Shown here piece by piece: positions 1 to 60,891 of a stretch of DNA of 60,891 nt (positions are counted from its first letter, which is position 1; each line of letters opens with the position of its first letter). The notes under the pieces were generated by a model that was not told where the DNA came from, made no database searches, and saw nothing but the letters and a program-made list of their open reading frames with translations. Source of the DNA: Methanobrevibacter sp. Its GTDB lineage: Archaea; Methanobacteriota; Methanobacteria; Methanobacteriales; Methanobacteriaceae. The translations under genes were made by a program, and so were the position numbers. The DNA lies in NCBI RefSeq assembly GCF_015062935.1, contig NZ_SUTM01000004.1, positions 96,851 through 157,741 of the forward strand, in the 5' to 3' direction.

Positions 1-1013
1 TTGAAACTGTTGTTCCTTTAGATGAAAACGGTACTGCTGTTATTCCAATTGAAGATGTTGCAGCTGGAGATCACAGTGTTGTCGTTGTCTATGATGGTGA
101 TGATACTCACGCAGGATTCCATAAAGTAGCAACTTTCGCTGCTCCTGCAGTATCCAGTGAATTTGCTAATATCACTGTTGACGGATCAGGTTATATTGAC
201 GCTGTTTTAGTGGATAATATGGGCAATCCTATTGAAAACGCTACAATTGTCTACAAAATCAATGGTGTTGAAGCAAGCATTACAACTGATGAAGATGGTC
301 ACTTCATGCTGAACAATACCAACAATGCTATTGTTGAGCTCAGCTATGCAGGTACTGATTCTATCGAACCAGTTAATATAACTATTGACCTGCAGAATAT
401 TGCTTCTATCAAAACTGGTACTGTCCTTAACAGTAGTGACTTCTCACAATATGCTTGTGATTTCTACGAAGGAGAACGTGGTAGTAACTTTACCTTCCAA
501 CTCTTGGATATGGTAGGCAATCCTCTTGCAAACAAAACTATTTACATTGGTTATAATGGTGTAACATTAAACAGAACAACTGATGAAAACGGTTATGCAA
601 GTGTGCAAATTAACCTTAAAAACGCAGGTTTATACACCTTTGTAGTCGTATTCCTCGGTGATGAAGACTACAACGCAACTATGGCTGTACATAAAATAAC
701 CATTGAAAAGAAAACTACTTCAATATCTGCAAGTGCAAAAACATTTAAGGCTACTGCAAAAACCAAAAAATACACAGTAACTTTAAAAACCATCAAAGGA
801 TCATCCATTGATGGAAAAACATACCTTAAAGCAGGTAAAAAAGTAACTTTAAAAGTAAATGGTAAAACATACACAGCAAAAACCAACGCTAAAGGTCAAG
901 CAACATTCAGCCTGAAAATAACCAAAAAAGGTAAATTTACAGCTAAAGTTTCATTCGCTGGTGATGTAACATACGAAGCTACAAGCAAATCTGTAAAATT
1001 AACAATCAAATAG
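1..1013 (+). CDS. Adhesin-like surface protein, C-terminal part (5' end outside window)
   Basis: The reading frame is already open at the left edge (first full codon at base 3) and ends in TAG at 1011-1013, so about 336 residues of the C-terminus are visible. It contains about four Ig-like (bacterial Big_3_5-type) repeats, each with the turn signature TTDEDGHF, TTDENGYAS or AKTNAKGQATF, followed by a beta strand and a Y-x-G-D-x-x-Y turn. The last 100 residues are very rich in Lys and Thr and strongly basic. There is no C-terminal membrane helix or sorting signal, so it would be held by domains lying outside the window or by charge to the wall. The Ig-like architecture is characteristic of Methanobrevibacter adhesin-like proteins; the ligand cannot be inferred. 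Confidence 0.85.
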   Translation, partial: ETVVPLDENGTAVIPIEDVAAGDHSVVVVYDGDDTHAGFHKVATFAAPAVSSEFANITVDGSGYIDAVLVDNMGNPIENATIVYKINGVEASITTDEDGHFMLNNTNNAIVELSYAGTDSIEPVNITIDLQNIASIKTGTVLNSSDFSQYACDFYEGERGSNFTFQLLDMVGNPLANKTIYIGYNGVTLNRTTDENGYASVQINLKNAGLYTFVVVFLGDEDYNATMAVHKITIEKKTTSISASAKTFKATAKTKKYTVTLKTIKGSSIDGKTYLKAGKKVTLKVNGKTYTAKTNAKGQATFSLKITKKGKFTAKVSFAGDVTYEATSKSVKLTIK

Positions 1014-1045
1014 AAGTGATTTAATTCACTTCTAACTTTTTCTTT
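1011..1045 (+). terminator. Hairpin plus T-tract after the first adhesin gene
   Basis: A perfect 9-bp stem (1011-1019 with 1026-1034, loop tttaat) overlaps the stop codon and is followed by a T-rich run. Confidence 0.7.
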
Positions 1046-1173
1046 TTTAATTTGATATTTTTTTAAGATAACTTTATAAACTATTTTTAACAAACACTTC
1101 AATACCTTAGAACAATTTTTTAATTGTCGGGGTTATGATTTAATCTCGGGAGGTGAAAGGTATAGGAGATAAC

Positions 1174-3348
1174 TTGAAATTAATTATAGGATTAATAATT
1201 CTATGTGTCGTTTTATCTTTTTCATCAGTTTCAGCAACTGTAATCGACGATAATGTCACAGCAAATCAGACAGAGGATATTGTTGGGATAAATGAAGTTG
1301 ATGAAGTGCCTGATGAACCTGATTTGGTATTCAATGACACCATTTACATTGATTCGGAAAATTTTTATGATTATTTCGAAGATGGCGTTTTGAAATCCAA
1401 GTGCAACGATAAAACACTGATATTCACACAAAATTTCGAGAACTTAGGTAAACTGACTATTGATGCGAACAATGTAACAATCAAAGGCAATGACTTTTAT
1501 TTGAAAAACACAGTATTTGAAATAATCTCAGATCGTGTAACACTGTCAAATGTCAATCTTGAGCTGGACAGCGAATTTGCAGACAATGACGGTGCGGGGA
1601 TAGAAGTCGTATCCGATTATGTAAATCTCATAAATGTGAACATAAATTATGTTGTTCCGACCAATGTTGAAGCATATGGAATATATGCAATGGGCTATGA
1701 AAACAGGCCTCTTAAAAATCTGAGGATTATTAACTCATATATTAATTTCGAAGGACATAACAATGATTTAAACGTCTATAATTGTGCACTAAAATTATCC
1801 GATTGCAAAGATGCCATAATAGAGAACAATACTATTGAATCAGCTTTGCCTCTTAAGGATATTATATTTGGTGCAGATGGTGCTGAACTTGCTTCTGATT
1901 TGGTTTTAACCGTCGGAATTGGTGGTTGTGACAATATTTCCTTTGTTGGAAACAGTCTTATTTCAGAAGTAAACAAAAGAACGGATTGTCGATACCCTTC
2001 ACTTGACTGTATGTTAGTAACTAAATCGGACAACTGTCTGATTTACAATAATTCAATATACATGACGGATTTCCTAACATATCTGGGAACTGACAATTAT
2101 ATCTACGGATTGGACATTTACAATCTAAACAATTTGACTGCTTCAAAAAACAAGATTACAATTATTACAACTGGCGGAAAACTGGCAGCAGGTACTGCAT
2201 ATCCGATGCAGTTGACAGGTCCTCTTTCCAATGTCAATATCACTGAAAATGATTTGTATTCATTTTCAAACGGTCCTAACATAGGAATTTATTCACAGAA
2301 TTTCTATGGTACAACAAAGATTTCCATAACTAACAATAAGATTAACGTTACTGGACTTGCGGGAACTCATGAATGGGCATTGGTTGCAGGTATCGAATCA
2401 CAGGACTCCAATTCGAATATCGTTAACAATTCAATTGAGGTTCACAGTGTAAGTGATGTTTCAATAGATGACAATATCTATGGTGTTAGTTATCGTCAGT
2501 CAACATCAGGTGATCATCAGTACAATATTCAAAACAATACAGTGTTCAGTGACGGATTCTATTCAGTTTCAATATTGAGTTCAAAGGATTCAGTCATTGG
2601 AGACAATTTACTGATTTCATATAATCCTGATGCTAAAAACGGCAATAACGGATATAAATATTGGGATATGAACTCACATGAAAATCTTGAGTTCTATAAC
2701 AATCGTGTAATAACAGCATTCGACTATTTTGCTCAGCAGAACAATAACATTGACAATGGGGATGATGTTGATTACACAAGTCCGACCAATACTAAAGGAA
2801 TTTCCAATAAAATCGATGGAAGCAACATCCAGGCAGAAAAAACTAACAAGTTCAACTACAATCCGCTGATTCCTGGATCTTCAGATACCGTAAACGGTAA
2901 ACCTGAAGACGGCAACCAGCAGAATTCCCAGACTGGTGATGATTCAAACCAGCAATCAGGCGGCTCTGATAATAAAGGTACAGGAAGCGGAAACTCTTCA
3001 AATGGTGCAATGTCTTTAAGGGAAGCTTTGATGAATTTCATGAATTCAAACACTGATGGAGGAAACACCAATACAACTTCATACAACGGACAGAATGCAA
3101 ATACAGTTTCAAACAACACTGATTCCAATCCGTCCGATGCAGGTGAGGATTCTTCTCAAAGTGAATCCAAGACAACCCAAAGTTTCGAGCCTTCAGCCGC
3201 CGGTGAATCTTCAGGCGTCAGCAAGAAGGTATATGAAATCGAAGAGAAAAATGAAATCGACAGGTTTATTCCAGGTGTGTTCTTTGTCATACCTGTTCTA
3301 ATATTGCTGTTCATTGGAACTAGACGTAGAAAATCACAATTTGATTAA
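1174..3348 (+). CDS. Adhesin-like beta-helix protein with C-terminal membrane anchor
   Basis: Predicted secreted, membrane-anchored surface protein of 724 residues. I chose the TTG at 1174 because GGAG lies 5 bases upstream and it places a clean signal peptide (MKLIIGLIILCVVLSFSSVS) at the very N-terminus; a GTG at 1153 is in frame but sits inside a GGAGGTGA sequence. Residues about 65-510 are Asn/Ile-rich with recurring N-x-I and NN-x-I patterns, as in right-handed parallel beta-helix (pectate-lyase-like) repeats. Residues about 560-680 are a Gly/Ser/Asn/Gln-rich disordered stalk. A hydrophobic helix followed by RRRK ends the protein, so the passenger should face outward on a stalk. It differs from the neighbouring adhesins, which lack a C-terminal helix. 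Ligand unknown. Confidence 0.85.
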   Translation: MKLIIGLIILCVVLSFSSVSATVIDDNVTANQTEDIVGINEVDEVPDEPDLVFNDTIYIDSENFYDYFEDGVLKSKCNDKTLIFTQNFENLGKLTIDANNVTIKGNDFYLKNTVFEIISDRVTLSNVNLELDSEFADNDGAGIEVVSDYVNLINVNINYVVPTNVEAYGIYAMGYENRPLKNLRIINSYINFEGHNNDLNVYNCALKLSDCKDAIIENNTIESALPLKDIIFGADGAELASDLVLTVGIGGCDNISFVGNSLISEVNKRTDCRYPSLDCMLVTKSDNCLIYNNSIYMTDFLTYLGTDNYIYGLDIYNLNNLTASKNKITIITTGGKLAAGTAYPMQLTGPLSNVNITENDLYSFSNGPNIGIYSQNFYGTTKISITNNKINVTGLAGTHEWALVAGIESQDSNSNIVNNSIEVHSVSDVSIDDNIYGVSYRQSTSGDHQYNIQNNTVFSDGFYSVSILSSKDSVIGDNLLISYNPDAKNGNNGYKYWDMNSHENLEFYNNRVITAFDYFAQQNNNIDNGDDVDYTSPTNTKGISNKIDGSNIQAEKTNKFNYNPLIPGSSDTVNGKPEDGNQQNSQTGDDSNQQSGGSDNKGTGSGNSSNGAMSLREALMNFMNSNTDGGNTNTTSYNGQNANTVSNNTDSNPSDAGEDSSQSESKTTQSFEPSAAGESSGVSKKVYEIEEKNEIDRFIPGVFFVIPVLILLFIGTRRRKSQFD

Positions 3349-3353
3349 ATTTT

Positions 3354-3386
3354 AGTTGTTTTAACAACTTTTTTCTTTTTTTTATA
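3354..3386 (+). terminator. Hairpin terminator
   Basis: The stem agttgtt/aacaact (3354-3360 with 3363-3369) is followed by a long T-rich tract just after the stop codon of the anchored adhesin gene. Confidence 0.65.
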
Positions 3387-3491
3387 TGAATTTTTTTAGA
3401 TACTTTTAAATATTTTCTTTTTCAAACCTTAAAACATAATAGACAATTGATATGTTGTCAAGTTAAAATTAATTTAAGAGAGGTATCTAAT

Positions 3492-6400
3492 TTGAAAATA
3501 AATAAAGCAATGTTAATTGTTTTCACGGTATTTGTTTTCCTGTCAATATCCTGCGTGAATGCGGCAGACATTGATGCGGATTCAAACAGTACTGATAAAA
3601 ATGTTTTAACAAGTGATTTAAATACAATTAATGTTGACAATACTTCAGCAAGCACTATCAATGAAGCGTTGTCAATAGCAAAGGACAATGGCACAATTAT
3701 ATTGTCAGATGGTGTCTATAAGAGTGACGGCAACACAAAAATCACAATCACCAAGTCTGTTAATATAATCGGGTCTGACAATACAGTCCTTGACGGTTTA
3801 AACAAAAACTACATTTTTACAGTATCAGACAATATTACTGTAACATTCAAGAATTTGAAGTTCATCAATGCTTACAAGTCCCCTGAATCCTATGGGGCAA
3901 CATATTCCAATACTGTATACGGCGCAGCACTGGATATAAAAAATGCAACAGTAACAATAGAAGACTGTACATTTGAAAACAGCAAACTGTTCTACGGTAC
4001 AGTTGATAAATATATCTATGGTGGTGCAATAAGCAATTTCGGAGATTTGACAGTAATCAATTCAAATTTCATAAACAACACTGCACTGTCCACTTCAGGA
4101 CTTTTCTCATACGGTGGAGCAATCTACAATAAGGGAAAGGCAAAAGTAATGAACTCATCATTTGAAAAATCCCAAAGCGTTGATTTCGGTTACGGTGCTG
4201 CAATAGCCAATGACGGAGAGATGATTTTTGAAAACGGCAGAATCACAGATTCAAGAGCCCTTCATGAATGTAAAGGCTCAGCAATATTCAACAATGGAAA
4301 AATGATTCTAACAGGTTCAGTCATTGAAAATAACTACATTGAAAGAGCAAACTTCAACGGAATCTATGGGGCAGTATACAATTCAGGTGAACTTACAGCT
4401 TACGGAAACATATTCAGAAACAACACAGGTTTTTATGAAGCTCCAATGGCTTCATATAAAGGGTCTCCAAACATTTACAGCGTAGGCATACTGAACCTGA
4501 CATATAACGCATTCATGGACAACAACTACTTCGAGGGAATTTTCCGTGACGTTTACATCAACGCAGGAGACATCATCTCTTTGGACAATAACTGGTGGAA
4601 TACCAATGAAAACCCGTACACAGATTCATCAAGGATAAATGTTGACGATTTAAACTCATGGATCATATTCAAGCTGACTCCTGACTATTCAAAACTCAAC
4701 ATATCCGAATCAGTAACACTAAAAGCGTTCTGGACAAACAACATAGATAACCTTCCTCAAATTAATTTATTCCCAATTTTCAACGCTACTTTCAAAACAG
4801 TTGTCAACAGCAATCAATACACTTCAACAAAGGAACTTGTCAATGGAGAATGCAATTTCGAATTCACATACACCCAAAATAAAGGATCATACAATGTAAC
4901 TGCAGATGTAAACGGATTTGGCCAAACTGCCATTGTTGATGTCGGAAAAGCCAACACTTTCGTAAAGTTCACTGCATCAGATAACATAACATTTAATGAG
5001 AATCTCACAGTGGATGTTGAGGTAACCTCTGCAGGTTCAAAAGTTCCGACAGGTGTTGTCTTATTGAAGATAAACGGTGAAGTCTACACAGTTAATTTGA
5101 CAAACGGCAGAGGCAGCACTGTCATTTCCAATTTAAATCCAAAGGATTATGTGATGGAAATAATCTACGACGGTGACGAGGACAGCTTCAAGGCATTCAA
5201 CGAAACTACAATTCATATTAAAAAGCAGTCAGTGGACCTGACATTGACAATTCCGGAAATTAAAGTGGGTCAGAAAGGAACATTAATAACCACTTTGCTT
5301 CCTTCAGGAGTTCAGGGCCAGGCAATCGTTTATGTTGATGGGTCAAGAAAGAAAATAGCTTACCTCTACAACGGCAACACTACAATTGCATTAAACAACT
5401 TTGCAGAAGGGGAATACAACATCACCCTGGAATTTGTTGAAACTCCATTTTATTATCCGGCAACAGTCAGCGGCATCCTGAACGTAACACGTTACCCGAC
5501 TCAAATCAACATTACCTCTCATGACATTAATGTCGGGGAAAATGCTACAATAACTATTTCAGTTTCACCTGAATCCCTCAGGGGAGAAGCAACATTGATT
5601 ATCAACGGCGTAAGCAATGAGATATTCATTGACGATACAGTTACAAACATAACTCTCGAAGGTTTCTCAGCAGGCCAGTATAACGTCACACTCGTATTTG
5701 AAGGTGATTTGAGATATTATCCTGTTAATGTTTCCACTTCATTCAATGTCTTGAGAACTCCTACAGAGTTGACAGTCACCATTGACGAGGATGAGAAAAA
5801 TCTAAACGGTACAGTCACAGTCAAGACAAATCATGCCAATTCCACAGGCGTTGTGGGAGTCTACATTAACTATGAAGTATACCGGATGAACCTCACCAAC
5901 GGCGAAGCACAGTTCAACGTCAAATTTGACAAAGGAACCAATTATATCTTCGTATTCTATGAAGGGGATGAGTATTATGAGGAAGCTACATGGAACACAA
6001 CAATAGGTGTTGACGATGAGTTTGCATTCATAGGACAAAATTCAACAGGATTCGCCTACAATGACTTCAATTACTCAGTCAGGCTGATTGAAGTTACAGG
6101 AATTCCAATGCCTAACAGAATCGTCTCAGTCAGTTTCGAGGGCAAAATCTATAATATAACAACTGACAACAACGGATATGCATATCTTAACATAAACATT
6201 GCTTCAGGAAAATATGACATTTTAGCTACTTACAGAAACTCCACAATAACCAATCATATTGTGGTAAGTGACGTTAAATTTAATCTGACTGCATCAGATA
6301 TCACTTATGGTGAAACTGAAACATTAAAAGCAATTTTTGATAGTAAAATCACAGGAAATGTCAATTTCATCATAGATAATAAATTAAATGTTGTTTACAA

Positions 6401-8636
6401 AATCGTAAACGGCAGTGCTGTTTACAACATTTCAGGACTTGATGTTGGAAAATACACATTAAGGGCAGTCTATTCCAATGGAAAGATAAACCTGACCGAA
6501 ACTACCCAGTTCAATATAGTTAAAGCGGATGTTGAATTGAAATTGGATATTCCAAGCTCAACACCTGAATTTGATCAAATCATTAACATTAACGGCCTTA
6601 AAAATGCAACAGGTACTGTGATAATTACAGTTAACGCAAATACATACGAAAGGACCATCAGTAACGGGCAAGTCACATTAAACATGTCAAAACTTGATGA
6701 GGGAAATTACACAATATCTGTCAGATATGGAGGAGACGGAAACTATAATCCTTCACAAGTCGAATCATACTTCTATGTCAAGAAATTTGCAAGTGCAATC
6801 GATTTGACAATCAACAGTGCAGCATATGCTGAAGATTTGACCGCTAACGTAAATCTGAATATGAATGCAACAGGAATTGTCAGATTCACTGTTGGAGATA
6901 TCGTAAAGGATGTTGAAATCAAAAACGGTAATGCAGTGTGGAAATTCACAGGCATTGACGTCGGCACATACAACATCACTGCCGAATATCTTGGAAACGA
7001 ATATTACGTTTCATCATCAAACACAACTTCATTTACCGTAAGCAAGGCAAATTCTAAAGTTGAGCTCTACGTTAAGGATGTTGCTTTGGATGAAAACATC
7101 AGAATCTATGCCAACTTAAGTCCGAATGCCACAGGTAAATTGTCATTCAGCATGATAGGATACTTCTCACCAAGAGACAAGCCAATCACAGATTCCACTT
7201 CAAACTGGTATATTGCACCATTGAATACAGGTGAATACACAGTCATTGCAAGATATGCGGGTGATAAGAACTACTATGCATCAAATACAACATATCTTTT
7301 GAATGTTTCTCAGCAGAAATCTGTCCTGACAGTAGATTTGAATGATGTAAGAGTCACAGAAAGGGTAGTCTGCAGAGTTACCCTGAATACAAAATACGGT
7401 GACCCTTTAACCTCAACAGTGACACTGAAAATAGGTGCAAACACATATGGCATTGATGTCAATGACGGAAAAGGATTACTTGTTATTGGAAGAATGGCGG
7501 CCGGAAATTACTCTTACTCTGTCCAGTATGCAGGTGATGAAAACTTCACCCCGGCAGGCATCAGCGGCAGCTTCAAGGTTGTTGATGACTTGCTTGATGC
7601 AACATTGACTGTAAGTAACCTTACAAAATACTATGGCGGCAAGGACAAATTGCAAGTAACCTTAAAGGATTCAAATGGAAATGCATTTGCCAATCAGAAC
7701 ATCATAGTTAAACTGGCATCCAAGGAATATAAGGCCGTAACAGATAAAAATGGAAAAGCTTATATTGATGTTGATGTTGTCTCAGGAAACTATACTGCAC
7801 TTGTCACATTCCCTGAAACCGAAAGGTATCATGGAGCTTCAGCAAATGCCACAGTAACAGTCATGTCAACAGTTGATGGAATTGATGTTGTTAAAATGTA
7901 CGGCTCCGGAACCCAGTACTTTGCAATATATACTGATTCAAACGGTAAGGCATTGTCAAATACAAAGGTTACATTCACATTATCCGGAAAATCATACACT
8001 ATTACTACACTTCCAAACGGAATTGCTAGAGTCAACATTAACATTAAAGCCGGAACATACACAATTACATCCAAAAATCCTGCTACAGGTGAAACCCTGA
8101 AAAATAAGCTTACTATTTACTATAAGATTATGAATAATAAGGAGGTTTCCAACTACTACGGTGCAAAAACAAATTATAAGGTTCGCATTTACGGAAACGA
8201 TGCAAAGCCTGTAGGTGCAGGAAAGGTAGTGACATTCAAGGTAAACGGCAAAACCTACAAAATCAAGACAAACAAGAACGGCTATGCCACACTGGCTGTT
8301 AAATTGCCTGCAAAGAAATACACTGTAACTGCAAGCTATAATGGATTTAAGGTTTCAAACAAGATAACTGTCAAAAAGGTCTTGTCCGCCAAAAACATTT
8401 CAAAGAAAAAGACCAAGACAACCAAGTTCAAGGCCAAACTGGTCAACAGCGCAGGCAAGGTTCTTAAAGGCAAAAAGATTACCTTCAAAATTGACGGTAA
8501 GAAATACACTGCCAAAACAAACAAAAATGGAATAGCTACCGTTACTATCAAAATGACTTTAAAAGTCGGTAAGCATAAGATACAGTCCATTTACGGCAAG
8601 ACAAAGATAACCAATACAATAACAATCAAAAAATAG
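3492..8636 (+). CDS. Giant adhesin-like protein: beta-helix head plus about 14 Ig-like repeats
   Basis: Secreted surface protein of 1714 residues. The frame is open from 3447, but the TTG at 3492 is preceded by AGAGAGG at a normal distance and gives an N-terminal signal peptide (MKINKAMLIVFTVFVFLSIS, ending in CVNA). Residues about 50-350 form a beta-helix domain with repeated GGAI-x-N and N-x-F-x-NN motifs. Residues about 430-1540 are tandem Ig-like repeats with the signature G-x-Y-x-[IV]-x-x-x-Y-x-G-D (for example EGNYTISVRYGGDGNY and GTYNITAEYLGNEYY). The last 170 residues are two Lys-rich repeats (KVNGKTYKIKTNKNGYAT and KIDGKKYTAKTNKNGIAT). Many N-x-S/T sites suggest N-glycosylation. There is no membrane anchor. 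The closely similar basic tail of the protein at 9493 indicates duplication. Probable role is adhesion or envelope decoration; the partner is unknown. Confidence 0.85.
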   Translation: MKINKAMLIVFTVFVFLSISCVNAADIDADSNSTDKNVLTSDLNTINVDNTSASTINEALSIAKDNGTIILSDGVYKSDGNTKITITKSVNIIGSDNTVLDGLNKNYIFTVSDNITVTFKNLKFINAYKSPESYGATYSNTVYGAALDIKNATVTIEDCTFENSKLFYGTVDKYIYGGAISNFGDLTVINSNFINNTALSTSGLFSYGGAIYNKGKAKVMNSSFEKSQSVDFGYGAAIANDGEMIFENGRITDSRALHECKGSAIFNNGKMILTGSVIENNYIERANFNGIYGAVYNSGELTAYGNIFRNNTGFYEAPMASYKGSPNIYSVGILNLTYNAFMDNNYFEGIFRDVYINAGDIISLDNNWWNTNENPYTDSSRINVDDLNSWIIFKLTPDYSKLNISESVTLKAFWTNNIDNLPQINLFPIFNATFKTVVNSNQYTSTKELVNGECNFEFTYTQNKGSYNVTADVNGFGQTAIVDVGKANTFVKFTASDNITFNENLTVDVEVTSAGSKVPTGVVLLKINGEVYTVNLTNGRGSTVISNLNPKDYVMEIIYDGDEDSFKAFNETTIHIKKQSVDLTLTIPEIKVGQKGTLITTLLPSGVQGQAIVYVDGSRKKIAYLYNGNTTIALNNFAEGEYNITLEFVETPFYYPATVSGILNVTRYPTQINITSHDINVGENATITISVSPESLRGEATLIINGVSNEIFIDDTVTNITLEGFSAGQYNVTLVFEGDLRYYPVNVSTSFNVLRTPTELTVTIDEDEKNLNGTVTVKTNHANSTGVVGVYINYEVYRMNLTNGEAQFNVKFDKGTNYIFVFYEGDEYYEEATWNTTIGVDDEFAFIGQNSTGFAYNDFNYSVRLIEVTGIPMPNRIVSVSFEGKIYNITTDNNGYAYLNINIASGKYDILATYRNSTITNHIVVSDVKFNLTASDITYGETETLKAIFDSKITGNVNFIIDNKLNVVYKIVNGSAVYNISGLDVGKYTLRAVYSNGKINLTETTQFNIVKADVELKLDIPSSTPEFDQIININGLKNATGTVIITVNANTYERTISNGQVTLNMSKLDEGNYTISVRYGGDGNYNPSQVESYFYVKKFASAIDLTINSAAYAEDLTANVNLNMNATGIVRFTVGDIVKDVEIKNGNAVWKFTGIDVGTYNITAEYLGNEYYVSSSNTTSFTVSKANSKVELYVKDVALDENIRIYANLSPNATGKLSFSMIGYFSPRDKPITDSTSNWYIAPLNTGEYTVIARYAGDKNYYASNTTYLLNVSQQKSVLTVDLNDVRVTERVVCRVTLNTKYGDPLTSTVTLKIGANTYGIDVNDGKGLLVIGRMAAGNYSYSVQYAGDENFTPAGISGSFKVVDDLLDATLTVSNLTKYYGGKDKLQVTLKDSNGNAFANQNIIVKLASKEYKAVTDKNGKAYIDVDVVSGNYTALVTFPETERYHGASANATVTVMSTVDGIDVVKMYGSGTQYFAIYTDSNGKALSNTKVTFTLSGKSYTITTLPNGIARVNINIKAGTYTITSKNPATGETLKNKLTIYYKIMNNKEVSNYYGAKTNYKVRIYGNDAKPVGAGKVVTFKVNGKTYKIKTNKNGYATLAVKLPAKKYTVTASYNGFKVSNKITVKKVLSAKNISKKKTKTTKFKAKLVNSAGKVLKGKKITFKIDGKKYTAKTNKNGIATVTIKMTLKVGKHKIQSIYGKTKITNTITIKK

Positions 8637-8672
8637 AAGTTTTCATAAAAAACTTCTCTTCTTTTATTTTTT
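8635..8672 (+). terminator. Hairpin terminator overlapping the stop codon
   Basis: A perfect 9-bp stem (8635-8643 with 8649-8657) begins in the TAG stop and is followed by a T-rich run. Confidence 0.7.
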
Positions 8673-8863
8673 CATATACATTGCATTATTCCATTTGTCT
8701 TTTTTTTAATTTCACTTTAATTTTATCAACAATCCATTTAATTATTAAGCTAGTTTTTGGAGTAACTATTAATTTCATTGACTGTATTTTTAATTAAAAT
8801 GTATCGAAAATAATTTGAGTTTTCAGCAATAACTTTTATTAGGGTAGGAGTTTAATTATTATT

Positions 8864-9286
8864 ATGATTTTTAAAATTATTGCCAAAGGCCATAAGAATG
8901 TAACCTCAAGGCATAAGTCAACATTCGAGATAACAAAAGATCCTGAACTGACTCTCAGCGGTGACTGCATTGTTGGGGTTGATATGGACAGGACCATGCT
9001 GGACTTTCCGGATGAATTCAAGGAAATGATTGCAGATTCAAGCACTAAAATCACAGTGGATTTAAAAACTGAAAACGGCCATGATGAAATTACAGGATTC
9101 GGTCATGAGGATTTGACACTGACACATCCAACGGATATTGTAATCAGAAAAAGCGATTTCACATGTTCCAGAACATTGATGATAAAGGCGGATAAGGCTG
9201 CAAGGGACTTGGATGAAAAACTGATTGATGATTTAAAAAATGAAAAAATCATGGAAGTTACTATAAAAACATCTAAAAACAGTTAA
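8864..9286 (+). CDS. DUF371 family protein
   Basis: Cytoplasmic protein of 140 residues with the look of the archaeal DUF371 family: an N-terminal A-x-GH-x-NVTSRHKSTFEITK stretch, then LSGDCIVGVDMD and a C-terminal alternating strand region. The family is widespread in archaea, small, and has no established function. The ATG is preceded by TAGGAG at a rather long spacing (about 13 bases). It is a single gene between the giant adhesin and the tRNA; a palindrome (aactatatatagtt, about 9286-9299) follows the stop and may act as a terminator. Confidence 0.8.
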   Translation: MIFKIIAKGHKNVTSRHKSTFEITKDPELTLSGDCIVGVDMDRTMLDFPDEFKEMIADSSTKITVDLKTENGHDEITGFGHEDLTLTHPTDIVIRKSDFTCSRTLMIKADKAARDLDEKLIDDLKNEKIMEVTIKTSKNS

Positions 9287-9335
9287 CTATATATAGTTTG
9301 AAAAATATATTTTTTTATAACTACTTTTGTTTTAT

Positions 9336-9419
<84 letters not shown>

Positions 9420-9492
9420 CTATCTGATTACTTTTTTTGAAAACTTTATTTTGTATAAAAATCAAATATTTTTTACGAAGGAGGAAATTTAT

Positions 9493-11964
9493 TTGATAAA
9501 AAAAATATTTTTTATTTTATCTTTAGCATTAATTGCCGTATCACTGACTTGTGTAAGTGCAAGTGATGTGGACAGTAATGTTACAGCGGATCTTCAAGAT
9601 CTGGCTTTTGAAATCAACTTAACTGATGTTGGTGAAACACTTAATCTAGAGCATGATTATAAAAGCACTAATTCCTCAAATCAAATAATAATCTCAAAAC
9701 CAATAACAATTGATGGAAATCATCATACAATCGATGCTCCTGATGTAAACAGGGTATTTTTGATAAATGCCGATAATGTTTGCATTAAAAATTTAAATTT
9801 CATCAATTCAAGAACAACCGGCCTTGCTGGAGGAGTCATCTCCTGGTGGGGTAACAACGGTACACTGTCAAACTGTAATTTCGAAAACAATTCCGCTTCA
9901 TCAGGTGGTGGTGCGGTTTTATGGAACGGAAATGACGGATGCATAGAAAGCTGCAATTTCATAAATAACAATGTTTCATATGGTCCTGCAGTCAGCTTAA
10001 CCAGCGGAGAAAGCTTTGACCCTTATCAAATTCACATTCAGGTTGTAAACAGTGAAGGCGGAGCCCTTTACTTGAATGGATATAATCTCATTGTCAATAA
10101 CTGCAATTTCTCAAACAATGCTGCACTATTGAGTGGGGGTGCAATCTGTGTTAACTGGAATGGCAATGCCACAATTTCAAACTCCCGCTTCAAAAGCAAT
10201 TCTGTTTCAGAATACAGCGGTGCAATACATGTGGATGGGGACAATTCAACTATAATAGGTTGTGATTTTGAAAATAATCATCAAAAGGATTTGTTTTTAA
10301 ATGCAAATGCTGCTATCATCAATTCCACTTTTGATTATCCTCAGTCCATTGAAGACTGGCATAACGCAACTTACGTTAACGTTACATTCAGGTATGGCAA
10401 TCCCTTTGACGAGTTATGTGAAAGAATAGCCAACACCCCTGAAAGTGGAATTCTGGTTTTAGATAAGGATTATACCTACACCGGCGAACCGGCTAAGGGA
10501 ATTCTAATCAACAAAACCATTACAATAGACGGTAACGGCCACACATTGAACGGAAATCACACATCAAGAATGTTCAATATAAGCGCCGACAATGTGGTTA
10601 TCAAAAACATTAACTTCATCAACGGTAATGCATATGGATTATACTTCTCTAACAATGCTGGTGGAGGTGCAATTTACTGGAACGGAGCAAACGGATACAT
10701 TGAAAACTGCAACTTCACAAACAACACTGGAAGAGGACTTGAATATGATCCGTTTGACAAGGAAGAAACTTTTGTTGATGAAAACGGAACCATCTGGCAT
10801 ACTGTAAGAGTCAGACCAATGGGTGCAAAAATCAATGAAGGCGGAGCTATTGTATGGAACGGTACAAACGGAACAGTTGTCAAATGCATTTTCAAAACCA
10901 ACAGTGTAGGATATCCAAACTATGGCGGAGCAATCTGCTGGAGAGGAGAATCAGGTAAAGTCTTGGAAAGCGAATTCTACAACAATGATGCATGGGGCGG
11001 AGCTGCAATCTGCTGGATAGGAGACAAAGGTACAGTAACATATTCCAAATTTGTCAATTCCGGAAACATTTTCGGAAGGGACGTAATGTGGTTCGGTGAA
11101 GATGGTGCTATCAACTACTGCTGTTTACTTACAGAAGAGGGTGGAAATCCTTTCTATTTCCCTGATAATATAAATGCTGACAATAATATATTGATGGATA
11201 AAAAATATGCATCATATGTCGATAAGCTAGAAAACCTAAGCAACTGGGCTGTTTTATGGACATATCATCCTAGCAAGAATTTTGCTGTGAAAGGTGATTT
11301 GATAACTCTTGAATGTTTTTTTGTCGTATTTGAAATAGAAGGAAATTCCACTGCTATAACATTTTCAGCTAATGTTACCAAAACAGCTGAAAATAACGGT
11401 ATCGTTCAGCATAAAATTGTCAACGGCAAACCTGTTATTGAAATTCTCCCAACACCTTTGATTGTTTCAAATGACATGTCAAAGTTTTACAAGCAATCCA
11501 AAGACTTTAAGGTACGTGTTTATGAGAATGACGGCAGTTTGGTTGTCAATAAAAAGGTTAAATTTACTATTGGTAAAAAGACATATTACAGAACAACCAA
11601 CAGCAAAGGTTATGCGATTTTAAAAATCTCAAACAAGCCTGGAAAATATACTGTTACTGCAAATTATGGCAAGATAACGGTCAAAAACAAAATCACTATT
11701 AAAACAACTTTAATTACTAAAAATGTCAGTAAAAAAGTTAAAAAGACTGGAAAATTCACCGTAAAGACTTTAAACTCCAATGGTAAAGCTGTTAAAAATA
11801 AGATTGTAAAAATCAAATTCAAAGGCAAGACCTATAAAATAAAATCTAATAAGAAAGGAATTGCCACTTTTAAATTGCCAAAGAATTTGAAAGTTGGAAA
11901 ATATACTATAAAAACCACTTACTTTGGTTTGACAAACACTAACAAGATTATGGTTAAAAAATAA
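9493..11964 (+). CDS. Adhesin-like protein with two beta-helix blocks and basic Ig-like tail
   Basis: Secreted surface protein of 823 residues. The frame is open from 9379, inside the tRNA, but the TTG at 9493 follows AAGGAGG (9477-9483) and starts a signal peptide (MIKKIFFILSLALIAVSL, then TCVSA), so it is the likely start. Two related beta-helix blocks (about residues 30-290 and 310-590) each open with a 'pi-TIDG-x-x-HT' strand and contain GGAI-x-W and NCNF-x-NN repeats, an internal duplication. Residues about 650-823 are two Lys-rich Ig-like repeats that align along their length with the C-terminus of the 3492 protein (KNVSKK versus KNISKK, then KGIAT versus NGIAT). There is no membrane anchor. 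It lies just 73 bases downstream of tRNA-Leu. Confidence 0.85.
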   Translation: MIKKIFFILSLALIAVSLTCVSASDVDSNVTADLQDLAFEINLTDVGETLNLEHDYKSTNSSNQIIISKPITIDGNHHTIDAPDVNRVFLINADNVCIKNLNFINSRTTGLAGGVISWWGNNGTLSNCNFENNSASSGGGAVLWNGNDGCIESCNFINNNVSYGPAVSLTSGESFDPYQIHIQVVNSEGGALYLNGYNLIVNNCNFSNNAALLSGGAICVNWNGNATISNSRFKSNSVSEYSGAIHVDGDNSTIIGCDFENNHQKDLFLNANAAIINSTFDYPQSIEDWHNATYVNVTFRYGNPFDELCERIANTPESGILVLDKDYTYTGEPAKGILINKTITIDGNGHTLNGNHTSRMFNISADNVVIKNINFINGNAYGLYFSNNAGGGAIYWNGANGYIENCNFTNNTGRGLEYDPFDKEETFVDENGTIWHTVRVRPMGAKINEGGAIVWNGTNGTVVKCIFKTNSVGYPNYGGAICWRGESGKVLESEFYNNDAWGGAAICWIGDKGTVTYSKFVNSGNIFGRDVMWFGEDGAINYCCLLTEEGGNPFYFPDNINADNNILMDKKYASYVDKLENLSNWAVLWTYHPSKNFAVKGDLITLECFFVVFEIEGNSTAITFSANVTKTAENNGIVQHKIVNGKPVIEILPTPLIVSNDMSKFYKQSKDFKVRVYENDGSLVVNKKVKFTIGKKTYYRTTNSKGYAILKISNKPGKYTVTANYGKITVKNKITIKTTLITKNVSKKVKKTGKFTVKTLNSNGKAVKNKIVKIKFKGKTYKIKSNKKGIATFKLPKNLKVGKYTIKTTYFGLTNTNKIMVKK

Positions 11965-11992
11965 CCATATTCATTTACTTTTTTTTTAAGTT
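11950..11992 (+). terminator. Hairpin terminator overlapping the stop codon
   Basis: The stem atggtta/taaccat (11950-11956 with 11962-11968) includes the TAA stop and is followed by a T-tract. Confidence 0.6.
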
Positions 11993-12111
11993 ATATTATG
12001 CACATATGAAATGACTGATAATGGTATCTTTTTTTAAATCTATTTTTCATAACTTATTTAATGTATTAAATAAAAAGTTTATATTAAATAAAAATTATTT
12101 GGTGATAAATT

Positions 12112-12966
12112 ATGAAGGCTGTAATTCCAGCAGCAGGTTTTGGAACTAGATTTTTGCCTGCTACTAAAGCGCAACCAAAAGAAATGTTGCCTGTTTATGA
12201 TAAACCTACCATTCAATATGTAATTGAAGAAGCGGTGGCTTCTGGAATTGATGATATATTAATCGTTACAGGTAGGAATAAAAGGTCTATTGAAGATCAC
12301 TTTGACAAATCATTTGAACTTGAACAGACATTGCAAAGTGCGGGTAAGGATGACCGCTTAAGGCAAGTTCGTGCAATCACTGATTTGGCTGACATCTGCT
12401 ATGTAAGACAAAAAGAACAGAAAGGTCTCGGAGATGCAATCTATTGTGCTAAAAAGCATATAGGTGGAGAACCGTTTGCAGTTCTTTTAGGAGATTCAAT
12501 TACCAAAGGCCCGACCCCTTGTACCAAACAGCTGATTGACGTTTATGAAAAGTATGATGCATCAGCAATCTCCCTTGAAGAGGTTCCTAAAGAAAAAGTG
12601 GAAAGATACGGTATAATTAAGGGAACTGAAGTTGAACCTGATGTTTACAATATTGAAAAGCTAGTTGAAAAGCCTCTGGCTCATCAGGCTCCATCAAATC
12701 TGGCCATTATGGGAAGATATGTATTGGCTCCTGAGATTTTTGATAAGATTGATGAAACCGAACCAGGTGTTGGCGGTGAAATTCAGCTAACCGATGCCCT
12801 TCAGAAATTGGATTCAATTTACGGTGTGACATTTGAAGGAAAAACCTATGATATCGGTAACCGTTTCGAATGGCTTAAAACATCTATTGAATTTGCAATG
12901 GATGACGATGACTCCAAAGATGAGTTAATGGCTTATATGAAAGAGATTATACATGAAAATGAATAG
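12112..12966 (+). CDS. galU: UTP--glucose-1-phosphate uridylyltransferase
   Basis: Makes UDP-glucose from UTP and glucose-1-phosphate, feeding UDP-sugars to envelope polysaccharide and glycosylation. The 284-residue protein has the nucleotidyltransferase start motif IPAAGFGTRFLPATKAQPKEM (residues 5-25), the LLGDS metal-binding motif near residue 128, and GGEIQLTDAL near 223, all diagnostic of bacterial-type GalU. A GGTGAT Shine-Dalgarno sits 5 bases before the ATG. It is monocistronic, closed by a strong hairpin. It pairs functionally with galE at 51119. Confidence 0.95.
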   Translation: MKAVIPAAGFGTRFLPATKAQPKEMLPVYDKPTIQYVIEEAVASGIDDILIVTGRNKRSIEDHFDKSFELEQTLQSAGKDDRLRQVRAITDLADICYVRQKEQKGLGDAIYCAKKHIGGEPFAVLLGDSITKGPTPCTKQLIDVYEKYDASAISLEEVPKEKVERYGIIKGTEVEPDVYNIEKLVEKPLAHQAPSNLAIMGRYVLAPEIFDKIDETEPGVGGEIQLTDALQKLDSIYGVTFEGKTYDIGNRFEWLKTSIEFAMDDDDSKDELMAYMKEIIHENE

Positions 12967-13000
12967 TTATTTCTTTTGAAATAACTTTAAAACTTTTTTT
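12965..13000 (+). terminator. Hairpin plus T8 terminator after galU
   Basis: A 9-bp perfect stem (12965-12973 with 12978-12986, loop tttt) is followed by an A/T stretch and eight T residues. The next gene starts only 9 bases after the T-run. Confidence 0.75.
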
Positions 13001-13008
13001 TGATTATT

Positions 13009-14232
13009 ATGCAGAATCGATTGATTGAAAAGACCGGTGATGAGATATCTCCACTGGGTTTCGGTGCCATGAGGCTTCCGTTGAAAAACGGTAAGATTGA
13101 TCGTGAGCTTGCAAGAGAACAGATTTATCATGCAATAGATAACGGAATTAATTTTATAGATACGGCTTATCTTTATGGTGACAGCGAAACATTTCTCGGT
13201 GAGGTTCTGCAAGGCGAGTACAAAAACAAGGTAAAATTATGCACCAAACTTCCGGCCATCAACATTAGAAAATATGAGGATATGGAAAAAATCCTTGATG
13301 AGCAGTTAAACCGCCTTCAAAGAGATTCAATTGATTATTACATGATTCATGCCGTTGATTTGAAAGCTATGAATCGTCTGCTTAAAAAAGATTTGCTTAA
13401 ATTCATAAACAAGGCTAAACGGGATGGCAAGATAAATCATGTAGGCTTTTCATACCATGGTCCCAAAGAGGAGTTTGAAATAATTCTCGACGGCTATGAC
13501 TGGGATGTCGTAATGGTTCAGTACAACTATTTTGACGAGAATGTCCAGGCAGGAATGGAAGGAATAGAATATGCGGCTTCTAAAGGGATGGGAGTGTTTG
13601 TAATGGAGCCTTTAAAGGGAGGTATCCTTGCAGGAAAAATGCCTGATGAGGCTGAAGAGATATTCAGAAAAGCCAATCCTAATAAAAGCAATGCAGAATG
13701 GGCGCTGGAATGGGTTTTGAATAATAGAAATGTAACATGCGTTTTATCCGGAATGAATTCAATCGACCAGATTGATGAAAATATCAGAATTGCTAATAAC
13801 ATAACTCCGCTGTCATTGAGCTTTGAAGATATGGAAACAATTGAGCTTGTCAAAAGGGTTTTGAGAAATTCCCTTAAAATCAACTGTTCCACATGCGGAT
13901 ACTGCATGCCATGTCCGCAGGGGGTAAATATTCCGGAATGCATGAAGATATACAATGAAAAATATCTCTTCGGGCATAAGGGATTTTTCAATGAATCATT
14001 TATGGATTATTACCAGTATGTCGGAGGCATCATGGGCAGTGAAGGCAGTGCCGGAAAATGCAACGGTTGCGGAAAGTGCTTACGCAAATGCCCTCAAAAG
14101 CTGGATATCATCTCAGAGCTCAAAAAGGTTAAAAAGGAATTTGAATTTCCAGGACTTAAATTTGTCATGTTTTTTGTCAGGCATATCGGATTTCCGGTTT
14201 ACAGACATGTTGTTAAACTGCTGAACCGTTAG
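13009..14232 (+). CDS. Aldo/keto reductase with C-terminal 2[4Fe-4S] ferredoxin domain
   Basis: Predicted cytoplasmic oxidoreductase of 407 residues. The ATG at 13009 was preferred over an in-frame TTG three codons earlier; neither has an obvious Shine-Dalgarno. Residues about 1-280 are an aldo/keto reductase TIM barrel with the catalytic set visible (D51, Y56 in DTAYLYG, the Lys in LCTKLP, the His in MIHAVD). Residues about 285-375 carry two Cys clusters, C-S-T-C-G-Y-C-MPCP and C-NGC-G-K-C-LRKCP, expected to bind two [4Fe-4S] clusters. This AKR-ferredoxin fusion is common in anaerobes, where electrons may come from ferredoxin rather than NADPH. Substrate unknown. Confidence 0.88.
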   Translation: MQNRLIEKTGDEISPLGFGAMRLPLKNGKIDRELAREQIYHAIDNGINFIDTAYLYGDSETFLGEVLQGEYKNKVKLCTKLPAINIRKYEDMEKILDEQLNRLQRDSIDYYMIHAVDLKAMNRLLKKDLLKFINKAKRDGKINHVGFSYHGPKEEFEIILDGYDWDVVMVQYNYFDENVQAGMEGIEYAASKGMGVFVMEPLKGGILAGKMPDEAEEIFRKANPNKSNAEWALEWVLNNRNVTCVLSGMNSIDQIDENIRIANNITPLSLSFEDMETIELVKRVLRNSLKINCSTCGYCMPCPQGVNIPECMKIYNEKYLFGHKGFFNESFMDYYQYVGGIMGSEGSAGKCNGCGKCLRKCPQKLDIISELKKVKKEFEFPGLKFVMFFVRHIGFPVYRHVVKLLNR

Positions 14233-14387
14233 TTTTTTCTTATTTTGTCAGTTATATTCTCCCACTGTTGAGATTCAACAACATCATAGGTTTCTCTCCA
14301 GAATTTTTGTCTGACAATATTAGTTACTTCAATGAAATTTCGGTGATTTCTCTGTTTTAGAAAATGGTCATAGTAGTCATATGGCAT
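14229..14387 (-). CDS. Small hypothetical protein, convergent with the aldo/keto reductase
   Basis: A 52-residue frame on the minus strand: ATG at 14387, stop TAA at 14229-14231, overlapping the 3' end of the reductase gene by 4 bases. The protein begins MPYDYYDHFLKQRNHRNF and is rich in aromatic and charged residues, with no Cys and no membrane helix. Support for a real gene: a GTGAT Shine-Dalgarno about 5 bases upstream of the ATG, as used by many genes here; a TATA-like stretch (aatatattaaatta in minus orientation) further upstream; and ordinary codon use. No family recognised. An accidental frame is possible, but the combination of signals argues against it. Confidence 0.6.
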   Translation of the reverse strand: MPYDYYDHFLKQRNHRNFIEVTNIVRQKFWRETYDVVESQQWENITDKIRKN

Positions 14388-14555
14388 TATAATCACTTTA
14401 TTTTATAATTTAATATATTATAATGTGTATTATTCTATTTAAAGCTTGTTGAAGCCACTTCGTAAAATTGTTCCCGTTTAACCATCTTATTTAAACTTTT
14501 CTGTTATCTATAAAATTATATACTTCAAAAATAGAAATATTACCAAGGTGAAAAA

Positions 14556-14765
14556 ATGAAACTAGAAGAATTATTGGCACCATGTCCAAAATGCGGTTCA
14601 AAGGACAAAGTAGCTAAAAGAAAATTACTGGACAATCACAGAGCTCATGCAGAAATGGATGCAGTAAAATGTGAAAATTGCGGCTACATTTTCTTTGTAA
14701 ACGACAACATGGACGAAAATGAGAAAAAGAAACTCTTAAATGAATTAAACAAAGTTTACGGTTAA
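14556..14765 (+). CDS. Cys-rich zinc-ribbon-like peptide, candidate radical SAM substrate
   Basis: A 69-residue protein beginning MKLEELLAPCPKCGSKDK with a second pair, CENCGY, near residue 46, giving the CPxCG...CxxCG pattern of a zinc ribbon, followed by a charged helical tail. Its stop is one base from the ATG of the radical SAM/SPASM enzyme, so the two are almost certainly co-translated. Haft-type annotations describe Cys-rich peptides in methanogens paired with a dedicated peptide-modifying radical SAM enzyme (TIGR04165 with TIGR04083, as I recall); this pair resembles that arrangement, but I cannot confirm model membership. It could simply be a zinc-binding protein. The promoter looks good (aaaattatatac, about 14512-14523) with an AAGGTGA Shine-Dalgarno. 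Confidence 0.75.
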   Translation: MKLEELLAPCPKCGSKDKVAKRKLLDNHRAHAEMDAVKCENCGYIFFVNDNMDENEKKKLLNELNKVYG

Positions 14766-14766
14766 A

Positions 14767-15894
14767 ATGACATTTCATGTAATGATTATTCCAACATTAA
14801 ACTGTCCATCAAATTGCAAATACTGTTGGGGATCTGAAAACAAAAAGGAAATGATGGATTTGGAAATCATAGACCAGATAATCGCATGGTTAGAAGATTT
14901 CAGAGACGATAAGGTCCATTTCACTTTCCACGGCGGTGAACCTCTTCTTGCAGGTTATGATTTTTATAAGCAGGCTTTAGAAAAACTGTCCAAACTGCCC
15001 AATCTTGAAGGATTCTCACTTCAAAGCAATATCTGGCTTTTAACTGATGAGCTGATAGACCTATTCCTTGAGTATAATGTGGTTGTAAGCACAAGTATTG
15101 ACGGGCCAAAGGAAATCAATGATTATCAGAGAGGAGAAGGTTACTTTGACAAGACTATGGAAAAATTCAGACTGGCCAAAAGCAAAGGTCTGATTATTAA
15201 CTTTGTTTTGACAGTAACCGACTATTCAAAGGATTTCTCAGATGAATTATATGATTTCTTTAAAAATGAAAAGATGAATCTTAAAATTCACGCAGCATTG
15301 CCGTCACTTAGGGGAGACAATGCCGACCCGTGGGCACTTGACCAGGAAGAACATGGAAAATTGCTCATAGACTGGCTTGACAAATATCTCTATGATTTGG
15401 ATAAATTTACAGTGATGGATTTGGACCACATCTGTAAAAGTTCACTGAGAAGGAGAGGAACTTTATGCACATTCGCAGACTGCATCGGAACCACATTGGC
15501 AGTGGGATCTGACGGTTCCATATATCCATGCTACCGTTTTGTAGGAATGCCGGAGTACGTTTTGGGCAATGTGGCTGACAATCCGAGTTTTGATGATTTG
15601 AAAACATCTGATGCATGGTCAAAACTTATGGAATTCAGGGACTATGTTGGAGAAAACTGTAAGAAGTGCAGATATGTTAAATACTGTGAAGGAGGATGTC
15701 CTTACAATGCAATTGTAGCATATCAGACACCTCAGGCAGTGGATCCTCAGTGCACTGCATATAAAATGATTTTTGGAGAAGTATCAAAAAGGATGAATAA
15801 GGAATTTGCAAAATCCGCATTCGGAATGGGCGGACCGACTCCTAGAAAAGAGGGTGAGCCGTTCAGCATAATGGATCTTGCAATGAAACCTTGA
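14767..15894 (+). CDS. Radical SAM/SPASM peptide-modifying (CbpB-like) enzyme
   Basis: A 375-residue radical SAM enzyme. The SAM-binding cluster motif CPSNCKYC lies at about residues 13-20 and the SAM contact FHGGEPL at about 57. The C-terminal third is a SPASM domain for auxiliary [4Fe-4S] clusters: a Cys pair in LCTFADC, then IYPCYRF, then CKKCRYVKYCEGGCPYN and a last Cys near residue 330. SPASM proteins of this build act on peptides or as anaerobic sulfatase-maturase-type enzymes. No sulfatase is nearby, while small Cys-rich proteins flank it on both sides, which favours peptide maturation. The chemistry installed is unknown. Confidence 0.85.
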   Translation: MTFHVMIIPTLNCPSNCKYCWGSENKKEMMDLEIIDQIIAWLEDFRDDKVHFTFHGGEPLLAGYDFYKQALEKLSKLPNLEGFSLQSNIWLLTDELIDLFLEYNVVVSTSIDGPKEINDYQRGEGYFDKTMEKFRLAKSKGLIINFVLTVTDYSKDFSDELYDFFKNEKMNLKIHAALPSLRGDNADPWALDQEEHGKLLIDWLDKYLYDLDKFTVMDLDHICKSSLRRRGTLCTFADCIGTTLAVGSDGSIYPCYRFVGMPEYVLGNVADNPSFDDLKTSDAWSKLMEFRDYVGENCKKCRYVKYCEGGCPYNAIVAYQTPQAVDPQCTAYKMIFGEVSKRMNKEFAKSAFGMGGPTPRKEGEPFSIMDLAMKP

Positions 15895-15909
15895 TTTTGA
15901 GTTGATAAT

Positions 15910-16035
15910 ATGATTTGTGATGACTGTGAACATCTGGAGTTAAGAAACAAGTATAAGATTGTATGTAAAGTTCATGACCATCTTCTTTTGGATGTTAAGG
16001 AATGCATGAACTATAAAAAAGCTGAAGATGAATAG
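15910..16035 (+). CDS. Tiny Cys-containing peptide downstream of the radical SAM enzyme
   Basis: A 41-residue frame, MICDDCEHLELRNKYKIV and on, with Cys at 3, 6, 19 and 32 and His at 8, 22 and 24; C-x-x-C plus two further Cys would suit a small metal site or a modified peptide. It starts 15 bases after the radical SAM stop with a weak GTTGAT Shine-Dalgarno at normal spacing, and a hairpin terminator overlaps its stop, so it is the last cistron of the unit. I do not recognise the family. It may be a second substrate, an accessory protein or an unrelated zinc peptide. Confidence 0.65.
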   Translation: MICDDCEHLELRNKYKIVCKVHDHLLLDVKECMNYKKAEDE

Positions 16036-16062
16036 ATTTTTTTCTATTCAACCACTATTTTT
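16029..16062 (+). terminator. Hairpin terminator closing the radical SAM operon
   Basis: The 7-bp stem gaataga/tctattc (16030-16036 with 16043-16049) overlaps the stop of the tiny peptide and is followed by a T-rich run. Confidence 0.6.
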
Positions 16063-16106
16063 TTTTATTAATTTTTCTTTGAAGCAATATTTCTCTAATT
16101 TTTTTC

Positions 16107-16342
16107 AGTAATACCGAGTATTTAAATGAATTCAAAAAAAGTAATAATATTTATATATTATAGTTTATATATTATGAAACAGTAATACTGAGTATTTAAA
16201 TAAACTCAAAAAAAGTAATACTTTTTGGCTGTTGGTACTTACTTGGTAATTTTTTTTTTAAAGGTTTGAAAAATTTGGGATAACCCTTAAAAAATTTTTG
16301 AGTAATACTGGGTATTTAAATAAATTCAAAAAAAGTAATACT
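16107..16342 (+). repeat. Three direct copies of a 40-bp promoter/operator-like repeat
   Basis: Near-identical 40-bp units lie at 16107-16146, 16181-16220 and 16301-16340 (start spacing 74 and 120 bases). Each reads AGTAATACyGrGTATTTAAAT, then rAAyTC, an A-run, and AGTAATA. Each unit holds an inverted repeat AATAC-N3-GTATT, a TATA-like TATTTAAAT and a second AGTAATA half-site. The third ends 14 bases before the metal ATPase start codon. This fits tandem binding sites for a repressor or activator of the metal pump. It fills the roughly 320-base gap upstream of that gene; no coding region is seen in it. Confidence 0.75.
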
Positions 16343-16356
16343 TCGAGGTGTTTAGT

Positions 16357-18405
16357 GTGATAGATGAAATAACTGATTTCCTGTTTGGATTAAAAATGAC
16401 AATTATTTCAGGTATATTTTTATTAATCGCAGTTATTTTTATGATATTTGGAGTAAAAACTCCAGTTTATTTAGACCCTGCATGGGGAACTGTTATAATC
16501 AGTGGTATTCCAATGCTGCTTTTGGCAATGACAAGGCTGATTCGTGAAAAATGGATCTCATCAGCCCTCCTGATTGCAATAGCTATGGTGGCTTCACTTT
16601 TCATAGGTGAGATATTTGCAGCAGGAGAAGTGGCATGGATTATGGCATTAGGAGCCCTTCTCGAAGACTGGACTGTCGAAAGGGCTAAAAAAGGTTTAAG
16701 AAATTTAATTAACTTAACTCCACAAACCGGAAGAAGAATTGTGGACGGTGTAGAAGAGGTTATTCCAGTAGATGAGATAAAATTAGGGGATACCTTAAGA
16801 ATTCTTCCGGGTGAAAGCGTACCTGTCGACGGTGAAATAATAAAAGGTACTTCATCACTTGACCAGTCAATCATGACAGGTGAATCCCTTCCAATCGATA
16901 AGGAAGTGGGCGATGAAGTGTTCTGCGGTACAATGAATATGTATGGTGCAATTGACATTAAGGCAACCAGTTTGGGTGAAAATTCATCACTTCAAAAACT
17001 GATTGATCTTGTAAAAGCCGCAGATGAAAAGCAGGCACCAACCCAAAGGATTGCAGACAAATGGGCAACATGGCTGGTTCCTGTAGCATTAATAATAGCT
17101 ATTGTTGCTTGGCTTGCAACCGGAAATATCGAAAGAGGAGTAACCGTTTTGGTTGTATTCTGCCCATGCGCATTGATACTTGCAACACCGACTGCAATCA
17201 TGGCCGCAATAGGTCAGGCAACAAAATACGGTGTTTTAATCAAATCAGGTGAAGCACTTGAAACTTTGGGAGGACTTAATACTCTAGTATTCGATAAGAC
17301 AGGAACCTTGACTTACGGTAATTTAGAAGTTTCTGATGTTATTTCTCTAAAAGATGATTTAACCAATTTGGATTTGCTTAAACTCACAGCATCCTGTGAA
17401 AAATTAAGTGAACACCCATTGGCTAAAGCTATTGTAAATAATGCAAAAGAAGCAGATATCGACATTGAAGAGCCACAGGACTTTAAAATGTATCCCGGTA
17501 AAGGGGTTACATGCAAAAATTCTTATGGCCAGGTATATGCAGGAAACTCCAAATTCCTATCTGAAAATGAAATTGATGTCAAAGTTGACACACAGCTAAA
17601 TAAATTGAAAACTGAAGGTAAAGCTTCAATCATAGTTGCATTAAATGGCGAGGTTGTAGGTTTAATCGGTTTATCTGATGTGATACGTGAGGATTCCAAA
17701 CAGATGATTGACAGTCTGCATGAGATTGGAACCGAAACAGTACTGCTCACTGGAGATAACACAGAAACTGCTAATTACTTTGCATCACAGGTTGGAATTG
17801 GCAAAGTTTATGGAAATTTACTCCCTGAAGAGAAACTTTCATGGATTGAAAAATTCAAGTCCGAAGGCAAAAAGGTATGTATGATTGGAGATGGAGTAAA
17901 TGACGCACCGGCACTTAAGACAGCAAATGTAAGTGTGGCAATGGGATCTGTTGGAAGTGATGTGGCTATCGAAGCTGCAGACATTGCACTTTTAGGTGAC
18001 GACATCGGAAAAATCCCCTATCTTAAAAAACTTTCAAATTCCACATTATTCACTATCAAGGCAAACATTGCAATTTCAATGACAATCAATGCAGTAGCTA
18101 TTGTATGTTCCGTATTGGGACTTTTAAATCCTGTAACAGGAGCTATTGTCCACAATGCAGGTTCATGTCTGGTAGTTTTAAATGCAGCATTGCTTTATGA
18201 CAGGCACTTTGACGATTCAATCAAAAAAATCGACACCCAGAATACCGAACACTCACACTATCATTACCACAATGACGGTGAGCACACTCACTCCCATGAA
18301 GGTGTTGAAATTCTTGACGAAATCGAAACCGAAAATGGAATAAAGCATATACATGTGCATAAACATTCATTAAATAGACAAAGTTTTGAACCACATCACA
18401 ACTAA
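16357..18405 (+). CDS. Heavy-metal-transporting P1B-type ATPase
   Basis: Membrane pump that exports a transition metal using ATP; 682 residues. The start is GTG at 16357, with GAGGTG ending 6 bases upstream; an in-frame GTG at 16348 overlaps that site. N-terminal helices lead to the actuator motif TGES (about residue 178), the metal-site motif CPC (about 269), the phosphorylation site DKTGT (from 313), SEHPLA (the HP motif) and GDGVNDAP (from about 511). There is no N-terminal metal-binding domain. The C-terminus is a His-rich cytoplasmic tail (HSHYHYH, HTHSH, HIHVHKH). The last helix has HNAGSCLVVLNA, unlike classical Cu pumps, so Zn, Co, Ni or Mn remain possible. Regulation probably acts through the three upstream repeats. 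Confidence 0.9.
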   Translation: MIDEITDFLFGLKMTIISGIFLLIAVIFMIFGVKTPVYLDPAWGTVIISGIPMLLLAMTRLIREKWISSALLIAIAMVASLFIGEIFAAGEVAWIMALGALLEDWTVERAKKGLRNLINLTPQTGRRIVDGVEEVIPVDEIKLGDTLRILPGESVPVDGEIIKGTSSLDQSIMTGESLPIDKEVGDEVFCGTMNMYGAIDIKATSLGENSSLQKLIDLVKAADEKQAPTQRIADKWATWLVPVALIIAIVAWLATGNIERGVTVLVVFCPCALILATPTAIMAAIGQATKYGVLIKSGEALETLGGLNTLVFDKTGTLTYGNLEVSDVISLKDDLTNLDLLKLTASCEKLSEHPLAKAIVNNAKEADIDIEEPQDFKMYPGKGVTCKNSYGQVYAGNSKFLSENEIDVKVDTQLNKLKTEGKASIIVALNGEVVGLIGLSDVIREDSKQMIDSLHEIGTETVLLTGDNTETANYFASQVGIGKVYGNLLPEEKLSWIEKFKSEGKKVCMIGDGVNDAPALKTANVSVAMGSVGSDVAIEAADIALLGDDIGKIPYLKKLSNSTLFTIKANIAISMTINAVAIVCSVLGLLNPVTGAIVHNAGSCLVVLNAALLYDRHFDDSIKKIDTQNTEHSHYHYHNDGEHTHSHEGVEILDEIETENGIKHIHVHKHSLNRQSFEPHHN

Positions 18406-18465
18406 CTTCTTTTTTTTACATCAAACTTATATAACTTAATCAATAATCTTATTATAGGTATTATT

Positions 18466-19455
18466 ATGAATGATAAAATAATTTTAGGACTTCCAAAGGG
18501 AAGTTTAAACAATGTTAAAAGGGGAAATACTCACCAGTTATTTGTTGATGCCGGTTATGAGGTTAAAGGATACGAACCAGGTGATGAATCTTACGAAATT
18601 GAAATCCTGAATGATGATGAAATTATTGCATTTCTTACACGTCCTCAATCCACTCCCGTTGAACTGAACAGGGGAATGGTTGACATAGCTATTGTCGGTG
18701 AGGACTGGATTAAGGAAGAATCCGTTTTAAGGCCAACCAATACAGTTAAGCTTGGGGATTTGGATTATGGAAAAACCCGTTTGATTGTTGCGGTTCCAAA
18801 AGACTCTCCATATGACAGTTTATCTGATTTGTTCAGGGCAAACAGGGACAGGAAAACTCCAATCCTGTGCTTTACTGAATATCCTAATTTAACAAGAAAG
18901 TTCATCATGGAAAATGAGGTCTATCAGGAAATTTACGGTGATGCAGTACCTTTCGTTCAGGTCAGGGGTCTTACTGACGGTGACAATGAAATGGTCCAGG
19001 TCATCAACTCAGACGGTGCCACTGAAGTATACATTGCAAAGGGCGCTGATTTGATTGTGGACAATACCCAGACAGGAAGCAGCTTAAGAAAAGCAGGTTT
19101 GAAGGAAATTGAGACAATACTTCATTCATCAGCAGGACTGTACGCCAGTGAACATTGCAGTGAAGAAAAGCTCAAGAAAGCTAAAATGATATATGAACAG
19201 CTTTTGGGAGCAATAACTGCCAAAAAGTATTTCGATGTAAAGTTCAATATTTCAAATTCAAAAATTGATGAGGTCTCCAGCTATCTGATTGACAACAAGC
19301 TTTGCGCTGACGAGCCTACAATCACTGCAGGATCAGACTTTTCACAGATTAACGTTCTGATTCCTAAAGCAAAATTCCCTGAAATGGTCGATGCAATTAA
19401 GGGATTTGACGCAACTTCAATTATCAGAAATGATTTAAAACAGCTTGTCGAATAA
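18466..19455 (+). CDS. hisG: ATP phosphoribosyltransferase, long form
   Basis: First step of histidine synthesis: ATP plus PRPP to phosphoribosyl-ATP. At 329 residues it is the long HisG type with its own regulatory ACT-like domain (about residues 225-329), so no HisZ is required. Catalytic-domain landmarks are LGLPKGSLN at the N-terminus, DIAIVGEDW near residue 73 and a PRPP-loop region [21 protein letters not shown] near 185-205. Other histidine genes are absent from the window; the HisA/HisF-like gene at 34376 belongs to a different subfamily. It is alone, with a TATA-like stretch upstream and little Shine-Dalgarno. Confidence 0.93.
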
Positions 19456-19637
19456 TCATTTCATTTTTTCTTATTTTTTTGCTAAAATTACTTGAACTTT
19501 GTTTATTTTTTTTCAATTATTCTTAAATTTGTTTATTTGTTGAAAAATCGTATATAAAATATCATGATTTATCATTAACATTTATAAGGTATACTTTACA
19601 TAAATAATTTTATTATAAGTAGATGGGGATGTAAAAC

Positions 19638-20540
19638 ATGTTAACATCTGTTCAAAAGGAAATTTTACAAACATTAATAAATTTATATCAATCCTCTAAT
19701 GGTAAATCTATTAAGGGTGAAGATATTGCTGAGGTTATGAATAGAAATCCCGGAACAATACGTAACCAGATGCAATCTCTAAGAAGTTTAAGTTTAGTTA
19801 AAGGAGTACCAGGTCCTAGAGGAGGATATAAACCAACAATCGAGGCATATCATTCTTTAAACATTTCAGTCTCTGACCAGGATTCCAAAGTGCCTATTTA
19901 TAAAAACGAACAAAAGCTGGATGATGTGTCTGTGGCACGTATAGAATTCACAAGTGTTCCTCAGCCTAGTGAATGTGAAGCCGCAATAAAAGTCTTAGGA
20001 AGCATAAAAGATTTGAATCTTGGAGATACGGTTAGAATAGGTCCAACTCCTGTAAATAACTTGGGAGTTATGGGGACTATCGTGGGAAGAGATGATATGG
20101 ACAATATTCTGCTTGTCGATACAACCACAATCAGGAGCATTCCTAAAAAGACCGTAGGAGATATTGCAAGCAAGGACGTAATATCATTTTCCATGGACTG
20201 TTCTGTCAGGGACGCCTGTAAAAAATTGGCTGCCTGTGAAATTGACGGAGCTCCTGTAATTAAGGACGGAAAGGTTGTGGGAGTATTTACATTAACAGAC
20301 CTTGTTAAGGCAATAGCCAATGATGAGGCTGACAAGAACGTCGGTGAGCTGATGTCTACAAATGTTGTTATAGTCAATGAAGACATGAAAATAGCAAACG
20401 CCATTGACGTCATGCTTAAAAAGGCAATTTCAAGACTGATAATTGCCGACAATAATCAAGTTTTACTCGGAATTGTAACAAGAACAGACCTTATTGACAG
20501 CATAACAAATTTAAAACAATTCCCAATCATTACTAATTAA
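19638..20540 (+). CDS. Winged-helix transcriptional regulator with two CBS domains
   Basis: A 300-residue predicted DNA-binding sensor. Residues 1-75 form a winged-helix domain (GEDIAEVMNRNPGTIRNQM, then GVPGPRGGYKPT as the wing). A middle domain of about 80 residues precedes two CBS domains (about 170-230 and 235-295), recognisable by DGAPVIKDGKVVGVFTLTDL and LIIADNNQVLLGIVTRTDL. CBS pairs bind adenine nucleotides, so the protein probably reads energy status. It heads a tight three-gene run (8 bases to dys, 9 bases from dys to the membrane protein). HTH-CBS proteins of this type are common in Methanobacteriales; target genes are unknown. Confidence 0.85.
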   Translation: MLTSVQKEILQTLINLYQSSNGKSIKGEDIAEVMNRNPGTIRNQMQSLRSLSLVKGVPGPRGGYKPTIEAYHSLNISVSDQDSKVPIYKNEQKLDDVSVARIEFTSVPQPSECEAAIKVLGSIKDLNLGDTVRIGPTPVNNLGVMGTIVGRDDMDNILLVDTTTIRSIPKKTVGDIASKDVISFSMDCSVRDACKKLAACEIDGAPVIKDGKVVGVFTLTDLVKAIANDEADKNVGELMSTNVVIVNEDMKIANAIDVMLKKAISRLIIADNNQVLLGIVTRTDLIDSITNLKQFPIITN

Positions 20541-20548
20541 GTGATTTA

Positions 20549-21463
20549 ATGAAAGTTAACCAAATAAATGTTGAAAAAAATATGTCTATATCAGATTTGC
20601 TTGACCAGTTTGATGAATCTGGTGTGCTCGGTGCGGGTAGAGTAGCCCGTGCATGCAATATATTGACTGACATGATTTCCGATGAGGACATGAGCGTATT
20701 TCTAAGCCTGGGAGGTCCTTTAATTCCAGGAGGTATGAGAAATATAGTCTCTAAAATGATTAAGGACGGTCATGTTGATTTGATAGTATCAAGCGGAGCA
20801 AACATCACTCATGATCTGGTAGAAGCATTCGGAGGAAGTCATTATCGCCATGAAGGAAAAGACGATGAAGAGCTCAATGAAGAAGGCATAGGCAGGATTG
20901 CAGATATTAATGTCGGTTCAGATGATTTTACAATCTTTGAAACAGAGATTATCAAAATATTTGAAAAGATATCAAGTGAAAAGCAATCTGTTTCAATTCA
21001 GGAGCTTCTTCATGAAATAGGTCTTATGGTGGATGATGAAAATTCATTTGTTGCTAATGCGGCCAAAAATAACATTCCTATTTTTGCACCGGGCCTTATA
21101 GATTCCATGACAGGTTTGCAGCTGTGGATTTTCTCACAGGACCATGATTTTGTAGTCGATGCAGTAGCTGACATGCATTATCTATCCGATATTGTGTTTG
21201 AATCTGAAAAAGTCGGAGCCATACTTTTAGGAGGAGGATTGACCAAACATTATACCCTGGCATCCAATGTGATTAAGGGTGGTCTTGATGCAGCTATTCA
21301 GATTACCATGGACAGGCCTGAAGCAGGCAGTCTCGGTGGTGCACCTTTAGAAGAGGCAAAATCCTGGGCCAAGGCAAGATGCGGATCCAGTTTGGCAAGT
21401 GTCGTTGGTGATGTCACTGTCATTTTCCCATTGATTTATGCAGCCGCATTAGACAGGTTATAA
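20549..21463 (+). CDS. dys: Deoxyhypusine synthase
   Basis: Transfers the aminobutyl group of spermidine onto a lysine of translation factor aIF5A using NAD+. The 304-residue length fits archaeal enzymes. Recognisable motifs are GAGRVARA near the start, VSSGANITHDL near residue 85, FAPGLIDSMTGLQLW near 180, and the active-site lysine segment GGGLTKHYTLAS near 230. It lies between the CBS regulator and a membrane protein in one likely transcript, with GTGAT upstream of the ATG. Confidence 0.95.
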   Translation: MKVNQINVEKNMSISDLLDQFDESGVLGAGRVARACNILTDMISDEDMSVFLSLGGPLIPGGMRNIVSKMIKDGHVDLIVSSGANITHDLVEAFGGSHYRHEGKDDEELNEEGIGRIADINVGSDDFTIFETEIIKIFEKISSEKQSVSIQELLHEIGLMVDDENSFVANAAKNNIPIFAPGLIDSMTGLQLWIFSQDHDFVVDAVADMHYLSDIVFESEKVGAILLGGGLTKHYTLASNVIKGGLDAAIQITMDRPEAGSLGGAPLEEAKSWAKARCGSSLASVVGDVTVIFPLIYAAALDRL

Positions 21464-21472
21464 GGTGATTGG

Positions 21473-22000
21473 ATGAGTTATATTATTTTAGCATTATTGT
21501 TTATTTTATCCGGTTTTTTCATGAAATATTCTGATGATTTCATGGATGAACTTGGAAACGTTCGTTTTGCAAGTATTTTAGGAGTAATATGTGGTATTGC
21601 TTCAGCTGTGGCTTCTATTTATAGTGTAGAGGCGGCTTACATTTTTATAGCTATTCCAATAGGTAATTTTATTGCTATGAAAATAGATGGAATTCATCAT
21701 GTAATTACATTGATAGTATATATAGTTATTTTGCTTGCCTGCGGAATTCCGAATTTGAGTTTAGTTATATTATTGATATGTATTTTAGGAACCCTTGCAG
21801 ATGAAGTGGGTCATGAATTGATTTCAAAAGTAACTCAAAACAGGTTTTTAAATTTCTTTTTTGAATATCGTTTTGTGTTAAAAATAGTGATATTCCTACT
21901 TGCGGTATGTGGCGTATTCAACATTTGGATATTTGTCTGCTTTATAATGTTTGAATTATCCTATGTATTTGCGGGAATGGTTTTCAGTAGGTTAAATTAA
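21473..22000 (+). CDS. Conserved integral membrane protein, function unknown
   Basis: A 175-residue protein with about six hydrophobic segments and few charges outside the loops; a conserved-looking loop KIDGIHH and a cytoplasmic segment DEVGHELISKVTQNRF stand out. I do not recognise a named family. It is the last gene of the CBS regulator-dys run, with GGTGAT upstream of the ATG, and ends at a hairpin shared with the convergent gene. It could be a small permease; nothing in the sequence fixes a substrate. Confidence 0.75.
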   Translation: MSYIILALLFILSGFFMKYSDDFMDELGNVRFASILGVICGIASAVASIYSVEAAYIFIAIPIGNFIAMKIDGIHHVITLIVYIVILLACGIPNLSLVILLICILGTLADEVGHELISKVTQNRFLNFFFEYRFVLKIVIFLLAVCGVFNIWIFVCFIMFELSYVFAGMVFSRLN

Positions 22001-22013
22001 AAAAAGAGTTAAA

Positions 22014-22045
22014 AAAGGAATTTTTAAATTCCTTTATTTTGTTTT
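22014..22045. terminator. Bidirectional terminator between convergent genes
   Basis: The stem aaaggaattt/aaattccttt (22014-22023 with 22026-22035) is flanked by A-rich sequence on the left and T-rich sequence on the right, so it could stop transcripts from both the membrane protein gene (+) and the DUF5654 gene (-). Confidence 0.65.
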
Positions 22046-22287
22046 TATTCGATGTCAGCACCCATTCTTCCAGCAACTCTAGCAATGAGTACTGTAACGA
22101 TAACTGCAATGATGGTTACTACAATAGCGTATGTAAATAAACTAGGGAGTGCATCTCCGGTACCAATGAAAGATTCAATTAATTTTTGAATTGCACTGTT
22201 CCATGCTTCACCTGCAACAAACGCAAATGCTGTGGTGATTAATGCTAAGATAGTTTCCATGATTAATTTTGTTACTTCATTTGCCAT
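22045..22287 (-). CDS. DUF5654 family small membrane protein
   Basis: An 80-residue protein with two hydrophobic helices (residues about 10-27 and 50-70) separated by a loop containing GEAWNSAIQKLIESFIG. The 'AFAFVAGEAWN-x-A' pattern and helix layout match the small DUF5654 membrane proteins found in archaea and some large viruses, whose role is unknown. A GGAGGA Shine-Dalgarno (minus strand, just upstream of 22287) supports the start. It is separated by about 90 bases from pyrF on the same strand. Confidence 0.75.
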   Translation of the reverse strand: MANEVTKLIMETILALITTAFAFVAGEAWNSAIQKLIESFIGTGDALPSLFTYAIVVTIIAVIVTVLIARVAGRMGADIE

Positions 22288-22374
22288 GATTAATCCTCCG
22301 TTTTTTTATAAATTTGTTCATAAATTTTAAGAACAATATTATTTTTATATTTTTTTATTAAAATAATTTTACAT

Positions 22375-23022
22375 TTAATCAAGTGTTTTGATTAATTCTT
22401 CGCATGCACTTTGTGGGTTTTCAGCTTCGTAAATGCTTCTTCCAACTATGATTGCATTTGAAATTTCTAAAGTTTTTTTGCCGTCTCCGCCCTGTTTTCC
22501 GACACCTGGGGAGATAATGTATGCATCTTTACCGACGATATTTCTGATATCTGAGAGACGATCAAGTCTTGTTGCTGGTGCAACATAGTTTGTAATTCCC
22601 ATATCAACTCCCATCTGGGCTATTGCGTCCGCATTTTTCTGCAGAAACATCTTAGCTCCAGGATGTGACATTTCGGTAAGCAGGAATAATTCCTTTTCAT
22701 GCTTGTTTGCCATGTCAAGACATGCCTGAACACTGTCCTTTCCGACAAATCCGTGGCAAATTATTGCATCGGCTCCTGCCTTGAATGTTTCATCGCATAT
22801 CTTGGAGTTTGTCGCATCGATGTCTGCAACTTTAAAATCGCATATTACTTTAAATCCGAATTTGTCCTTTAGTTTGTTGATTATTTCAAGGCCTTCGGCG
22901 AGTGCAAGTGGATATCCTATTTTTATTGTGTCGATATAATCCTTGATTTCATCACAAATTTTAATGGCTTCACTTTCACTCATGACGTCGAGTGCCAAAA
23001 TGAGGTTGTTTTTTATATTCAT
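22375..23022 (-). CDS. pyrF: Orotidine 5'-phosphate decarboxylase
   Basis: Final step of UMP synthesis, decarboxylating OMP. The 215 residues match the compact archaeal enzyme. Seen motifs: LALDV at the N-terminus, the catalytic charge network DFKVADIDATN near residues 61-71, EMSHPGA near 123, SPGVGKQGGD near 170, and the phosphate-binding IVGRSIY near 192. It is divergent from cbiM, and the intergenic region carries the palindromic operator described separately. Confidence 0.95.
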   Translation of the reverse strand: MNIKNNLILALDVMSESEAIKICDEIKDYIDTIKIGYPLALAEGLEIINKLKDKFGFKVICDFKVADIDATNSKICDETFKAGADAIICHGFVGKDSVQACLDMANKHEKELFLLTEMSHPGAKMFLQKNADAIAQMGVDMGITNYVAPATRLDRLSDIRNIVGKDAYIISPGVGKQGGDGKKTLEISNAIIVGRSIYEAENPQSACEELIKTLD

Positions 23023-23056
23023 GGTATCACTTTTTCTTTTTTAGGATAATTAAATA

Positions 23057-23085
23057 TTAGGTTTACCTAAATAATGTTTAGGTAA
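23057..23085. promoter_or_regulatory. Palindromic operator between pyrF and cbiM
   Basis: Two overlapping inverted repeats: TTAGGT-tt-ACCTAA (23057-23070) and TTACCTAAA-taatg-TTTAGGTAA (23063-23085), both perfect. A TATA-like tttatatata (23098-23107) follows at once, so a bound protein would sit on or next to the BRE of the cbiM promoter. The TTAGGT/ACCTAA half-sites resemble the DtxR/MntR class of metal repressors; by context the regulator may sense Ni or Co. Confidence 0.7.
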
Positions 23086-23220
23086 TTACTAATAATATTT
23101 ATATATAATAAGCTATATAATACCATTATCAATAAAACTTTAAAAAAGTTTAATTATAATTTAAATTTTTATTGAGTGATTAATCAATTTTTATTGATTT
23201 GAATTTGGAGGAAATTATTT

Positions 23221-23886
23221 ATGCATATTATGGAAGGATATTTACCATTACAATGGTGTATTATATGGTTTGTCATATCAATCATAGTTGTAGCTTTTGG
23301 TATTTATCAAATTAAAAAAATCGTAGATGAAACCCCTGAATCCAAAGCTTTACTCGCAGTAAGTGGTGCATTCATGTTCATCTTATCATCTTTGAAATTA
23401 CCTTCTGTTACTGGAAGTTGTTCACACCCTTGTGGTAACGGATTAGGTGCAGCATTATTCGGTCCTGCTGTAACAGCAGTACTAGCAACTATCGTACTTA
23501 TTTTCCAAGCACTTTTACTTGCTCACGGTGGATTAACCACTTTAGGTGCAAACATTTTCTCAATGGGTATCGTAGGACCTGTTGTAGCTTGGATTGTATA
23601 CAAAGGTTTAACAAAAGCTAATATTTCATCAACTGTTGCAGTATTCTTCGCAGCATTCTTAGGTGACTTATTAACTTACGTAGCTACTTCATTCCAATTA
23701 GCTTTTGCATTCCCTGCTCCATCATTTGGAACAGCATTGACTAACTTCTTAATTATCTTTGCAGTTACTCAAATTCCATTAGCTGTTGGTGAAGGTATCT
23801 TAACTGTAATCATATGGGACAGATTAAAAGCTTACAAACCTAAATTATTAAATAAACTTAATGCATTAGCTCCTAAAGAAGCATAA
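23221..23886 (+). CDS. cbiM: Cobalt/nickel ECF transporter substrate-binding subunit CbiM
   Basis: Integral membrane S-component that captures Co2+ or Ni2+ for import. The 221-residue protein begins MHIMEGYLP; the N-terminal Met-His-Ile-Met with His at position 2 is the metal ligand hallmark of CbiM/NikM. About six or seven helices follow, with conserved [20 protein letters not shown] (residues about 61-80) and [16 protein letters not shown] near 101-116. GGAGGAAA precedes the ATG. It is the first gene of cbiMNQO. Ni (for F430 and hydrogenase) or Co (for corrinoids) are both plausible substrates in a methanogen. Confidence 0.94.
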
Positions 23887-23896
23887 GGTGATTTAA

Positions 23897-24184
23897 ATGA
23901 AAACATCTACATTAATTATTTTAGCTATTGTTTGTATTATTATCTTCATTGCACCATTGGTAATATTCAATGGTCATGGGGAAGACGACGGATACTTCGG
24001 TGGATCTGACGATGCCGCTGGTGAAGCTGTAGAAGCATCAGGTTACACACCTTGGACTTCTTCAATATGGGAACCACCAAGTGGAGAAATTGAAAGTTTA
24101 TTATTCGCTCTTCAAGCTGCTATAGGAGCAATCATCATTGGTTACTTCTTCGGTTACTGGAGAGGACAAGGTAAAGAAGAATAA
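23897..24184 (+). CDS. cbiN: Cobalt/nickel transport protein CbiN
   Basis: Accessory subunit of the ECF importer, 95 residues, with two membrane helices flanking an extracytoplasmic loop. The first helix is at about residues 4-24; the loop contains GHGEDDGYFGGSDDAAGEA and WTSSIWEPPSGEIESLLF, both characteristic of CbiN; the second helix ends in GYFFGYWRG. It needs CbiM for function and promotes metal loading. It begins 10 bases after cbiM with AAGGTGAT. A terminator-like hairpin covers its stop codon. Confidence 0.92.
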   Translation: MKTSTLIILAIVCIIIFIAPLVIFNGHGEDDGYFGGSDDAAGEAVEASGYTPWTSSIWEPPSGEIESLLFALQAAIGAIIIGYFFGYWRGQGKEE

Positions 24185-24216
24185 ATAATCTTCTTTATTA
24201 TTTTTTTCTTTTTTTA
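24173..24216 (+). terminator. Internal terminator/attenuator-like hairpin between cbiN and cbiQ
   Basis: A perfect 8-bp stem aaagaaga/tcttcttt (24173-24180 with 24189-24196) spans the cbiN stop codon and is followed by a long T-rich run up to the cbiQ Shine-Dalgarno. It may lower expression of cbiQO relative to cbiMN. Confidence 0.55.
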
Positions 24217-24224
24217 GTGATTTT

Positions 24225-24920
24225 ATGAAATTTGACATGGATTATATTGCGCATCATAATGAGTTAACAGAATCAAATCCTTATTTTAAATTGTTTTTAA
24301 CAATTTTCCTGTTAATATTAACATTAGCACTTGATAATCTATATTTTGATATATTCATCTTCATAGCAATGTCCATTGTGATATTGGCTATAGCAAGGAT
24401 AAATTATCGTTCATATCTGAAATTCCTTTCAATTCCAATGGTTTTTGTAGTTCTGACATGTCTGTTCCTTATATTCTTCTTTGGAAAAGGACAGGTTATT
24501 TATGAAACAGGTATATTCGGCATTGTTGTTACTACAGATTCACTGCACTACGGTGTTTACACATTCTTTAGGGTTATAGGATGTCTGCCTTTATTAGGAT
24601 TTTTGGCTTTAACAACCCCTATTGCAAAAATTTTGCATTGTCTGGCTACACTTAAAGTTCCAAAAGTAGTTATTGAAATTGCACTTTTGATGTATAATTC
24701 AATATTTATATTCCTAAATGAAATTGACACCATGCAAAAGGCACAGGAAACCCGTCTGGGATACAGTACCTATTTCGGATCTTTCAAGTCTTTAGGTGCT
24801 CTTGCAAGTACAATATTTTTAAGGTCTCTAGATAAAAGTGAGACATTACAGCATTCTTTAGATTCCAGAGGTTATTCAGGAGAACTACCGGTTTACACAC
24901 CTAGAAAGAGGGGAGATTAA
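24225..24920 (+). CDS. cbiQ: Cobalt/nickel ECF transporter transmembrane subunit CbiQ
   Basis: Scaffold T-component linking the CbiM S-subunit to the CbiO ATPase; 231 residues, about five to six membrane helices. It starts with FDMDYIAHHN, as CbiQ proteins do (an N-terminal D-x-x-A-x-x-[NS] segment). The two cytoplasmic coupling motifs with the A-R-G pattern are visible near the C-terminus: MQKAQETRLGY and HSLDSRGYSG. Its TAA is directly abutted by the cbiO ATG, indicating translational coupling. Confidence 0.92.
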   Translation: MKFDMDYIAHHNELTESNPYFKLFLTIFLLILTLALDNLYFDIFIFIAMSIVILAIARINYRSYLKFLSIPMVFVVLTCLFLIFFFGKGQVIYETGIFGIVVTTDSLHYGVYTFFRVIGCLPLLGFLALTTPIAKILHCLATLKVPKVVIEIALLMYNSIFIFLNEIDTMQKAQETRLGYSTYFGSFKSLGALASTIFLRSLDKSETLQHSLDSRGYSGELPVYTPRKRGD

Positions 24921-25754
24921 ATGTTGGAAGTAAGAAATATTAAATATTCATATAACAGTGACTATCAAGCTTTAAAAGGAGTTAGCCTAAAAGTTGAAAA
25001 AGGAGAAATGGTTTCTCTTTTAGGTAAGAACGGTGCTGGTAAGTCAACATTGTTCTTGCATTTGAATGGAATTTACGAACCTGATGAAGGACAGGTCTTC
25101 ATTGACGGTGAAGAGTTGAAATACGATAAAAAATCATTGCTCAAATTCAGACAGAAAGTTGGAATAGTATTTCAAAATCCTGACGACCAGATTTTTGCTC
25201 CAACTGTAGAGGAAGATGTTGCTTTCGGACCTCTAAATCTGGGATTGCCTATGGAAGAGGTTCAGGACAGGGTAGAAGAAGCCCTTGCTCGTGTTGGTAT
25301 GAGCGGTTTTGAAAAGAAGGCTCCTCATCATTTAAGTGGAGGCCAAAAGAAAAGAGTTGCAATTGCAGGAATTCTTGCAATGAAGCCGGAAATCATGGTT
25401 TTGGATGAACCTACTGCAGGTCTTGACCCTCAGGGAGTAACAAACCTGACCAAACTGCTGAAGGAACTCAATGATGAAGGAATCACAATCATTATTTCTA
25501 CTCATGAAGTCGATCTGGTTCCAAATTATGCAAAAAGGGTTTTCGTATTGGTTGACGGTTTGCTGATAGCTGAAGGAACTCCTAAGGAAATATTTTCTCA
25601 GCCTGAAATTCTTGAACAGGCAAATTTGAAAGTACCTATTGTTACTGAACTGTTCCAGCAGCTTGAAGATGAAGGCTTTGATATGGGAAATGATTATCCG
25701 TTAACTATCGAGGAAGCTAAAAATAAGTTTTTAACTCTGTTAAACAAAAACTAA
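24921..25754 (+). CDS. cbiO: Cobalt/nickel ECF transporter ATP-binding protein CbiO
   Basis: Cytoplasmic ATPase that powers metal import with CbiMNQ. The 277-residue ABC protein shows Walker A LLGKNGAGKST (residues about 33-43), Q-loop VFQNPDDQIFAPTV (the ECF-specific form), signature LSGGQKKRVA (about 141), Walker B IMVLDEPTAGLDP and the switch His in ISTHEVD. A short C-terminal extension follows. Last gene of the operon; a T-rich tract follows. Confidence 0.94.
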   Translation: MLEVRNIKYSYNSDYQALKGVSLKVEKGEMVSLLGKNGAGKSTLFLHLNGIYEPDEGQVFIDGEELKYDKKSLLKFRQKVGIVFQNPDDQIFAPTVEEDVAFGPLNLGLPMEEVQDRVEEALARVGMSGFEKKAPHHLSGGQKKRVAIAGILAMKPEIMVLDEPTAGLDPQGVTNLTKLLKELNDEGITIIISTHEVDLVPNYAKRVFVLVDGLLIAEGTPKEIFSQPEILEQANLKVPIVTELFQQLEDEGFDMGNDYPLTIEEAKNKFLTLLNKN

Positions 25755-25796
25755 TTTTTTTTTAAATCAGAATTTTTTCATAATTTTAATATCCAA

Positions 25797-25817
25797 AGTA
25801 TTACTCGCAGTAATAAT
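25797..25817. promoter_or_regulatory. Inverted repeat upstream of riboflavin synthase
   Basis: AGTATTACT-cgc-AGTAATAaT pairs at 8 of 9 positions. TATA-like tracts follow (about 25829-25836 and 25850-25857), so the repeat lies just upstream of the promoter and is a candidate operator. The half-site resembles that in the repeats before the metal ATPase. Confidence 0.45.
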
Positions 25818-25890
25818 TCATAATACTTTTTTATATCTAACTAAATTATTTATATAATTAATAACACATTTTTTTATAAGGTGAATTTAA

Positions 25891-26349
<459 letters not shown>

Positions 26350-26357
26350 GGTGTATA

Positions 26358-27062
26358 ATGTCATATAAAGTAACTGATGAAGATAGAAATGATACATATG
26401 TTGTTCTTCCGGCATATAATGAAGCCACTAGAATCCAGCCTGTCCTAGAGGATATAGCTAGTAAAGGATATAACATGGTCATTGTTAACGATGGCTCATC
26501 AGACAATACTCTGGAAGTTATCAAGCAATCCAAGAAATTGTTTCCAGACCAGATTCATATCTTCAATCTGCTTATCAACAGAGGTGTGGGAGTTGCCACA
26601 CAGACAGGTTTTGAAGCTGTCTTGAAATATAATCCTAAATATATAGTCAGCATGGATTCGGACGGGCAGCATTCTGCCGATGATTTGGACAATGTCATAA
26701 AACCATTGGTTACTGGTGAAGCTAAGGCAGTCATTGGAGTAAGGCCTCTAAAGGACATGCCAAGAAGCAGAAACTATGCGAATGCAATCATGAATCTGCT
26801 TACAAGAATATTTTATAGGGTTGATGTAAGCGATTCCCAGACAGGATTCAGGGCAATAACCGTTGATGCATTGGAAAAAATCAGCATTAACGCTACAGGA
26901 TATCTTATATCTTCAGAATTCATTCGTGAAATCAACGACAATAATATTCCATTTGCCGAGGTTCCTATTAAAACAATTTACACTCCTGAAACTCAGGCAA
27001 AAGGAACAAATGCTATTGTCGCACTTAAAATATTACTACAAATGATTAAACATCAATTTTAA
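26358..27062 (+). CDS. Glycosyltransferase family 2 (dolichol-phosphate-sugar synthase-like)
   Basis: A 234-residue GT-A fold glycosyltransferase without membrane helices. It shows YVVLPAYNEATRI near the N-terminus, VIVNDGSSDNT (about 45-55), MDSDGQH as the DxD-type metal motif (about 98), and a C-terminal acceptor segment DSQTGFRAI. This pattern matches dolichol-phosphate mannose/glucose synthases that load sugars on a lipid carrier. The DUF2304 membrane protein directly downstream is a frequent partner of such enzymes, consistent with surface glycan or N-glycan assembly. Sugar specificity not inferable. Confidence 0.88.
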   Translation: MSYKVTDEDRNDTYVVLPAYNEATRIQPVLEDIASKGYNMVIVNDGSSDNTLEVIKQSKKLFPDQIHIFNLLINRGVGVATQTGFEAVLKYNPKYIVSMDSDGQHSADDLDNVIKPLVTGEAKAVIGVRPLKDMPRSRNYANAIMNLLTRIFYRVDVSDSQTGFRAITVDALEKISINATGYLISSEFIREINDNNIPFAEVPIKTIYTPETQAKGTNAIVALKILLQMIKHQF

Positions 27063-27073
27063 AAGGTGATAAT

Positions 27074-27421
27074 GTGTATTTATATGCTTTGATATTTCCA
27101 ATAATTTCATTAATAGCGATTATTTGGTTTATTACAAGATATTTAAAAGGAAAAAATTCATTCTTTACAGTTTTTTTATGGTCAATATTTTGGATAGTTG
27201 TTAGTTTATTTGCAATATTTCCTAATGTCAGTATGACCTTTGCACGGATATTCGGTATAACCCGTGGGCTTGACTTTATAATCATTTTAGTATTTGTAAT
27301 ATTATTTTATACAATTTTAAAACTTTATTTCATTGTCGATAAGATGCAGAATGATTTGAATAAGATAGTTAAGGAAGTTGCACTTAACAATGAAATCACT
27401 CTTGAGGAAGAAGAGGAATAA
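27074..27421 (+). CDS. DUF2304 family membrane protein
   Basis: A 115-residue protein with three hydrophobic helices and a coiled, acidic C-terminal tail (ENEITLEEEEE-like). The GTG at 27074 is chosen because GGTGAT lies at the same distance as in neighbouring genes. DUF2304 proteins are commonly encoded beside family 2 glycosyltransferases, as here (11-base gap), and are thought to anchor or assist them at the membrane; that role is inferred. Confidence 0.8.
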   Translation: MYLYALIFPIISLIAIIWFITRYLKGKNSFFTVFLWSIFWIVVSLFAIFPNVSMTFARIFGITRGLDFIIILVFVILFYTILKLYFIVDKMQNDLNKIVKEVALNNEITLEEEEE

Positions 27422-27424
27422 CTT

Positions 27425-28099
27425 ATGCTTTATTTTAGAGGATGCACTGCCAGAGAAAAAGAAACAGGCATACAGGATGCAACAGAAAAGCTATTGAAAT
27501 TAGCTGAAGTTGACTATCATGTACTGGAAGACGAAAAATGCTGCGGTTCCGTTCTGCTTCGGACAGGATTTTTGGATGAGGCATCTGAGCAGATTGCAAA
27601 AAACACCAAAATCCTAAGCAAAGAGGATTTAATCGTCACCTCCTGTGCCGGATGCTACAAGACACTGAAAGAGGATTACGAGGGTCTGAATGTAATTCAC
27701 ATTTCACAGCTTCTCGACGAACTCATCAGCCAGGGAAAGCTGAATTTCAAGAAATCCGATTTGAATGTGACCTATCATGATTCCTGTCATCTGGGCCGTC
27801 ATATGGGAGTCTTTGACGAACCGCGTGATGTAATCAAATCCGTTTGCGAGTTGACTGAAATGGAAAACATTCGTGAGTCCAGCTTATGTTGTGGTGCCGG
27901 AGGAGGAGTCAAGTCAGCTTATCCTGAAATTGCCGATCAAATGGCAAAATCAAGGATTTCACAGGCAAAGGATACATCCTGCAAAACTTTAGTGACTCCA
28001 TGTCCATTCTGCAAGCTCAATCTGGAAAATGATGAGCTGGAAGTACTTGATCTGACTGAATTTTTGGTAAAGTATGGTGGTATAGATGAAACCCAGTGA
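27425..28099 (+). CDS. CCG-domain Fe-S protein (LutA/HdrB-like)
   Basis: A 224-residue protein made of two cysteine-rich CCG domains: CCGSVLLRTG near residue 39 with CAGCYK near 75, and CCGAGGGVKS near 157 with CPFCKLN near 195. CCG domains bind unusual [4Fe-4S] clusters in heterodisulfide reductase HdrB, glycolate oxidase GlcF and lactate-utilisation LutA. Its 3' end overlaps the next gene, a LutB-like protein, by 14 bases, so the two probably form a complex like LutAB. No LutC is present. Substrate in a methanogen is unknown. Confidence 0.82.
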   Translation: MLYFRGCTAREKETGIQDATEKLLKLAEVDYHVLEDEKCCGSVLLRTGFLDEASEQIAKNTKILSKEDLIVTSCAGCYKTLKEDYEGLNVIHISQLLDELISQGKLNFKKSDLNVTYHDSCHLGRHMGVFDEPRDVIKSVCELTEMENIRESSLCCGAGGGVKSAYPEIADQMAKSRISQAKDTSCKTLVTPCPFCKLNLENDELEVLDLTEFLVKYGGIDETQ

Positions 28100-29288
28100 A
28101 CTTGAAACTATGAGAAAATCCTTCAACACAGTTAAGAAAAGATCCAATTCAATCAAGGATTCTCAATCCACTAAAAGACTGGAATCAAGGGTTCGTGAAA
28201 TCAAAAAATATTCAATCGAAAACAATGATGAGCTTTTAAGCCAGGCAATCGAATCATTCAGACGCAATGACATTGATGTTAGAATGGCCGAGACAGCAGA
28301 TGATGCCCTAAAAATCATTGACGATTTGCTTGATGAATACGATGCGGGTGTTGTGGCCAAAGCCAAATCAAACACTCTTGGTGAAATAAACCTAAAGTCT
28401 CATCTGGCCGACAGGGATATTGATGTTGTTGAAACAGACCTTGGAGACCGTATACTTCAGCTTAAAAAGACAGATAACAAGCCGGTTCATCCGACAGGTC
28501 CTGCATCACATTTGAACGTTTCCAATATTGCAGGCATTGTCAATGAATCTCTTGACGTTAATGTCAATCCCAAGCCCCGTGAAATTATGGAGGTTGTGAG
28601 AAGTGATGTGCTAAACCGGCTTAAAAATGCCAATGTAGGTATAAGTGGAGCCAATGCAATTGCATCCGAAGAGGGGTCATGTGTAATGGTGCATAATGAG
28701 GGCAATATTTCAATAGTTTCACTAAAAGATTTGCATATAATTGTAGCTGGAATCGATAAAATCGTACCTTCACTTGAAGACGCAATCTCCATTGTGAAAC
28801 TTGAAACAATCTTTGCAACAGGAAACTATGTAACATCATACATGAACGTAATTTCAGGACCCTCAAAGACTGCAGACATAGAAAAAAAGCTTCTCAAAAA
28901 CATGTACGGTGCAGAAAAAGTTGTCTTGATTCTTCTGGACAACGGAAGAAGTCAGGCGACACCGGATTGTCTTTACTGCATAGGATGCGGAAACTGCGTT
29001 GTTCACTGTCCTGTCTATAATGCCGTCGGAAACGAGTTCGGATTCAACAACTACCTGGGCGGCCGTGGCGTTGCAATGTCAAAATTCATTGAAGACGATG
29101 AGACCTGCTTTGATTCAGGCCTTTACATGTGCACATTATGCGGATTATGTACTTTAAACTGTCCTGTAGCAATTCCTACAAATGAAATTATCGAGAACAT
29201 GAGAAAATTGTCCACCGAAGTGGGATTCTATCCTAAGGCCCACGGCAAAATCAAGGACAATGTATCCAAAAATGATTCTCCTTACTGA
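28086..29288 (+). CDS. LUD-domain iron-sulfur protein (LutB-like)
   Basis: A 400-residue protein. Residues about 60-290 form a LUD (lactate utilisation) domain, with AKSNTLGEINL near 97 and SGANAIASEEGSCV near 184. The C-terminal part holds two ferredoxin-type clusters, CLYCIGCGNCVVHCP (about residue 296) and CTLCGLCTLNCP (about 347). In bacteria LutABC oxidises L-lactate; here the protein pairs with a two-CCG LutA-like partner but lacks LutC and any lactate permease nearby. Members of this group occur in methanogens without an assigned role, so electron transfer to or from an organic acid or disulfide is only a guess. Confidence 0.82.
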   Translation: MKPSELETMRKSFNTVKKRSNSIKDSQSTKRLESRVREIKKYSIENNDELLSQAIESFRRNDIDVRMAETADDALKIIDDLLDEYDAGVVAKAKSNTLGEINLKSHLADRDIDVVETDLGDRILQLKKTDNKPVHPTGPASHLNVSNIAGIVNESLDVNVNPKPREIMEVVRSDVLNRLKNANVGISGANAIASEEGSCVMVHNEGNISIVSLKDLHIIVAGIDKIVPSLEDAISIVKLETIFATGNYVTSYMNVISGPSKTADIEKKLLKNMYGAEKVVLILLDNGRSQATPDCLYCIGCGNCVVHCPVYNAVGNEFGFNNYLGGRGVAMSKFIEDDETCFDSGLYMCTLCGLCTLNCPVAIPTNEIIENMRKLSTEVGFYPKAHGKIKDNVSKNDSPY

Positions 29289-29406
29289 TTTTTTTCACTT
29301 TTTTTTAGCATAATCTTTTAAATTTTTTTTAAAAAACAATAATCTTATAAATAATAAAGAAGTAATATTATTATATTATAAAATTATATTTTATTGGAGG
29401 AAATAC

Positions 29407-30120
29407 ATGCTTCTATTAATAAGTCCTATAAATCGTGAAGAAGCTCTTGAATCTATTGAAGGTGGAGCAGATATTGTTGATGTGAAAAACCCTAAGGAAG
29501 GTTCACTAGGTGCAAACTTCCCATGGGTCATTAAAGAAATCAGAGAATTAACCCCTGAAGACAAGCTTGTAAGTGCTACTTTAGGTGATGTACCTTACAA
29601 ACCAGGTACAGTTTCACTTGCAGCAATGGGTGCCCACGTTTCAGGTGCAGATTATATTAAAGTCGGATTATATGGAACAAAAGACCATGACGAAGCGGTT
29701 GAAGTTATGGAAAATGTCGTAAAAACTGTAAAAGATATCAGCGAAGATACAATTATTGTAGCCGCAGGCTATGCAGATGCTCACCGTGTAGGTGCAGTTG
29801 ATCCTATGGAAATTCCAAAAGTTGCAAAAGATGCAGGATGCGACCTTGCCATGCTGGATACTGCAGTCAAAGACGGTCACACATTATTTGATTACTTAGA
29901 TTTAGATAAACTAAAAGAATTTGTAGAAGAAGCTCACGGATACGGTTTAATGACCGCACTTGCAGGTTCCGTTAAAAAAGACCAGTTAAAACCTTTACAT
30001 GATATCGGATGTGATGTTGTAGGTATCAGGGGAGCTGCATGTGTAGGCGGTGACAGAAATACCGGAAAAATCCACCATACCGCAGTAGCTGAGCTTAAAG
30101 AACTAATTGATTCATTTTAA
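29407..30120 (+). CDS. mfnB: (5-formylfuran-3-yl)methyl phosphate synthase
   Basis: Condenses two glyceraldehyde-3-phosphate molecules into the furan precursor of methanofuran, the C1 carrier for the first step of CO2 reduction in methanogenesis. The 237-residue TIM barrel (formerly DUF556) shows the Schiff-base lysine K27 in [23 protein letters not shown] near 60, KVGLYG near 87 and AGSVKKDQL near 194. GGAGG precedes the ATG, with a TATA-like tract (cttataaataa) upstream. It lies 12 bases before guaB, probably co-transcribed. Confidence 0.94.
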
Positions 30121-30132
30121 TCGGGTGTAATT

Positions 30133-31617
30133 ATGTCATATTCAAAAAAAGTCCAAGAAGCAAGAATGTCTTATACTTTTGATGATTTTCTTTTAACTCC
30201 TAATGCAAGTTATGTGGAACCTAAAGACATTGATACCACTGTAGAACTTGGAAAAGGAATCAAGTTAAATATTCCTGTATTGAGTGCTGCAATGGATACA
30301 GTAACTGAAGCAGATCTTGCAATAGCAATGGCACAGCAAGGTGGTGTCGGAGTTATTCACAGAAACATCTCACTTGAAAGACAGGTAGAGGAAGTCAAAA
30401 AGGTAAAAAATGCAGAAGATTTAACAATTCGTGATGTTATAACCATTTCTCCAGATTCTACAGTTTCTGAAGCTCAGTCATTAATGAGAAATGAACTTAT
30501 CAGTGGTTTACCTGTAGTTGACGGCGATAAAATTATGGGAATTATCTCAAAAAGGGATATCAGACCTTTCTTGAAATCTCAACCGTCAACAGCAATTAAG
30601 GACATCATGACTTCTGATGTGGTAACCGTTGAAGAAGGCGTTTCCGCTGAAGAGGCACTTAATATTGCCTATGAAAATAAGGTTGAAAGACTTCCTGTTG
30701 TCCGTGACGGCAAGCTTGTAGGAATCATTACAATCAAGGATATCCTTAACCAGGACCAGTATCCTAACGCTGCCCGTGACAAGGACGGAAACTTTTTAGT
30801 TGCTGCAGCATGCGGTCCATTTGACCTTGACAGGGCAATGGCTTTAGACCAGGCAGGTGCAGACATTGTTTCCATTGACTGTGCTCATGCTCACAACATG
30901 AATGTTGTTAAATTCACAGAAACCATTAAGGATAACATTGATGCTGAATTATGTGTAGGTAACATCGCTACTGCTCAGGCAGCTGAAGACTTGATATCCA
31001 TGGGTGTAGATGCACTTAAAGTAGGTATCGGTCCGGGTTCAATGTGTACTACTCGTATTGTAGCAGGTGTAGGTGTACCTCAGCTCACTGCAATTTCAGA
31101 TGTGGCTGATGCAGCTGCAGATACAGGAATTCCTGTAATTGCTGACGGAGGTATAAGATACTCAGGAGATGTTGCAAAAGCTATCGGTGCAGGTGCAGAT
31201 GCAGTAATGCTTGGAAACTTGCTTGCAGCATCCTTGGAAGCTCCTGGTGAAATTGTTGTAATGAACGGTAAGCAATATAAGAAATACCGTGGAATGGGAT
31301 CTATGGGCGCAATGACCAGTGAATATGATGGTGGAGCAGACAGATACTTCCAGGGCCAAAAAAGTAAAATGAACCATACTAAATATGTCCCTGAAGGAAT
31401 TGAAGGTGCTGTACCATACAGAGGAACTATCGAAGAAATCCTCTTCCAGTTGGTCGGCGGTTTAAAATCATCCATGGGTTACTGCGGTGCAGAAGACATT
31501 GCAGCAATGAAAGAAAAAGCAAACTTTGTTAGGATTACAAGCAGTGGAATCAAGGAATCCCACCCTCATGACTTGTTAATCACTAATGAAAGTCCTAATT
31601 ATCCAACTCTCGAATAG
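30133..31617 (+). CDS. guaB: IMP dehydrogenase
   Basis: Converts IMP to XMP with NAD+, the committed step to GMP. The 494-residue protein has the expected order: N-terminal barrel segment ([15 protein letters not shown]), an inserted CBS pair (about residues 95-210), the rest of the barrel, catalytic loop [19 protein letters not shown] with the active-site Cys near 304, and the flap with GMGSMGAM and YFQGQ. The stop codon lies inside a terminator hairpin. Confidence 0.96.
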
Positions 31618-31645
31618 TTGGATATTATTTAATATTTTTTTTTGA
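31601..31645 (+). terminator. Hairpin terminator overlapping the guaB stop
   Basis: The 8-bp stem atccaact/agttggat (31601-31608 with 31616-31623) includes the TAG stop and is followed by a T-rich run. Confidence 0.65.
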
Positions 31646-31754
31646 TGGGAATTTAAAATATTAGCATGAATATTTATAAGAAGGACTTGTTCTCATCAAT
31701 GATTATATTTTATAATGGAAATTAATTTTTTCTTAAAATTACTAATTTTAAGCA

Positions 31755-31873
31755 AACCTTTAAATATTAGTTAATTCAATATTATCATATTAGATAATTT
31801 TATGATTATTTTATATAATCAGGTAAATTCAAGGAATTTACTATTTAATTAAATTTTATTATTTACGGAGAGA
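31755..31873 (+). promoter_or_regulatory. Promoter and structured leader of rpl37Ae-rpoP
   Basis: A TATA-like aaacctttaaatatt (about 31756-31770) predicts a start near 31790. The resulting leader of about 90 bases holds two hairpins, gattat/ataatc (31804-31809 with 31815-31820) and gtaaattc/gaatttac (31823-31830 with 31834-31841), before the CGGAGAG Shine-Dalgarno. Confidence 0.5.
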
Positions 31874-31879
31874 TTATAA

Positions 31880-32149
31880 ATGGCAAGAACTAAAAAAGTT
31901 GGTATTACAGGAAGGTTCGGTGCAAGATACGGAAGAAAAGCAAAAAGATCTGTTAAAATCATTGAAGAAAACATGAAAAAAAATCATGTTTGTCCTAAAT
32001 GTGATAGACCATATGTAAAAAGACAAGCTGCTGGAATCTGGAAATGCAGAAAATGTGGTGCAGTATTCACCGGAGGAGCTTACGTTCCACAAACTCCTAT
32101 GGCAAAATCTGCAGCACGCAGTATCAGAGACATTCGTGTGGAGGAATAG
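31880..32149 (+). CDS. rpl37ae: Large-subunit ribosomal protein L37Ae
   Basis: An 89-residue zinc-binding ribosomal protein (eL43 family). It begins [17 protein letters not shown] and carries the zinc-ribbon pairs CPKCDR (about residues 39-44) and CRKCGA (about 57-62), then GGAYVPQTP. Translation of rpoP, brix and later genes appears linked: the rpoP start is 4 bases after this stop. Confidence 0.96.
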
Positions 32150-32152
32150 GCC

Positions 32153-32284
32153 TTGTATAGATGTCCACGTTGTGGAGCAGAAGTAGACCATAAGAGCTAC
32201 ATGGAAAATAAATGTCCTAAATGTAGATACAGGATTTTATTTAAAGAAGTTCCAGAAACCACTAGAATCATAAAAGCAAGATAA
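32153..32284 (+). CDS. rpoP: DNA-directed RNA polymerase subunit P (Rpb12 homologue)
   Basis: A 43-residue RNA polymerase subunit that helps stabilise the assembly core. It starts at TTG (32153), with GGAGG 8 bases upstream inside the end of rpl37Ae, giving [12 protein letters not shown]; the zinc ribbon is CPRCG (4-8) and CPKCRYR (21-27). Position directly after L37Ae is conserved in methanogens and supports the call. The downstream hairpin overlaps its end. Confidence 0.93.
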
Positions 32285-32312
32285 TTCTTTGCTTTTACTA
32301 TATTTTTTACTA
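32272..32312 (+). terminator. Hairpin terminator after rpoP
   Basis: The stem aaaagcaa/ttgctttt (32272-32279 with 32289-32296) spans the rpoP stop, followed by a T-rich tract. Confidence 0.6.
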
Positions 32313-32324
32313 TTTTTGATTTAA

Positions 32325-32810
32325 ATGTTAATTTCCACTTCTAGAAAACCTTCTCAAAAAACTAGAAAGTTTTGTAAAAATTTAGCACGCGTTACCGGTT
32401 CAACCTCTGTCAACAGGGGTAAAATGAATATGCGCGAACTTCTGTTGAAGGCGCTGGAACTTGAGGAAGTTAACCTGGCAGTCGTCAATGAGATTAAGGG
32501 AAATCCAAGTAAAATAACTTTTTATTCAAATAAAGGAGAAGTTTTGCTGACAATTCTTATCAGCATTTCACAGGATTCAGAAAAGCTCAACATTGCTCCA
32601 TCAAAATTGAAAATAGTTTCAAAGGTAGAAGAGCTTAATGTGTTAAGCGATATTCTAGGCATTGAATTGGTGGACATAGCAGAGGATAATTTCATTCTAA
32701 TTTCTTCTGATGAGAAATTAGCGGCTAAAATAAATTTCATTAATAAATTTGGAGATAAAATCAATTTCCAAATCAATGTTAAAAAGATTTTAGAGGATGT
32801 ACATGATTGA
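32325..32810 (+). CDS. Archaeal Brix-domain ribosome biogenesis protein
   Basis: A 161-residue homologue of the eukaryotic Brix/Imp4 superfamily, which binds rRNA during subunit assembly. The N-terminus, LISTSRKPSQKTRKFCKNLARV, is the classic Imp4/Brix signature, and GSTSVNRGKMNMREL follows. Only the single archaeal Brix domain is present. It overlaps the pcc1 start by 8 bases and sits in a translation-related cluster (L37Ae, RpoP, Pcc1, prefoldin). Confidence 0.9.
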   Translation: MLISTSRKPSQKTRKFCKNLARVTGSTSVNRGKMNMRELLLKALELEEVNLAVVNEIKGNPSKITFYSNKGEVLLTILISISQDSEKLNIAPSKLKIVSKVEELNVLSDILGIELVDIAEDNFILISSDEKLAAKINFINKFGDKINFQINVKKILEDVHD

Positions 32811-33072
32811 TGAAACACCTCTCGAATCTGTCAAAAGCAATATATCCATTGAGTTTGAAAATGAAGGTCAGGCCAAGATAATTTATGACGCTATTGTTTT
32901 AGAGTTCGAAACAGCTCCTGACTTCAGATCATCAATGACTATAGATGTGGATGGTTCAAATATACTGATTAACATTGATGCAGAGGATTCAACATCTTTC
33001 AGGGCATCTGTTAATTCAGCCATAAAATGGATAAAATTGGCATTAGAGATAAATAACTTGACAAACTTATAA
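32803..33072 (+). CDS. pcc1: KEOPS complex subunit Pcc1
   Basis: An 89-residue protein of the KEOPS complex, which makes the t6A modification on ANN-decoding tRNAs; Pcc1 dimerises the complex. ATG at 32803 is preferred over one at 32797 because AGAGG ends 6 bases before it. The sequence alternates acidic and hydrophobic residues with the family elements A-x-x-I-Y-D-A-I and 'S-F-R-A-S-V-N-S-x-x-K-W-I' near the C-terminus. Confidence 0.88.
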   Translation: MIDETPLESVKSNISIEFENEGQAKIIYDAIVLEFETAPDFRSSMTIDVDGSNILINIDAEDSTSFRASVNSAIKWIKLALEINNLTNL

Positions 33073-33092
33073 ATTAATAATTAGGTGATAAT

Positions 33093-33440
33093 ATGGAGAT
33101 TCCTGAAAATATTCAAAATCAATTAAATCAGTTTCAACAATTACAGCAACAAGCTCAAGCTGTAACCATGCAAGTTCAGAATGTTGAAATCCAAATTCAA
33201 GAAACTGAAAAAGCTTTAGATGAACTTAAAAAATCCGATGAAAATACTGAAGTATTTAAACAAGCTGGAACTTTACTCATTAAAGTTGAATACGCAGATG
33301 CATTGTCCGAAATGGAAGACAAATTAGAAACTCTTCAGTTAAGAAAACAAACCATGTCTCGCCAGGAAGAAAGAGTCATGAAAAAACTTGAAGAAATGCA
33401 AGCAACCATTCAAAACGCAATGCAAGGTATGGGCCAATAG
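33093..33440 (+). CDS. pfdB: Prefoldin subunit beta
   Basis: Chaperone subunit of the hexameric archaeal prefoldin that hands unfolded proteins to the thermosome. The 115-residue protein is two long coiled-coil helices (Gln/Glu-rich, N-terminal QNQLNQFQQLQQQAQ; C-terminal RQEERVMKKLEEMQ) joined by a hairpin with FKQAGTLLIKV, the typical beta-subunit pattern. GGTGAT precedes the ATG. It lies in the conserved archaeal order after pcc1. Confidence 0.95.
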   Translation: MEIPENIQNQLNQFQQLQQQAQAVTMQVQNVEIQIQETEKALDELKKSDENTEVFKQAGTLLIKVEYADALSEMEDKLETLQLRKQTMSRQEERVMKKLEEMQATIQNAMQGMGQ

Positions 33441-33473
33441 GCTTAATACTTTTTCTTTTTTTTATAGATTAAC

Positions 33474-33758
33474 ATGTCCAAACTTAAAAAATTATCTCAG
33501 GATGACCTGTCCAAAATTTCCGATGATTTCGGTGAAATCCTGGAAAGGGAAGTTTCTAAAAACATTTCAACAAAAGAAATTGAAGATTTGGATTTGGATA
33601 TTACCATCAATTATGAAAACGACCAGCTTGATGTTGATGTTGATGTTGGAGTTATTTTCGATGAGCTTTCTGAAATCAGCCAGGACCAGATCATGAAATC
33701 CATTGATGAAGCTTATTTGAAGTTTGATTCTTATATTGATGAGAATTTCAGGGAATAA
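33474..33758 (+). CDS. DUF3194 family protein
   Basis: A 94-residue very acidic protein (beginning MSKLKKLSQDDLSKISDD) with the alternating-strand segment LDVDVDVGVIFDELSE in the middle. It follows prefoldin beta, as DUF3194 members do in methanogens. Function unknown; the association suggests protein folding or ribosome work. There is no clear Shine-Dalgarno before the ATG. Confidence 0.78.
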   Translation: MSKLKKLSQDDLSKISDDFGEILEREVSKNISTKEIEDLDLDITINYENDQLDVDVDVGVIFDELSEISQDQIMKSIDEAYLKFDSYIDENFRE

Positions 33759-33907
33759 TTATTTTTTTTAAATCCGTAAGTATTACTTATTATACTTTTT
33801 TTATTATATTAAGTATTACTTTTTTATAAAAAAGTATTTATAGTATAATTTCAATATAATTATTTGTGCAATGCGAGGTAAAAAATAAAGCCATATTGTT
33901 TGCATCA

Positions 33908-34020
33908 AAATTGAAAAAAGTTTGGAGTAATCTCAATAGCTTAGCAATATTAAGACAAACACGTAATACTATCTTTCAAATTCCCTCTTTTTGTTACTTC
34001 AAACTTACTTTTTTCAATTT
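33908..34020. repeat. Imperfect 23-27 bp inverted repeat
   Basis: The left arm (33908-33930, aaattgaaaaaagtttggag then taa) matches the reverse complement of the right arm (33994-34020) apart from one mismatch and a 4-base insertion, with a perfect 14-bp core aaattgaaaaaagt/acttttttcaattt. The 63-base loop has no coding sequence. It could fold as an RNA stem or be the remnant of a small mobile element. Confidence 0.55.
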
Positions 34021-34252
34021 AACTTTATCAAGCTAATTTTATTAAATTTTAAGATTTTTAATAGCCTAAAAATTCGGCGTTTTATGATTTTTTATTTTTT
34101 TTGAACATTAGTTTAATTAATTTTATTATTTTAATATGTAATACTAATTTTTGTTAATAAATTTAAAAATTATATATTCAAGTTTACTTTAATTTTTCTA
34201 AATTATAGTAACATTTATATAGGATGTAAATAAAATTAATATTTAGAGGTTC

Positions 34253-34340
34253 ATAACACTTTTTGTTATTAATCAAAATTGATCATTATTTTTATATACT
34301 CGGAGAAGAGCCCAAACACCTTTGCTCTTCTCACCTCCTT
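34253..34340 (+). ncRNA. Candidate structured leader or small RNA with three hairpins
   Basis: Three consecutive stems: ataaca/tgttat (34253-34258 with 34264-34269), atcaa/ttgat (34272-34276 with 34279-34283) and a GC-rich 9-bp stem gagaagagc/gctcttctc (34303-34311 with 34324-34332). They are followed by tcacctcctta, the complement of a Shine-Dalgarno. No known riboswitch or RNA family recognised; either an upstream leader of the HisA/HisF-like gene or a separate RNA. Confidence 0.35.
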
Positions 34341-34375
34341 AAGTTTTTAATACTTCTTTTGTCCAATTATTTAAT

Positions 34376-35065
34376 ATGATTAAAAAAATTCCAGTTATAG
34401 ATTTAAAACAAGGCCAGGCCGTCAGCGGAAAATCAGGAATGAGAGACACATACACTCCATTAAGAACTGTTTTTGCACCATCAGCAAATCCCGTTGAAAT
34501 AGCCCAGGGACTAAAGTTGAACGGTGCCGACGAGATGTATATAGCTGATTTGGACCTTATAGAATCACAGGGCCACAACATCAATGACATCAGGATGGTC
34601 AATACAATATTACCTGTTCTTTTTGACGGTGGAGTTAAAAACTGTGAATCATTCGAATTCTTCCTGGATTTCGCCTACAAAGTAATTGTTCCGACAGAAA
34701 CTCTTGAAAGCATTGACGAGATGAAAAAGATATTCGAAAAATTCCCAAAAGAAAGAATTGTAATAAGCGTGGATGTAAAGGATGACGAGCTTCTCTCAAA
34801 ACACATGGACCTGACACTGTCTGAATTTAAACAAATCATGATTGAACTTAATCCGAATGAAATAATCCTTCTGGATATAAGCGGTGTGGGCACAGAAAAG
34901 GGATACAATGAGAAACTCCTTGAAGAATTCAGCGAACTAAAAGACAAACTGATAATTGCAGGCGGTTTAAATAAAGATTCTTTGGTTGAATTGGAATCTC
35001 TGGGAATAAAAAAAGTACTGATAGGCACAAGCCTGCACTCAGGTGAAGTTAATCTTCTAGACTAA
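34376..35065 (+). CDS. HisA/HisF-related TIM-barrel protein
   Basis: A 229-residue (beta/alpha)8 protein related to the histidine enzymes HisA and HisF but of a separate archaeal subfamily (TIGR00734-type). It begins IPVIDLKQGQAVSGKSGMRD, then GADEMYIADLDLIE (about 50-63), LFDGGVKN, and the C-terminal phosphate-binding half LIAGGLNKDS...VLIGTSLHSGE. In HisA the corresponding N-terminus is ID-L-K-x-G-x-x-VR, so the substrate likely differs. There is no Shine-Dalgarno; a TATA-like tttttaatac about 25 bases before the ATG suggests a leaderless transcript. Function unknown. Confidence 0.8.
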   Translation: MIKKIPVIDLKQGQAVSGKSGMRDTYTPLRTVFAPSANPVEIAQGLKLNGADEMYIADLDLIESQGHNINDIRMVNTILPVLFDGGVKNCESFEFFLDFAYKVIVPTETLESIDEMKKIFEKFPKERIVISVDVKDDELLSKHMDLTLSEFKQIMIELNPNEIILLDISGVGTEKGYNEKLLEEFSELKDKLIIAGGLNKDSLVELESLGIKKVLIGTSLHSGEVNLLD

Positions 35066-35200
35066 AGTGAAACAAGATGCAAATTGTATTCTAACTTAGT
35101 AAAGGTACACTAGTAATTGTGAAAATTTTAAATAAAAACTTAAAAAAAGTAATGGAATATCTCCATAAAAATAAATAAAACATTAACAGTTTCAAACAAT

Positions 35201-35383
35201 CTAGACTAAAACACTTAAAACAAGGTACGGGAATATGCATGCAATTATGAATAATGCGATTCCTAATCCTAATTTTGGTTTATCTTCATCCAAAGCTCCG
35301 GATATTATCAGAATTATTGAAAAGAATCCGAAAACCACTGGTAAAATATGTGAAAATATTGTTGTTCCAACTATTGATGCCAT
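35201..35383 (-). CDS. Small membrane protein of unknown function
   Basis: A 60-residue protein on the minus strand with two hydrophobic helices (about residues 9-28 and 38-58) separated by the loop LDEDKPKLG. Support: an AGTGAT Shine-Dalgarno upstream of the ATG and a TATA-like tatataatt about 35 bases further. It faces the CDF gene start in divergent orientation, and the intergenic region holds both promoters. No family recognised. Confidence 0.65.
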   Translation of the reverse strand: MASIVGTTIFSHILPVVFGFFSIILIISGALDEDKPKLGLGIALFIIACIFPYLVLSVLV

Positions 35384-35504
35384 TTTTTATCACTACTATA
35401 AATTTACATTTTTTAATTATATAAATCTAACTTAATTTTACTTTATTTTTTGTTATTTTTAAGTTTAATTAATTTTTTATATTATTTTTTGCAAATATTT
35501 ATTT

Positions 35505-36353
35505 ATGAGAATTGATACGCATCATCATCACAAAAAAGCCGGTGAAAATTTGGCATTTGTATTTTTCATCAATCTGACATTCAATATAATAGTCATACTT
35601 GGCGGTTTGGCAACAAACAGTATGGCAATTCTTGCAGATTGCATTCACGATTTGGCAGATACAATTTCCATAGCTTTTGCATGGATTCTTGAAAAGGTTT
35701 CCCAAAAGGATTCAACTGAAAAGTATTCTTACGGATACCAGAGGTTTTCCATACTCGGTGCAGTGGTAATTTCTGTTTTTGTTATTGTGATGGCATTTGT
35801 GATTTTGCAGGAAGCTATTCCTAGACTGTTTTCTCCGGAAGGTGTTGATGCTGAAGGAATGCTTGTTATAGCGGTAGTCGGTTTGATATTCAAATCAATT
35901 TCAGTTTACCGTCTTCATAAGGGTGAAACATTCAATGAAAAGGCGATATTTCTCCATCAGCTGGGGGATATTTTTGAATGGCTTGCCATTTTGATATTGA
36001 GTGCTGTTCTGATATTCTGGGATGGGGCCCCATATCTGGATCCTTTCGTTTCAATCGGAATCGCTTTATGGCTGATTTTCAATCTTGGAAGAAACCTCTA
36101 TAAATCCCTTGAGGTTTTACTTCAAAAAACACCGGATTACTTTGATGTTGATCAGTTCAAAGGTCAGATTCTTTCAATAGATGGAGTAAACGGCATCGAT
36201 GATTTCCATATATGGTCACTTGACGGAATAGATTCTGTAATGACATTAAAGGTTGATGTGGATTTTGGAAAAAATGTTGAGCTTATCAAAAAGGAAATCT
36301 ATGAGATTTCTCATGAGTATCATATTGTCGACATTACAGTTGAATTAGGTTAA
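35505..36353 (+). CDS. Cation diffusion facilitator (zinc/metal exporter)
   Basis: A 282-residue CDF-family antiporter that exports Zn2+ or related metals against H+. The N-terminus is His-rich (THHHHKK). Six membrane helices follow; the transport-site pairs are visible as H-x-x-x-D in ADCIHDLAD (TM2) and HQLGDIFEWLA (TM5), which favours Zn or Co/Ni over Mn. The cytoplasmic C-terminal domain ends DDFHIWSLDG...EYHIVDITVE. It may complement the P-type ATPase. An AT-rich region without Shine-Dalgarno precedes the ATG. Confidence 0.9.
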   Translation: MRIDTHHHHKKAGENLAFVFFINLTFNIIVILGGLATNSMAILADCIHDLADTISIAFAWILEKVSQKDSTEKYSYGYQRFSILGAVVISVFVIVMAFVILQEAIPRLFSPEGVDAEGMLVIAVVGLIFKSISVYRLHKGETFNEKAIFLHQLGDIFEWLAILILSAVLIFWDGAPYLDPFVSIGIALWLIFNLGRNLYKSLEVLLQKTPDYFDVDQFKGQILSIDGVNGIDDFHIWSLDGIDSVMTLKVDVDFGKNVELIKKEIYEISHEYHIVDITVELG

Positions 36354-36362
36354 GGTATTATT

Positions 36363-37184
36363 ATGACACTGGTTATCATAGGTCCTGTAACCCAGGATAT
36401 AATAAGGATTGGTGGTGATGAGTCCTATAAGGTCGGAGGGGCGACTTACTATCAGAGTTTTGTTTTTGAAGAATTCTACGGTGACTATCTGGCTATTGTT
36501 AATTGCGGTGATGAAAGTTTGCTCAATGACTTTCCGGATTTATCAAAAGTCAGACCAATACTGAAGGACAACACTCATTTTTTCATTAACAGCTATCCGT
36601 ATCCTGATAATTTAAATATCAGACATCAATCAAGCAATTTTGCAGATATTCCTGTTTTAAAAAGTGATCTGGAAGAAATTTTACCTGATGAGATTGACGG
36701 CTTTGTATTGAATCCCTTGAACCGTCATGATTTTCCACCTGAGACAGTCGAATATCTGAAAAGCTTCAACGTTCCAGTCTTCATGTCTCTTCAGGGTTTT
36801 TTGAGGACTGAAGGCAATCAAGTAAATGACAATTATGAAATAGAATTATGCAAGTTTGATGAGTTAAGTACAATTTTAAATGGTGTTGATGTCATTTTCC
36901 TTGACGAGGCTGAAAAAAATTTCATTGGAAGCAACGTTGATGTGGATGAGATGGTAATTACAGATGGAAGTAACGGATCTAGAATTGTCGGTGACGGCGA
37001 GATAAAGGTTGATGCAGTAAAATGTGAAAATGTTGTGGATACTACTGGTTGTGGAGATACCTACATGGCGGCCTATATTTCACAAAAATTACTGATGAAA
37101 TCTTCCAGAACTGCAGGAAACTTCGCATCTCGCATTGCCAGTGAAAAAATAAATAATTACGGCCCTTATAATTTCAACAAATAA
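36363..37184 (+). CDS. PfkB-family sugar or nucleoside kinase
   Basis: A 273-residue ribokinase-fold protein. The N-terminus has IGPVTQDIIRIGG and VGGATYYQS, the family's glycine motif, and the C-terminal signature is DTTGCGDTYMAAYI (about residues 225-238) with the catalytic Asp of the anion hole; Cys replaces the usual Ala. Substrate not inferable. It starts 9 bases after the CDF gene with AAGGT, so it is probably co-transcribed. Confidence 0.85.
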   Translation: MTLVIIGPVTQDIIRIGGDESYKVGGATYYQSFVFEEFYGDYLAIVNCGDESLLNDFPDLSKVRPILKDNTHFFINSYPYPDNLNIRHQSSNFADIPVLKSDLEEILPDEIDGFVLNPLNRHDFPPETVEYLKSFNVPVFMSLQGFLRTEGNQVNDNYEIELCKFDELSTILNGVDVIFLDEAEKNFIGSNVDVDEMVITDGSNGSRIVGDGEIKVDAVKCENVVDTTGCGDTYMAAYISQKLLMKSSRTAGNFASRIASEKINNYGPYNFNK

Positions 37185-37333
37185 TCGACTTTTCAAATGT
37201 TATTGTAATACTTTTTTATATTCGGTATTTTTTATTTTAAATACTTTTTAATTATTTAGAAAACTTTATAAATAAATATAATTATAATTATATATGCATT
37301 TCGAATTTTTTTTTACACTTTTAAAGGGTCATC

Positions 37334-40300
37334 ATGTTAAACAAGTCAACTAATATAATCGAAAAGGAATTTAAGAATTTACGTAGGGAGCTATTGGATT
37401 TAACATTAAGAAATCAACTTCTTAACTTTAAAGCAAGAGCTAAAACCATTACAATCGTAAACCAGTCCCCTGTAAATCTTTTCCAGACATTGGTTCTTCA
37501 AGAAAACAAGATGTATTTTGTAGCCAACAAGAAGGATAAAAAAGAGGACAAGTCATCTGTCTGGGACCATATTCCATTTGATTTTTCAAAGTTTTCAGAA
37601 GGCGACAGAAAGTTAGCAACAGATTTGACCCCAAAGGAACTTCAAAAAAGATTATATTACATTAACAACCAGGCAAAGACAATGCTCCAGGAGCAGGGTT
37701 ACAATATCCTCTATCTGGCTGTCGGATTTCTGGAATGGAAAGACAAATCCAAGCCAAGACAGAAAAATAACGCTCCTCTCGTATTGATTCCGGTTTCAAT
37801 GGAAAGGAAAAAAGTCGGAGAATCATTCAACCTCGAATGGACAGGGGAAGATATCCAAACCAACATCTCACTTAAGGCAAAGCTTCTTGAAGCAGGCATT
37901 GAACTTCCTGATTTCCAGTTCAAAAGATACGGCGAGGTCATTGACCATTACATTGCAAGTGTGCGCCGTGTCATTTCAAGAATGGACGGATGGGAAGTAA
38001 ACACCAATGTAGCTTTAGGTTTTTTCAGTTTCACAAAATTTGTAATGTATAACGATTTAAACCCTGAAGCATGGGCCGACAATGTTGATTTGACTAAAAA
38101 CGAATTGATACAGGCCATTTTTAATCCTGCAAAAAATGATCAGGAATCATTCAGGGAAGAAGACATTGACTCAAGGCTTGAATATCAGAACATGTATCAG
38201 GTTCTTGATGCGGATTCATCACAGATTGCAGCTATTCAGGACGTTAAGGCAGGCTGCAATCTTGTTGTGGAAGGACCGCCTGGAACCGGAAAATCACAGA
38301 CTATTGTAAACCTTATTGCTGAGCTTCTGGCTGAAGGCAAATCAGTTCTGTTTGTATCAGAAAAGATGGCGGCACTGGATGTTGTAAAGGACCGTCTGAC
38401 CGCTGTAGGTTTGGGCAAGTTTGTTCTTGAACTCCATTCCCATAAAACCAGACGTAAAAAATTCCTAAAGGACCTGCAGAAGGCAACCAATGTAAGGGCA
38501 CAGGAACCACTGAACATTGACCAGACAATCCGTAAACTGGAAACCTTACGCCGCCAGCTGGATGACTATTCACAAATCATTCACAAACCTGCATTTGCAG
38601 TGAATTTATCTCCGTTCCAACTGTACGGAATGAAAGAATCTGCCGATGACCATTTCTCAAGAAAGGATACACTGATGCCTCTGGTCAGATTTGAAAATCC
38701 GGAAAGTGTCACATTGAAAGATTTGGATGACATGAAAATAGCTCTTGAAAATCTCGCAGAGCTCTATCAGACAATTTCCCGTGAAAATCCATGGAGCAAG
38801 TGCGCTCCTAAAAGTTTGCTTCCGGCCGATTTAAGGGAAATAGAAATGCTGATTAACGACACTCTTCACAGCCTGGACAATTTCCTTGTTGAGCGTGGAA
38901 GGGTTTATGACATTTATGGAATTAAAAAGCCGGATACATTAAACGAGTTTCAAAATTCACTTTCCGCATTTGAGGTAATCAAGTCACAGAATGCGGAGCT
39001 TATTGATGCAAGCATCATAAAGTCCGGGGCATGGAACAATAACAATGACGATGCATTCAGATTAATCAACGAGCTTCAAAGATATCAGAAATATGCTCCT
39101 GCCTTAAACAAGTTTAATCAGAACATTTTCCAGGCGGATATTGACCGGTTGATATATGAGCTGAGAAATCTCTCACATAAGAAATTCAGGTTCTTTAACA
39201 ATAAACAGCATATTGAGCTTGTTGACAGATATTATGCAATACCAGTACCTGGAAGTGTTGATGAAATAATAAGGGATTTACAGGAAGCTAAAGCAATAAT
39301 CAAAATCAGAAAAACCCTTGAAGCCAACAATGCACTGGGCCAAAAATATTATGGAGGATATTGGCATTTGAATGCAAATCCTCAGGATTTAGTGGCTATT
39401 GCACGCTGGATGAATGAATTTTCAGCACTTGTGCGTGAAGGAACATTTTCACAGAATACAATTGACATGATGAGTAAGGATCTCTTTGATTTCAAACCTG
39501 AAAGGGACCTTGCAGAATATATTGAGTCCGGAGAGGAGTTTGTCAGAGTATTGTCAAAGCTTAGGGACAAATTAAATCCTAGAAGCAAATTAATCTTTAA
39601 AAGAGAAACAGGTGACGTACCGTTTGAGGCATGGCAGCAACAGTTGTATAATTGGAGAGGACAGCTATCAAGCCTTCACTTATGGTCACAATATTTAAAT
39701 ACTAAAAACAGGCTTAAAAGCTCAAATGCAAAGATGTTTGTAGATTCAATCGAAAAAAGAAACATTCACAAGGATGACATTAACGCACTGGTTGAAGGAA
39801 ACTTTGCAGATTCACTTTTAAATATATTATTCATTGAAAATCAGGAACTGGCTACATTCGTAGGTGAACTTCACGAAAACAGAATTCGTGAATTCAAGGA
39901 TTTGGATAAAAAGATTTTAACATTAAACCGTAAAAGGATATTCCATAAGCTGAACAGCAACATTCCAAAAATATTCGGCGGAACAGAAAATCCTCAAGCT
40001 AAAATATTGGCAGGAGAATTTACAAGAAAAAGCGGACACATGCCGGTTCGAAAACTCTTGGAAAAAGCCGGCGGAATGATAAAACAAATCAAACCTTGTT
40101 TCATGATGTCCCCGTTATCCATTGCACAATATTTGGATCCTACAAATGAAGAGCTTCAGTTTGACGTTGTTATTTTTGACGAAGCAAGTCAGGTAAAACC
40201 TGAAGATGCATTAGGTGCATTCATGAGAGGTAAAACCGCAGTGGTTATGGGAGACACCCAACAATTGCCTCCTACATCATTTTTCGACCAGATGTCCGAT

Positions 40301-43300
40301 GCAGACAGCGACGAGGAAGAGGCAACATCACTGGACATGGAAAGTATTCTTCATTTATGTAAACTGTCATTCCCGGTTAAGATGCTTAAATGGCACTACC
40401 GTTCCCGTCATGAATCATTAATCACAGTTTCAAACAGGGAATTTTACGATAATGACCTTTTGGTTTATCCTTCACCTTCACATTCAGACCCTGAACTAGG
40501 TTTGAAATTCCACTACAATCCGAATACACAGTATCTAAGAGGAGCATCATCCAAAAACCCTCTTGAAGCAGATGATGTTGTAGAGGAGATATTCAACCAC
40601 TTTGAAAAATACGGTGATACAAAAAGTTTAGGAGTCGGAACATTTTCAGTTGCCCAAAAGAACGCAATACTGGAAGCACTGGAAGTAAAACGTAAGGAAC
40701 ATCCGGAATATGAACCTCTGTTTTCAGACAATAAGGAAGAACGTTTCTTCGTTAAAAACCTTGAAACAATACAGGGGGATGAAAGGGATGTTATTCTAAT
40801 CAGTGTCGGTTACGGCTATGATCAGGACGGAAAGATGTCCTTAAACTTCGGTCCGTTAAATCAGGATGGTGGAGAAAGACGTTTAAATGTACTGATTACA
40901 CGTGCAAGAGAAAAATGTGTAGTATTTTCAAACTTTAAAGCTTACGACATGAATTTAACAGCTAACCCTCCATATGGGGTTAAATCCTTAAAAGAATTTC
41001 TGGAATATGCTGAAAACCTTACTTTGGGAACCAGCAATACTGATGAATATTCAAAAGAACCGTTTGAAGATGCAATAGCAAGTTTCCTGCAGGAAAACGG
41101 ATATACTGTTGACAGACAAATCGGATGTGCAGGATTCAGAGTTGACTTGGCTATTGTAGATGATGAAAACCCTGGAAAATACATCCTGGGTATTACAACT
41201 GACGGTAAAATGTATTCCTCAAGTAAAGTTGCCCGTGACAGGGACAGGCTCCGTGAACAGGTATTGACAGGTTTAGGCTGGAAATTATACCATTTATGGT
41301 CAACCGACTGGTACAGAAATAGGGATTTAGGCCGTAAAAAACTTCTTGAGTTTGTGGAAAAATCAATTCGTCAAACCAGAGAAGAGGAAAAACGCAGATC
41401 TGAAGAAGAGAAGAAACTGGCTAAGAAAAGAAGAATTGAAGCTGAGAAAAAAGCAGAAGAATTGCGTTTAGCCCGTGAAAGGGAAGAAAAAGAAAAAGCT
41501 GAAAAAGAAGCAGAAGAAGCCGAAATAAATCCTGAAGACATTGGACCTGCTGATTTTGTAGAGGTTGAAAAAGTTGATGACGGAGATATCTTAGAAAAAC
41601 CTATTGATGTAAGTGAAATAGATCCTAAGGAATTCTTTGAAGATGATGACGCTGTAAAAAAACCTGTTAAAGACAATTCAATTAATGAAGATAATGTTTC
41701 AAAAGATGCTCCTTCAGAATTTGTAACTGTTGAAGACATTGAAAAGGATGAACCTGAATTCAAACCTGATAAATCCGAATTCATAGGTGAAGATTCCATT
41801 GATGAACAGATAGAAGATTTGGAAAACATAAAAACAGAAACAATTGGTGAAGATTCTGAGGATAGTGTAAATGATGTAGATGATATTGTTGTTGAGCAAG
41901 CCGCTGGTGGTGCAGATTCAGCTACTGAAAATGTATTTGAATTTAAAGACAACGATTTTGATGAGGATAATGTTGCAGATGAGAAAGTATCCGAATCCAA
42001 CGATATTGATATTGATGATAGTGTTAATGTTGCAGATGAAGGCACTGTTGAAAGTACTGATTCTGTAAATGAAAATGTATCTGAATTTAAAGATGATGAT
42101 TTTGATGACAGTGTTAATGTTGCAGATGAGGTTAATGTTGAGGGTGCTGATTCTGTAAATGGTAATGTGTCTGATTCTAAAGATGATGATTTTGATGATT
42201 CTCCGGACAAGGAAGTCTGGGAGTCACAGGAAGAACCTGCAGATAAAAATGATGATGCTGAAGTTTGGGAAGATGATGAAGAAATTTCCCCTGAAGACAA
42301 TGCCGAAGTTTGGGAAGATGATACTGATTATGCAGATGAACACCAGGAACCGAAATCATTCAAACAGATAGTTAAAGATTTATTGCGCCCTGAAAGGGAT
42401 GAGGATGATGAATCTGATAACAATAAGTCATCAATCTTTTCAGGACTTAAGTTCCACAAGGATCTTGGCAAAAATTCAGTTTTCGAAGATGACTTGGATG
42501 AAGGTATTCCTGATGAGGATATTGAGGATAAATCTGCTAAGCAATCTGATAAGGTTGATTTGGGTTCAGATGATGATTATATTTATGTAGATCACAGCAA
42601 TGATGAGGTTGCTGATGAAATTAATCATGATGACTTCAATATTGAAGATTACGCTTCAAAAGTTGAAAAAGAGCCTATAACTGAAGAATATGAAGAACCA
42701 GTCACTGAAGAATATGGTGCTGGTTTCGAAGAAGAAAAATCAGAACCGGTTAATAACATTAAAAAACCTGTTTTCTCTGATAAAATCAATATAGAACATG
42801 ATGAACCTTCAAAAGAAGTAGATAATGATGATGTTAATGTTAATGTTGATGATGGTGTTGATTTAGGTTCTGAGGATGTTAATGTTAATGTTGATGATGG
42901 TGTTGATTTAGGTTCTGAGGATGTCCATGTTAAAGACGATGTTAACGCTGATGATGATTATATTTATGTAGACCATAGTGATGATGAAATAGCTGAGGAA
43001 AACGAAGATGATTTTGACGTTGATGAAATTCGCCAAAATGTCAGACCTAAAACTAAATCAAAAAGAGCAAGTTTTGTAAAACAGATATTCTCAGATGTTG
43101 TTTCAGGCGAATCTCAGCTTGAACCTGAAGAAATTGAAACTGTAAGGGGAGTGGTCATTGATGAAGAGATTCCTTCACACAGACCTGCACCTAGCGATGA
43201 CAATGTGGTTGAAGCTGAAATAGTGACTGAGGATATGGATTATTCACAGGATATTCCATTGGAAAAACCTACTCCAAAAGAGGATTATTACTTTGAAGAG

Positions 43301-44743
43301 GATGAAGAGTTAAACATATTCAATGATGAATTACCTGACTTAAGTCATGATGACTATGAAGAGATTCATGATGAAGCCGAAAGAGTAATTGACAAGGCCA
43401 TGGATGAGTTTATGGATGAGGTATTCAGCAGCAAAGAATCTTCTTTAAGAAACGAATCATCAGACAGTTTCAAAACTGAAAACATCGATGATATAATTGA
43501 CAATAATAATAAGTCCTTTGAAGATTATCCTGAACCTGAAGATGTTCAGGATTATGAAATTCCACATGACAATGATGATGACATAAATAATTTTGAATCC
43601 AGCATTGAAGATCATTATGTTGATGAGGAAATAGTTCCGGATTCTACCTCACAAATTCAAGAAAATGAAAGCAGTGCTGAAAACATACAAACTTCTGAGG
43701 ATACACCTTTACCTGAAGATGTTTACTTCAAGGGTGCAACTGATGTTACAAATCCATTAAGAAAAAATAATGTTTATTATAAAAACGAGCATAAAAAGTC
43801 ACTGAAGGATTCTATCCGAGGAATTAAAAAGGATATGCAGTATATCAATAAATCCTTAAATGAAATTGAAAATCCTACCCAAATAGATTATGTTTCAGTG
43901 GTTGACAGAACAGAGGAATACGACCCTAATGAGTATTTATCCAAGCCAAGCGATGATGACTCAGACAAGATTATTCAGATGGAGGAAGAATTAGCCGGCA
44001 ATAATTTCGAATCCGATTTCGTTGAGGATGATGTTATTGTTAATGTCACTCACAGACCTATTACCGAAGAGCAGAAAGATCAGGCATTGGAGGACATTAT
44101 CCAGTCAGCCAATGAAGATTATAAGGAAATTGAAAAGGAAAGATTCCACAATAACAACAAGCTTAAGGCATTTGATGATAAAAAGCTTCCTGGCAAGAAA
44201 AAGCTTGAAGATGAGATAATCGACTATGTTCAGGTCACAGACATAGGTATAACATCACAAAATGAGCTCTACTCACAGCCAATATCCAACATTTCCAAAT
44301 CAGTAGTCAGAATTGTGGATGTTGAAGGACCAATACACGTTAAAGAAGTTACAAAAAGAGTCAAGGACAGCTGCCACATTAAAAGGGCAGGTTCCAATTT
44401 GAAAAAGACAGTTCAGGCCGCCATCAGTGAAGCCGAAAATACCGGAGATATAATCAGAATTGGAGATTTCCTCTATGATGCATCCAACAATAATGTTGTT
44501 ATCAGAAGAAGGCAAAAACCTAACATTGAACTGATTTCTGATGAGGAAATATCAAAAAGCATTGAACTTGTACTTCTTCATAAGGGCAATGTTTCAACAA
44601 AACAGATTGCCAAGGAAACTTCACGCAATTTCGGTTTCAAATCCACCTCCAAAAAGACTGCAGCAAGAATCAACAGTGTTTTAGATTTAATGATTGCAAA
44701 CAACCGTGTAAAAATAGTCAATGATTATGTTGAGCTAAATTAG
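37334..44743 (+). CDS. Giant DUF4011-type SF1 helicase with nuclease-like domain, acidic linker and DUF3320-like tail
   Basis: A 2469-residue cytoplasmic protein. Residues 1-310 look like a DUF4011 helicase lead domain (LRRELLDLTLRNQLLNF). A split SF1 helicase follows: Walker A GPPGTGKS (from 314), Walker B FDEASQ (about 948-953), GDTQQLPPTSFF, HYRSRHESL and TIQGDERDV, ending with LITRAREKC. Residues about 1240-1340 resemble the MTES_1575-type restriction-endonuclease fold (FRVDLAIVDD, ARDRDRLREQV, LGWKLYHLWSTDW). A Lys/Glu coiled coil (about 1345-1396) leads into roughly 850-900 acidic, repetitive residues. The last 180 residues are a winged-helix, DUF3320-like domain. Such proteins are proposed DNA-processing or defence factors; none is proven here. 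Confidence 0.88.
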   Translation: MLNKSTNIIEKEFKNLRRELLDLTLRNQLLNFKARAKTITIVNQSPVNLFQTLVLQENKMYFVANKKDKKEDKSSVWDHIPFDFSKFSEGDRKLATDLTPKELQKRLYYINNQAKTMLQEQGYNILYLAVGFLEWKDKSKPRQKNNAPLVLIPVSMERKKVGESFNLEWTGEDIQTNISLKAKLLEAGIELPDFQFKRYGEVIDHYIASVRRVISRMDGWEVNTNVALGFFSFTKFVMYNDLNPEAWADNVDLTKNELIQAIFNPAKNDQESFREEDIDSRLEYQNMYQVLDADSSQIAAIQDVKAGCNLVVEGPPGTGKSQTIVNLIAELLAEGKSVLFVSEKMAALDVVKDRLTAVGLGKFVLELHSHKTRRKKFLKDLQKATNVRAQEPLNIDQTIRKLETLRRQLDDYSQIIHKPAFAVNLSPFQLYGMKESADDHFSRKDTLMPLVRFENPESVTLKDLDDMKIALENLAELYQTISRENPWSKCAPKSLLPADLREIEMLINDTLHSLDNFLVERGRVYDIYGIKKPDTLNEFQNSLSAFEVIKSQNAELIDASIIKSGAWNNNNDDAFRLINELQRYQKYAPALNKFNQNIFQADIDRLIYELRNLSHKKFRFFNNKQHIELVDRYYAIPVPGSVDEIIRDLQEAKAIIKIRKTLEANNALGQKYYGGYWHLNANPQDLVAIARWMNEFSALVREGTFSQNTIDMMSKDLFDFKPERDLAEYIESGEEFVRVLSKLRDKLNPRSKLIFKRETGDVPFEAWQQQLYNWRGQLSSLHLWSQYLNTKNRLKSSNAKMFVDSIEKRNIHKDDINALVEGNFADSLLNILFIENQELATFVGELHENRIREFKDLDKKILTLNRKRIFHKLNSNIPKIFGGTENPQAKILAGEFTRKSGHMPVRKLLEKAGGMIKQIKPCFMMSPLSIAQYLDPTNEELQFDVVIFDEASQVKPEDALGAFMRGKTAVVMGDTQQLPPTSFFDQMSDADSDEEEATSLDMESILHLCKLSFPVKMLKWHYRSRHESLITVSNREFYDNDLLVYPSPSHSDPELGLKFHYNPNTQYLRGASSKNPLEADDVVEEIFNHFEKYGDTKSLGVGTFSVAQKNAILEALEVKRKEHPEYEPLFSDNKEERFFVKNLETIQGDERDVILISVGYGYDQDGKMSLNFGPLNQDGGERRLNVLITRAREKCVVFSNFKAYDMNLTANPPYGVKSLKEFLEYAENLTLGTSNTDEYSKEPFEDAIASFLQENGYTVDRQIGCAGFRVDLAIVDDENPGKYILGITTDGKMYSSSKVARDRDRLREQVLTGLGWKLYHLWSTDWYRNRDLGRKKLLEFVEKSIRQTREEEKRRSEEEKKLAKKRRIEAEKKAEELRLAREREEKEKAEKEAEEAEINPEDIGPADFVEVEKVDDGDILEKPIDVSEIDPKEFFEDDDAVKKPVKDNSINEDNVSKDAPSEFVTVEDIEKDEPEFKPDKSEFIGEDSIDEQIEDLENIKTETIGEDSEDSVNDVDDIVVEQAAGGADSATENVFEFKDNDFDEDNVADEKVSESNDIDIDDSVNVADEGTVESTDSVNENVSEFKDDDFDDSVNVADEVNVEGADSVNGNVSDSKDDDFDDSPDKEVWESQEEPADKNDDAEVWEDDEEISPEDNAEVWEDDTDYADEHQEPKSFKQIVKDLLRPERDEDDESDNNKSSIFSGLKFHKDLGKNSVFEDDLDEGIPDEDIEDKSAKQSDKVDLGSDDDYIYVDHSNDEVADEINHDDFNIEDYASKVEKEPITEEYEEPVTEEYGAGFEEEKSEPVNNIKKPVFSDKINIEHDEPSKEVDNDDVNVNVDDGVDLGSEDVNVNVDDGVDLGSEDVHVKDDVNADDDYIYVDHSDDEIAEENEDDFDVDEIRQNVRPKTKSKRASFVKQIFSDVVSGESQLEPEEIETVRGVVIDEEIPSHRPAPSDDNVVEAEIVTEDMDYSQDIPLEKPTPKEDYYFEEDEELNIFNDELPDLSHDDYEEIHDEAERVIDKAMDEFMDEVFSSKESSLRNESSDSFKTENIDDIIDNNNKSFEDYPEPEDVQDYEIPHDNDDDINNFESSIEDHYVDEEIVPDSTSQIQENESSAENIQTSEDTPLPEDVYFKGATDVTNPLRKNNVYYKNEHKKSLKDSIRGIKKDMQYINKSLNEIENPTQIDYVSVVDRTEEYDPNEYLSKPSDDDSDKIIQMEEELAGNNFESDFVEDDVIVNVTHRPITEEQKDQALEDIIQSANEDYKEIEKERFHNNNKLKAFDDKKLPGKKKLEDEIIDYVQVTDIGITSQNELYSQPISNISKSVVRIVDVEGPIHVKEVTKRVKDSCHIKRAGSNLKKTVQAAISEAENTGDIIRIGDFLYDASNNNVVIRRRQKPNIELISDEEISKSIELVLLHKGNVSTKQIAKETSRNFGFKSTSKKTAARINSVLDLMIANNRVKIVNDYVELN
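42830..42919 (+). repeat. Two perfect 45-bp tandem repeats in the acidic linker
   Basis: Units 42830-42874 and 42875-42919 are identical and encode a 15-residue acidic Val/Asn/Asp-rich repeat. Degenerate copies of another roughly 35-residue repeat (FKDDDFDDSVNVADE) precede them at about 41940-42200. Confidence 0.9.
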
Positions 44744-44752
44744 GTGATTTTC

Positions 44753-46504
44753 ATGTCTACAAAAGTTAAATCTCCTGATAATTTGCCGAATAAGCCAGGT
44801 GTCTATATAATGAGGGATAACACAGACACCATAATTTACATCGGAAAGGCAAAAAACCTTATAAAAAGGGTTAAATCTTATTTCAGGGAAAAGCTGGACA
44901 GGCCAAAAACCCAAATACTGATGAGCCATTTCGACAGTCTGGAATATATTGTCACCAATTCCGAAAAGGAGGCTCTGATTTTAGAGGCAACTTTAATCAA
45001 AAAGCATCGCCCTAGATATAACGTTCAGCTTAAGGATGATAAGAGATATCCATATGTAAAAATCACAGATGAGAAGTTTCCTCGTCTTGTCATTACAAGA
45101 AACGTTACCAAAAACGGCATTTATTACGGTCCGTTTACTGATGTGGGTTCTGTAAAGCAGACTGTAAAATTTTTAAAGTCCTTATTTAAGATTAGAACCT
45201 GTAGAAATATGCATGGGCCTTGTCTGAATTCCCAGATTGATTTGTGTTATGCTCCATGTGACGGAAAGATTTCAGAAAAGGAGTATGCTGAAATAATCAA
45301 TAAGATTGACTTGTTTTTCCAGGGCAAATACTCAACAATAGTCAGGAACCTCAAAAAGGAAATGATGGATGCTGCAGGCAAGGAGGAATATGAAAAAGCC
45401 GCTGTTATAAGAGATCAGATAGCTTCAATTGAAGAGATTATGGAAAAGCAGTTTGTTGATCTCGTTGATGATGATTTGGACCAGGACGTTATAGCTATCG
45501 CACCGGGTGAAAATGAAGTGGTTGTAATAATCATGCCTATCAGAAACGGCAAGATTGTCGGGCGAGATGACTTTTTGATGAGCGCTTCACAATATGATTC
45601 ATCATCCGAAATCATGTTTGCATTTATTCAACAGTATTACGGATATAACCGTCACGTTCCAAAACAGATTCTCTTGGATGAGGATATTGATGAAAAGGAA
45701 CTGCTGGAAGAGTGGCTAAGTGATTTAAGGGGAAACAAAGTTCACATTAAAGTTCCTCAGAAAGGTGTCAAGTTGCGTCTTGTAAAGATGGCTCGTAAGA
45801 ATGCGGAAATAATCAAGCATCAAAAGAAAAAGATGGAATCAGCTTTAATTGAGCTTAAAAAATATCTGAAGCTTGAAAAGTTGCCGCGCGTTATTGAAGG
45901 TTATGATATAAGTAACATTTCAGGCAAGTTTGCGGTGGGCTCCAAGGTGTCCTTTAAGGACGGCAAGCCCAACAAAAAAATGTATAAACATTTCAAAATG
46001 GAAACTCCCGGACCGAACGATTTTGCAATGATGGAGGAATTGCTGACCCGCAGGTTAAAAATGATTGACAGAGACCCCGAACCTGACCTTATAGTGATTG
46101 ATGGAGGTAAGGGACAGCTTGGTATGGCATGCGGAGTTTTGGATAAGTTAAATCTGACTCATATTCCCATAATTGGTCTTGCTAAGGAATTTGAAGAGAT
46201 ATTTATTCCTAATTCAAGCCGTCCGATTATAATTCCTAAAAATAACAAGGCATTGCATTTGCTTCAGCAGGTGAGGGATGAATCACACCGCTTTGCAATT
46301 ACCTATCATAGAAAACTGCGCAGCAAGAATATCTCGGCCTCTTCACTGGACGATATCGCTGGAATTGGTAAAAAAAGAAAGATGATTCTTTTAAAAGAAT
46401 TTGAAACAATCGATAACATTAAAAAGGCATCAATTGGGGAATTATCTAAAATAGAGGGTATGAATCAAAAAACGGCTGAAAATGTCTATAATTATTATCA
46501 CTAA
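44753..46504 (+). CDS. uvrC: Excinuclease ABC subunit C
   Basis: Makes the two incisions around bulky DNA lesions in nucleotide excision repair with UvrA and UvrB (neither seen here). The 583-residue protein has the GIY-YIG nuclease (KPGVYIMRDNTDTIIYIGKAKN, about residues 15-36, given here in two parts of the motif), a UVR helix (EYEKAAVIRDQIASIEEI, about 201-218), the RNase H-like nuclease with YDISNISGKFAVGS and LIVIDGGKGQL, and C-terminal helix-hairpin-helix motifs (DIAGIGKKRK). ATG 44753 is taken because GGTGAT is the ribosome site; the preceding in-frame GTG lies inside it. It follows the giant helicase by 9 bases, suggesting shared transcription and a DNA-repair setting. Confidence 0.95.
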   Translation: MSTKVKSPDNLPNKPGVYIMRDNTDTIIYIGKAKNLIKRVKSYFREKLDRPKTQILMSHFDSLEYIVTNSEKEALILEATLIKKHRPRYNVQLKDDKRYPYVKITDEKFPRLVITRNVTKNGIYYGPFTDVGSVKQTVKFLKSLFKIRTCRNMHGPCLNSQIDLCYAPCDGKISEKEYAEIINKIDLFFQGKYSTIVRNLKKEMMDAAGKEEYEKAAVIRDQIASIEEIMEKQFVDLVDDDLDQDVIAIAPGENEVVVIIMPIRNGKIVGRDDFLMSASQYDSSSEIMFAFIQQYYGYNRHVPKQILLDEDIDEKELLEEWLSDLRGNKVHIKVPQKGVKLRLVKMARKNAEIIKHQKKKMESALIELKKYLKLEKLPRVIEGYDISNISGKFAVGSKVSFKDGKPNKKMYKHFKMETPGPNDFAMMEELLTRRLKMIDRDPEPDLIVIDGGKGQLGMACGVLDKLNLTHIPIIGLAKEFEEIFIPNSSRPIIIPKNNKALHLLQQVRDESHRFAITYHRKLRSKNISASSLDDIAGIGKKRKMILLKEFETIDNIKKASIGELSKIEGMNQKTAENVYNYYH

Positions 46505-46603
46505 TTCCTTATTAAGTTTTAGAAAAAAATACTAATTTTCCATTAACTTTAAATATAAGTATTTTTAAAAAGTTTCATAACTAAAAGTAAAGGAATTAAA
46601 TTT

Positions 46604-47134
46604 ATGGTTAAATGTCCAAGATGCGGTTATGAAAATGCAACCTCATCTACATATTGTCATAATTGCCACTACCTCCTGTCAGACAAGAAAATGAAAAATA
46701 CTGGTCGGCATCGGGGTTGGAGCATAGGCATTGCGAAAAAAATTGTAATTGTTTTGGGAATAATTATCATTGCTTTTTTATTATTTTCATTTGCTTATAA
46801 TAATTCTCAACCTTCTAGTAATGAAGCATTAAATATAGTTAGTGACGATGGAAGCCAACATCAGTCTTCTTCTTATCCATTCAAAGCTGTTATTAAATAT
46901 AATGGTAATTGGTATGCCAAAATGGGTGATCCTAATTACCTTATCGAAAAAACAGGTACAGGAACAAGTTCATATACTCTGGATTGTGCAGCATGGGATG
47001 ATGTGGAAATAAGTGCTGAGAAATATGGCGGTGAAGGTGAACTAACAATCCAGCTTTTAAGAAATGGTAAAGTTGTAGCTGAAAATTCAACTACAGACGG
47101 TTATGGTGATGTATCAATTAAATATGACAGTTAA
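46604..47134 (+). CDS. Zinc-ribbon membrane protein with extracytoplasmic beta domain
   Basis: A 176-residue protein. The N-terminal zinc ribbon (CPRCGYENATSSTYCHNC, residues 4-21) is cytoplasmic; a basic stretch and one membrane helix (about 45-64) follow; then an extracytoplasmic domain of about 100 residues rich in strands (FKAVIKYNGNWYAKMG, GEGELTIQLLRNGKVV). Zinc-ribbon plus single helix proteins are frequent in this genus; function unknown. A TATA-like tttaaatataag lies upstream, with AAGG about 15 bases before the ATG. It converges on the next gene with a 4-base overlap. Confidence 0.8.
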   Translation: MVKCPRCGYENATSSTYCHNCHYLLSDKKMKNTGRHRGWSIGIAKKIVIVLGIIIIAFLLFSFAYNNSQPSSNEALNIVSDDGSQHQSSSYPFKAVIKYNGNWYAKMGDPNYLIEKTGTGTSSYTLDCAAWDDVEISAEKYGGEGELTIQLLRNGKVVAENSTTDGYGDVSIKYDS

Positions 47135-47424
47135 ATCTGATTAACTTTCTGTTCAAGTAATTCCACTAGTTCATCAGTTTTATAGAGTCTGATTTCAGTT
47201 TCATCTTCTTTGAATATTCTTAAAAATTCGATTAAATCGTTACATATCTGGTCGTATTGAATGCTGTAGGTATTAAAGTTAGACAGTAGTCCGAATGCTT
47301 TCTGTTGGTCTAATTTAGGTTCATCCCTTAAAATACGTTCCATATTTGCAAAATGAGTTTCAATCATGATTTTTTCTTGTTTTAAATAATTTAAATATTC
47401 TTCAATTTTGTCATCGCTAGCCAT
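47131..47424 (-). CDS. Small coiled-coil protein, unknown
   Basis: A 97-residue, mostly helical acidic protein (MASDDKIEEYLNYLKQEK at the start) without Cys clusters or membrane helix. The ATG at 47424 is preferred to an in-frame GTG three codons earlier because that GTG is part of the AAGTGAT Shine-Dalgarno. Its stop overlaps the stop of the converging zinc-ribbon gene. The divergent promoter region toward the AtwA-like gene is about 85 bases. No family recognised. Confidence 0.7.
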   Translation of the reverse strand: MASDDKIEEYLNYLKQEKIMIETHFANMERILRDEPKLDQQKAFGLLSNFNTYSIQYDQICNDLIEFLRIFKEDETEIRLYKTDELVELLEQKVNQI

Positions 47425-47507
47425 TGTAATCACTTGTTTTAAAATATAATGATTAAAATATAAATAGTTTCATGAATATAATTGTATTATTATAAGGGGC
47501 ATAAAGA

Positions 47508-49211
47508 ATGATAAAAGTAGAAAATGTAAGTAAAGATTATGAATTGGATGATGGAACTAAAATAACCGCTTTAACAGATGTTAGTTTTGAAGTTGAAGAA
47601 GGAGAAATTCTGGGAATTATGGGAAAAAGCGGTTCAGGTAAAACAACACTGCTTAGAGCATTAAGGGGAGTTGAACACATTGACGCAGGAAAAATCACAG
47701 TTGGTGATGTCAGTGTGGATTCAGATTCTTCTCAATTTTATTATAATAATCTTAAAAAAGAAACAGCTATTCATCTTCAAAGGTCATTCGGCGTATGGCC
47801 AGATACCGTACGTGAAAATGTTTTAAGAAAATTATATGCTAGAAGATACTTTGATGAAGGAGATACAAACTTTGAAGTTGCAGAAAGTGAATTCGGTGAG
47901 GAAGCTGATGAACTTCTGGAACTTGTTTCATTGACCCATAAGGCGGATCATTATGCTTCTGTTTTAAGCGGAGGTGAAAAGCAAAGACTTATCATGGCTC
48001 GTCAGCTTGCAAAAAAACCGAAAGCTTTACTTCTTGATGAACCTGCTACTATGGCATGCCCTAAAACCAAACAGGAAATATTGGATGCTGTTAAAAAAAT
48101 TAACAAGGAATTGAATATCACAGTCGTTCTGGTTTCACACTTGCCTGATGTGCAGAAATATCTGGCGGATAGAGTGATTTTACTTGAGGACGGCCAAATT
48201 GCTGATGAAGGAACTCCTGAAGAGATTTGTGACAAGTTCATGGCTGATATGGAACCTATAGTGGACATAGAAAATATATCAACTGATAAAGATTTGATTG
48301 ACGTTAAGGATGTTTATAAAAGGTTCTATTTATTGACTGGAGGGGAAGTTCTCCAGATGAAGGACATTAACTTCAAAGTGCAGGACAAAAACATTTTAAG
48401 CATCATAGGTCCGAGTGGAGCGGGTAAAACTGTTCTTTTAAGGATGCTTGGAGGATTAGATTATCCCGATAAAGGTGACATCCTCTATTACTCCGAAGGT
48501 GAATGGAGAGACATTGAAATGCCTGGTTTGAGCCGTATGAAAATCCGTTCAAAGTTAGGTTTCATGCATCAGGAATTTGCATTAAGCCATTATGCTACAG
48601 TTTTAAACCAGCTGGCGGCAAGACTAGGATATAAAAATGCAAACGTTGTTAAGGAAGCTCAGGAAAGGGCAAAAAGAATAGGTGTCAGTGAAGAGCTTCT
48701 GGATTCATTCTATTTATTGACAGACCTTTCTGAAATGGAGGCCAAACATCGTCTTGAACAGATTGGTTTGGATGCCGATATTTTAAATGACCTATTCCCA
48801 AGATTTCCAGAAACCGCTACCAAGGAGGCTGTAGCAGACATTTTCGAAAGCCTTGACTTGGATTTGGATATATTGCACAGGCGTTCATATGAACTGTCCG
48901 GAGGTCAGAAGGTACGTGTAATGCTTGCTTTGATTCTGGTATCAAGGCCTAAGTTCCTGCTTTTAGATGAACCGTTCGGTGATTTGGATCCTGTTACATT
49001 AAGGGATGTGACAAACTCTCTTAAAAAGATTTCCCATGATTATGGCATTACAGTTGTAATGATTTCACATAACACTGACTTCATTAAAGAGCTGTCCAAC
49101 AGAGCAATATTTATGGATGACGGAAAAATAATTGATGACAGTGAAAACATCGATGAAATTGTAGACAACTTCATTGATTTCTGCCATGCCGATTATCTTA
49201 AAGGGGAATAA
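47508..49211 (+). CDS. atwA: AtwA-like tandem ABC ATPase (methyl-CoM reductase component A2)
   Basis: A soluble 567-residue protein with two ABC cassettes and no membrane part. Cassette 1: Walker A GKSGSGKTT (about residue 39), signature LSGGEKQRL, Walker B LLLDEPATMACPKTKQE. Cassette 2: GPSGAGKTV, LSGGQKVRVML, LLLDEPFGDLDP, with an insertion of about 70 residues before the signature. The DEPATM-x-CPKTKQ form is typical of component A2, which with ATP helps reduce the Ni of methyl-CoM reductase to its active state. Methanobacteriales carry several paralogues, so this may not be the canonical copy. It abuts a UspA gene (2-base gap). Confidence 0.78.
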   Translation: MIKVENVSKDYELDDGTKITALTDVSFEVEEGEILGIMGKSGSGKTTLLRALRGVEHIDAGKITVGDVSVDSDSSQFYYNNLKKETAIHLQRSFGVWPDTVRENVLRKLYARRYFDEGDTNFEVAESEFGEEADELLELVSLTHKADHYASVLSGGEKQRLIMARQLAKKPKALLLDEPATMACPKTKQEILDAVKKINKELNITVVLVSHLPDVQKYLADRVILLEDGQIADEGTPEEICDKFMADMEPIVDIENISTDKDLIDVKDVYKRFYLLTGGEVLQMKDINFKVQDKNILSIIGPSGAGKTVLLRMLGGLDYPDKGDILYYSEGEWRDIEMPGLSRMKIRSKLGFMHQEFALSHYATVLNQLAARLGYKNANVVKEAQERAKRIGVSEELLDSFYLLTDLSEMEAKHRLEQIGLDADILNDLFPRFPETATKEAVADIFESLDLDLDILHRRSYELSGGQKVRVMLALILVSRPKFLLLDEPFGDLDPVTLRDVTNSLKKISHDYGITVVMISHNTDFIKELSNRAIFMDDGKIIDDSENIDEIVDNFIDFCHADYLKGE

Positions 49212-49213
49212 TC

Positions 49214-49639
49214 ATGTTTAACGTGATTATGCTTCCTGTAGATGGTTCTGAATATGGTGATAAGGCGGCGGCTGTAGCTATTGATTTGGCAAAAAAATAT
49301 TCCGCCAGAATTGCTGCTGTTCATGTCCTTGAAGAATTTTCATTTAACAGCTATGATTCCGAAGAGGATTCCGGTGATGAAATTTTGGCAAAAATCACTG
49401 AAAAGGCATCCGAAGTGGGTGTTGAAGTAACAGAACATCTGCTTACTGCAGACCCTTTAAGGGACATGAAATTCATTGTTGAGCAAACCCGCGCTGATTT
49501 GGTTGTTATCCATGCACATGGGGCAAACAATAACAGATTCGTATCATTTGAAGAAAACAATGTAAGTGATACACAGATAGGTTCTGTTTCTGAAAGACTT
49601 CTAAGAACATCTAATGTTCCAGTATTGTTGATAAAATAA
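49214..49639 (+). CDS. Universal stress protein (UspA family)
   Basis: A 141-residue Rossmann-like USP domain: MLPVDGSEYGDKAAAVAIDLA at the N-terminus and GSVSERLLRTSNVPVLLI at the end. The nucleotide loop usually reads G-2x-G-9x-G-S/T; here the first part is HGANNNRFVSFEENN with an unusual insertion, so ATP binding is uncertain. Coupled to the AtwA-like ATPase, it may act in the same process; that is inference. Confidence 0.85.
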   Translation: MFNVIMLPVDGSEYGDKAAAVAIDLAKKYSARIAAVHVLEEFSFNSYDSEEDSGDEILAKITEKASEVGVEVTEHLLTADPLRDMKFIVEQTRADLVVIHAHGANNNRFVSFEENNVSDTQIGSVSERLLRTSNVPVLLIK

Positions 49640-49759
49640 TACTGAAAAACTTATTTTTTTCTTATTTTGCTTATTTTTACTTATTTTTAACTAAACTTTT
49701 AAATATAATAAAAAACTTAGTATTCATAACATAAATTGTTTTATAAAAAGGAGATATTT

Positions 49760-49927
49760 ATGATAGTGAAAGATTGGTGCTCATTCTGCGGAGAATGTGC
49801 TGGAGTATGTCCAAGAAATTTGATTCAAGTTAGGGAGTATTCATTAGTCTTTAACGATGATGACTGTAAAGATTGTGATACATGCATTAAAGCATGTCCA
49901 ATTGATGCTTTAGAAAAAGAGGAATGA
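49760..49927 (+). CDS. 2[4Fe-4S] ferredoxin
   Basis: A 55-residue electron carrier with two clusters: CSFCGECAGVCP (residues 7-18) and CKDCDTCIKACP (about 34-45). ATG 49760 follows AAAAGGAG, so an upstream in-frame start is unlikely. It lies 4 bases before geranylgeranyl reductase and is the most likely electron donor to it. Confidence 0.9.
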   Translation: MIVKDWCSFCGECAGVCPRNLIQVREYSLVFNDDDCKDCDTCIKACPIDALEKEE

Positions 49928-49931
49928 TTAT

Positions 49932-51110
49932 ATGATTGAAACTGATGTAATAGTTGTTGGTTCAGGACCTGCAGGTTCCAGTGCAGCAAAACATGCTGCA
50001 TTAGGCGGAGCAAAAGTTATTTTAATGGATAAGAAATCTGAAATAGGATCACCAAAAAGATGTGCTGAAGGAGTTTCAATTCAAGGACTTGAAAAATTAG
50101 GAATTGAACCGTCCCCTCGCTGGGTTACCCAGGAAATTCAGGGTGTAAGATTAGTAGCACCTGACAGTACTGACATCTGGTTAACCAAAGATGAAGTACA
50201 ATTACCTGAAGCAGGTTACATTCTTGAAAGGAAAGTTTTCGATAAACATATGGCTATGGATGCAGCTAGAGCAGGTGCAGAAATCAAAATCAAGACTTTA
50301 GTAACCGGAATTGAAAAAATAGACAATGGTTACATTGTTGAAACAGAATGTATGGGCGAAAAAATAGATTACAAATGTAAAATCTTAATCGCCGCTGATG
50401 GTCCTGAAGGTCACGTTGCAAGATGGGCAGGATTAAGACCAGCTGCAAAAGCAAAAGAAATGGAATCCGGTGTACAATATGAAATGTGTAACGTGGAATT
50501 TGAAAGACCAGGAGTCATTGAATTCTACTTCGGATCTGTTGCACCTGGAGGATACGTCTGGATTTTCCCTAAAGGAGATGACATTGCAAACGTCGGTTTA
50601 GCTATTCTTCCTCACAAAGCTGAAAAAACCGCAAAAGAATACCTTGATGATTTCATTGCAAAATGTCCATATACCAAAAATGCCCAAGCTGTTGAATTGA
50701 ACGTTGGTGGAGACCCTGTCGGCGGAATGACCAAAAAACTTTATGATGATAACATAATGGTTGTAGGAGACGCAGCAGGACAAGTTAACCCATTAACCGG
50801 TGGAGGAATCATTTCAGGTATGACCGGTGGAATGTGCGCAGGTCAGGTTGCTGCACAGGCTATCAAAGAGGACTGCTCTAAAAAATTCTTAAAACAGTAC
50901 GATAAAATGGCTCATGAAGAATTGGACCATGAAATCAAAAGATACAAAAAAGTACAAGAATACCTTTTAACCTTATCTGATGAAGAACTTGACAGTATTG
51001 CTCATGCGTTTGAAAATGAAAGCTTTGAGAAAATTTCAACCACTGAAATTGTTAAAAAATTAATTAAAATATCTCCAAAAGCTTTACTTAAATTAGGTAA
51101 ATTCGTATAG
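49932..51110 (+). CDS. Digeranylgeranylglycerophospholipid reductase
   Basis: FAD enzyme that saturates the isoprenoid chains of archaeal membrane lipids. The 392-residue protein shows the Rossmann FAD motif VVGSGPAGSSAAKHAA (about residues 8-23), the GGR-specific KRCAEGVS (about 42-49), a central beta-barrel with PGGYVWIFPKGD, and the second FAD site VVGDAAGQVNPLTGGGI (about 276-292). The upstream ferredoxin (4-base gap) could provide electrons. The 3' end is 8 bases from galE. Confidence 0.93.
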   Translation: MIETDVIVVGSGPAGSSAAKHAALGGAKVILMDKKSEIGSPKRCAEGVSIQGLEKLGIEPSPRWVTQEIQGVRLVAPDSTDIWLTKDEVQLPEAGYILERKVFDKHMAMDAARAGAEIKIKTLVTGIEKIDNGYIVETECMGEKIDYKCKILIAADGPEGHVARWAGLRPAAKAKEMESGVQYEMCNVEFERPGVIEFYFGSVAPGGYVWIFPKGDDIANVGLAILPHKAEKTAKEYLDDFIAKCPYTKNAQAVELNVGGDPVGGMTKKLYDDNIMVVGDAAGQVNPLTGGGIISGMTGGMCAGQVAAQAIKEDCSKKFLKQYDKMAHEELDHEIKRYKKVQEYLLTLSDEELDSIAHAFENESFEKISTTEIVKKLIKISPKALLKLGKFV

Positions 51111-51118
51111 GTGTTCTA

Positions 51119-52087
51119 ATGATTTTGGTTACTGGTGGAGCAGGTTATATTGGTTCCCATACCAATAAGGCATTGCATAATGCGGGATATGACACAGTTA
51201 TAGTTGACAATCTCTGCAAAGGTTATGAAAATTTTGTCAAATGGGGAAATTTTGAAAACTATGACTTTGGTAAAGACAATATTAGAGAAGTTTTTGAAAA
51301 ATATGACATAGATGGTGTTATTCACTTTGCTGCTTTTTCATCAGTAGCAGAATCAGTTGAATTTCCTCAAAAATATTTAAAAAATAATTACAAAAACACA
51401 TTAAATCTCTTAAAAATAATGAGAGAATTTAATGTGGATAAATTTATTCTTTCATCTACAGCTGCTGTTTATGGAAATCCTGAACAGATTCCTATTACTG
51501 AAGATACAGAACTAAAACCAATCAATCCTTATGGGCATTCCAAATTCATCACTGAAAAGGCTCTTCAAAGAGAAGCTGATAAAGGTGATTTTAATTATGT
51601 ATCTTTAAGGTACTTCAATGCCGCCGGAGCTGACTTTGATGGTGAGATAGGGGAACTGCATGATCCTGAAACTCATTTGATTCCTCTGGTTTTAGATGCG
51701 GCAATTGGAAAAAGGGACAGCATATCCATCTTCGGAAGCGATTACGACACTCCTGACGGAACTTGCATCCGTGATTATATTCACGTAAATGACCTGGCGG
51801 ATGCACATATCAAGGCATATGAATATCTGTGCAATGAAAATGAGTCCAATATCTTCAATCTTGGAAATGGTCAGGGATATTCCGTCCGTGAAGTCATAGA
51901 CATGTGCAAAAAGGTCACAAAATGTGATTTTGAAGTCAAGATGGATGAACGCCGTGAAGGAGATCCGGCAATTTTGATAGCGGATTCAACTAAAATCCAC
52001 GAAAAATTAGGATGGACTCCTCAATACGATTTACAGCAGATTGTAGAGTCCGCTTGGAAATGGCATAAAAAAATGAATGTAATTTAG
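51119..52087 (+). CDS. galE: UDP-glucose 4-epimerase
   Basis: Interconverts UDP-glucose and UDP-galactose with bound NAD. The 322-residue short-chain dehydrogenase has LVTGGAGYIGSHT (residues 3-15), HFAAFSSV near 70, the catalytic S-x-x-Y-x-x-x-K set (SSTAAVYG and YGHSK, about 110-148), RYFNAAG near 163 and CIRDYIHVNDLA near 211. Together with galU it feeds galactose-containing envelope glycans. Confidence 0.92.
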   Translation: MILVTGGAGYIGSHTNKALHNAGYDTVIVDNLCKGYENFVKWGNFENYDFGKDNIREVFEKYDIDGVIHFAAFSSVAESVEFPQKYLKNNYKNTLNLLKIMREFNVDKFILSSTAAVYGNPEQIPITEDTELKPINPYGHSKFITEKALQREADKGDFNYVSLRYFNAAGADFDGEIGELHDPETHLIPLVLDAAIGKRDSISIFGSDYDTPDGTCIRDYIHVNDLADAHIKAYEYLCNENESNIFNLGNGQGYSVREVIDMCKKVTKCDFEVKMDERREGDPAILIADSTKIHEKLGWTPQYDLQQIVESAWKWHKKMNVI

Positions 52088-52096
52088 GTAATTTTC

Positions 52097-52993
52097 ATGG
52101 AAAATGAAAATTTTGAATCAAAAATTGATGTTCGAATAATTGTTCAGGGTTTGGATATTGCTCAGCTGGTTTCAAAGGCTGTTAACAATATTCAGCTTGA
52201 ACAGGATTACAATATTATTGTTTCATCTATAATTCCAACTACTGAATTGAGCATAGTCAAAAAAGTGGCTAGCGGTGCTGATATCTTGCTCATTGGCGGT
52301 TATGGTCATGATGAAACATATAATATTCTTTTCAATGAATTGAAAACTGATTTTAATCATGTTGGATTATTTGATTATAACAATATAATTATTGAAGATG
52401 AATCCATTGATTTCAGACTTGCTGAAAAGGAAATATTAAATTCAATAATTAAATCAACATTATCTTATTCTTTAAATTTAATTAACATCCACACTTTAGA
52501 AAATAAATTAATGAAAGTAACTCATAATTACAATAATTTACTCGATGATTATAATAAACTCATTAAGGAAAATGAGGTTTTATCCCAGGAGAATAACGAA
52601 CTGAGGGAAGATATTGATGGGATTAAATCTGATTTTTCAGCATTCAAATTAAGATATGAGGATATTTATTCAAAAGAAATTTTAGAAATTTTTAATCTTG
52701 AAGAACTTTGGCAGGAAACTTTCAGACAGGATTTGGAGGATTATTCAAGAATTGTCATAGCTACAGACAAGTTCAGGCCTGAAAACATTATCGTAGGTCA
52801 AAACTACATTGCGGCTCAAAGCAAACCAAAAGCTGTTGAATGGCTGAATATTGTTAGAACCGCATTAATATTCGTAGATGATAATTCTGAAGATTTAAAA
52901 AAGGATTTAAATAATATTGAAGAAGAAAAAGTTCCAGAAGTTAGAGATTCATATGAGGATATTTCAAACAATTTTGAAAATTTCTGGGATTAA
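52097..52993 (+). CDS. Unknown coiled-coil protein
   Basis: A 298-residue acidic protein. Residues 1-110 look like an alpha/beta domain (DVRIIVQGLD, then GADILLIGGYGHDE), residues about 125-200 are a coiled coil (Asn/Glu/Leu heptads), and the C-terminus contains ATDKFRPENIIVGQNYIAAQ. It has no membrane helix or signal. Start by GTAATTTTC before the ATG. It lies 9 bases from galE but shows no known connection. No family recognised. Confidence 0.7.
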   Translation: MENENFESKIDVRIIVQGLDIAQLVSKAVNNIQLEQDYNIIVSSIIPTTELSIVKKVASGADILLIGGYGHDETYNILFNELKTDFNHVGLFDYNNIIIEDESIDFRLAEKEILNSIIKSTLSYSLNLINIHTLENKLMKVTHNYNNLLDDYNKLIKENEVLSQENNELREDIDGIKSDFSAFKLRYEDIYSKEILEIFNLEELWQETFRQDLEDYSRIVIATDKFRPENIIVGQNYIAAQSKPKAVEWLNIVRTALIFVDDNSEDLKKDLNNIEEEKVPEVRDSYEDISNNFENFWD

Positions 52994-53057
52994 ACATTAT
53001 AATTTTATACTAGTTTTTAGATAACTATTATTATACTATTTTATAGGGAGTTTACAA

Positions 53058-54479
53058 ATGCAAGGTGAGATGGAAGACAAATGCGGTATTGTTGGAATTC
53101 ATTGTTCAGATAATTCTAAAAATGTTGCATCATTTGTTTATTATTGTTTGTATGCTTTACAGCACAGAGGTCAAGAATCAGCAGGAATTGCTACTTTTAA
53201 TCCGGAAAATGGTTTAAATTTCTATTGCGGTATGGGTTTAATAACTGATGTATTTAAAGATGAAAAAATCCACAGTTTACAGGGCAGTATGGCAATAGGT
53301 CATGTAAGATACTCAACTACTGGTCAGTCAAAATTAGAAAATTCACAACCTTTTGTAACTGATTTTGGTGACGGATTTATTGCAATGGCTCATAACGGAG
53401 ATATCGTTAATTCCGAAGAGTTAAAAAATGAACTCATTGATGAAGGATTCTATTTCAAGTCAGATAGTGATTCTGAAGTGATTTGTTATTTGCTTAAAAA
53501 AGAGCATTATGACAATGGTAAAAATGTTATTGAAGCTATTGAAGCTGTATGTAAGAGACTTGTAGGATCATATGCATTGACAATTTTGGTTGATGGTGAA
53601 CTGTATGGAGTAAGAGACCCTATGGGAATCAAACCTCTTGCCGTTGCAAAAAGAGATGATGAATTCATTTTAGCATCAGAAACCGTTGCTTTTGATGTTA
53701 TCAATGCACAATACATTAGAGATATTGTTCCTGGAGAAGTAGTTTACTTTAAAAATGATGAGATTAACTCCCACATGCTGGAAAGTGCTGGAAAATGCAA
53801 ACTTTCACACTGTATGTTTGAATATGTTTACTTTGCAAGGCCTGACAGTACAATCGACGGAATCAATGTTTATCAAACAAGGATGAATATTGGACGTCAA
53901 TTGCATAAGCTGTATCCAATCGATGCAGATGTTGTCATTCCTGTTCCGGATTCTTCCATTCCTGCAGCTATAGGTTATTCCAGAGCTTCCGGAATTCCGT
54001 ATGGTGAAGGATTGATAAAAAATAGGTATGTTGGAAGAACATTCATCATGCCGACACAGGAAGAAAGGGAACTTGCCGTCAGACTCAAGTTAAATCCTAT
54101 AAAGGAAGCCATCAAAGGCAAAAAAATTATTCTAATTGATGACAGTATTGTAAGAGGAACCACTTCAAAACAATTGCTCGACCTTGTAAAAGAAGCGGAA
54201 CCTGCAGAAATTCACTTTTTAGTTGGATGCCCTCCTGTAGTTGCTCCATGTTACTATGGTGTTGCGATGGCAACCAAAAAGGAATTGATTGCTGCAAATT
54301 ATTCTGTTGAGGAAATTCAGGAGCAATTGAACATTGACTCTTTAGGATACATTACATTACCTGCTTTGGTTGATGCAATTGGAATGGATAAGGACGACCT
54401 ATGTTTAGGTTGTCTGAATGAAGATTATCCTACAGAAATTCCTGAAGGTCTTGAAGCTGAAACCTACTACAAGCCTTAA
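53058..54479 (+). CDS. purF: Amidophosphoribosyltransferase
   Basis: First committed enzyme of purine synthesis: PRPP plus glutamine to phosphoribosylamine. The 473-residue protein begins MQGEMEDKCGIVGI; Cys9 is the glutaminase nucleophile exposed after propeptide removal. The PRPP site IILIDDSIVRGTTSKQ lies near 358. The B. subtilis-type [4Fe-4S] ligands are present: Cys in CMFEYVYFARPDS, APCYYG and CLGCLNEDYPT. GGGAG precedes the ATG. Confidence 0.95.
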   Translation: MQGEMEDKCGIVGIHCSDNSKNVASFVYYCLYALQHRGQESAGIATFNPENGLNFYCGMGLITDVFKDEKIHSLQGSMAIGHVRYSTTGQSKLENSQPFVTDFGDGFIAMAHNGDIVNSEELKNELIDEGFYFKSDSDSEVICYLLKKEHYDNGKNVIEAIEAVCKRLVGSYALTILVDGELYGVRDPMGIKPLAVAKRDDEFILASETVAFDVINAQYIRDIVPGEVVYFKNDEINSHMLESAGKCKLSHCMFEYVYFARPDSTIDGINVYQTRMNIGRQLHKLYPIDADVVIPVPDSSIPAAIGYSRASGIPYGEGLIKNRYVGRTFIMPTQEERELAVRLKLNPIKEAIKGKKIILIDDSIVRGTTSKQLLDLVKEAEPAEIHFLVGCPPVVAPCYYGVAMATKKELIAANYSVEEIQEQLNIDSLGYITLPALVDAIGMDKDDLCLGCLNEDYPTEIPEGLEAETYYKP

Positions 54480-54488
54480 AAGATTCTT

Positions 54489-55727
54489 ATGGTTGAATTA
54501 TTAGCTCCTGCAGGAAATTTTATTTCCCTTCGCGCAGTCTTGGAAAATGGGGCAGATGCAGTTTACTTTGGCCTGGATGATTATAACATGAGGGCCAATG
54601 CTAAAAACTTTTCTTTAGATGATTTAAGTCAAGTGTCTAAAATTGCTGGCGAATATGGAGCTAAAACTTATTTATGTACAAATATTATTTTAAATGAACG
54701 TTTGGCAAGTGAACTTCAAAATAATCTTGAAGCTATTTCAGAAAGTGAAATAGACGGACTTATTTTATCTGACATTGGCTTAATTGAAGATACCGTTTCA
54801 AATGGCCTTGAAGCTCACGTAAGCGTTCAGGAAAATGTTACTAATTCTTATACATTAAAGACCCTTAAAAAATTGGGGGCGAAAAGAGCTATCCTTTCAA
54901 GGGAATTATCTCTTGATGAAATTACAGACATTACCAGAAAATCACCAATTGAAACTGAAATTTTTATTCACGGTGCAATTTGCATGGCAATTTCAGGAAG
55001 ATGCTTTTTAAGTTATGGCCTGTATGGAAGAAGTGCAAATTGCGGTGATTGCTTGCAGCCTTGCCGTAAAAACTGGACATTGACATACGAGGAAGGTGAT
55101 GACAATGTCATTAACTTTAGTGATGTTGATGAGGAGAAGTTCATTATTACAGGAAGTGATGATGGAAGCTATAGAACTAATTTTTTCTCTCCAAAAGACA
55201 TGTGCATGATTGAATACATTCCCCAGTTAATGGAAAGTGGAGTTGCATCATTTAAGATTGAAGGAAGGGCAAGAAGTCCTGATTATGGTGCAATGGTAAC
55301 TGGAATTTACCGCCAGGCCATTGACAATTATGAAAAGGATCCTCTGGGGTATGAAGTCAAGGATGAATGGATGGAAGAGCTTTCAAGTGTATTCAATCGT
55401 GGATTCGATACAAACTTTTATTTTTCAACACCTTTCGAGACAAGTGATGACAATCAGTCAAAATATATTAAAAAGGACATAGGGCAGGTGGTTAACTATT
55501 ACAGTAAAGTAAATGCTGCCGAGTTGAGAATTTGGGACGATTTAAAAATTGGGGATAAGATTATTATCCAGGGAAAAACAACAGGTTCCATTACTCACAC
55601 AATAGATTCCATGCAGATTGAAGGCTGTCCTGTGGATAATGTTGAAAAGGGTTGCAATGTAGCCATTGCTTTACCTTCAAAGGTCAGGCAAAACGATTTT
55701 GTATATAAGCTGATTGAAAGGGAATGA
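54489..55727 (+). CDS. U32 family peptidase
   Basis: A 412-residue protein of the U32 collagenase-like family, with MVELLAPAGNFISLRAVLENGADAVYFGL (read as two segments around residue 15), IFIHGAICMAISGRCFLS near 158, the Cys-rich signature SANCGDCLQPCRKNW near 179, and FKIEGRARSPDY near 255. In bacteria U32 proteins act as proteases or in tRNA/ubiquinone hydroxylation with an Fe-S cluster; substrate here unknown. It sits 9 bases after purF. Confidence 0.88.
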   Translation: MVELLAPAGNFISLRAVLENGADAVYFGLDDYNMRANAKNFSLDDLSQVSKIAGEYGAKTYLCTNIILNERLASELQNNLEAISESEIDGLILSDIGLIEDTVSNGLEAHVSVQENVTNSYTLKTLKKLGAKRAILSRELSLDEITDITRKSPIETEIFIHGAICMAISGRCFLSYGLYGRSANCGDCLQPCRKNWTLTYEEGDDNVINFSDVDEEKFIITGSDDGSYRTNFFSPKDMCMIEYIPQLMESGVASFKIEGRARSPDYGAMVTGIYRQAIDNYEKDPLGYEVKDEWMEELSSVFNRGFDTNFYFSTPFETSDDNQSKYIKKDIGQVVNYYSKVNAAELRIWDDLKIGDKIIIQGKTTGSITHTIDSMQIEGCPVDNVEKGCNVAIALPSKVRQNDFVYKLIERE

Positions 55728-55829
55728 CTATGTTAATCTGATATTTATTTTTGTATAATCTCATAGTAATATTGAAAAAAATTATATAGGTAATAAATTT
55801 TATAATATATTTAAAAAGGAGGTATTCTT

Positions 55830-56819
55830 ATTTTTAGTCCAGACATTGTTTATGAGCATGATAATTTTGTCCTTGAAAGATTTGAATTTGAAAACGGAAC
55901 AATACTTGAGGATGTTAATGTAGAGTATATTGCAAAAGGCATCCCCAAATATGATGATGAGGGCAAAATCACTAATGCTATTATTGTATGTCACAAGTAT
56001 GATGGAAATGCCTCTTCACTTGATGATTTGTATGAATTTACCTGTGAAGGAGGTGTTTTTGATTTCCATAAGTATTTTATCATATCAATTTCCTCCTTGG
56101 GAACTCCCGGTTCATGCAGTCCTTCCACTACAGGTTTGAGATACAGATTTCCTAAATATTCATTCAAAGATAAGGTAAACTTCAAAAGGCAGGTCCTGAA
56201 AGAGAAGTTCAATATTGACCATGTTAAAGGTTTTTTTGGAACTGGAATGGGTGGTTATGAAGTATATATGTGGGCCTGCGAATATCCTGATGAGATGGAT
56301 TTTATTATTCTTATGAACAGCTCCTATAAAACAAGCGGATATAGATATGCAGTTGCCAGGGGAATCGAAAGTATTATCGAAGCTACTGATGATTTTTACA
56401 AGGATGTTTATAATGATTCATTGTCAAGAACAATGGTTTCAATCAATAAGATGTTGTATTCCAATTATTTTTCAAAAAGGTCCTTTCAGAAAATGACCAA
56501 TGATGAAATTGATGTTTTGATGGATGATCATGCTGAAGAAAAACTGTTCATGGATATCTATGACTTCAAGTTGCAGAACGATTCCATCCTTAATTATGAT
56601 CTGGAAGATAAGTTATCAAATATCAAAGCAAAGACTTTAGTCATAGCTCCTAAGGATGATTTGTACTTTTCTAAAGAATTTGATATATTGCCTTTGAAGG
56701 ATTTGATTGCTGATTGTGAAATACAAATTTTTGATTTGTCTGATGAGTATTATGAAGGAAACATTGATTTTGCTGAATTTAGCAATATTCTTTATGGATT
56801 CTTGAAGAATTTTGACTGA
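55830..56819 (+). CDS. Degenerate homoserine O-acyltransferase (MetX)-like alpha/beta-hydrolase, apparent AUU start
   Basis: A 329-residue alpha/beta-hydrolase-fold protein aligning with MetX: FVLERFEFENGTILEDVNVEY (about residues 12-32), NAIIVCHKYDGN, SISSLGTPGSCSP where MetX has its N-L-G-G-C-x-G-S region, and EYPDEMDFIILMNSS. The frame is open from an in-frame stop at 55812-55814, yet the first ATG/GTG/TTG is at 56028, which would delete the N-terminal conserved part. A perfect AAGGAGGT (55816-55823) lies 6 bases before ATT at 55830. The nucleophile elbow reads GTGMGG, with Gly139 at the usual Ser; the Asp (about 276) is kept, but no His follows. Probably a non-catalytic paralogue. Confidence 0.72.
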   Translation: MFSPDIVYEHDNFVLERFEFENGTILEDVNVEYIAKGIPKYDDEGKITNAIIVCHKYDGNASSLDDLYEFTCEGGVFDFHKYFIISISSLGTPGSCSPSTTGLRYRFPKYSFKDKVNFKRQVLKEKFNIDHVKGFFGTGMGGYEVYMWACEYPDEMDFIILMNSSYKTSGYRYAVARGIESIIEATDDFYKDVYNDSLSRTMVSINKMLYSNYFSKRSFQKMTNDEIDVLMDDHAEEKLFMDIYDFKLQNDSILNYDLEDKLSNIKAKTLVIAPKDDLYFSKEFDILPLKDLIADCEIQIFDLSDEYYEGNIDFAEFSNILYGFLKNFD

Positions 56820-56910
56820 ATTATTTTTTCATAGCGATTTTCTAAAAATATAATATTGATGTTGACAAATATATTTACATACTTCTTAATTGAAATTATG
56901 AGAGAATTTT

Positions 56911-57705
56911 ATGATTAAAAAAATAGCTATTTATGGAAAAGGCGGTATTGGAAAAAGCACTACCGTCGCCAATTTGTCTGCCATATGGGGCAGTGATGAT
57001 TTGAACTGTCTGGTGATAGGATGTGACCCGAAAGCGGACACTACACGTACGTTATATGGCTCTAGAATTCCAACCATAGTCAACACTATAAAAAACAATA
57101 AGAATTACACAAGAGATGATCTGGTTTTTAAAGGATTTAAAGATATTTTATGTGTTGAAAGCGGAGGACCGGAACCTGGTGTCGGCTGTGCTGGACGTGG
57201 TGTAATTGTAGCTATGAAAAGACTTGAAAAACTGGGCATTTTTGAAGAAGACCTTGATGTTGTCGTATATGATGTGCTGGGTGATGTTGTCTGCGGAGGT
57301 TTTTCAGTGCCGCTTCGTGAAAAATATGCTGATGAGGTTCTGATTGTTACTTCAGGAGAATACATGTCCCTTTATGCTGCAAACAATATTGTCCGTGGTG
57401 TGAAAAAACTTAAGGGTAACTTGAGTGGAATTGTATGCAACTGCAGAAACGTCGACAATGAAGAGCAGATGGTTTCAGACTTTGCAGAAAGGATAGGAAC
57501 ACATGTAATTGGCACAATCCATAGAAGCAATTTAATTCAGGATGCTGAATTAGATGCAAAAACTGTTGTGGAAAAATATCCTGAAAGTGATGAAGCACAG
57601 GAATACCGCAAGCTTGCTTCAAGCATTATGGCCAATGAAAGAATTGCCACTCCGGAACCTATGAGTGATGAGGAATTTGAAGAATTCTTCAGGTCTTATC
57701 TGTAA
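56911..57705 (+). CDS. cfbC: NifH-like reductase of coenzyme F430 synthesis (CfbC)
   Basis: ATP-dependent iron protein that feeds electrons to CfbD for the reductive cyclisation of Ni-sirohydrochlorin a,c-diamide, toward F430 of methyl-CoM reductase. The 264-residue NifH fold has P-loop YGKGGIGKST (residues 8-17), switch GCDPKADTT (about 38), and the two [4Fe-4S] ligand cysteines C93 in GVGCAGRG and C128 in DVVCGGF. In a methanogen without nif genes here this is the expected CfbC; a nitrogenase role is unlikely. TATA-like aaatatatttac lies upstream. Confidence 0.9.
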   Translation: MIKKIAIYGKGGIGKSTTVANLSAIWGSDDLNCLVIGCDPKADTTRTLYGSRIPTIVNTIKNNKNYTRDDLVFKGFKDILCVESGGPEPGVGCAGRGVIVAMKRLEKLGIFEEDLDVVVYDVLGDVVCGGFSVPLREKYADEVLIVTSGEYMSLYAANNIVRGVKKLKGNLSGIVCNCRNVDNEEQMVSDFAERIGTHVIGTIHRSNLIQDAELDAKTVVEKYPESDEAQEYRKLASSIMANERIATPEPMSDEEFEEFFRSYL

Positions 57706-57707
57706 AG

Positions 57708-58187
57708 ATGTATTACTCAACTAATTATTCATCGCCCATTGGCGAAATGTTAATTGCAAGTGACGGTGAAGCTATTTGCGGGACATGGTTTTTTGGCCAG
57801 AAACATTTTCCGTCATCTGAAAATCTGATTAGAAATGATAATCTGGCTGTTTTTGATGATGTTAAAAAATGGTTTGATGACTATTTCAATGGTCTGAATC
57901 CTGAAATTAATTTCAATCTAAATCCTAGAGGCACGGATTTCAGGCTGAAGGTCTGGAGGATATTGCGAGATATTCCTTATGGCAAAACAATGACATACGG
58001 TGAAATTGCTCAAAAGATATCTCCAACAATGTCTGCCCAGGCTGTAGGGGGAGCTGTAAGTCATAATCCGATTGCAGTTATAATACCATGCCACAGGGTT
58101 TTGGGAAGCAATGGGAAATTAACAGGTTATGCAGGTGGACTCAGGAGAAAAATTCAGTTGCTGAATCTTGAGCATGGGCAATTTTAA
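57708..58187 (+). CDS. ogt: Methylated-DNA--protein-cysteine methyltransferase
   Basis: Suicide repair enzyme that moves alkyl groups from O6-guanine to its own Cys. The 159-residue protein has a short N-terminal domain and the C-terminal domain with the helix-turn-helix (YGKTMTYGEIAQKI, GGAVSHNP) and active site IPCHRV (C128). It begins 2 bases after cfbC, so is probably co-transcribed. Confidence 0.93.
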   Translation: MYYSTNYSSPIGEMLIASDGEAICGTWFFGQKHFPSSENLIRNDNLAVFDDVKKWFDDYFNGLNPEINFNLNPRGTDFRLKVWRILRDIPYGKTMTYGEIAQKISPTMSAQAVGGAVSHNPIAVIIPCHRVLGSNGKLTGYAGGLRRKIQLLNLEHGQF

Positions 58188-58258
58188 TTTCATTGTAAAA
58201 TTTAGAATAAATATTTAAATAGTTTTTTAAATAGACTCTTTTTAACGGAGGTTTAAAA

Positions 58259-59062
58259 TTGAATTTTAAAAAAGGGGCACTGCTGATATTCATTTTTGTT
58301 AGTCTGCTAATATGCGTTGGTGCTGTTTCCGCAGAAAATTCCACTGACATTTCTGTTCAGGATCAGGTATCTGATGATGTAGCTCCTGTTGATGAAGTCC
58401 AAAACACTACTTCAGACAATCAGGTTCCAGCTGCTACAAAGCCGGCAGCTACAAAACAATCCAAATCAGTTAAAAAGATTGACACTGATGCTGATGCGGA
58501 TGATGTTGTTGTAGATTACAAGAAAAATGCATATCTAAAAGTTAAAGTCAAAAATGACGATACTGAAAAACCAATAAAAAACCTTAAATTAAAAGTAAAA
58601 GTTTTTACAAAATCAAAAAGTAAAACATACATCATCAAAACAAATTCTAAGGGAATAGCCAAATTCAACACAAAAAGTTTAAAATTAGGCGATCATAAAG
58701 TGATTATTTCATCAGCTGACAGTAAATATAAAGTCAGTGAAAATGCCCATATTTTTGTTGGCAAGAAACACACTATAACCCTTAAACCAAATTCCTATAA
58801 AAAATTAAAAAATAAGGACGTATTGAGGGTTTATACTAGAAGCGATGATGATGAAAAGGAAATTAAAGTAGCTTTCAAAGGGGTTGCAAAAAAATCAAAC
58901 ATTATCAAGGTGGTTTTTTATCTGAAAAACAAATACACTGGCAAAATTGTCAAAAAGGTTGATTATTCTGATTTTGATAATGGAAAATGGAAATATCCTG
59001 ATGAAGACTACTCACTTAGGTACACTGCCGTTAAGGTAAAGATTACCTATGTTACAGTTTAA
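58259..59062 (+). CDS. Small secreted adhesin-like protein
   Basis: A 267-residue secreted protein starting at TTG (58259) with ACGGAGG upstream. The signal peptide ends near residue 26 (SLLICVGAVSA). A Thr/Ala/Gln-rich linker (about 30-75) precedes one Lys-rich Ig-like repeat (IIKTNSKGIAKFNTKSLKLG) and a C-terminal basic beta-rich domain. It shares the repeat type and the TTG start with the adhesins at 1-12 kb but is far smaller. No anchor; role unknown. Confidence 0.78.
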   Translation: MNFKKGALLIFIFVSLLICVGAVSAENSTDISVQDQVSDDVAPVDEVQNTTSDNQVPAATKPAATKQSKSVKKIDTDADADDVVVDYKKNAYLKVKVKNDDTEKPIKNLKLKVKVFTKSKSKTYIIKTNSKGIAKFNTKSLKLGDHKVIISSADSKYKVSENAHIFVGKKHTITLKPNSYKKLKNKDVLRVYTRSDDDEKEIKVAFKGVAKKSNIIKVVFYLKNKYTGKIVKKVDYSDFDNGKWKYPDEDYSLRYTAVKVKITYVTV

Positions 59063-59098
59063 ATGGGAACAAAATTTTTCCCATTATATTTTTTTAGA
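59060..59098 (+). terminator. Hairpin terminator after the small secreted protein
   Basis: The stem aatgggaa/ttcccatt (59062-59069 with 59078-59085) overlaps the stop and is followed by a T-rich tract. Confidence 0.7.
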
Positions 59099-59103
59099 TT
59101 ATT

Positions 59104-59517
59104 ATGGTAACCAAACAAAATAATTATGCTGAATTTGTTAAAGACAATAAAATCCTCAAATCTGCTGTAAATGGATTATATAGGTTTTTGGTAATGTGGA
59201 TTATCAAATATCATAAGTCTATCCATGGATATGCAATCATGAAGGAATTAGACAGGTTCTTTGAAAATCTGATTGATGAAGGGGTTATAAAAAAATCAAA
59301 TCCCAGTAAGATATATCCTATTTTAGCACAGATGGAAGATTACGGATTGATCAGTTCTAGATTAAAGCCCCATAAAGATAAGGAAATAAAATTTTATCAT
59401 ATTACGGAAAAAGGAGAATTTTTCCTGAAGTACATTTTTGACAGATTCATTCTTCATGAAAAAAATGACCAATGGAAACTGATTTATGAGGATTTGTCCA
59501 ATGATTATTCGCAATAG
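59104..59517 (+). CDS. PadR-family transcriptional regulator
   Basis: A 137-residue winged-helix protein with the PadR pattern: HGYAIMKELDRFF (about residues 40-52), SKIYPILAQMEDYGLI (about 68-83) and YHITEKGEFFLKY (about 98-110). PadR proteins repress nearby transporters or stress genes; the MFS gene 36 bases downstream is the natural target. There is no Shine-Dalgarno before the ATG (a T-tract and agattatt), so the transcript may be leaderless. Confidence 0.85.
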   Translation: MVTKQNNYAEFVKDNKILKSAVNGLYRFLVMWIIKYHKSIHGYAIMKELDRFFENLIDEGVIKKSNPSKIYPILAQMEDYGLISSRLKPHKDKEIKFYHITEKGEFFLKYIFDRFILHEKNDQWKLIYEDLSNDYSQ

Positions 59518-59553
59518 AAAGAATTTTTAATTATCATTCCCTAATTTTAAACA

Positions 59554-60729
59554 ATGAACGTTAATGCTGATGAAAAAATATTTACAAAATCATTCTTTCT
59601 TGTTTTTATATCTCTGTTATGCACAGCCTTGGTGATGTATGTATTGATGTCGACTGTTACGGAATATGCGACATCAATGGGCTCATCAGCTACTGTTGCA
59701 GGTCTTGTATCTGGAATATATATTTTTGGCGGACTTTGCTCTAGAATCTATTCTGGCAATGCCCTTGAGCGAATCGGATGGAAGAAAACAGCATTAATAT
59801 TTATGAGCATTCATTTTTTGTCCTGTCTTTTGTATTTCATTGTTCTTGATGTTAATGTTCTTCTGATTGTCAGATTCATTCATGGTATAGGATTTGGAGC
59901 ATCAGCTAATGCAATAGTTACAATTGCTTCAGATGTCCTTCCAAAAAATCGTTTTGGTGAAGCCTTTGGCTATTTCATGATGGGAACCACATTGGCTGTT
60001 GGACTGGGGCCATTTATTGGAGGATTTCTCTATGATGCCGTTGGTTCATACGGATGTTTTTTAAGTGCAGCAATATTTTCAGCTGTTGCTTTAATAAGCA
60101 TTTCTCTCGTTGATGTTTCAGCCAATGATCCTGCAAACAATCCTCAAATTAGGGCAGATGAGGAATACTCTGGTTTTGAAAAAATATTTGAAAGAGGTGC
60201 AATTCCTGTTTCACTTTTCACAGCACTGACAAGTCTTGGATATGTTTCCATCCTCTCATTTTACAGGTTATATGCTGCTGAAGTGAACTTAACATCAATC
60301 TTTTCATGGTTTTTCATTATATATTCTCTTGTTCTTATTCTCTCACGGCCGATTGCAGGCAGGATTCAGGATAGGGGTGGAGATATGATAATATGTGTAG
60401 TTGGAATTGTGGCACAGTCTGTTGGACTGTTTTTAATTGCTGTTTTTCCGTCAACATTAACCGTAATTGTCTGTGCAGTATGCGCTGCATTGGGTTTCGG
60501 AACTCTCAACTCTGCATGCACAACTATCGTCACAAGGAATGTTTCTCAAAATCGCAGGTCCTATGCTGTATCGACATTTTTCATATTCTGCGATGCTACA
60601 ATGGGCTTTGGACCAGCACTTTTGGGATTATTCGCATCAAACGGATATGCGCCAGTATATCTGATTTCATCAATAATAACAGTTTTAGCTCTCCCTATAT
60701 GTTTATTTGCCTTAAAAAGTTTTGAATAG
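59554..60729 (+). CDS. Major facilitator superfamily transporter
   Basis: A 391-residue membrane protein with about twelve helices. The loop between helices 2 and 3 reads GGLCSRIYSGNALERIGWKK, a form of the MFS motif G-x-x-x-D/S-R-x-G-R-[KR], and the helix 4-5 region has FIHGIGFGASANAIVT. The pattern resembles drug-efflux-type carriers. No Shine-Dalgarno; a TATA-like tttttaattat 25-30 bases before the ATG fits a leaderless transcript. Regulated possibly by the PadR protein upstream. Substrate unknown. Confidence 0.88.
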   Translation: MNVNADEKIFTKSFFLVFISLLCTALVMYVLMSTVTEYATSMGSSATVAGLVSGIYIFGGLCSRIYSGNALERIGWKKTALIFMSIHFLSCLLYFIVLDVNVLLIVRFIHGIGFGASANAIVTIASDVLPKNRFGEAFGYFMMGTTLAVGLGPFIGGFLYDAVGSYGCFLSAAIFSAVALISISLVDVSANDPANNPQIRADEEYSGFEKIFERGAIPVSLFTALTSLGYVSILSFYRLYAAEVNLTSIFSWFFIIYSLVLILSRPIAGRIQDRGGDMIICVVGIVAQSVGLFLIAVFPSTLTVIVCAVCAALGFGTLNSACTTIVTRNVSQNRRSYAVSTFFIFCDATMGFGPALLGLFASNGYAPVYLISSIITVLALPICLFALKSFE

Positions 60730-60891
60730 TTAATATTTTTTCATGTTACATTGTTATATTTAAATTATATTCGGATAATATGCAATTTAATCGATGAAAA
60801 GCTCTATTTTTTTAAGGGAATTCCCCATAATTCTGTAATTAACTTTTTTTAATTATTTCATTAGATTATTGTTATTATGATGTTGGATTTT

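Follow-up and report, generated by a model that had tools for sequence, protein, structure and literature searches.

Genes at the locus

We analyzed a stretch of 60,891 nucleotides of DNA (the window), whose nearest named relatives are Methanobrevibacter genomes, chiefly from the rumen and gut. Three open reading frames lie in tandem in the window and are followed by a putative transcription end:

14556..14765, plus strand: small protein of 69 amino acids matching TIGR04165, zinc-ribbon-like (CPxCG...CxxCG), with a C-terminal helix
14767..15894, plus strand: radical SAM/SPASM enzyme of 375 amino acids matching TIGR04083, the proposed McrA aspartate dehydrogenase (didehydroaspartate-forming)
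15910..16035, plus strand: mini-protein of 41 amino acids with four cysteines, a clade-restricted accessory gene recognized by its conservation and dN/dS
16029..16066, plus strand: weak hairpin (16029-16050) and T-runs, putative transcription end (hairpin z of -1.25, and sequence)

The positions, lengths and gaps of the three open reading frames were as described in an initial annotation of this DNA, as were the cysteines of the two small proteins (residues 10, 13, 39 and 42 of the 69-residue protein and residues 3, 6, 19 and 32 of the 41-residue protein). The gap between the first two open reading frames is 1 nt and that between the second and third is 15 nt. The reading of the three genes as an operon was borne out. 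The terminator proposed behind the third gene is an 8-bp hairpin followed by T-runs; the hairpin is weak and was not clearly better than shuffled sequence. T-rich tracts are sufficient for termination of transcription in archaea.

The locus is next to genes for an aldo/keto reductase and a heavy-metal P-type ATPase. We found no protease or exporter among the neighboring genes, and the initial annotation was likely right in suggesting an intracellular role for the product. Three direct repeats of 47 nt (81-100% identical) lie at 16106-16346, between the gene for the 41-residue protein and the ATPase gene (16348-18405). They may serve the ATPase gene as operator or promoter elements.

The enzyme belongs to TIGR04083

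We found that the enzyme matched TIGR04083 over its full length (residues 4-373), with a score of 596.4 bits and a cut-off of 300, as the initial annotation had anticipated. That annotation had also likened the first two genes to a pairing of a Cys-rich peptide with a CbpB-type enzyme. The assignment of the two proteins to TIGR04165 and TIGR04083 was correct, but the enzyme is not of the CbpB type, because its score against TIGR04163 (98.3 bits) was far below the cut-off of 375. A literature search by the accession TIGR04083 found no paper, and among the papers listed in a search with TIGR04165 as well, none contained the term.

In an alignment of the family, the cysteines of the radical SAM motif CX3CX2C (C13, C17 and C20) and eight SPASM cysteines (C234, C239, C255, C298, C301, C307, C311 and C329) were invariant. 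Searches with NCBIfam and Pfam profiles found no cobalamin (B12) domain in the enzyme. The closest solved structure was that of the anaerobic sulfatase-maturating enzyme AnSME (PDB 4k36-4k39; E 8e-39, residues 10-337). Asp277 of AnSME, after the third SPASM cysteine, corresponds to Tyr256 in the enzyme of the window, and all 16 TIGR04083 sequences compared had YPCY in place of the YPCD of AnSME. We rejected an assignment as a sulfatase maturase, given this replaced aspartate and a score against TIGR03942 of 178.1 bits (cut-off 349.45).

The 69-residue protein is paired with the enzyme in Methanobacteria

The 69-residue protein matched the full TIGR04165 profile (1-50) at 89.8 bits, above the cut-off of 60, in agreement with the family named in the initial annotation. 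Residues E4, C10, P11, C13, G14, D17, K18, R22, D26, C39, C42 and F46 were invariant across Methanobacteriales. Conservation extended over the whole zinc-ribbon-like domain of 50 residues, which has no variable core, and the median dN/dS was 0.07. An AlphaFold2 model (mean pLDDT 66) had beta strands and a helix at residues 54-68. A fold search with this model found nothing significant; the best matches included the zinc ribbons of RNA polymerase subunits, TFIIB and TFIIS. As modeled, the protein resembles a zinc ribbon followed by a C-terminal helix.

TIGR04165 and TIGR04083 occurred together in 134 of 152 Methanobacteria genomes, and 14 had neither. The remaining four were discordant: two lacked the enzyme and were assemblies estimated at 63-64% complete, and two (G035, at a contig end, and G065) had a partial enzyme gene. 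The initial annotation had held that its reading would fail if the small proteins were widespread without the radical SAM gene, and for TIGR04165 in Methanobacteria we did not find that distribution. The two genes were 1-7 nt apart in the genus of the window and up to about 300 nt apart in other lineages. In genus g26 (for example G133 and G147) both were present and unlinked. Because the genes are adjacent in most of the lineages in which loss occurred, their joint loss there may reflect single deletions. The co-occurrence supports a functional link, short of proof.

We also observed a second copy of TIGR04165 in Methanothermobacter (genus f2), about 5 kb from the first and on the opposite strand (G048 C1:519871-520050, within L214). 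A second TIGR04083 gene was looked for and not found.

The 41-residue protein is a conserved gene of one clade

A profile of the 41-residue protein had 27 strong matches among the 152 genomes of the phylum. All were in the genus of the window, and each was directly behind the enzyme gene. The four cysteines (C3, C6, C19 and C32) were invariant in an alignment of 15 sequences. Among 25 distinct loci, the median dN/dS was 0.12 and pN/pS was 0.18; the median dN/dS of the enzyme was 0.04. Because the frame recurs behind the enzyme and is under purifying selection, it is not a chance open reading frame. A lack of conservation in related genomes had been named as grounds for discarding the initial reading, and the frame proved to be a real gene, conserved in one clade.

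The gene was missing from most genomes and loci that carry the enzyme and was confined to one clade of Methanobrevibacter. The three-gene order, whose conservation across Methanobacteriales had been in question, is conserved only in part of that genus. On the enzyme tree, the presence of the gene required 7 changes, compared to a mean of 21 for shuffled states. This is as expected for one gain and several losses within one clade.

The idea that the third gene is undescribed was supported. No family in NCBIfam or Pfam scored over its cut-off, and there was no significant match in PHROGs or the PDB. We attributed to chance two weak matches, one to DUF7140 (E 0.03) and one to a family of phage DNA polymerases (E 0.014). 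An AlphaFold2 model (pLDDT 56) was too poor for use. The protein could bind metal through its four cysteines.

In Methanosarcinia the enzyme gene is often next to mcr

We found TIGR04083 within 5 kb of mcrA, which encodes a subunit of methyl-coenzyme M reductase (MCR), in 16 of the 30 Methanosarcinia genomes that had both genes on one contig. There were several arrangements:

L124 (Methanolobus vulcani) and L201: mcrC-mcrG-mcrA-TIGR04083 in tandem
L202: mcrG-mcrA-TIGR04083
L197: mcrG-mcrA-Mmp10-TIGR04083
L198: mcrG-mcrA ... MgmA-Mmp10-TIGR04083
L211: TIGR04083 convergent with mcr
L200 and L209: TIGR04083 5 kb downstream of mcrA

The Mmp10 neighbors in L197 and L198 scored 586-587 bits against TIGR03278 (cut-off 350), and the MgmA neighbor in L198 scored 646 bits against TIGR04014 (cut-off 360). 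Mmp10 and MgmA are the radical SAM methyltransferases of an arginine and a glutamine of McrA (PMC7581889, PMC11796369). Thus, in several lineages of Methanosarcinia the gene is linked to mcr or to genes for known modifiers of MCR. In Methanosarcina, TIGR04083 and mcr were more than 1 Mb apart, and mcr was not beside TIGR04083 in the Methanobacteria examined, this window included. The enzyme gene is repeatedly beside mcrA, twice together with Mmp10 and once also with MgmA, and the enzyme is therefore probably one of MCR maturation. Overall, we consider it very likely that TIGR04083 acts on MCR.

Three further observations concern these loci. Just downstream of TIGR04083 in L201 (4836-5201) is an open reading frame of 121 amino acids that matches the C terminus of McrA, including the GFDLQDQCGATN segment, and looks like a partial duplication of mcrA. 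Three ANME-2d-like loci (L200:2454-5298, L209:5837-8692 and L208:6716-9306) have beside mcrA a radical SAM protein of 718-732 amino acids with B12-type relatives and no named family. A beta-methylhistidine has been reported on McrG of ANME-2d (PMC12413448), and this protein is a possible source of it. L200 and L209 also carry a protein of 81-85 amino acids that resembles a DnaJ zinc finger beside mcrA.

Gene presence and the didehydroaspartate of McrA

The didehydroaspartate status of MCR is listed per structure in Table 1 of PMC9081873. We compared this status to gene content, assigning the species of the genomes by the identity of their McrA to the sequences of the structures. Three of the taxa are modified, and each had an intact enzyme gene. 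In M. marburgensis (G048) McrA and MrtA were identical to the structure sequences. McrA was 100% identical to 1e6y in M. barkeri (G272) and 100% identical to 8gf5 in M. acetivorans (G268), whose enzyme gene lies at C1:4090849-4091973. Three are unmodified. The enzyme was absent from Ca. Ethanoperedens thermophilum (G170; McrA 595/595 to 7b1s) and from a relative of Methanopyrus (G057; McrA close to 1e6v). The third, M. wolfeii (G043; 550/550 for McrA to 5a8k and 554/554 for MrtA to 5a8w), had a nonsense mutation in the enzyme gene, TAC to TAG, at an invariant tyrosine three residues past the last SPASM cysteine.

This mutation removes the last ~38 residues and no cluster ligand. Because the truncated protein keeps all of the cluster cysteines, loss of activity is likely and not certain. 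In the table, M. wolfeii and M. marburgensis differ by didehydroaspartate only (PMC9081873). Among 266 open reading frames of M. marburgensis (400 kb sampled), 15 were apparently broken in M. wolfeii, about 5.6%, an upper bound because some of these are spurious open reading frames or indels. With this base rate, the coincidence in M. wolfeii alone is worth only a roughly 15- to 20-fold update.

In all, gene presence agreed with modification status in 6/6 identified taxa, a small and phylogenetically confounded panel with one possible exception, G188. The McrA of G188 was 98.6% identical to that of a modified ANME-2d (9qqt), and TIGR04083 was not found in the assembly. The mcr region of G188 was complete, and the gene was not at the site where G184 and G186 have it. 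This absence could be a missing contig or loss in binning, or it could be a real counterexample. The MCRs of ANME-2c and ANME-2d carry didehydroaspartate (PMC12413448), and TIGR04083 was present in L127 (ANME-2c) and in ANME-2d-like genomes such as G184 and G186, which may be of other strains than those of the modified enzymes. Four further unmodified taxa of the table (M. shengliensis, M. formicicus, M. thermolithotrophicus and ANME-1) lie outside the panel. With the McrA of M. shengliensis as query, the best match in the expected class was 76%, so its genome was outside the set searched. The sole Methanococcales genome checked, that of M. jannaschii, was used as a control and had no TIGR04083 match at 1e-60.

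We looked for substitution of the target aspartate in genomes without the enzyme and found none. The aspartate was kept in all of the McrA sequences sampled, both modified and unmodified, whatever the gene content. The difference in modification thus lies in the modifying machinery.

At 1e-50 there was no McrA match in the assembly of the window itself (G000), nor in 4 of 5 other genomes of the genus that were searched. A methanogen must have McrA, so this is probably assembly loss. Two other observations concern individual genomes. The TIGR04083 gene of L041 (G047 C1:71714-72834) has an apparent 1-nt deletion, either real or a sequencing error. L143 (G104), from the genus of the window and without the enzyme, has one McrA paralogue with alanine at the usually methylated cysteine (DLQDQAG).

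A proposed reaction and its alternatives

The enzymes that form several unusual active-site residues of MCR are unknown, and that for didehydroaspartate has been described as such (PMC7581889, PMC8070964). Our search of the literature for a later identification found no paper naming one. Based on the results above, TIGR04083 is probably this MCR maturation enzyme, forming didehydroaspartate in McrA, and not a RiPP maturase; we infer its substrate and reaction. The fuller proposal, that TIGR04083 is the missing radical SAM desaturase and is served by TIGR04165 as a dedicated zinc-ribbon partner in Methanobacteria and by the 41-residue Cys4 protein in one clade of Methanobrevibacter, has in our estimate an even chance of being right.

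In the proposed mechanism, SAM would be reductively cleaved at the CX3CX2C cluster to give a 5'-deoxyadenosyl radical. The radical would abstract a hydrogen from the McrA aspartate that lies in the GFYGYDLQDQCG segment (numbered Asp450 in M. marburgensis and Asp470 in M. acetivorans). An electron would then pass to the auxiliary clusters and a proton would be lost, leaving the double bond of didehydroaspartate. We infer every one of these steps from the enzyme family and from chemical bookkeeping. By analogy, the chemistry would fit, in that AnSME, the nearest structure, oxidizes by two electrons and TIGR04083 has no cobalamin domain. The tyrosine at the position of Asp277 of AnSME counts against this reading. 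What the analysis shows in its favor is correlation: the gene content of the genomes, the family and cluster ligands of the enzyme, its linkage to mcr and to genes for MCR modifiers, and the match to published status in six taxa.

It is possible, though rather unlikely, that TIGR04083 acts on MCR in another way, on another subunit, an assembly factor or a cofactor, or by making an undescribed modification. Linkage to mcr, Mmp10 and MgmA would fit any role in MCR and names no residue, few taxa of known status could be compared, and unrecognized modifications of MCR are still turning up (PMC12413448). However, M. wolfeii, with the gene cut, and M. marburgensis, with the gene intact, differ in the table in didehydroaspartate alone. 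In addition, the C-methylations already have known B12-dependent enzymes, and among the listed modifications didehydroaspartate alone is a plain two-electron oxidation that adds no atoms.

The NCBI family names and the initial annotation imply a RiPP-like system in which TIGR04083 acts on the TIGR04165 protein by crosslinking or some other modification, and may act on the 41-residue protein too. We consider this improbable. The 1-nt gap and the near-perfect co-occurrence across Methanobacteria would be accounted for, and many relatives in the superfamily are RiPP maturases. A precursor would, however, be expected wherever the enzyme occurs. Of the Methanosarcinia genomes searched (171), 114 had a TIGR04083 match over its cut-off and none carried TIGR04165, with a TIGR04165 model that matched 136 of 152 Methanobacteria as a positive control. 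Because it is absent from so much of the range of the enzyme, TIGR04165 is a poor candidate for the substrate. In addition, a RiPP system would be expected to have a leader and a variable core, with a protease or exporter nearby; here the whole domain is conserved and the neighbors are the reductase and the ATPase. The 41-residue gene is absent from most of the loci with the enzyme. With TIGR04165 also unlinked in g26 and the enzyme gene next to mcr in Methanosarcinia, the claim of a peptide-maturation system with the small proteins as its substrates was not upheld.

A role in MCR maturation does not explain why TIGR04083 and TIGR04165 are so closely paired in Methanobacteria, and this counts against it. 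Most likely, as a conjecture, the small Cys-rich proteins are metal-binding accessories of the enzyme in Methanobacteria, for example in delivery or chaperoning of the substrate. Our guess is that they present McrA to the enzyme. The data are compatible with the enzyme acting on the small proteins as well.

A shift of function, with the Methanosarcinia orthologues acting on MCR and the Methanobacteria branch recruited with TIGR04165 to another protein, would suit the identity of only about 51% between branches, the restriction of TIGR04165 to Methanobacteria and the lack of mcr linkage seen there, but is very improbable, as M. marburgensis, one of the Methanobacteria, has both didehydroaspartate and an intact gene and M. 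wolfeii has neither.

Significance and comparison with known systems

MCR makes nearly all biological methane. The locus offers a single-gene candidate for one of its missing maturation enzymes, testable in a genetically tractable methanogen. A mass-spectrometric assay on the McrA peptide L461-R491 is already published (PMC7058361). A locus annotated as peptide maturation more likely encodes the missing aspartate-modifying enzyme of McrA and two small Cys-rich helpers. If true, this corrects a family annotation by which many rumen methanogens would seem to make peptide natural products.

AnSME catalyzes a two-electron oxidation of a Cys or Ser side chain and no methylation. AnSME (TIGR03942) and TIGR04083 have in common the CX3CX2C motif and the eight-cysteine SPASM layout, but differ after the SPASM cysteine, where AnSME has its catalytic aspartate and TIGR04083 has Tyr256. 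The cobopeptide maturase CbpB (TIGR04163) is of the same superfamily, but the score of 98 against a cut-off of 375 separates the two. The locus matches both models of the NCBIfam pair of a Cys-rich peptide and a peptide-modifying enzyme (TIGR04165 and TIGR04083) far over their cut-offs. In contrast, the peptide-substrate relation implied by that pair fails in Methanosarcinia, and one clade has the 41-residue gene in addition. Mmp10 (TIGR03278) and MgmA (TIGR04014) are radical SAM enzymes of MCR maturation and are clustered with TIGR04083 in L197 and L198. They are cobalamin-dependent methyltransferases (references in PMC7058361; PMC11796369), whereas TIGR04083, a SPASM enzyme, matches no B12 domain and would desaturate and not methylate.
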